DNA of 20,747 nt. It comes from a virus. The notes below the pieces were generated by a model that ran no database searches, was not told where the DNA came from, and saw nothing but the letters and a program-made list of their open reading frames with translations. Numbering within the stretch: the stretch's first letter is position 1; each line of letters starts with the position of its first letter. Shown piece after piece: positions 1-20,747 of the stretch. The stretch is from the IMG/VR virus record IMGVR_UViG_3300032118_003139, positions 1-20,747 of that record; one strand, written 5' to 3'. Position numbers and translations under genes: made by a program.

Positions 1-798
1 ATGCCGGAGAAGTACGTCTGCTACTCCACCAACGAGGTCGCGATGTACGCCTGGTTCGTCCCGCTCACCGCGCTGATGTGGCGGGAGGTCGCGGGTTACC
101 GCTCCATCGTCGCCGCGGTGGGGGACGTTCCGTCCCTCGTGCTCGACGCGGCCGCGGAGGTCGGGGCGCGGGTCGTCCCGGTCGCGCCGGTCAAGTGCTG
201 CGGCGGCGGGACGCTGTCCCAGATCGTGCGCCTGTTCGCCTACCTGGCCCCGGGCGTCGAGCCCGAGGACTACGTCCTGCTGGGCGATGCCGACGCCTGG
301 CCGCTGCAGGAGTTCGCCTTTCGCCCCGCGACCGAGGACCTGTTCCTGATGTACGCCGATTGGGTGACGTCCTACCCCATCGGCTACATCGGGGCCCGCG
401 CGCGCGTGTGGCGCGACATCGTCAGGATCCACGCCCCCACCATGGGTGAAGCGGTCGAGGAGTTGTTCCTGACCGACCCCGTGCTGGCGGACGGGAGGAG
501 CGACGGCTGGAACTACGACGAGGCCTGCATCACCGCCATGATCAAGGCTTGGCGCGGGTTCCCTGGGCGGACCCAGCTCGTCCCCCGCAGCGGCGACCCC
601 ATCGCCGGGCGCATCGACCGCGCCGCGTGGCCCGCCGACCCGCGCGTCGACGGCATGATCGATGCGCATCTGCTCCGGCCCGGCTGGACCGATGAAAACT
701 GGCCGCGTCTCCGCCCTTTGCTCGCGCAGCTCCTCCCCCCGGGCTGGCTCGCCTGGGCCGACGCCTACCGGGACGGGTGGGTGAAGGATCATCCGTGA
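1..798 (+). CDS. Putative glycosyltransferase-like protein (DxD type)
   Basis: A 265-residue protein is read from an ATG at the first base of the window, so a longer true start upstream cannot be excluded. The N-terminal half looks like an alternating strand/helix nucleotide-sugar binding fold. It includes YVLLGDADAWPL (about residues 92-103), a DxD-type metal/nucleotide-sugar motif placed as in GT-A enzymes. The opening YSTNE...WFVPLTALMW resembles a family of uncharacterised glycosyltransferase-like proteins found in phages and polysaccharide clusters. No signal peptide or membrane segment is seen. The stop overlaps the GTG of the next gene (GTGA), so the two are probably translationally coupled and co-regulated. 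The class is inferred from the motif and from neighbouring transferase genes; donor and acceptor are unknown. Confidence 0.55.
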   Translation: MPEKYVCYSTNEVAMYAWFVPLTALMWREVAGYRSIVAAVGDVPSLVLDAAAEVGARVVPVAPVKCCGGGTLSQIVRLFAYLAPGVEPEDYVLLGDADAWPLQEFAFRPATEDLFLMYADWVTSYPIGYIGARARVWRDIVRIHAPTMGEAVEELFLTDPVLADGRSDGWNYDEACITAMIKAWRGFPGRTQLVPRSGDPIAGRIDRAAWPADPRVDGMIDAHLLRPGWTDENWPRLRPLLAQLLPPGWLAWADAYRDGWVKDHP

Positions 799-1631
799 GC
801 CTGCCGCGCGTCATCAGCCTGGCCCTGTTCCGCCCGCTGCCCGGGGAGCACCGGCACGCCGACGCCCTCGACCACTTCCCGCGCTTCCTGCCCGCGCTCC
901 TGCGGGCGGCCCGGGAGCTGTTCCGCGGCTGGGAGGTCTGGGTCCACCACGACGACGGCTTGGACTCGTGCTACTACGGGTCGACCCTCAAGCTTCTCGC
1001 GCGGCAGGGCTACCTCCGGCTCGTCTACTGCGGACCTGTCGCCGCCCTGTGCCACGCGATGCTCTGGCGCCTCTACCCGGCGCTCGATGGCGCGGCCGAG
1101 CACGTCCTCTGCCGGGATCTGGACTCGCTCGCCACGCCGCGCGAGCGGCACGCGGTCGAGGGTTGGCTCCGGTCGGGCCGGGCGCTCCACGTCATGCACG
1201 ACCACGCGCACCACGCGAGCCCGGGCGCGCGGGCATTCATCCCGGGGGGAATGTTCGGCCTCCACGTCCCGGCCTTCCGCCACCTCACCGGGCTCACCAA
1301 CATGCGACAGCTCCTCGTCCACGCGCAGCAGCTCGGCGTTAGCCTGCACGCCAAGGGGGACGATCAGGTCGTGCTCAACAGCTTGCTGCCGCCCCTGATC
1401 GGTGACGATTACCTGCTTCACGCCTACGACCCGGGCACCGGGCACGCCGCGGTGGACCCGGTGGCACTCCCGGGTGTGGACAAGCGGGCGCTGGCGCGGG
1501 GCAACGCATTGACCCCCTACACCGGGGGCGTGTTCGACGTCGCCCCGGTGGTGGCCTTCTACAACCAGCTCCCTAGCTCCAACCCGATCCACTGGGCGGA
1601 GCAGCAGACCGGCGAGGCGGTCCCCCATTGA
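795..1631 (+). CDS. Putative glycosyltransferase-like protein with RDLDS motif
   Basis: The chosen start is the GTG at 795, which overlaps the preceding stop as GTGA, in preference to an in-frame ATG at 777; it gives 278 residues. The centre carries VLCRDLDSLATPRERHAVEG and then HVMHDHAHH and a GGMFG segment. This order (RDxDS, RE, a W/S helix, a His-rich DH, a GG(M/W)G turn) matches a family of nucleotide-diphospho-sugar-transferase-like proteins in which RDLDS serves as the DxD metal motif. A later GDDQVVLN resembles the acidic acceptor-side segment of GT-A enzymes. It lies between two other transferase-like genes in an overlapping chain, supporting a joint role in sugar decoration. Substrates cannot be read from the sequence. 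Confidence 0.6.
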   Translation: MSLPRVISLALFRPLPGEHRHADALDHFPRFLPALLRAARELFRGWEVWVHHDDGLDSCYYGSTLKLLARQGYLRLVYCGPVAALCHAMLWRLYPALDGAAEHVLCRDLDSLATPRERHAVEGWLRSGRALHVMHDHAHHASPGARAFIPGGMFGLHVPAFRHLTGLTNMRQLLVHAQQLGVSLHAKGDDQVVLNSLLPPLIGDDYLLHAYDPGTGHAAVDPVALPGVDKRALARGNALTPYTGGVFDVAPVVAFYNQLPSSNPIHWAEQQTGEAVPH

Positions 1632-2137
1632 ACGACTACGCCACTCATCAGCCCGTGCTCTTGGCCGCGCTCGCGGCGACCGAGGGCCCCGTCTTGGAAT
1701 GCGGGGCCGGTCATTACTCGACCCCGCTCCTGCACGCCTATTGCGCCCCGACCCTGCGGTCTCTGATCACTCTGGAGGACGACCCCACCTGGATCGAGGC
1801 CTACGCCTACCTCCGCTCCTTCTGGCACGACGTCGACCTCGTGCCGGACTGGGACGGGCTCGGCACCGGGCAATACGACGTCGCGTTCGTCGATCACCGG
1901 GCGGAGGCGCGCGTCCCGACCATGCTGCACCTTCGCGAGCGGGCGCGGTTCATCGTGGCCCACGACACCGAGGCCGCCTGCTACGGCTACGCCGCCGCCT
2001 GGCCCGCCTTCGACTGGGTGTGGACCTTCGCCCGCTACAACACCTGGGCCTCCATCTGCGGGATGGGGGACCCGCCGCACTGGCTTGAGGACGCGCTCTC
2101 GCCTGGGGTCGCCGGGCCGCCGAAGCCCTACCGATGA
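1628..2137 (+). CDS. SAM-dependent methyltransferase-like protein
   Basis: This 169-residue protein starts at a TTG that overlaps the previous stop (TTGA). PVLECGAGHYSTPLLH near the N-terminus resembles class I methyltransferase motif I (the glycine-rich SAM loop), and an acidic LEDDP follows at the end of the next strand. YDVAFVDH and ARFIVAHDTE look like motif IV/V strands, and a YGY plus aromatic tail follows. The order matches a little-studied phage and glycan-cluster family with LELGxGxYSTPLLH and xxVIHDSE. It is short for a complete methyltransferase, so it may be a minimal fold or a related non-methylating enzyme. The downstream gene starts by ATGA overlap. By context it may methylate the glycan or acceptor handled by the flanking glycosyltransferases; this is inference. 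Confidence 0.55.
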   Translation: MNDYATHQPVLLAALAATEGPVLECGAGHYSTPLLHAYCAPTLRSLITLEDDPTWIEAYAYLRSFWHDVDLVPDWDGLGTGQYDVAFVDHRAEARVPTMLHLRERARFIVAHDTEAACYGYAAAWPAFDWVWTFARYNTWASICGMGDPPHWLEDALSPGVAGPPKPYR

Positions 2138-3006
2138 TCACCGTCCTCTACCCCACCTGCCGCGGGCCCCACGCGCTCGCCGACCAACCGGACCTGAGCC
2201 AGTACGACCTGCTGGAGATGTCCCTGCGGGAGCAACGGTTCACCGACTTCGAGCTGATCATCGTGCAGGACGGGCCCGAGGCGGAGCACGACGTGCGCGG
2301 CTTCGGCTGGCTCGGCGACCGCTTCCGGGTCGTGCGGGCGCGGCGGACGCCGTGGCGCGACCGGGGGGCGTTCTGCCCGGCCTCGGCGCGGAACCGGGGG
2401 CTGCGGGAGGCGCGCGGCGACCTGGTGCTCGGGCTCGACGACTGCACCTCCTTCGACCCCTTCCTGCTGGAGCTGGCCGCCGGCTACGCGCAGAGCCAGC
2501 GCTACCTGTCCGTGGTCTGCTACCCGGCCGCGCGGGAGCCGCCCCCGCGGCATCAGCTCGTGCAGCCGCAGTCGCTCGCGGGGGGCATCCTCTCCTACCC
2601 CCGGGAGCGGGCGCTCGCGGTCGGGGGGCACGAGGAGCGGTTCGACGGCGCCATGGCGCTGGAGGATTGGGAGTTCAGCGCGCGGCTCGGCGTCTCGTTC
2701 TACATGGACGCGGCCGCGCGCGTGGCCCTGCACCTGCACGAGGGGCGGCGGCGGCTGTCCTTCCGTTGCTGCCACGCGGTCTGGGCGCTGCTCCGCCGGC
2801 AGCCGCGCGGGAACGTGCCCTGGACGGAGGAGCAGCGCGTGGCGTTCGGGGAGTGGTGCCCGTACGCCGGGGAGCGCGACGGGCCGAACCTGCACTGCGG
2901 CGTCAACGGCGGGATGTGCGATCACCGGGAGCGACCGGATGCCGAGGCCCGCGCCATCATCGCGGGCTACGAGTCCGCCCCGTGGGACCCGTTCGGGGTT
3001 GACTGA
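2134..3006 (+). CDS. Family 2-like (GT-A) glycosyltransferase
   Basis: The 290-residue protein begins by ATGA overlap with the methyltransferase-like gene. It opens ITVLYPTCRGP, a typical GT2 first strand, followed by ELIIVQDGPE as the second strand with its acidic residue. CPASARNRGLREARGDLVLG then leads into LDDCTSFDP, the DxD region that would bind the metal and sugar nucleotide. MALEDWEFSARLG (about residues 174-186) is the ED motif containing the usual catalytic base of GT2 enzymes. The C-terminal 80 residues are Arg/Cys-rich and not recognised. No membrane helix is seen, so it is probably soluble. This is the clearest glycosyltransferase of the cassette; the transferred sugar is unknown. 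Confidence 0.75.
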   Translation: MITVLYPTCRGPHALADQPDLSQYDLLEMSLREQRFTDFELIIVQDGPEAEHDVRGFGWLGDRFRVVRARRTPWRDRGAFCPASARNRGLREARGDLVLGLDDCTSFDPFLLELAAGYAQSQRYLSVVCYPAAREPPPRHQLVQPQSLAGGILSYPRERALAVGGHEERFDGAMALEDWEFSARLGVSFYMDAAARVALHLHEGRRRLSFRCCHAVWALLRRQPRGNVPWTEEQRVAFGEWCPYAGERDGPNLHCGVNGGMCDHRERPDAEARAIIAGYESAPWDPFGVD

Positions 3007-3263
3007 TGCCGCGGGTCGAGCAGCTCCAGATTGAGGCGTGCCGCGCGAACATGGTGCGGGGGCAGGCGAAGCGCGTCCCGCTTGACGTACGGCGCCCGCT
3101 GTTCGGCTACGTCGTTGCGTGCCCGAGTTGCGGGCGCGTCACCTTCGCCTCGCCCGTGATGGACGTCGTGGTGGTCGAGGTCGGTGGCTGCTTGACGTCC
3201 GCGCGGTTCCCATGCGACGGTTGCCTGCGCATCATCGAGATCGAAGGGGGGGAGTTCCAGTGA
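3006..3263 (+). CDS. Small zinc-ribbon-like protein
   Basis: An 85-residue protein whose ATG shares one base with the previous stop (TGATG). It has CPSC at residues 39-42 and CDGC at residues 70-73, about 28 residues apart, as in a four-cysteine zinc ribbon with a beta hairpin between the knuckles. No other domain is visible. Its stop overlaps the GTG of the minor head gene, so it is coupled both to the glycosyltransferase cassette and to the head module. The role is unknown; it could be a small structural zinc protein or a nucleic-acid or protein-binding factor. The coding call is supported by the tight overlaps at both ends. Confidence 0.6.
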   Translation: MPRVEQLQIEACRANMVRGQAKRVPLDVRRPLFGYVVACPSCGRVTFASPVMDVVVVEVGGCLTSARFPCDGCLRIIEIEGGEFQ

Positions 3264-4330
3264 GCAACGCGCACCTGTCCCAACTGCTCGACGCGGCTGA
3301 CGCCGCCGAGGACATGCTGACCGCGCTCGGGCGCGAGGAGCTGGTCGAGAAGGCGATCAACATCCTCAACCCGCGCCAATTCCTCGTGGTCGTGGAGCGC
3401 ACCGCGCGCCGACTCAACCGGGTCACGCGCTTGACCGAGGCGCAGGCCCGCACCGAGGTCCTCCACGAGCTAGACGTCGACTGGGCGAACCTATCGGCGG
3501 CTAAGCGCGCCGAGGTCATCCGCGCCGCGTCCTACGTCTACAAGCGTGCCGGCCAGGAGGCGCTGCCCAAGGTCTCCGAGGTCTTCCGGCTCGAGGCGCC
3601 GAAGTTGGTCAAGGACACGAAGAAGGCTTCGGTCCGCTCCTTCAAGCTCGACATCGACACGTCGCTCACCCTGGTGGACAAGCGGGTCGCCGAGAACGCT
3701 TCCTCGATGCAGACCCTTTTCGCGCGTGATGCCTACGGCCGGCGCGTCGAAGAGTTCAGCGAGGGGGCGCGCGACATCGTGTCGAAGGGGTTAGAGCAGG
3801 GGCTCGGGCGCACGGACATCGCCGCGGACCTGGAGGCGCTGTCGGTCGCGCGGGGCATCGACCGCTCGCTCTCCTATTGGCGCATGATCTCCTCGTCGTT
3901 CTCCGGGCGCGCGCGGGCCGCCGCGCAGGTGGCCGCGCTGCAGGAGGCGCGGGTCCAGACCTACCGCTTCAACGCGGTGATGGACGAACGCACCAGCAAC
4001 GTCTGCCGCATGCTGAACGGGACCACCTGGAGCGTCGAGTCGGCGGCGGACACGCTCACCCGCACCGCGGAGCTGACCGACCCGGAGGACGTGGTCAACT
4101 CGCAGCCTTGGATCTCCGAGGGCAAGGACGAGGACGGGAACCCGGTGCTCTACTACAAGAAGGGGGACCGGCGGCACTACGTCGCCGACGTGACCGCCTC
4201 CGCGATGGGGCGGAAGGACGAGGCGGGGGAGTTCAAGGCCCGCATGAGCAACGAGGACATGGCGGCGGCGGGGATCACGGTTCCCCCCCTGCACGGTCAC
4301 TGCCGCTCGTTCATCACCATGGAGGACTGA
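3260..4330 (+). CDS. Minor head protein / head morphogenesis protein (Mu gpF / SPP1 gp7-like)
   Basis: The start is the GTG at 3260 (GTGA overlap, after a GGGGGGAG ribosome site), giving 356 residues; the longer frame from 3119 reads through the preceding gene and is not needed. The N-terminal two thirds is helical. The C-terminal domain has FNAVMDERTSNVCRMLNG (about 238-254) and PPLHGHCRS (about 342-350). These paired DERT...C and PPLHxxCR motifs are the signature of the Mu F-like/SPP1 gp7 family. Such proteins are virion head components that associate with the portal and take part in DNA packaging or ejection. Family members usually follow the portal gene, so the portal probably lies upstream of the window beyond the transferase cassette. 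Confidence 0.85.
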   Translation: MSNAHLSQLLDAADAAEDMLTALGREELVEKAINILNPRQFLVVVERTARRLNRVTRLTEAQARTEVLHELDVDWANLSAAKRAEVIRAASYVYKRAGQEALPKVSEVFRLEAPKLVKDTKKASVRSFKLDIDTSLTLVDKRVAENASSMQTLFARDAYGRRVEEFSEGARDIVSKGLEQGLGRTDIAADLEALSVARGIDRSLSYWRMISSSFSGRARAAAQVAALQEARVQTYRFNAVMDERTSNVCRMLNGTTWSVESAADTLTRTAELTDPEDVVNSQPWISEGKDEDGNPVLYYKKGDRRHYVADVTASAMGRKDEAGEFKARMSNEDMAAAGITVPPLHGHCRSFITMED

Positions 4331-4331
4331 C

Positions 4332-4652
4332 GTGGGCATCTTCTTCGACGCGCGCGAGACGAACGACATCCTGGCCGCCGGCGTCCAGCGGGCCGTGCAG
4401 CGCAGCCTGGCGACGCGCCCCATGATCGTGCTGACCCGGGCGGAGGTGCAGCGCCGGATCGAGCTGGCGGGCAAGGTGGCGACGGAGCTGGCCTACGAGA
4501 AGGGCTGGCCCGCGGACAAGGTGGTCGACAAGCTGACCGAGGCGCTCGAGTCCCTTCTTGACGGCAAAGACTACAAGCCCGATGATAGGGCGACCTGGCT
4601 CACGGACGACCCAGGCGCGAACGAGGGAGGCAGCGATGCAGGTAACACTTGA
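4332..4652 (+). CDS. Small helical protein of unknown function
   Basis: A 106-residue protein starting at GTG 4332, one base after the minor head gene and preceded by GGAGG at 4321-4325. It looks mostly helical, with an acidic, low-complexity C-terminus rich in Asp, Gly and Asn. I do not recognise a family. The stop lies 17 bases inside the next gene, so translation is probably coupled. Its position between the minor head protein and the protease suggests a head-assembly or virion accessory role, but nothing in the sequence confirms this. Confidence 0.6.
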   Translation: MGIFFDARETNDILAAGVQRAVQRSLATRPMIVLTRAEVQRRIELAGKVATELAYEKGWPADKVVDKLTEALESLLDGKDYKPDDRATWLTDDPGANEGGSDAGNT

Positions 4653-5139
4653 GAACCTGATGACCCCGGCCGAGTACGTCGACACGGTCGACAAGGCGCT
4701 CGACGCGCTGGCGAAGCCGGCCGACCCGGTCGAGGCGGCCAAGCTCTCCGAGCTGGCCGTGACAACCAAGAGCCTGCTTGCGCTGCTCAAGGACGCGGGC
4801 ATCACCAAGAACGTCCTCGCCTGGCCCACCGCCGTTGCGAAGGCAGATCCCCTGCCCGACCAGGCGTGGCCCGCCGACCTCAACAGCCCCGAGTTCCTCG
4901 ACCGGCGCCGGCCCGAGGCGTACATCGAGACGCGGACGGGCGGGCGCGCCGAGGTCGCGAAGGCGGCGGTCATGGTGAGCGACGGCGGTTGCGTCCACAT
5001 CACCTCCGACGCCGGGCTGAAGGCCAAGGAGATCGCGGCCCGCCACCTGACCGCGCTGGTGGAGGAGCTGGAAGTGATCGGCGTCCACGCCACGGGGAAG
5101 ATCGGCGACGGCTTCGCCGACGTCTTCTTCGGGAGGTGA
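4636..5139 (+). CDS. Unknown phage head-region protein
   Basis: The ATG at 4636 is chosen because GAGGGAGG lies just upstream; an in-frame ATG at 4558 would overlap the previous gene by about 95 bases. The product has 167 residues. The first 70 residues are Leu/Ala-rich helices, residues 75-100 are Pro-rich, and the rest alternates strands and helices, ending FADVFFGR. No catalytic motif or known family is recognised. It is followed after three bases by the first protease gene, which has its own GGGAGG site. Context places it in the prohead assembly operon. Confidence 0.6.
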   Translation: MQVTLENLMTPAEYVDTVDKALDALAKPADPVEAAKLSELAVTTKSLLALLKDAGITKNVLAWPTAVAKADPLPDQAWPADLNSPEFLDRRRPEAYIETRTGGRAEVAKAAVMVSDGGCVHITSDAGLKAKEIAARHLTALVEELEVIGVHATGKIGDGFADVFFGR

Positions 5140-5142
5140 CCG

Positions 5143-6048
5143 ATGGACGACCAGGGAGCCGCCTTGCTCAAGGGGAACTCAGTGCTCATCCCGATCCGCA
5201 TGAGCCTCAGCATGGAGGACCCGTTCTCCGTCGTCCCGCCGGCCGCAGCGGAGAAGGCTGACCCCACGACGATCCAGACGCTCATCTTCGACAAGGACAA
5301 GTTCAAGTCGGTCGCCGACGCGAAGGCCTGGGCGCGCGACCACGACTTTAAGGCCCCGGAGGTCGACGAGACCGAGGACTCCTACCGGCTGCGGCAGAAG
5401 GAGCCGGGCACGTTCGCCGAGGGGAGCATGCGGACCATCACGCTCAAACCCGGCGTCAAGGCGGTCATCGGTCGCCTGAAGAAGCGCGACGGCGATGCCG
5501 CCTGCTATTACTGCGGCAGCGCGATGACGAAGGCCGAGGCCGCCGAGGTCTGGTGGTGTGCGCGCTGCGGCGCCTCCGTGGTCGGCAACCCCGCCCCCCC
5601 GCTCGCGGGCGAGGTGGCGAAGCAGACGAGCGGCGAGAACGTCGCGAAGGTCGTCCCGCTGATCAAGGCCGATGAGGAACGCTACGCGCTCGGCGTGGTG
5701 CTGGTCCCCGAGGAGGTCGACTCGCAGGGGGACATCTACTCCGACGTCGAGGTCAAGCAGGCCGCGCACCGCTTCATGGAGGAGTACCAGACCGTGGGGC
5801 TGATGCACCGGGAGAAGGCCGAGCAGGTGCGGATCGTCGAGAGCTTCGTCGCCCCCGCCGACTTCCAGGTCGGGGACAACGCGATCAAGAAGGGCACCTG
5901 GCTCCTCGGCCTGCACGTCACCGACGACGCCGTGTGGAAGGCGGTCAAGGCGGGCGAGCTGACCGGGCTCTCTATCGGAGGCTCCGCCGTCCGCTACCCC
6001 TCCACCGACCCGGACAAGATCCCCACGCAGGCCGGCGATGCGGCCTGA
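5143..6048 (+). CDS. XkdF-like prohead protease, copy 1, with zinc-ribbon insertion
   Basis: A 301-residue protein with GGGAGG six bases before its ATG. Residues about 47-112 (FDKDKF..A.AWARDH...YRLRQKEPGTF...GVKAVIG) form a small N-terminal domain often seen in phage capsid-maturation proteins. A four-cysteine zinc ribbon follows (C121, C124, C139, C142). Residues about 178-285 are an XkdF-like serine protease domain, with VDSQGD (193-197), candidate catalytic His222 in LMHRE and candidate Ser277 in GLSIGG. Such proteases cleave scaffold and capsid termini inside the prohead. The protein stops soon after GLSIGGSAVR and lacks the EVSLVDxPAN-type segment that normally completes the fold. Its protease domain is about three quarters identical, by hand alignment, to the next gene, which overlaps it by 11 bases. 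Confidence 0.8.
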   Translation: MDDQGAALLKGNSVLIPIRMSLSMEDPFSVVPPAAAEKADPTTIQTLIFDKDKFKSVADAKAWARDHDFKAPEVDETEDSYRLRQKEPGTFAEGSMRTITLKPGVKAVIGRLKKRDGDAACYYCGSAMTKAEAAEVWWCARCGASVVGNPAPPLAGEVAKQTSGENVAKVVPLIKADEERYALGVVLVPEEVDSQGDIYSDVEVKQAAHRFMEEYQTVGLMHREKAEQVRIVESFVAPADFQVGDNAIKKGTWLLGLHVTDDAVWKAVKAGELTGLSIGGSAVRYPSTDPDKIPTQAGDAA

Positions 6049-6709
6049 CCTCGAGAAGCGCATCCCCATCGTGAAGGGCGAGGACGAGCAGTACGTGCTC
6101 GGAGTCGTCCTCGTGCCCGAGGAGGTCGACTCCCAGGGCGACGTCTACTCCGCGGAGGAGGTGCGTCGGGCGGCCCACCGCTTCATGGAGGAGTATCAGA
6201 CCGTAGGCGTCATGCACCGCGAGGGGGCGGGCCCGCAGACGCGCGTGGTCGAGAGCTACGTGGCGCCCGTCGACTTCCAGGTCGGCGAATACTACATCAA
6301 GCAGGGGACCTGGCTCCTCGGCATCCACGTCGACGACCTGGGCCTGTGGCGGGCGATCAAGGCGGGCGAGTTGACGGGCCTGAGCATCGGTGGCTCCGCC
6401 GTGCGGCGCCCGGTCGAGTTCCCCAACGCGGCCGAGATCGCCACGGGCGAGCCCACGCTGAACCCGATGCCCCGGCAGATGCAGGGGGCCGAGCAGAAGT
6501 TCACCCCCGAGCAGGCGCGGGCGGTCGGCGACCGCCTCGGCGTTGACTGGGACGCGATCGACGCGGAGCAGTTCCGCCTGGGGCTGGGCGTTGAGATGGA
6601 GCACTGGGCGACGGCGGGGCACGACCTCGACACCATCGGGCGGATCGTGCTCGACCACCTCGCGGAGGACCCCTTCTACTACGCCAAGCTGGACCGCGCG
6701 AACCTGTGA
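6038..6709 (+). CDS. XkdF-like prohead protease, copy 2, with DUF5661-like C-terminal domain
   Basis: A 223-residue paralogue of the preceding gene, starting 11 bases inside it with no strong ribosome site, so probably coupled. Residues about 17-123 repeat the protease domain with VDSQGD, His60 in VMHRE and Ser116 in GLSIGG all kept. It has neither the N-terminal small domain nor the zinc ribbon of copy 1. Residues about 155-221 (FTPEQARAVGDRLGVDW, EQFRLGLGVEMEHW, HLAEDPFYYAKLDR) resemble DUF5661, a small helical domain common in phage and mobile-element proteins. Both copies keep the candidate catalytic residues, so either could be active. Copy 2 could instead be a regulator or virion component. 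The gene ends just before a promoter-like element. Confidence 0.78.
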   Translation: MRPDLEKRIPIVKGEDEQYVLGVVLVPEEVDSQGDVYSAEEVRRAAHRFMEEYQTVGVMHREGAGPQTRVVESYVAPVDFQVGEYYIKQGTWLLGIHVDDLGLWRAIKAGELTGLSIGGSAVRRPVEFPNAAEIATGEPTLNPMPRQMQGAEQKFTPEQARAVGDRLGVDWDAIDAEQFRLGLGVEMEHWATAGHDLDTIGRIVLDHLAEDPFYYAKLDRANL

Positions 6710-6732
6710 CGCGGAAAAGGCGTGGACGGGTC

Positions 6733-6761
6733 TTGACATAGGTTTCTGAAACTAAGACACT
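6733..6761 (+). promoter_or_regulatory. Candidate sigma-70-type promoter for scaffold/capsid genes
   Basis: A perfect -35 box TTGACA (6733-6738) is followed after 17 bases by GACACT (6756-6761), a -10-like hexamer agreeing with TATAAT at three positions. The stretch is clearly more AT-rich than its surroundings. The same TTGACATAG plus GACACT arrangement, with identical spacing, recurs at 12904-12932. The gene start is only nine bases after the -10-like box, so the transcript would be leaderless or have a very short leader. The spacer contains GTTTC-T-GAAAC (6742-6752), a possible operator half-site pair. Confidence 0.6.
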
Positions 6762-6770
6762 GAGCGGGAC

Positions 6771-7943
6771 ATGCTGACGAAAGCGACGAGCGAGCAGGTC
6801 AAGGCGAAGGCGCGGCTGAGCGAGATCAAGGTCCACGAGGTGTCGCTGGTGGATCGCGCCGCGAACCGGAAGCGGTTCTTGATCGTGAAGCGCGCGGTCC
6901 CCGTGGCGAAGGCACCGCCGTACGACACTGTGCCCCCGCCCCCGTTCGGTCCGCAGCCTGCCGACACCCCCGCCATTGCGCAGCCCGGCCCGCAGAACAC
7001 GTCGGCCGGCGGCGCGGCCGCGACCGTGCCCGCGCTCGCGATGTCGGCGAAGTCGGCCCTGACCGAGGGCCTCGTCAAGGCGATGCAGGAGTTGACCGAG
7101 GTCCTCGCTGAGGTCAAGGGCATCGCCGAGGCCCCCGAGGGCACCGAGCCGGTCACCCCGACCGACCTGGTGGACAAGATCAACGAGGTCGCCGACGACC
7201 TTCACATGCTACCGTCGCAATGCGGGCTGACCGCCCCGGAGGAGACCATGAACGAGCCCAACGTGCAGCAACCCGCGCCGGCGACCCCCGCCGACACCAC
7301 CGGCAGCGCGGTCCCCAGTGCCGTCCCGGCCCCCGCCGTCAAGGGCGTGGCCGTCCCGGTCGACAAGGCGAACAAGCTCTCGAAGATGAAGCTCAACAAG
7401 CTGAAGGACTCGATGGCGGAGATCATGCATGCCCTCCTCGACGCGGTCATCGCGGGCGAGGAAGGCGAGAAGGCGAAGGAGCCGCCCGAGGCCGAGGCCG
7501 AGCCGGAAGAGATGCGCGGTGGCGCGCAGGCCGTGGCTCCCGAGGAGCCGCTCCAGCACCCGACCGTCCCCACGGACAAGGCGCTGGATGCGGTGGGCAC
7601 GCCCGAGGCGCCGGCCACGAAGCCGGGCGCGGCGGCCCCCGCCCTCGGCACCCCGGTGCTGGCGGAGACCCCGCAGGTCGCCCCGCACCCCGCGGCGCAG
7701 ACCAAGCCGGAGATGAGCGAGGAGATGAAGCGGCTCGATTCCGCGATCAAAGCGCAGGCTGCGCAGCTCGCCAAGATGGCGAACGCCTCCGGCGTGTCCC
7801 ATTCGATGGTGCCCGAAACCTCCAGCGCGCCGACGGGCGGCGCGAACCCCTTCGACGGGGTCGAGGTCGGGTCGTTGGGGCTGCCGGACCTGGCGCCGCC
7901 CCTGGACAACTCACACTTCCAGCGCCTCGCTGGGAAGCGGTAA
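6771..7943 (+). CDS. Scaffold-like protein carrying a protease-tail motif
   Basis: A 390-residue Ala/Pro-rich protein directly upstream of the major capsid gene, the usual place for a scaffold. Residues 21-41 (VHEVSLVDRAAN then FLIVKR) match the segment that in XkdF/HK97-type proteases follows the serine motif; here it is detached from both protease genes. The rest is low complexity, with short helical stretches near 93-125 and 197-230 and a probable coiled coil near 312-335. This is typical of disordered, self-associating scaffolds cleaved during maturation. An in-frame ATG at 7248 (Met160) has GGAGG five bases upstream and could give a 231-residue C-terminal form. A small hairpin and a Shine-Dalgarno site separate it from the capsid gene. 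The scaffold role is inferred from composition and position. Confidence 0.65.
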   Translation: MLTKATSEQVKAKARLSEIKVHEVSLVDRAANRKRFLIVKRAVPVAKAPPYDTVPPPPFGPQPADTPAIAQPGPQNTSAGGAAATVPALAMSAKSALTEGLVKAMQELTEVLAEVKGIAEAPEGTEPVTPTDLVDKINEVADDLHMLPSQCGLTAPEETMNEPNVQQPAPATPADTTGSAVPSAVPAPAVKGVAVPVDKANKLSKMKLNKLKDSMAEIMHALLDAVIAGEEGEKAKEPPEAEAEPEEMRGGAQAVAPEEPLQHPTVPTDKALDAVGTPEAPATKPGAAAPALGTPVLAETPQVAPHPAAQTKPEMSEEMKRLDSAIKAQAAQLAKMANASGVSHSMVPETSSAPTGGANPFDGVEVGSLGLPDLAPPLDNSHFQRLAGKR

Positions 7944-7944
7944 T

Positions 7945-7957
7945 CGGCCACCGGCCG
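7945..7957 (+). other. Short GC hairpin between scaffold and capsid genes
   Basis: CGGCC pairs with GGCCG across a three-base ACC loop, starting one base after the scaffold stop. No T-run follows, so it is unlikely to be an intrinsic terminator. AAAGGA at 7964-7969 then serves the capsid gene. Confidence 0.4.
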
Positions 7958-7977
7958 GGAACGAAAGGAAAACCGAG

Positions 7978-8919
7978 ATGAGCATCACAGACAACCGCAG
8001 CCTGATCCAGAAGGCGGACGTCGCGGTGGCCGACCTCAGCGCATCGGGCGGCTACCTGCAGCCGGCGTTCGCGAAGGAGTTCCTCGACATCGTGATCAAG
8101 GCGGGCATCCTCATGGGGCTCGCGACCGTGATGCCGATGAAGTCGCACACCCAGTACATCGACAAGATCAAGTTCGGGTCGAGGGTGATGCGGAGCGGCG
8201 CCGAGGGCGAGGAGCTGAAGCTCGCCGACCGCAGCAAGCCGGACCTGGGGAAGACCATCCTCACGGCGAAGCTGCTCAAGGCGCAGTGCAACCTCTCCGA
8301 TGAGGTGCTCGAGGACAACATCGAGCAGCGTGCGCTCCAGCAGCACATCATGCGGAACCTCGGCGTCGCCGCGGCCCGCGACCTGGACGAGCTGTTCATC
8401 CAGGGCGACGTGACCAGCGCCGACGCATACCTGGCGCTGCTCGACGGCCTGCTGGTGCAGACGGGCAGTCACACCGTCGACTGGCTCGACGCGAAGATCA
8501 CGAAGGGCCTCTTCCGCGACATGCTGAAGGCGCTCCCGAGCCAGTACCTCCGCGATCGTCCCGACCTGCGCTTCCTCACCTCGGTGCAGGCCGAGATCGA
8601 CTACCGCGACTCGCTCGCGGACCGTGCCACCCCGGGCGGCGACGTCTGGCTGCGCGACAACGTGCCGGTGCCCTACGCGGGCATCCCGGTCATCGCGGTC
8701 CCCATGATGCCCGAGAACATCGGCACCGGGACGCACTGCACGGACTGCCTGCTCTCGAACCCGAAGAACTTCACCATCGGCATCTGGCGGGAGATCCGGT
8801 TCGAGGTCGAGCGTCGGGCGACCGCCGGCAAGACCTACATCGTGGCGAGCATGCGTCTCGACGCGAAGTGGGCGAACGAGGACGCCGCCGTCAAGGCGAC
8901 GAACATCAAGGTCGCCTAG
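7978..8919 (+). CDS. Major capsid protein (HK97 fold)
   Basis: A 313-residue protein with AAAGGA upstream of its ATG. The pattern fits HK97-fold capsid proteins. The N-terminal arm reaches a FLDIVIKAG helix, and an E-loop-like region lies around 60-95. Then comes LSDEVLEDNIEQ, followed by a long helix AARDLDELFIQGD (about 132-144), the classic spine helix with its L.d.le..f..GD signature. PVPYAGIPVIAVPMMP and FTIGIWREIRFEVER form the A-domain and P-domain strands near the C-terminus. The length is normal for the fold after loss of a scaffold domain, which fits the separate scaffold gene upstream. It forms the icosahedral shell. Two GC hairpins follow its stop. Confidence 0.88.
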   Translation: MSITDNRSLIQKADVAVADLSASGGYLQPAFAKEFLDIVIKAGILMGLATVMPMKSHTQYIDKIKFGSRVMRSGAEGEELKLADRSKPDLGKTILTAKLLKAQCNLSDEVLEDNIEQRALQQHIMRNLGVAAARDLDELFIQGDVTSADAYLALLDGLLVQTGSHTVDWLDAKITKGLFRDMLKALPSQYLRDRPDLRFLTSVQAEIDYRDSLADRATPGGDVWLRDNVPVPYAGIPVIAVPMMPENIGTGTHCTDCLLSNPKNFTIGIWREIRFEVERRATAGKTYIVASMRLDAKWANEDAAVKATNIKVA

Positions 8920-8934
8920 CGCGGCCCCGCGGGA

Positions 8935-8951
8935 GTGGACGCGGTGTCCAC
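8935..8951 (+). other. Hairpin downstream of major capsid gene (first)
   Basis: GTGGAC pairs perfectly with GTCCAC across a five-base GCGGT loop, 15 bases after the capsid stop. There is no T-run, so it is more likely an RNA-stabilising or attenuating element than a complete terminator. Confidence 0.5.
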
Positions 8952-8970
8952 CCTCGAACGTTGAGCAACC

Positions 8971-8998
8971 CGCCCCGCGGCCTCGTGGCCCCGGGGCG
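8971..8998 (+). other. Strong hairpin downstream of major capsid gene (second)
   Basis: CGCCCCG-C-GGCC pairs with GGCC-C-CGGGGCG around a TCGT loop: eleven pairs with a single C-C mismatch. It lies just before the AAGGAG site (9003-9008) of the next gene. It may reduce read-through or protect the capsid message 3' end. No T-run follows. Confidence 0.55.
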
Positions 8999-9015
8999 CT
9001 GCAAGGAGAAAAGAG

Positions 9016-9390
9016 ATGGCTGGCGGAGCAACCAGTGCCCTCGGAACCATCACGAGGGTCTCGCACAGCGGCGACCAGGCGACCCCGGTCCCGTACGACC
9101 TCATCACCATGCCCGGCGACGCGGACTACGCGACCGGCGGGACCACGGGCCTGCTCGCGGCCTTGCGGCTCAAGACGAAGGACAACCGCGAGATCGTCGC
9201 CGCGGAGAACAGCGGGCAGCTCGTCCATTCGTCGGGCGCGGCGGTCACGACCTGGTATCATGTGACCTATGACCGGGCGCACGACAAGATCCAGGTGTGG
9301 AAGTCCAGCACCGGGAACCCGGACGCCGAAGTGGCCGCGGGAACGGACCTGAGCGCCATCCGGTTCGAGTGGATCGTTTGGAGCCGCTAG
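9016..9390 (+). CDS. Small virion-type protein, possible capsid decoration protein
   Basis: A 124-residue, beta-rich protein with AAGGAG seven bases before its ATG. GDADYATGG and a C-terminal KIQVW...EVAAGTDLSAIRFEW resemble a recurrent family of small phage proteins found next to capsid genes (a YxTGG turn, a k.kvy strand, an EVaaGtDLS end). No Cys or catalytic motif is seen. Its position just after the capsid gene, behind strong hairpins, suggests a virion component such as a decoration protein. This is a positional inference and no specific family name is claimed. Confidence 0.6.
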   Translation: MAGGATSALGTITRVSHSGDQATPVPYDLITMPGDADYATGGTTGLLAALRLKTKDNREIVAAENSGQLVHSSGAAVTTWYHVTYDRAHDKIQVWKSSTGNPDAEVAAGTDLSAIRFEWIVWSR

Positions 9391-9402
9391 GCGCCGAGCG
9401 CC
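9390..9402 (+). other. Short GC hairpin in intergenic gap
   Basis: GGCGC pairs with GCGCC across a CGA loop; the first G is the last base of the upstream TAG stop. A GGAAGGGAAGG purine site for the next gene follows at once. Confidence 0.4.
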
Positions 9403-9418
9403 GGAAGGGAAGGTCCCG

Positions 9419-9976
9419 ATGACGACCATCAACAAGGACTTCGGGTCCGGCGGGTCACCGCTGAACCCCGCGGGGGGCGGGCAGATGCCCTCCCTCATGC
9501 AGACGCTCCAGGACGTCGCCGACGACCACGCGGTCCTCGGGCTCCTCGCCTACGCCCCGACGAACGCGTCGACCCAGTCCTCGGGGACGGGGAACATCGA
9601 CTGGAACATCAACCTGTCGGTGGGCGAGGTCGCGCTGGGTGGGTACTGGAAGCAGTACGACATTCAGGCCGACTTCGACGTGCTCTCGGGCACCTGGATC
9701 GTGAACGTCAGCCAGAGCGTCTACGCCCGCCTGGTGGCGAAGCTGGTCGGCACGACCATCAGCCTCCAGGTGGTGTTCGGTGTCGCGGCGGCCACGGGGA
9801 GCGAGGTCGCCCCGACCGACGCGGCCGTCCAGGCGGCGGTGGGCTCGGGGAACAAGTGGTGCGACGTCGCGCTGCTGCACATGTCGCGCGACAGCGGCAC
9901 CACGCTGGCCCAGACCCAGCAGAACAGCTACCGGACGAAGACGCTCAAGGGCACCACGAACAAGTCCTGGCTGTAG
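9419..9976 (+). CDS. Virion-type protein of unknown function
   Basis: A 185-residue protein with a GGAAGGGAAGG ribosome site. After a Gly/Pro-rich start, GQMPSLMQTLQDVADDHAVL (about residues 21-40) forms a helix of a type seen in small head-associated phage proteins. The rest is mainly beta (INLSVGEVALGGYW, TWIVNVSQSVYARLV, TISLQVVFGVAA). It ends in a polar tail rich in Thr, Gln and Asn. No enzymatic motif is visible. A head-decoration or head-fibre base role is possible from context only. Confidence 0.55.
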   Translation: MTTINKDFGSGGSPLNPAGGGQMPSLMQTLQDVADDHAVLGLLAYAPTNASTQSSGTGNIDWNINLSVGEVALGGYWKQYDIQADFDVLSGTWIVNVSQSVYARLVAKLVGTTISLQVVFGVAAATGSEVAPTDAAVQAAVGSGNKWCDVALLHMSRDSGTTLAQTQQNSYRTKTLKGTTNKSWL

Positions 9977-9989
9977 GCCGGGGCTCATG

Positions 9990-10009
9990 CGGGGGCCGCC
10001 TGACCCCCG
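9990..10009 (+). other. GC hairpin in intergenic gap
   Basis: CGGGGG pairs with CCCCCG across an eight-base loop in the 48-base gap. The following GGGGGAG also forms part of the ribosome site of the next gene, so folding could limit its translation. Confidence 0.4.
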
Positions 10010-10024
10010 GGGGAGAACACCGCC

Positions 10025-10489
10025 ATGATGTTGGCACGCCTCAAGAAGCACGATCCGTCCAGGGGACACGTCAAGCAGGACCACACGCACCGCGGCCAGA
10101 AGTACGAGCATGACCGCTGGTACGAGGTCGCCGACAGCATCGCGGCCGAGTTGGCCCTTGTCCGTGAGCACGAGCTAAACCCGAACTCGCCCATGGCCTT
10201 CGACGTCATGTCGCGCGGCTCCGCCGTCGCGATGGAGCACGAGGAGCGCCGGCAGCGGGAGGAGGAGAAGCGCACCCCGGCAGAGACCCCGATCAAGGTG
10301 TCCGGCGGAGCCGACTTGACCTCCGCTGATCTCGCGCCGCCTGCGCCGCCTGTCCCGCCCCCGGCCCCGCCGGTGGTGGACGTTCCGGTGGTGGCGGCGG
10401 CTTCAGCGGTCCCGCCCTCGCCGCCAATGGCGGCGGCCAAGGGGAAGAAGCGCGGCGCGTCCGCGCGTGGGGAGGCGGGGCCGAAGTAG
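10025..10489 (+). CDS. Unknown small phage protein with Pro-rich tail
   Basis: Two adjacent ATG codons (10025, 10028) could start this protein of about 154 residues. Residues 5-67 form a polar, probably folded part (KKHDPSRGHVKQ, KYEHDRWYEVADSIAAEL, NSPMAFDVMS) of a kind common between capsid and neck genes in phages. After residue 70 it becomes charged (EHEERRQREEEKR), then strongly Pro/Ala-rich, ending in a basic stretch. The tail looks disordered. The function is unknown; a head-accessory role is suggested only by position. Confidence 0.55.
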   Translation: MMLARLKKHDPSRGHVKQDHTHRGQKYEHDRWYEVADSIAAELALVREHELNPNSPMAFDVMSRGSAVAMEHEERRQREEEKRTPAETPIKVSGGADLTSADLAPPAPPVPPPAPPVVDVPVVAAASAVPPSPPMAAAKGKKRGASARGEAGPK

Positions 10490-10497
10490 GTTCAGGT

Positions 10498-10575
10498 GGG
10501 GCGCGGCCCCGCCCGCCCCGTCTTCCTTGCTCCCCCCGAGGAGGGCGAAGCGGTCTCGACTGCGGCGGGGCTTTT
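10498..10575 (+). terminator. Candidate terminator/attenuator with alternative pairings
   Basis: GCCCCGCC (10506-10513) can pair with GGCGGGGC (10564-10571), which runs directly into TTTT (10572-10575). A small inner hairpin CTCC/GGAG lies at 10530-10543. The upstream GGGGC (10498-10502) can instead pair with GCCCC (10506-10510), so the two foldings exclude each other. It is the only T-run behind a GC stem that I found in an intergenic gap. The long loop and short T-run make it weak as a simple terminator. Confidence 0.35.
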
Positions 10576-10593
10576 GGATAGGAGGGCCTCACC

Positions 10594-11715
10594 GTGATCG
10601 TCGTGCCTCGGGGACAAGCCGTCACCCTGGACAACCCGGCCCTCGACTTCGCGTACGCCAGCGCCAACGCTGCGAGCGCCCTCGCCTCGGGGGAGCAGAG
10701 CATCCCGCCCGGCTACCTGCAGGACGTGACCGCCCTGTCCTTCGCCGTTTTCGACGCCTCGACCCCCGCCAAGCGCGCGGCGCCCGTCCAGGTCTATCCG
10801 ACGCTGCCAACCGCGTCGGTCCCCGTTGACCTAGAGGCCTGCGCGCTTGGTGTGGGGCGTTACATCTTGCCCTGGAGTCCCTCGGCGGCCGAGCCGGTCG
10901 GCCGGCACTTCGCGCGCACCTGGTGCACCACGCCGGTCCCCGGGGCGGCCGTGCAGGTCGCCGACCGGGAGTTCGAGGTGGCTACCCCAGAGGTCGCGGC
11001 CGTGGCCCGGGACGGCTACTGCCTCGTCAGCGACTTGCGGGCCGAGGGCCTGCTCGAGACCGAATACGACGACACCCGGGTCGGGATGATCATCGCGCAG
11101 TGCAGCCGCATGATCGAGCGGTACACCGGGCGCTGGTTCGAGCCGCGCTACCAGGCGCTCTTGATGAACGGGCGCAACGCGCGCAAGCTGTTCCTCGACC
11201 ATCCCATCGTCGCGGTCGAGAGCGTCGCGGTCGAGGGCGTGGCCCAGCAGCCCTCCGACATCGTGGTCTACAACCGGCACCTGCAATCGCGCATGACGAT
11301 GCCGGACGACCGGGACAACCCCAAGATCGAGTTCCGGCACAGCTACGGGGAGTTCTGGACCGGGACCTACTGGTCGAGCTGGAGCGCGCGTCTCGGCGCC
11401 TTCTTCCCCTACGGCCAGCAGAACGTCGAGGTCGTTGGCCTGTTCGGCTACACCGACTGGGACGGCTCGGCCATCGGCAAGACGCCGGACCTGATCCGGC
11501 ATTGCTGCAAGCTGATGGTCATCCGCGAGCTGCCGCAGATGACTGACCACGACGAGCGCGAGGATCGGCGCCAGCGGCACCGCTACACCGGGGAGACCAC
11601 CGACAAGCAGAGCCGCACCCTCCAGCCGCTCGAGGTCGGAATGTTCACGGGCGACCCGGAGATAGATCGCATCCTGTCCTCCTACGCCCGCGGCCCGATG
11701 GTGCGGGGGATCTAG
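10594..11715 (+). CDS. Head-tail adaptor (connector) protein
   Basis: A 373-residue protein starting at GTG with AGGAGG eight bases upstream. Residues about 142-187 (CLVSDLRAEGLL, YDDTRVGMIIAQCSRMIERY, TGRWFEPRY) are the helical head-tail connector pattern: a 'DLR.EG' strand/helix, an 'Ie.yTGRwFepr' helix end, and then a strand. Such proteins bind the portal ring and form the first neck ring. The first 135 residues are an additional N-terminal domain with an RYILPWSPSAAEPVGRHFARTW element, giving a protein longer than minimal gp6-like adaptors (about 100-150 residues). The C-terminal part has an aromatic/Gly-rich strand region and a charged helix. It heads the neck block, closely followed by the next gene. 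Confidence 0.7.
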   Translation: MIVVPRGQAVTLDNPALDFAYASANAASALASGEQSIPPGYLQDVTALSFAVFDASTPAKRAAPVQVYPTLPTASVPVDLEACALGVGRYILPWSPSAAEPVGRHFARTWCTTPVPGAAVQVADREFEVATPEVAAVARDGYCLVSDLRAEGLLETEYDDTRVGMIIAQCSRMIERYTGRWFEPRYQALLMNGRNARKLFLDHPIVAVESVAVEGVAQQPSDIVVYNRHLQSRMTMPDDRDNPKIEFRHSYGEFWTGTYWSSWSARLGAFFPYGQQNVEVVGLFGYTDWDGSAIGKTPDLIRHCCKLMVIRELPQMTDHDEREDRRQRHRYTGETTDKQSRTLQPLEVGMFTGDPEIDRILSSYARGPMVRGI

Positions 11716-11717
11716 CC

Positions 11718-12239
11718 GTGGCGCGCGGCCGCCTGCTCAGTTGGTTTCGGGTTGATCTCAAGCTGCTCGACCCGGAGGCGACCATCGCCCCGGTGACGGT
11801 GGGCAGCACCACGGTGCTCGACTCGGGCTACGACCCGGTGTTCCGCGTGACCCGGCGCGTCCCCGACGGGACCTGGGAGGGGACCAGCGTCAAGCAATAC
11901 ACGACGGTCACCCTCAAGGCGCAGGTCAGCAACGAGCAGTATGACGACCTGGCCGCGCTCATCAACGGCAACGAGCTGCAGCACCTCGTCAACTTGGTCT
12001 TCCACTTCAAGGACCTGGTGCGGGTCGGCATGGTCGACGCCGTGACCGGGGTTGCGCGCATCCGCGTCGACGCCCAGCTCACCGCCTACCGCAACCGCCG
12101 CGGGATCTTGATCCAGGACATCGCGGCCATGAACATGTTCGCGGTCGAGGCCCGCCCGGTCGCTTTCGGCATCGGCGAGTCCCGCAACCTGCTGCAGGTG
12201 CGGTTCGACACTCGCGAGCACGGGCCGCGGAGCGGTTAG
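11718..12239 (+). CDS. Probable neck protein (head-closure position)
   Basis: A 173-residue protein starting at GTG two bases after the adaptor stop. Sequence includes FRVDLKLLDPE, YDPVFRV.RRVPDGTW, TTVTLKAQVSNEQYDDLAAL and LVNLVFHFKDLV, i.e. a mixed beta/alpha small domain without catalytic residues. It lies between the adaptor and the tail-completion-like gene, where head-closure (stopper) proteins are usually encoded. The family is not recognised, so the role rests on synteny alone. The stop is one base before the next GTG, indicating coupling. Confidence 0.5.
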   Translation: MARGRLLSWFRVDLKLLDPEATIAPVTVGSTTVLDSGYDPVFRVTRRVPDGTWEGTSVKQYTTVTLKAQVSNEQYDDLAALINGNELQHLVNLVFHFKDLVRVGMVDAVTGVARIRVDAQLTAYRNRRGILIQDIAAMNMFAVEARPVAFGIGESRNLLQVRFDTREHGPRSG

Positions 12240-12240
12240 C

Positions 12241-12891
12241 GTGGCCGCCAACGCCATCACCAAGACGGGGAACCACAAGCTCGTCGCGCAGCTTCTCATG
12301 TCCGTGCCCAAGGAGCTGAAGGGGGCACTCGACGCGGCCCTCGCCCAGGAGGGGCTGTTTGCGATGGGCGAGGTCAAGCGGGGCATCGTGGCCCAGGCCC
12401 CCGGGGGCGTGGCGTTCACCCCCCTGGCGGCGACCACCCTCAAGGCCCGCGAGGTCGGCGGTGCCGGGGGAAAGAGTCCCAAGTTCGGGGGGTCCAAGGC
12501 GCTCATCGTCACGGGCGAATTGCTTAACGCCATCACCAGCGTGGTTGAGGGGGGCACGGCGTTCGTCGGCCTCCTGCGGACGGCCCGGAGCAAGAACGGG
12601 AAGGACCTGGCGAACCTGGGCACGATCCACGAGTACGGGGCCGGGCCCACCGTCATCCCCTACAAGAGCGAGCGCCAGCGCCGCTACGTGATGTGGCTCA
12701 TGCGGGAGGCGGGGTTGACCGGCAGTCCCAAGACGGGGAGCGCGGGGGGTGGCGCGTACACGTTGCGCATCCCCGCGCGCCCGTTCCTGCGCCCGACCTT
12801 TCAGCTTCTCTACGGCAACGCCACCGTCGCCCGGGAGCGGTTCCTGGCGCGACTCCGACGGCTTCTTCCACCGCAGGTCGGCATCAAGTGA
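12241..12891 (+). CDS. Tail completion / virion morphogenesis protein (Mu gpG, P2 gpS-like)
   Basis: A 216-residue protein starting at GTG right after the previous stop. The N-terminal helices run to QEGLFAMGEVKRGIVAQAPGG. The core has FTPLAATTLKARE and ALIVTGELLNAITSVVEGG. The diagnostic end is GTIHEYGAG ... LRIPARPFLRPTFQ (about residues 125-192). The HEYG and IPARPFL pair is the hallmark of the Mu gpG/P2 gpS/HK97 gp10-like family, which completes the tail end for joining to the head. An internal Gly-rich insertion lies before IPARPFL. It is the last gene before the second promoter-like element. Confidence 0.78.
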   Translation: MAANAITKTGNHKLVAQLLMSVPKELKGALDAALAQEGLFAMGEVKRGIVAQAPGGVAFTPLAATTLKAREVGGAGGKSPKFGGSKALIVTGELLNAITSVVEGGTAFVGLLRTARSKNGKDLANLGTIHEYGAGPTVIPYKSERQRRYVMWLMREAGLTGSPKTGSAGGGAYTLRIPARPFLRPTFQLLYGNATVARERFLARLRRLLPPQVGIK

Positions 12892-12903
12892 CCGTCGACC
12901 ATC

Positions 12904-12932
12904 TTGACATAGCCTGCCGGGTAGTCGACACT
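12904..12932 (+). promoter_or_regulatory. Candidate sigma-70-type promoter for tail genes
   Basis: A second TTGACATAG (12904-12912), with GACACT at 12927-12932, has exactly 17 bases between TTGACA and GACACT, as in the copy at 6733-6761. The spacers differ, so the boxes rather than the whole segment are conserved. The ATG is 13 bases after the -10-like box, with AGGAA between, so any leader would be only a few bases long. It would serve the neck/tail block starting at 12946. Confidence 0.6.
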
Positions 12933-12945
12933 CAGGAACGCTGAC

Positions 12946-13911
12946 ATGGCCGTCCCGACCATCACGTCGTTGTCGCCCAGCCGCGGACCCACCGCCGGGC
13001 GGTCCTACGTGGAGGTCACGGGCACGGGCTTCCGCGTCTCCCCGGCGCCTCCGGCGACCGGGGTAGTGCCGCCCCCGGATCCCACGGTCGCGGTGACCTT
13101 CGGGGGGCGTGCGGCCACCGCGGTCGAGGTCGTCGACGCGACCCTCCTGTCCCTGCGCTCCCCCATCGGGGACCACGGGGCTGGCTCGACCCCCCTGGCT
13201 GCTGACGTGGTCGTGACGAACCTGGACGACGACGGCGTGCCCATCCCGGGCGAGACCGTGACCCGGGTCGGGGGCTACACCTACTTCTTGCCCGCTCTCA
13301 CGAGCGAGGCCGACTTCACCCGCCTGGTGCGGCTGCTCATCCTCGAGCTGCGCCGGCAGGTCTGCGAGGAGACCGTCAAGACGGTCGAGACCGACTGGTC
13401 GGATGACGAGAGCGCGGTGAAGGAGCTAACCGGGAGCGCGAAGTTGCCCTCGATCAGCCTCATCGGCCCGCGCCTGTTTCGTGACGGGGTGCGGTGGAGC
13501 TGGGACAACCCCATCACGCAGGTGGGGCTCGAGACCCTGCGCCACCAGTTCGCCTACACGGTGGACGTCGAGTTCACCTTGGTCATCGCCACCAACGACG
13601 ACGTCGAGCTGCTTAACCTGATGGCGCAGACCATCGAGTTCTTCCGGCGGAACCCGTGGATCTACATGGACCGCGACCCCGCGAACCTCGCGCTCGGTCA
13701 GGTCAAGTACGAGATGCGCTGGGCGCTGGACGGGGAGCTAGCGACGACCTCGACGCCCAACCTCAACAACCTGCGCTCCGCGGCGGGGCGCTTCGTCATC
13801 TACGGGTTCGGCGTGGAGAGCCTGGCCGGCGTTGCCGGTGACGGCATCATCGGCACGGGCGCCATCGCGGAGACCGTGGAGACCCAACTCGAACACCTGG
13901 GGGACTGCTGA
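12946..13911 (+). CDS. IPT/TIG-domain neck protein, probable tail terminator region
   Basis: A 321-residue protein directly behind a promoter-like element. Residues about 3-116 form an IPT/TIG immunoglobulin-like domain: PTITSLSPSRGPTAGRSYVEVTGTGFR, VTFGGRAATAVEVV, a SP(IG)D turn and VVVTNLDDDG. The remainder (about 117-321) begins with a helix LVRLLILELRRQV and has beta-rich segments (FAYTVDVEFTLVIA, RFVIYGFGVES). It resembles phage neck or tail-terminator domains in composition and position, between the gpG/gpS-like gene and the sheath. TIG domains usually bind proteins or glycans and are common in tail proteins, but fusion at this gene position is unusual. It shares TGATG with the next gene. 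Confidence 0.62.
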   Translation: MAVPTITSLSPSRGPTAGRSYVEVTGTGFRVSPAPPATGVVPPPDPTVAVTFGGRAATAVEVVDATLLSLRSPIGDHGAGSTPLAADVVVTNLDDDGVPIPGETVTRVGGYTYFLPALTSEADFTRLVRLLILELRRQVCEETVKTVETDWSDDESAVKELTGSAKLPSISLIGPRLFRDGVRWSWDNPITQVGLETLRHQFAYTVDVEFTLVIATNDDVELLNLMAQTIEFFRRNPWIYMDRDPANLALGQVKYEMRWALDGELATTSTPNLNNLRSAAGRFVIYGFGVESLAGVAGDGIIGTGAIAETVETQLEHLGDC

Positions 13912-14240
13912 TGCCGGTGACGCTCAAGAACCGCACGAGGCAACCGCTGCCGCTGCAGCTCGACCACGACGGCTACTGCCGGGCGCTGGGGCGCTGTGAG
14001 TGTGAGCCGGCCCCGCTGTTCGTCCCCGGGTACGTCTCGGCGACCCAGACGGCGGCGACGCGGACCATCGAGAAGCTGGCCCCGAAGGCCATCACGTTGT
14101 TCTCGCAGGGGGAGCTGCGGGGGCTGCCCGACGCAGTGCTCGAGGCCGCCGACGTCAAGTCCGCGCTGAAGCGTGGCGCCATCGTTTCAACCCGCACCGT
14201 CTCGCCCGGCGCAGCCGGGGGCAAGGAGCGTAGACCATGA
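13911..14240 (+). CDS. Small unknown protein upstream of tail sheath
   Basis: A 109-residue protein starting by TGATG overlap after a GGGGGA site. It opens MPVTLKNRTRQPLPLQLDHD, like small phage proteins often encoded just before the sheath gene. A CRALGRCEC cluster follows (about residues 23-31), and then SATQTAATRTIEKLAPKAITLF. The C-terminus is basic and Gly-rich. No domain is recognised with confidence. Its stop overlaps the sheath ATG as ATGA, after AAGGAG at 14223-14228. It may be a neck or tail-assembly factor. Confidence 0.6.
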   Translation: MPVTLKNRTRQPLPLQLDHDGYCRALGRCECEPAPLFVPGYVSATQTAATRTIEKLAPKAITLFSQGELRGLPDAVLEAADVKSALKRGAIVSTRTVSPGAAGGKERRP

Positions 14241-15850
14241 GCACGTTCTCATCCAGTGACTTCCAAGTCCGCGAGGCGGACCCGGGCATCCCGTCGATCA
14301 CCGGGCGCACGGTCGACATCGTGGGCCTGGTTGGCGTCTCCGAGCGCGGCCCGATCAACCAGCCCATGCTCGTGCAGAGCTGGGACGAGTACAAGCGGAT
14401 CTTCGGGGGCTTCACCGCCAACGCGGACCTCGCGCTCGCCGCCTGGAACTTCTTCTCCGAGGTCGGCGACGGGGCGAAGGAGTGCTGGTTCAGCCGCGTC
14501 ACCCACTACTCGGGGAGCGTCACGACCAGCGCCGCGGCGACCCTCACCCTCAACACGACCGACGTCGGCACCGTGGCCCTCCCCACCCTCAAGGTGGACG
14601 GGAAGACCCACGGCACCTACGCCAACGGGATCAAGATCCGGGTGGTCGACGCGACCGACGGCAACGCGGCCCACTTCGGCCTCCAGGTCGAGGTGCTCGG
14701 GGTCGCGGTCGAGGTCTTCCAGAACCTCTCCATGGACGACGCCGACGCGGTCAACTACGTCGAGACGGTCGTCAACATGGACGGCACCGGCTCCAGCCTG
14801 GTCAAGGTCACCGACCTCGACGCGGGCCTGACCCCGGCGCAGCAGCGCCCGAAGAACGTCCTGTCGGCCTACATGACGGGCGGCCTGGACGGCCTCGTCG
14901 GGATCGTGGACGCCGACTACACCGGCGACTCCTCGGCCAAGACGGGCCTCTACGCGCTCGACTCGGTCGAAGGCCTGGACCTGCTCGTGGTGCCGAACCG
15001 GGCGACCGCTGCGGTGCACACCGCGATGGTCAACTACTGCGAGGCGACGCGCGGCGGCAAGTGCTTCACGATCCTCGACCCGCCCTCGATGTACGACAAG
15101 GCGGCCATCGTCACCTACCTGGAGACGACCGCGGCCCTGGCGGGGACCACGCAGAAGGCGACCATGTACTGGCCGCGCCCGCGCATCACCAACCCGTCCA
15201 CCAGCATCTACGGGACCGGGCTCACCGTCGCCACCGCCTACTCGGCGGGGTTCGCGGGCTTCTACTGCCGCGTGGCGGCGGCCTCGCAACAGGGCAAGTT
15301 CACGCAGCCGGCCGGCATCAGCTACCCGCTCCGCGGGGTGGTCGGCTTCGAGGGCGAGGACGACGCGCTCACGCAGCCGCACGCGGTCCGGCAGAAGGAG
15401 ACGCGGGACTACGTGTTCCCGCACCGGATCAACCCGCTCCGCAAGGACCGCCGCACGGGCTACTACGTCGACGGCGAGTACGGCTTCAAGGCCGGGAAGC
15501 ACTGGCCGACCGTGGGCGAGGCCCGGGGTGCCATCTACGTCGAGAAGTCCATGGAGGACGGCCTGCAGGTGGCCCGCCACCGCGACAACAACGACCGGCT
15601 CCGCGAGGAGTGCCGGTCGACCGTGTGGGCGTTCCTCAAGCAGGAGTGCGATAAGGGCTGCTTCATCTCGCTGGACCCGGCGCTCGCCTTCTTCGTGGAC
15701 TTCGGCGTCGGGCTCAACACGCCCGCCGTCATTCGCTCGAACAAGATCAAGGGTCGCGTCGGCATCGCGACCAACGCCCCCGCCATCTTCGGGGAGGTGG
15801 AGATCAGCCAAGACACCCGCGCCTACGACGCCGCGGCGGCGCAGGGCTAG
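14237..15850 (+). CDS. Contractile tail sheath protein
   Basis: A 537-residue protein of typical sheath size. The N-terminus has the family opening IVGLVGVSERGPINQPMLVQSWDEYKRIFGGFT, with Gly-Pro and a 'yk..FGg' end, followed by AAWNFFSEVGDGAKECWFSRV. A variable middle domain (about residues 95-215) of repeated Thr/Asp-rich strands follows. The C-terminal part has DGEYGFKAGKHWPTVGEARG, IYVEKSMEDGLQVARHRDNN, LREECRSTVWAFLKQE and a final beta strand VEISQDTRAY. These match the conserved sheath core whose extended arms form the contractile mesh. It surrounds the tube and shortens during injection. The tube gene lies directly downstream, separated by a hairpin and an AAGGAG site. Confidence 0.9.
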   Translation: MSTFSSSDFQVREADPGIPSITGRTVDIVGLVGVSERGPINQPMLVQSWDEYKRIFGGFTANADLALAAWNFFSEVGDGAKECWFSRVTHYSGSVTTSAAATLTLNTTDVGTVALPTLKVDGKTHGTYANGIKIRVVDATDGNAAHFGLQVEVLGVAVEVFQNLSMDDADAVNYVETVVNMDGTGSSLVKVTDLDAGLTPAQQRPKNVLSAYMTGGLDGLVGIVDADYTGDSSAKTGLYALDSVEGLDLLVVPNRATAAVHTAMVNYCEATRGGKCFTILDPPSMYDKAAIVTYLETTAALAGTTQKATMYWPRPRITNPSTSIYGTGLTVATAYSAGFAGFYCRVAAASQQGKFTQPAGISYPLRGVVGFEGEDDALTQPHAVRQKETRDYVFPHRINPLRKDRRTGYYVDGEYGFKAGKHWPTVGEARGAIYVEKSMEDGLQVARHRDNNDRLREECRSTVWAFLKQECDKGCFISLDPALAFFVDFGVGLNTPAVIRSNKIKGRVGIATNAPAIFGEVEISQDTRAYDAAAAQG

Positions 15851-15851
15851 C

Positions 15852-15865
15852 CGGCGGGGACGCCG
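15852..15865 (+). other. GC hairpin between sheath and tube genes
   Basis: CGGCG pairs with CGCCG across a GGGA loop, starting two bases after the sheath stop and just before AAGGAG of the tube gene. Sheath and tube proteins are made in similar amounts, so this is more likely a processing or stability element than a terminator. Confidence 0.4.
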
Positions 15866-15880
15866 CCAAGGAGAACGCAC

Positions 15881-16354
15881 ATGGCAATCACCGGACAGCC
15901 CAAGACCTTCTACAGCTCGCGCAACTTCCGCGTGCTCATCCCCGGGGTCGGCTCAGCCGACTTCTCGAAGATGGACTGGGCGGGGCTCGAGGCGGAGGTC
16001 GCCGAGCACTACGAGGGCGCCTCGGTCGTGCCCGCATCGCAGTTCGTGGGCAAGCAGAAAGTGAACCCGGCCACGCTGGAGCGCGGCGTGACCGACTCGA
16101 CCGACCTCTACGACTGGTTCCTCCTGTGCTCGAACGCGGCCGCCACGCGCGGGCTCAACGAGGAGAAGTACAAGCGGGAGGTCACCGTCCAGCAGCTTGA
16201 CCACGAGGGCGTGCCGAAGTTCGGCTGGGTCTTTCACGAGGCCTTCGCGCCCAAGTTCGAGCCGACCTCGGGCGGGTTCGACTCCGAGGGGGGGAAGCAC
16301 GCCATCGAACGCGTCACCATCCACTACAAGTGGGCGGAGCGCATCACCTTCTAG
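15881..16354 (+). CDS. Tail tube protein (T4 gp19-like)
   Basis: A 157-residue protein with AAGGAG seven bases upstream. It opens with TFYSSRNFRVLIPGVGSADFSKMDWAGLEAEV, the 'F.V.i.G...gFsev.GL..ev' pattern of T4 gp19-type tube subunits. Later come TDLYDWFLLCSNAA, YKREVTVQQLDHEG, KFGWVFHEAFAPKFEPTSGG and a final strand AIERVTIHYKWAER. All are expected of the family (helix, strand, 'w.f..a.p.k....dl....n.vaiE.v.l.h...'). These subunits stack as hexamer rings to form the inner tube. It sits directly after the sheath gene, as usual in myoviruses. Confidence 0.88.
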   Translation: MAITGQPKTFYSSRNFRVLIPGVGSADFSKMDWAGLEAEVAEHYEGASVVPASQFVGKQKVNPATLERGVTDSTDLYDWFLLCSNAAATRGLNEEKYKREVTVQQLDHEGVPKFGWVFHEAFAPKFEPTSGGFDSEGGKHAIERVTIHYKWAERITF

Positions 16355-16364
16355 CCACGCTTGA

Positions 16365-16385
16365 CGGCGCCTCGCCTGGGCGCCG
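16365..16385 (+). other. GC hairpin downstream of tube gene
   Basis: CGGCGCC pairs perfectly with GGCGCCG across a seven-base loop, just after the tube stop. There is no T-run. It may lower expression of the minor tail genes relative to the abundant tube protein. Confidence 0.5.
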
Positions 16386-16403
16386 GGAAAGGGGAATCGT
16401 ACC

Positions 16404-17225
16404 ATGTCAAAAGTGATCACCTGTCCGTCCGGGCTGCAGGGGGAGATCCGCACGCTGACCGGCGCGGAGCTGAAGTTGTTCGGCAACCGCAAGCTCGCGC
16501 GCACCGGGCAAACCTTCACCGACATCCTCAAGGGCTGCTGGCTCGCGACCGTCGATCCGGGGCCCTACGGCAAGTCGGGGACCGACGCCGCGGGCAAGGT
16601 CCCGCCCCCGGACTGGTCGAAGGTCCTGACCGGGGACTTAATGTTCGCCTTCATCGAGATCAGGAAGCTCGGCTGGGGCAGCCCCTACGACTTCACCTTC
16701 CAGTGCGCGAACCGCTCGTGCCGGCAAGACCATCCCGACAGCACCGCCTGGTCGGTCCAGCTCGACGACCTGAAGGTCCGCGTGCTGACCCCCTACCTGC
16801 GGCGCGCCTTCATGGACGGGAACCGCGTCCCCTACATGTTTGGGGGCGTGCCCGTCGCTTACCGATTGATGACCTGGGCGGACGAGCGCGAGGCGGCGGG
16901 GCACCTCGAGCGGTACGGCGAGGACGACGACAACCGCGTCCTGGCCGCGATGGCGGAGCGGCTGGTCGAGGTCGAGGGGAACCCGCTGGCGCGGCTGGAC
17001 CGCATCGAGTGGCTGAACGGCATGCCCGCGCCCGACATCACCGACTTCCAGGAGCACCTGCTCGAGACCGACCCCGGGCCCGTGACCGGCATCGACGTGC
17101 AGTGCAAGTTCTGCAAGGGGCTGATCCACATCGACCTCCCTTTCGGCGAGAGCTGGTTCAAGAGGGCGCGAAAGGCCCCGCCCTCGGGGGACTCTTCGGC
17201 GGGGAGCGCGAGTACGACGAGCTAG
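16404..17225 (+). CDS. T4 gp26-like baseplate protein / tail assembly chaperone (zero frame)
   Basis: A 273-residue protein after an AAAGGGG site. The opening ITCPSGLQGEIRTLTGAEL and the segments GCWLATVDPGPYG, DWSKVLTGDLMFAFIEIR and GSPYDFTFQC are typical of the T4 gp26-like family (T4 base plate protein). Two cysteine pairs, C101/C106 and C234/C237, probably bind zinc, and HIDLPFG near the end is also a family feature. It lies directly before the tape measure, where tail assembly chaperones are encoded. The last residues (SAGSASTTS) look non-conserved. In the -1 frame, conserved-looking coding sequence continues to 17392, implying programmed frameshifting. Confidence 0.75.
   Translation: MSKVITCPSGLQGEIRTLTGAELKLFGNRKLARTGQTFTDILKGCWLATVDPGPYGKSGTDAAGKVPPPDWSKVLTGDLMFAFIEIRKLGWGSPYDFTFQCANRSCRQDHPDSTAWSVQLDDLKVRVLTPYLRRAFMDGNRVPYMFGGVPVAYRLMTWADEREAAGHLERYGEDDDNRVLAAMAERLVEVEGNPLARLDRIEWLNGMPAPDITDFQEHLLETDPGPVTGIDVQCKFCKGLIHIDLPFGESWFKRARKAPPSGDSSAGSASTTS
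17186..17190 (+). promoter_or_regulatory. Candidate -1 ribosomal frameshift site (GGGGG)
   Basis: A run of five G is read in the zero frame as TC-G GGG GAC. A GGG-decoding tRNA can slip back one base onto another GGG, after which translation continues as GGA CTC TTC in the -1 frame. It is not a perfect XXXYYYZ heptamer, because the A-site pairing after slippage is imperfect. Another nearby possibility is CGA AAG G at 17169-17175. Confidence 0.4.
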
Positions 17226-17392
17226 CGTTCCTCCTCAAGTACCACCAGCACGGGGGCTCCGGGCTCCACATCACGCTCGACGAGATCGACGGCATGGACG
17301 TCGAGCGCATCCGTTGGTGGCTCGACCGCCTGATCCATCAACGCGAGGAAGAGGCCCGGTCGATCCGGCACGGGCACGGGCGCGGGGGCTGA
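17189..17392 (+). CDS. Frameshift extension of tail assembly chaperone (-1 frame)
   Basis: About 67 residues are readable in the -1 frame relative to the preceding gene, ending at TGA 17390-17392. The sequence YDELAFLLKYHQHGG, LDEIDGMDVERIRWWLDRL and HQREEEARS is a well-formed helical domain. It resembles the small second chaperone unit (a 'hh.g.s.deie.M..wei.w.l.rl..q' pattern) that follows gp26-like genes in other phages. No start codon with a ribosome site exists in this frame upstream of the conserved part; the first ATG is in DGMDVER. Production by frameshifting, giving a fusion of about 329 residues, is therefore most likely. Such fusions coat and guide the tape measure during tail assembly. 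Confidence 0.65.
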   Translation, partial: GLFGGEREYDELAFLLKYHQHGGSGLHITLDEIDGMDVERIRWWLDRLIHQREEEARSIRHGHGRGG

Positions 17393-17415
17393 CCCCTTCC
17401 CGCCAGGGCGGGGTC
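17391..17415 (+). other. GC hairpin before tape measure gene
   Basis: CCCGC (17399-17403) pairs with GCGGG (17408-17412) around CAGG, with optional outer GAC/GTC pairing; alternatively GACCCC pairs with GGGGTC. It begins at the chaperone stop and lies before AGGAG at 17433-17437. It is too far from the slip site (about 200 bases) to be a classic frameshift stimulator. Confidence 0.4.
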
Positions 17416-17444
17416 GGTGTACCATGTGGAGCTAGGAGTCACGC

Positions 17445-20147
17445 GTGGCGATCACCGACCTGGGTCTAGGGTTCACCATCAGCGCGAAGGACGAAGCCTC
17501 CTCGGCCATGAGCAAGGTCGAGCATGGCTTCGACAAGATGGAGAAGGCCGCCGATCATGCCGGGCAGGGCATCGGCGAGGCCATGGCGCGGCTCAAGATG
17601 GGCGTCATGGAGCTGGCGATCGAGGGCGGACCCCTGGGCGGCCTGTTCAAGATGGCGGAGAAGGCGGCGGAGTTCAGCGACACCATCGAGCACGCCGGCC
17701 TGCGCACCGGCATGACCGAGCACCAGATGGAGAAGATGCGCGACGTCGCCCTGGACGCCGCTCTGAAGGGGACCGCCGTCAGCGCCCTCGAAGCGGGCGA
17801 GACGATGGAGACGTTCACGAAGTGGGGGCTGAACGCCAACGACGCGATGACCGCCCTCCAGCCCGCGCTCGCCCTGGCCTCGGTCTCGTTCGGCAAGCTG
17901 TCCAAGCCCGAGGCCGCGAAGACCCTGGCGATGCTCATGCGCCAGTTCAAGATCGGGGCGGACGAGGCGGGGATCACCGTCGACAAGATGACCGTCGGCA
18001 TGCAGGCGTTCAAGGTCCCGGTCGAGGAGATCCCCGAGCTGCTTCGCGGCGTCGGCCTGGGGGCGCAGGCGGCCAAGGCGAGCTTCGACGACACGCTGAT
18101 CACGTTGGGCCTGACCCGTGCCGGCGTGCCCGAGACGAGCCAGGCCATTCGCTCGGTCAACATGGCGATGATGCAGCTCGCCAGCCCGGGGATGCACAAG
18201 CGCATGCAGGCCGCGTTCAACGTCCCGCTCGAGGCCGGCGGCAAGATGCGCCCGGTCATCGATGTGCTCGGGGACATCGCCAAGAAGACTGCGGGGCTCA
18301 GCGAGGCGAAGCTGGCCGAGAACATGTCCAAGGTGTTCGGCCCCCGCGGGGTGGGCGGCATGAGCGTGATCATGGACACCCTGCGCAAGGGGATCACGAC
18401 CACGACCGGGGAGACGGTCAAGGGGGCCGAGGCCATCGACTACTACCGCCAGATGATGGAGCACTCCGGCGGGGCCGCCGAGGGGATGCGGAAGAAGCTC
18501 CGCGAGGACTTCGACGTCCAGGTGCGGAACGTGACCACCAAGCTGTCGACCCTGGTCTCCATCGTCGGGCAGCCGCTCGAGAAGATATTCCTGCCGATCC
18601 TCAAGCAGATCGCGGCCGGGCTGGCGAAGGTCGGGCAGTTCATCCGCGAGATCCCCGAGCCGATCAAGGACGTGACGGCGAAGGCCGCGATCCTCGTTGG
18701 GACCCTGCTCGCGCTTGATGGCATCTTCAAGATCCTGGCCGCCGTCATGCCGATGGTGACAGCCGGCCTGGGTGGGATCGCCTTGACGATGGGGAAGGTT
18801 ATGCTGGTCGGCGGACCCCTGATCCTGCTGGGGGCGGCGCTCTACTTTGCTTGGAAGAAGAACCTTGGCGGCGTGGGTGACTCAGTGACCGAGATGTTCG
18901 GAAAGGTGAAGCTCGCCTTTTCGGCGCTCTCCCAACTGGTTAGCCGCGGTTGGATCGACGAGAAGACCTTCAAGTCGCTCACCTCCGACGAGAACGCCGG
19001 CGTGCTCGGGTTCGTGCGCAAGGTGTGGCTGTGGGGGAACCGCATCAAGAACTTCCTCTCCGGCATGTGGGACGCGTTCCTCTCGGCCACCGAGAAGCTG
19101 GAGCCGGTGTTCGCCCGGCTCGGCGAGGCCTGGAACGTCCTCGCCGGAGCATTCGGGCTCAAGGCTGCGAACGACGTCAAGGCGAACGCGGCCGCGTTCG
19201 ATCAGTTCGGCGCCGCCGGCAGCAAGACGGGGAGCATCCTTGCCTCCATCGCGGGCGTGGGGGCCAAGTCCCTGACGATCGCCTTCGAGCAGCTCGCGGG
19301 CTTCGTCACGACCCTGCGCGCGGAATGGCCCGAGATGAAGCGCGCCTTCCTGGAGGGGGTCGGCGCGTTCAAGATCCTCGCCGGGGTCATCACCGAGGTC
19401 AAATCGGCGCTGGGGCTCACGCGTGACGAGACGAAGCAGTCGGGCGAGTGGTGGGAGACGTTTGGGGGCATCATCGCTAAGGTGGCCAGTTCGGTCGCCA
19501 CCAGCACCACGCGCATGTTGGCCCCGATTAGGATGTTCCTCACGGCGATCAAGTCGGTCGTGCTCGCCGCGGCGTACTGGTTCGGCAACCTCATCGACAT
19601 GTTCAAGGGGGTGGGGGAGTTCTTCGCCGGGGCGTTTACCGGGAATTGGGTGCGGGCCTGGGCCGGCTTCAAGAGCATTATCGTCAGCGCCGTGCGCGGC
19701 ATCATGGGTGTGCTTCTCTCCCTCGTCGAGGGCAGTCTGTCGGTGCTGAAGGTGCCCCTCAACATCATCGGCAAGGGTCACTTGGTGGAGGGCTGGCAGA
19801 AGTCGGTGACCGAGCTGCGCGGGAGCTTCCGCGCGGGAGAACGAGAGCGGATAGAGCCCGGCGCCGTGGGCCCGATGTCCATCGCGCAGCCCCTTACACC
19901 GGAGGGCCCCACGTCGATGCCGTTCGCGTCGTCCACCGAGGGAATCTCCACGGAGGCCATCGCGGCGATGAGTAACCAGAGCCATGCTGACCTGCAGGCC
20001 CTCCTCGTCGAGATCCGCAAGCGCGAGGCGATGAACGTGTCGCTCATGCTCGATCGGGAAAAGGTAGGAGCGGCGCAGGCGAGCTGGCAACGGGAAGAGG
20101 AAGTCAGCTCGTTCGCGCCCAACGTTTCGTTGGCTTCGGGGTACTGA
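17445..20147 (+). CDS. Tail tape measure protein
   Basis: A 900-residue protein starting at GTG with AGGAG seven bases before. The N-terminal 90 residues are helical. Residues about 100-320 have the TP901-type tape measure core (ALKGTAVSALEAGETMETF, GKLSKPEAAKTLAMLMRQF, AGVPETSQAIRSVNMAMMQL, PVIDVLGDIAKKTAGLSEAK, VFGPRGVGGMSVIMD). A hydrophobic stretch at about 412-470 contains two or three possible membrane-spanning helices, and another hydrophobic, aromatic region lies near 680-770. Both are typical of tape measures that enter the host membrane on ejection. It sets tail length and is assembled with the chaperones encoded just upstream. Its stop overlaps the next ATG (TGATG). Confidence 0.9.
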   Translation: MAITDLGLGFTISAKDEASSAMSKVEHGFDKMEKAADHAGQGIGEAMARLKMGVMELAIEGGPLGGLFKMAEKAAEFSDTIEHAGLRTGMTEHQMEKMRDVALDAALKGTAVSALEAGETMETFTKWGLNANDAMTALQPALALASVSFGKLSKPEAAKTLAMLMRQFKIGADEAGITVDKMTVGMQAFKVPVEEIPELLRGVGLGAQAAKASFDDTLITLGLTRAGVPETSQAIRSVNMAMMQLASPGMHKRMQAAFNVPLEAGGKMRPVIDVLGDIAKKTAGLSEAKLAENMSKVFGPRGVGGMSVIMDTLRKGITTTTGETVKGAEAIDYYRQMMEHSGGAAEGMRKKLREDFDVQVRNVTTKLSTLVSIVGQPLEKIFLPILKQIAAGLAKVGQFIREIPEPIKDVTAKAAILVGTLLALDGIFKILAAVMPMVTAGLGGIALTMGKVMLVGGPLILLGAALYFAWKKNLGGVGDSVTEMFGKVKLAFSALSQLVSRGWIDEKTFKSLTSDENAGVLGFVRKVWLWGNRIKNFLSGMWDAFLSATEKLEPVFARLGEAWNVLAGAFGLKAANDVKANAAAFDQFGAAGSKTGSILASIAGVGAKSLTIAFEQLAGFVTTLRAEWPEMKRAFLEGVGAFKILAGVITEVKSALGLTRDETKQSGEWWETFGGIIAKVASSVATSTTRMLAPIRMFLTAIKSVVLAAAYWFGNLIDMFKGVGEFFAGAFTGNWVRAWAGFKSIIVSAVRGIMGVLLSLVEGSLSVLKVPLNIIGKGHLVEGWQKSVTELRGSFRAGERERIEPGAVGPMSIAQPLTPEGPTSMPFASSTEGISTEAIAAMSNQSHADLQALLVEIRKREAMNVSLMLDREKVGAAQASWQREEEVSSFAPNVSLASGY

Positions 20148-20659
20148 TGAGCACCATCGCCACCGCGCCGCCGCGCATGTACATAATGAACCTGGAGAAC
20201 CAGGACCAACTGGAAGCCCAGTTCAACCCGCTGCAGTGGGAGGCGCAGATCGGCGTGACCTACGCCGACCTCACGATAGTCGGCAACACCTACCAGCCGC
20301 GGCACTTCATCACGACGGTCAACGATAAGGTGACCTTCGACCTGCTGTTCACCGCGGGGACGAAGACGGAGAAGGGCTACCTGAGCTTCGCCCAGCGGTT
20401 CGTGATGTCGGTCTGTCGCAAGTGGCGTGGGAAGCTCGCGCCCCCCAATGTCCTCTTCTCCTGGCCTGGCGAGGCGAGCATCGTGTGCAAGGTCGACAGC
20501 GCGAAGATCGGTCACAAGCGGTTCAACCAGCAGGCCGGCACGGTGGAGCTGGAGATCAAGGTCGACCTGACCGAGGTCCGCGACGCGCAGCTTTACGGAG
20601 ACGACGTGATGGTCTACGGCTGGAACCGGGGCAGCAGCGTGAGCAAGGGGGGCTTCTGA
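20147..20659 (+). CDS. Baseplate / tube-adaptor protein (CIS-tube-adaptor-like)
   Basis: A 170-residue protein coupled to the tape measure by TGATG. EAQFNPLQWEAQIGVTYADL, PRHFITTVNDKVTFDLLFTAGTK, FAQRFVMS, APPNVLFSWPGE and FNQQAGTVELEIKVDLTEVRD fit the pattern of contractile-injection-system tube adaptors and gp53-like baseplate proteins: an 'FNP.e' strand, an 'l.fdLlfd' strand, 'PP.v.f.Wg', and a final long strand. These proteins often carry or precede a LysM domain; none is visible here, so a peptidoglycan-binding part may be encoded separately. It probably joins the tube end to the baseplate hub. Confidence 0.68.
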   Translation: MSTIATAPPRMYIMNLENQDQLEAQFNPLQWEAQIGVTYADLTIVGNTYQPRHFITTVNDKVTFDLLFTAGTKTEKGYLSFAQRFVMSVCRKWRGKLAPPNVLFSWPGEASIVCKVDSAKIGHKRFNQQAGTVELEIKVDLTEVRDAQLYGDDVMVYGWNRGSSVSKGGF

Positions 20660-20660
20660 T

Positions 20661-20747
20661 ATGCCGCCGGGAGCCAGCAGCCGCTATCTCTTCTGTGAGG
20701 GCATCGACGACGGGGACGGGAAGACCTACCTGACCACGGCCGACCCC
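20661..20747 (+). CDS. Start of a further baseplate gene (partial)
   Basis: An ATG one base after the preceding stop, with AAGGGGGG at 20644-20651, opens a frame of 29 codons that runs off the window end. The visible residues (SSRYLFCEGIDDGDGKTYLT) resemble the opening of small phage baseplate proteins often found after the tube adaptor ('SRY.f...l.d.dG..yL'). Too little is visible to name it. Confidence 0.55.
   Translation, partial: MPPGASSRYLFCEGIDDGDGKTYLTTADP

Follow-up and report, generated by a model that had tools for sequence, protein, structure and literature searches.

A tail gene that directly precedes the tape measure gene of this phage very probably encodes two proteins: −1 programmed frameshifting at the heptamer C_CCT_TTC would yield, next to a zero-frame product of 273 amino acids, a fusion of 329 amino acids, the pair acting as a tail-assembly chaperone in the manner of lambda gpG/gpGT. 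Judged from sequence comparison, a gene of a known kind appears to carry a conserved −1 programmed frameshift, and it belongs to a protein family (PF12322) for which our search of the literature other than subscription papers returned no report of frameshifting. A widespread family annotated as baseplate hub would thereby count as probable frameshifted tail-assembly chaperones, whose precise slip site lends itself to testing, and annotators would gain a rule for recovering a small unit that is now omitted or called as a separate gene.

Locus and Gene Layout

The window analyzed here is a 20,747-base IMG/VR virus record, a single metagenomic contig that carries the structural genes (capsid, sheath, tube, a gp26-like gene, tape measure, and a CIS_tube-type gene) of a phage with a contractile tail. 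The gp26-like gene sits between the tube (PF06841) and tape measure (PF10145) genes. The features of this region are the following:

15881–16354, + strand: tail tube gene, immediately upstream of the gp26-like gene (PF06841, E 1.1e-19)
16404–17225, + strand: zero-frame gp26-like gene, putative tail-assembly/hub chaperone, short form, gpG-like (273 aa, TAG stop; PHROG 150, E 3.5e-7)
16704–16721, + strand: first Cys pair, CANRSC, putative zinc ligand pair (C101 and C106 invariant in 56 sequences)
17103–17114, + strand: second Cys pair, CKFC, putative zinc ligand pair (C234 at least 90% conserved and C237 invariant in 56 sequences)
17138–17144, + strand: candidate slippery heptamer C_CCT_TTC (zero-frame codons CTC CCT TTC, 17136–17144; C_CCT_TTN in 87 of 92 distinct loci)
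17144–17392, + strand: −1 frame unit 2, small helical domain, gpGT-like (82 codons, 17144–17389, plus TGA 17390–17392; PHROG 20255)
17145–17225, + strand: zero-frame tail of the unshifted product (poorly conserved; length and sequence vary among relatives)
17169–17174, + strand: CGA AAG in the zero frame, a hexamer identical to the Bacillus subtilis cdd shift site (3 of 60 representatives)
17186–17190, + strand: GGGGG run (10 of 60 representatives; not conserved)
17445–20147, + strand: tape measure gene, GTG start, immediately downstream of the gp26-like gene (PF10145, E 1.9e-20)

The zero-frame ORF (16404–17225) overlaps a −1 frame containing LDEIDGMDVERIRWWLDRL, and unit 2 ends (at 17392) 52 bases before the start of the tape measure gene. 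Fusion after residue 247 gives a computed product of 329 aa versus 273 aa for the unshifted protein.

Two other parts of the window deserve a brief description. Four closely packed genes (1–3006) lie 5′ of the capsid genes; the last of them (2134–3006) encodes a family 2 glycosyltransferase (PF00535/PF10111), and the other three gave no Pfam match, some being glycosyltransferase-like by eye. This cluster possibly serves virion or host-surface glycosylation. Farther along, two tandem overlapping genes (5143–6048 and 6038–6709) each contain an XkdF-like protease domain, PF14550 (E 2.6e-30 and 9e-30).

The Zero-Frame Protein and Unit 2

The zero-frame gene belongs to the T4 gp26 family (PF12322, PHROG 150). 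By itself, the window protein gave no Pfam match; among its aligned family members, 52 of 56 matched PF12322 and 54 of 56 matched PHROG 150, and comparison of the window protein with T4 gp26 returned an hhalign E of 2.6e-6. In the alignment, T4 gp26 ends at the very point where the window family shifts. No similarity was detected between the gp26-like zero-frame protein and lambda gpG.

An AlphaFold (AF2) model of the 273-aa protein had an overall pLDDT of 91.7 and was confident to about residue 250, compared with about 50 in the last two 10-residue blocks, that is, in the zero-frame tail. An earlier sequence-only reading of this DNA had described that tail as being of low quality, and the model agrees. 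The best structural matches of the model in BFVD were T4-like baseplate hub subunits (E 4e-14). A PDB fold search gave no significant result, solved gpG-type chaperones included; chaperone 2ob9 of HK97 ranked 2–3 in it, with a nonsignificant E of about 1.

Unit 2 was predicted by AF2 to fold alone into a small helical domain (pLDDT 84). It carries an HGGSG motif and matches PHROG 20255, a 63-residue family with no assigned function; searches for a Pfam family and for a significant BFVD fold match were negative.

Conservation of the −1 Frame and of the Heptamer

No near relative emerged when the window gp26, unit 2, and sheath proteins were searched singly, and the gp26-like protein alone matched nothing closely in phage records and viral contigs. 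Relatives were fetched instead from viral contigs and genomes by means of capsid and sheath protein alignments, and because they were chosen by capsid or sheath similarity, the sampling of loci was independent of the frameshift. Most of the genome relatives belonged to the Myxococcota and Deltaproteobacteria, cultured strains of Myxococcus and Corallococcus among them. When all three forward frames were searched by profile, the two units were located together in 106 loci, of which 92 were distinct; 60 loci with less than 70% protein identity made up the representative set, and the alignment and its codon columns comprised 56 sequences. One gp26 alignment (A2) was excessively diverse and was dropped for pattern scanning.

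In every one of the 92 distinct loci, unit 2 lay in the −1 frame and the overlap held an in-frame X_XXY_YYZ heptamer. This heptamer was C_CCT_TTN in 87 cases, nearly always at the conserved Leu-Pro-Phe/Leu codons (LPF/LPL) found 3′ of the second zinc-type Cys pair. The loci in which C_CCT_TTN was missing had A_AAT_TTT (L023, L164) or T_TTT_TTN, that is, T_TTT_TTC or T_TTT_TTT (L051, L214, L098), and in one locus (L102) C_CCT_TTC was present at a shifted position. Two complete loci whose unit 2 was missed by the profile (L153, L208) could be examined by inspection, and there too the −1 frame reads on. In 9 of the 60 representatives, the −1 frame opens just 3 nt 5′ of the heptamer, so that a shift farther upstream would meet a stop.

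The window heptamer, C_CCT_TTC at 17138–17144, is in the correct register for an X_XXY_YYZ −1 shift. Taken alone, the window proves little, because 20% of the synonymous shuffles of its gene carry such a heptamer within the last 41 codons; nor does an open −1 frame in GC-rich DNA mean much by itself. The significance of the window heptamer comes from the sequence conservation seen among its relatives.

Codon-Level Selection on the Proposed Slip Site

The codon choices at the putative slip site point clearly to strong selection on the heptamer. The Pro246 codon was CCT in 52 of 56 genes (8.9 expected, z 16.1), and the Leu245 codon was CTC in 46 of 50 (z 8.0). Over 73 conserved columns of the same genes, these two positions showed the strongest codon bias, the next one having a z of 3.3, and at the other conserved Pro columns CCT was rare, being used 2–9 times. 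Thirteen representatives have Leu instead of Phe at the heptamer, and 11 of them encode it by TTA or TTG; the remaining two (L023, L098) use CTN, and both have another heptamer nearby. The joint probability of the observed codons was ~1e-82 (60 representatives, per-locus codon usage), a naive figure that ignores shared ancestry and site choice; the 73-column internal control treats ancestry better.

A conserved stimulatory stem-loop was sought downstream of the heptamer in the relatives, and none was found. The downstream folding of the relatives had a mean z of −0.49, marginally stronger than the −0.08 of control stretches, and the window's own downstream folding had a z of +1.7. Many relatives have a Shine–Dalgarno-like site at about −12 to −15 nt; it is not present in the window, whose best such site lies about 24 nt upstream.

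Other Candidate Slip Sites and Possible Separate Initiation

The sequence-only reading had taken the GGGGG run, which it correctly located at 17186–17190 within the overlap, for a noncanonical slip site. Slippage of the ribosome or of RNA polymerase at this run would be compatible with G_GGG_GAC standing in the zero frame and with the use of G runs in annotated actinophage chaperone genes, where the motif is GGGGGAA (PMC10274946). However, just 10 of the 60 representatives have a GGGGG on the stretch from the heptamer to the zero-frame stop, whereas the conserved site, 42 nt upstream of the run, is a canonical X_XXY_YYZ heptamer, C_CCT_TTC, under strong codon-level selection. We therefore rejected the G run as the main slip site, owing to its low conservation, and consider this explanation highly improbable; minor extra slippage at GGGGG may take place in the window phage. 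Slippage of the transcript at CCCTTTC is unlikely, because the heptamer contains no run longer than three.

Because the slip site moved from the G run to the heptamer, two details of the earlier description change: the −1 continuation, correctly recognized as a helical unit containing LDEIDGMDVERIRWWLDRL, is 82 codons long rather than about 67, and the predicted junction peptide becomes DLPF-RRELVQEG in place of PPSG-GLFGG. The interval originally assigned to the frameshift, 17150–17392, also omits the slip site, the heptamer lying just 5′ of it.

Slightly less probable again is single-tRNA −1 slippage at CGA AAG (17169–17174), as at the cdd shift site of B. subtilis (named in the reference list of PMC5009743), with the AAGAGGG just upstream helping. 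The window does contain the exact hexamer in the zero frame, preceded by this Shine–Dalgarno-like sequence, but an in-frame CGA AAG is found in 3 of the 60 representatives, and on account of such low conservation it was rejected as the main slip site.

Unit 2 might instead be a separate small gene with its own, possibly nonstandard, start and no fusion, an explanation to which we give still less credit than to the CGA AAG site. It would fit the public records of BRock, LuckySocke, GiJojo, and SP-15, in which the counterpart is a separate ORF, as well as the 63-residue length of PHROG 20255. In the window, however, no ATG, GTG, or TTG occurs from the slip site to the conserved core of unit 2, the first being ATG 17294, inside the core; the sequence-only reading had indeed described this unit as having no start of its own. 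That reading had regarded relatives with a separately started second unit as the contrary case, and we found that 34 of the 60 representatives have no unit 2 start codon at all. Moreover, separate initiation would leave both the invariant −1 frame and the selection for CCT unexplained.

A sequencing or assembly error, or a decayed gene, could be suspected in a single metagenomic contig, and an error had been mentioned at the outset as one way to remove the frame change; this explanation has a practically negligible probability and is already refuted by the relatives, which show the same −1 arrangement in 92 of 92 distinct loci, those of cultured Myxococcus and Corallococcus genomes included.

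Proposed Mechanism and Role

We propose that −1 frameshifting takes place at C_CCU_UUC, where some of the ribosomes on the gp26-like gene would step back by one base, the P-site Pro tRNA re-pairing with CCC instead of CCU and the A-site Phe tRNA with UUU instead of UUC. The slipped ribosomes would then enter the −1 frame and produce the 329-residue fusion, beside the 273-residue zero-frame protein. The sequence comparisons show the anatomy of the overlap, the conservation of the frame, the codon selection, and the family membership; the slippage itself and its ratio are inferred.

If lambda gpG/gpGT is taken as the model, the N-terminal part common to both forms may coat the tape measure protein encoded by the neighboring gene, while the rarer long form may recruit tail tube subunits through the −1 helical unit, both binding events being presumed from the lambda case. 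Recruitment of these subunits would in turn allow the tube to polymerize to the right length. The chaperone role of the gp26-like protein is putative and is based on gene position and family.

Several traits are common to the window gene and to lambda gpG/gpGT and its counterparts in P2, HK97, and actinophages. The gene directly precedes the tape measure gene, a −1 shift near the 3′ end of the short gene would give a longer, rarer form, and unit 2 is not separately initiated. The general proposal of the sequence-only reading, namely, that a −1 shift appends a helical C-terminal unit to a zinc-ribbon-type chaperone of the gp26 kind encoded 5′ of the tape measure gene, is the one we retain. Unlike lambda gpG, the zero-frame protein of the window is a zinc-ribbon-type homologue of T4 gp26. 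The slip motifs differ as well, being C_CCU_UUN in the window clade and G_GGA_AAG in lambda, and the window has no clear stimulator.

Sharma et al. 2014 (PMC4066793) report that C_CC.U_UU.C supports high-level −1 frameshifting in Escherichia coli, and they rank H_HH.U_UU.Y with the most efficient classes of motif. The C_CC.U_UU.N heptamers of that study are identical in type to that of the window, although they were placed in artificial reporters, whereas the window heptamer belongs to a phage tail gene.

Other Phages of the gp26 Family

In isolated phages of the gp26 family, unit 2 is likewise out of frame and there is one gp26-type gene. Like the window, Bacillus SP-15, Listeria LIS04, the Streptomyces BRock group, Microcystis Mel-JY01, Agrobacterium Atu_ph07, and uncultured jumbo phages have a single such gene followed by an out-of-frame, homologous unit 2; the unit 2 profile of these other phages, compared with that of the window clade, gave an hhalign probability of 95 (E 1.8e-8). 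Atu_ph07 and LR756511 have unit 2 in the −1 frame, at T_TTT_TTC. In contrast to the −1 shift of the window clade, unit 2 is in the +1 (equivalently −2) frame in SP-15, LIS04, GXN1, LR756508, Mel-JY01, and the BRock group.

Four Streptomyces BRock-like records (L002, L004, L005, L006) have unit 2 in +1 (or −2) where the gp26-like gene ends, and their zero-frame stop lies in a conserved GAACTCTGA/TAA. This is likely an unannotated +1/−2 frameshift; the records show a small separate gene starting 3′ of the conserved unit-2 sequence, or none (pSt2308). SP-15, LIS04, and Streptococcus GXN1 (L223, L228, L229) have a conserved CC CGA TTY at the zero-frame end and unit 2 in +1. The CGA codon of these phages is a candidate +1 shift site, and SP-15 has a GAATTTTTT run just upstream.

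A different chaperone family, PHROG 5088, is represented by genes 16 and 17 of Arthrobacter phage Bolt007 (L003:7978–8705), where a second ORF overlaps in −1. The two are annotated as separate genes, not as a frameshift.

T4 gp26 and gp51

Among long-tailed phages, frameshifting is widespread in the gene that precedes the tape measure gene, being −1, −2, or +1 according to lineage, “except T4” (PMC5009743). T4 and the window gene have the family PF12322 in common, but T4 has two adjacent paralogous genes, gp26 and the longer gp51, with no known frameshift, whereas the window has one gene and a frameshift. T4 genes 26 and 51 (L222:4803–6229) both encode full-length PF12322 members (E 8.8e-64 and 3.9e-52), homologous to each other across all of gp26 (probability 99, E 3.3e-18), and gp51 has about 48 extra C-terminal residues, in frame.

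It would appear that T4 replaced the frameshift by gene duplication. More broadly, we consider it fairly likely that the whole PF12322 family is the contractile-tail counterpart of lambda gpG/gpGT, with most members having one frameshifted gene (−1 or +1 by lineage) that gives a short and a long form, and T4-like phages having paralogues, gp26 as the short form and gp51 as the long form with unit 2 in frame. The weak link of this T4 reading is the presumed homology of the C-terminal part of gp51 to unit 2: comparison through an intermediate set was suggestive (probability 41, E 2.9e-4), and direct comparison with the window-clade unit 2 was not significant.

Both T4 proteins, gp26 and gp51, appear in PMC3004832 as chaperones of hub assembly, with the tape measure gp29 as a component of the T4 hub. 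Should the T4 reading be true, it would explain why T4 is missing a frameshift when compared to other long-tailed phages, and it would offer gp26 and gp51, so far known just as hub assembly chaperones, a role as the short and long tape-measure chaperone.

The duplication reading therefore predicts one PF12322 gene in frameshift phages and two in T4-like phages. Two such genes, gp26 and a gp51 whose C-terminal extension is in frame, were counted in each of seven whole T4-like records (T4 itself and further records, L234–L239, being of this kind). In the window clade, where contigs may be incomplete, the A4 profile identified exactly one in 16 of 16 contigs; in one of these contigs that gene also contains a further, weaker PF12322 stretch, and another has a weak stray PF12322 match elsewhere. 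Eleven other phages have one such gene each, ten as judged by PF12322 and Mel-JY01 by A4.
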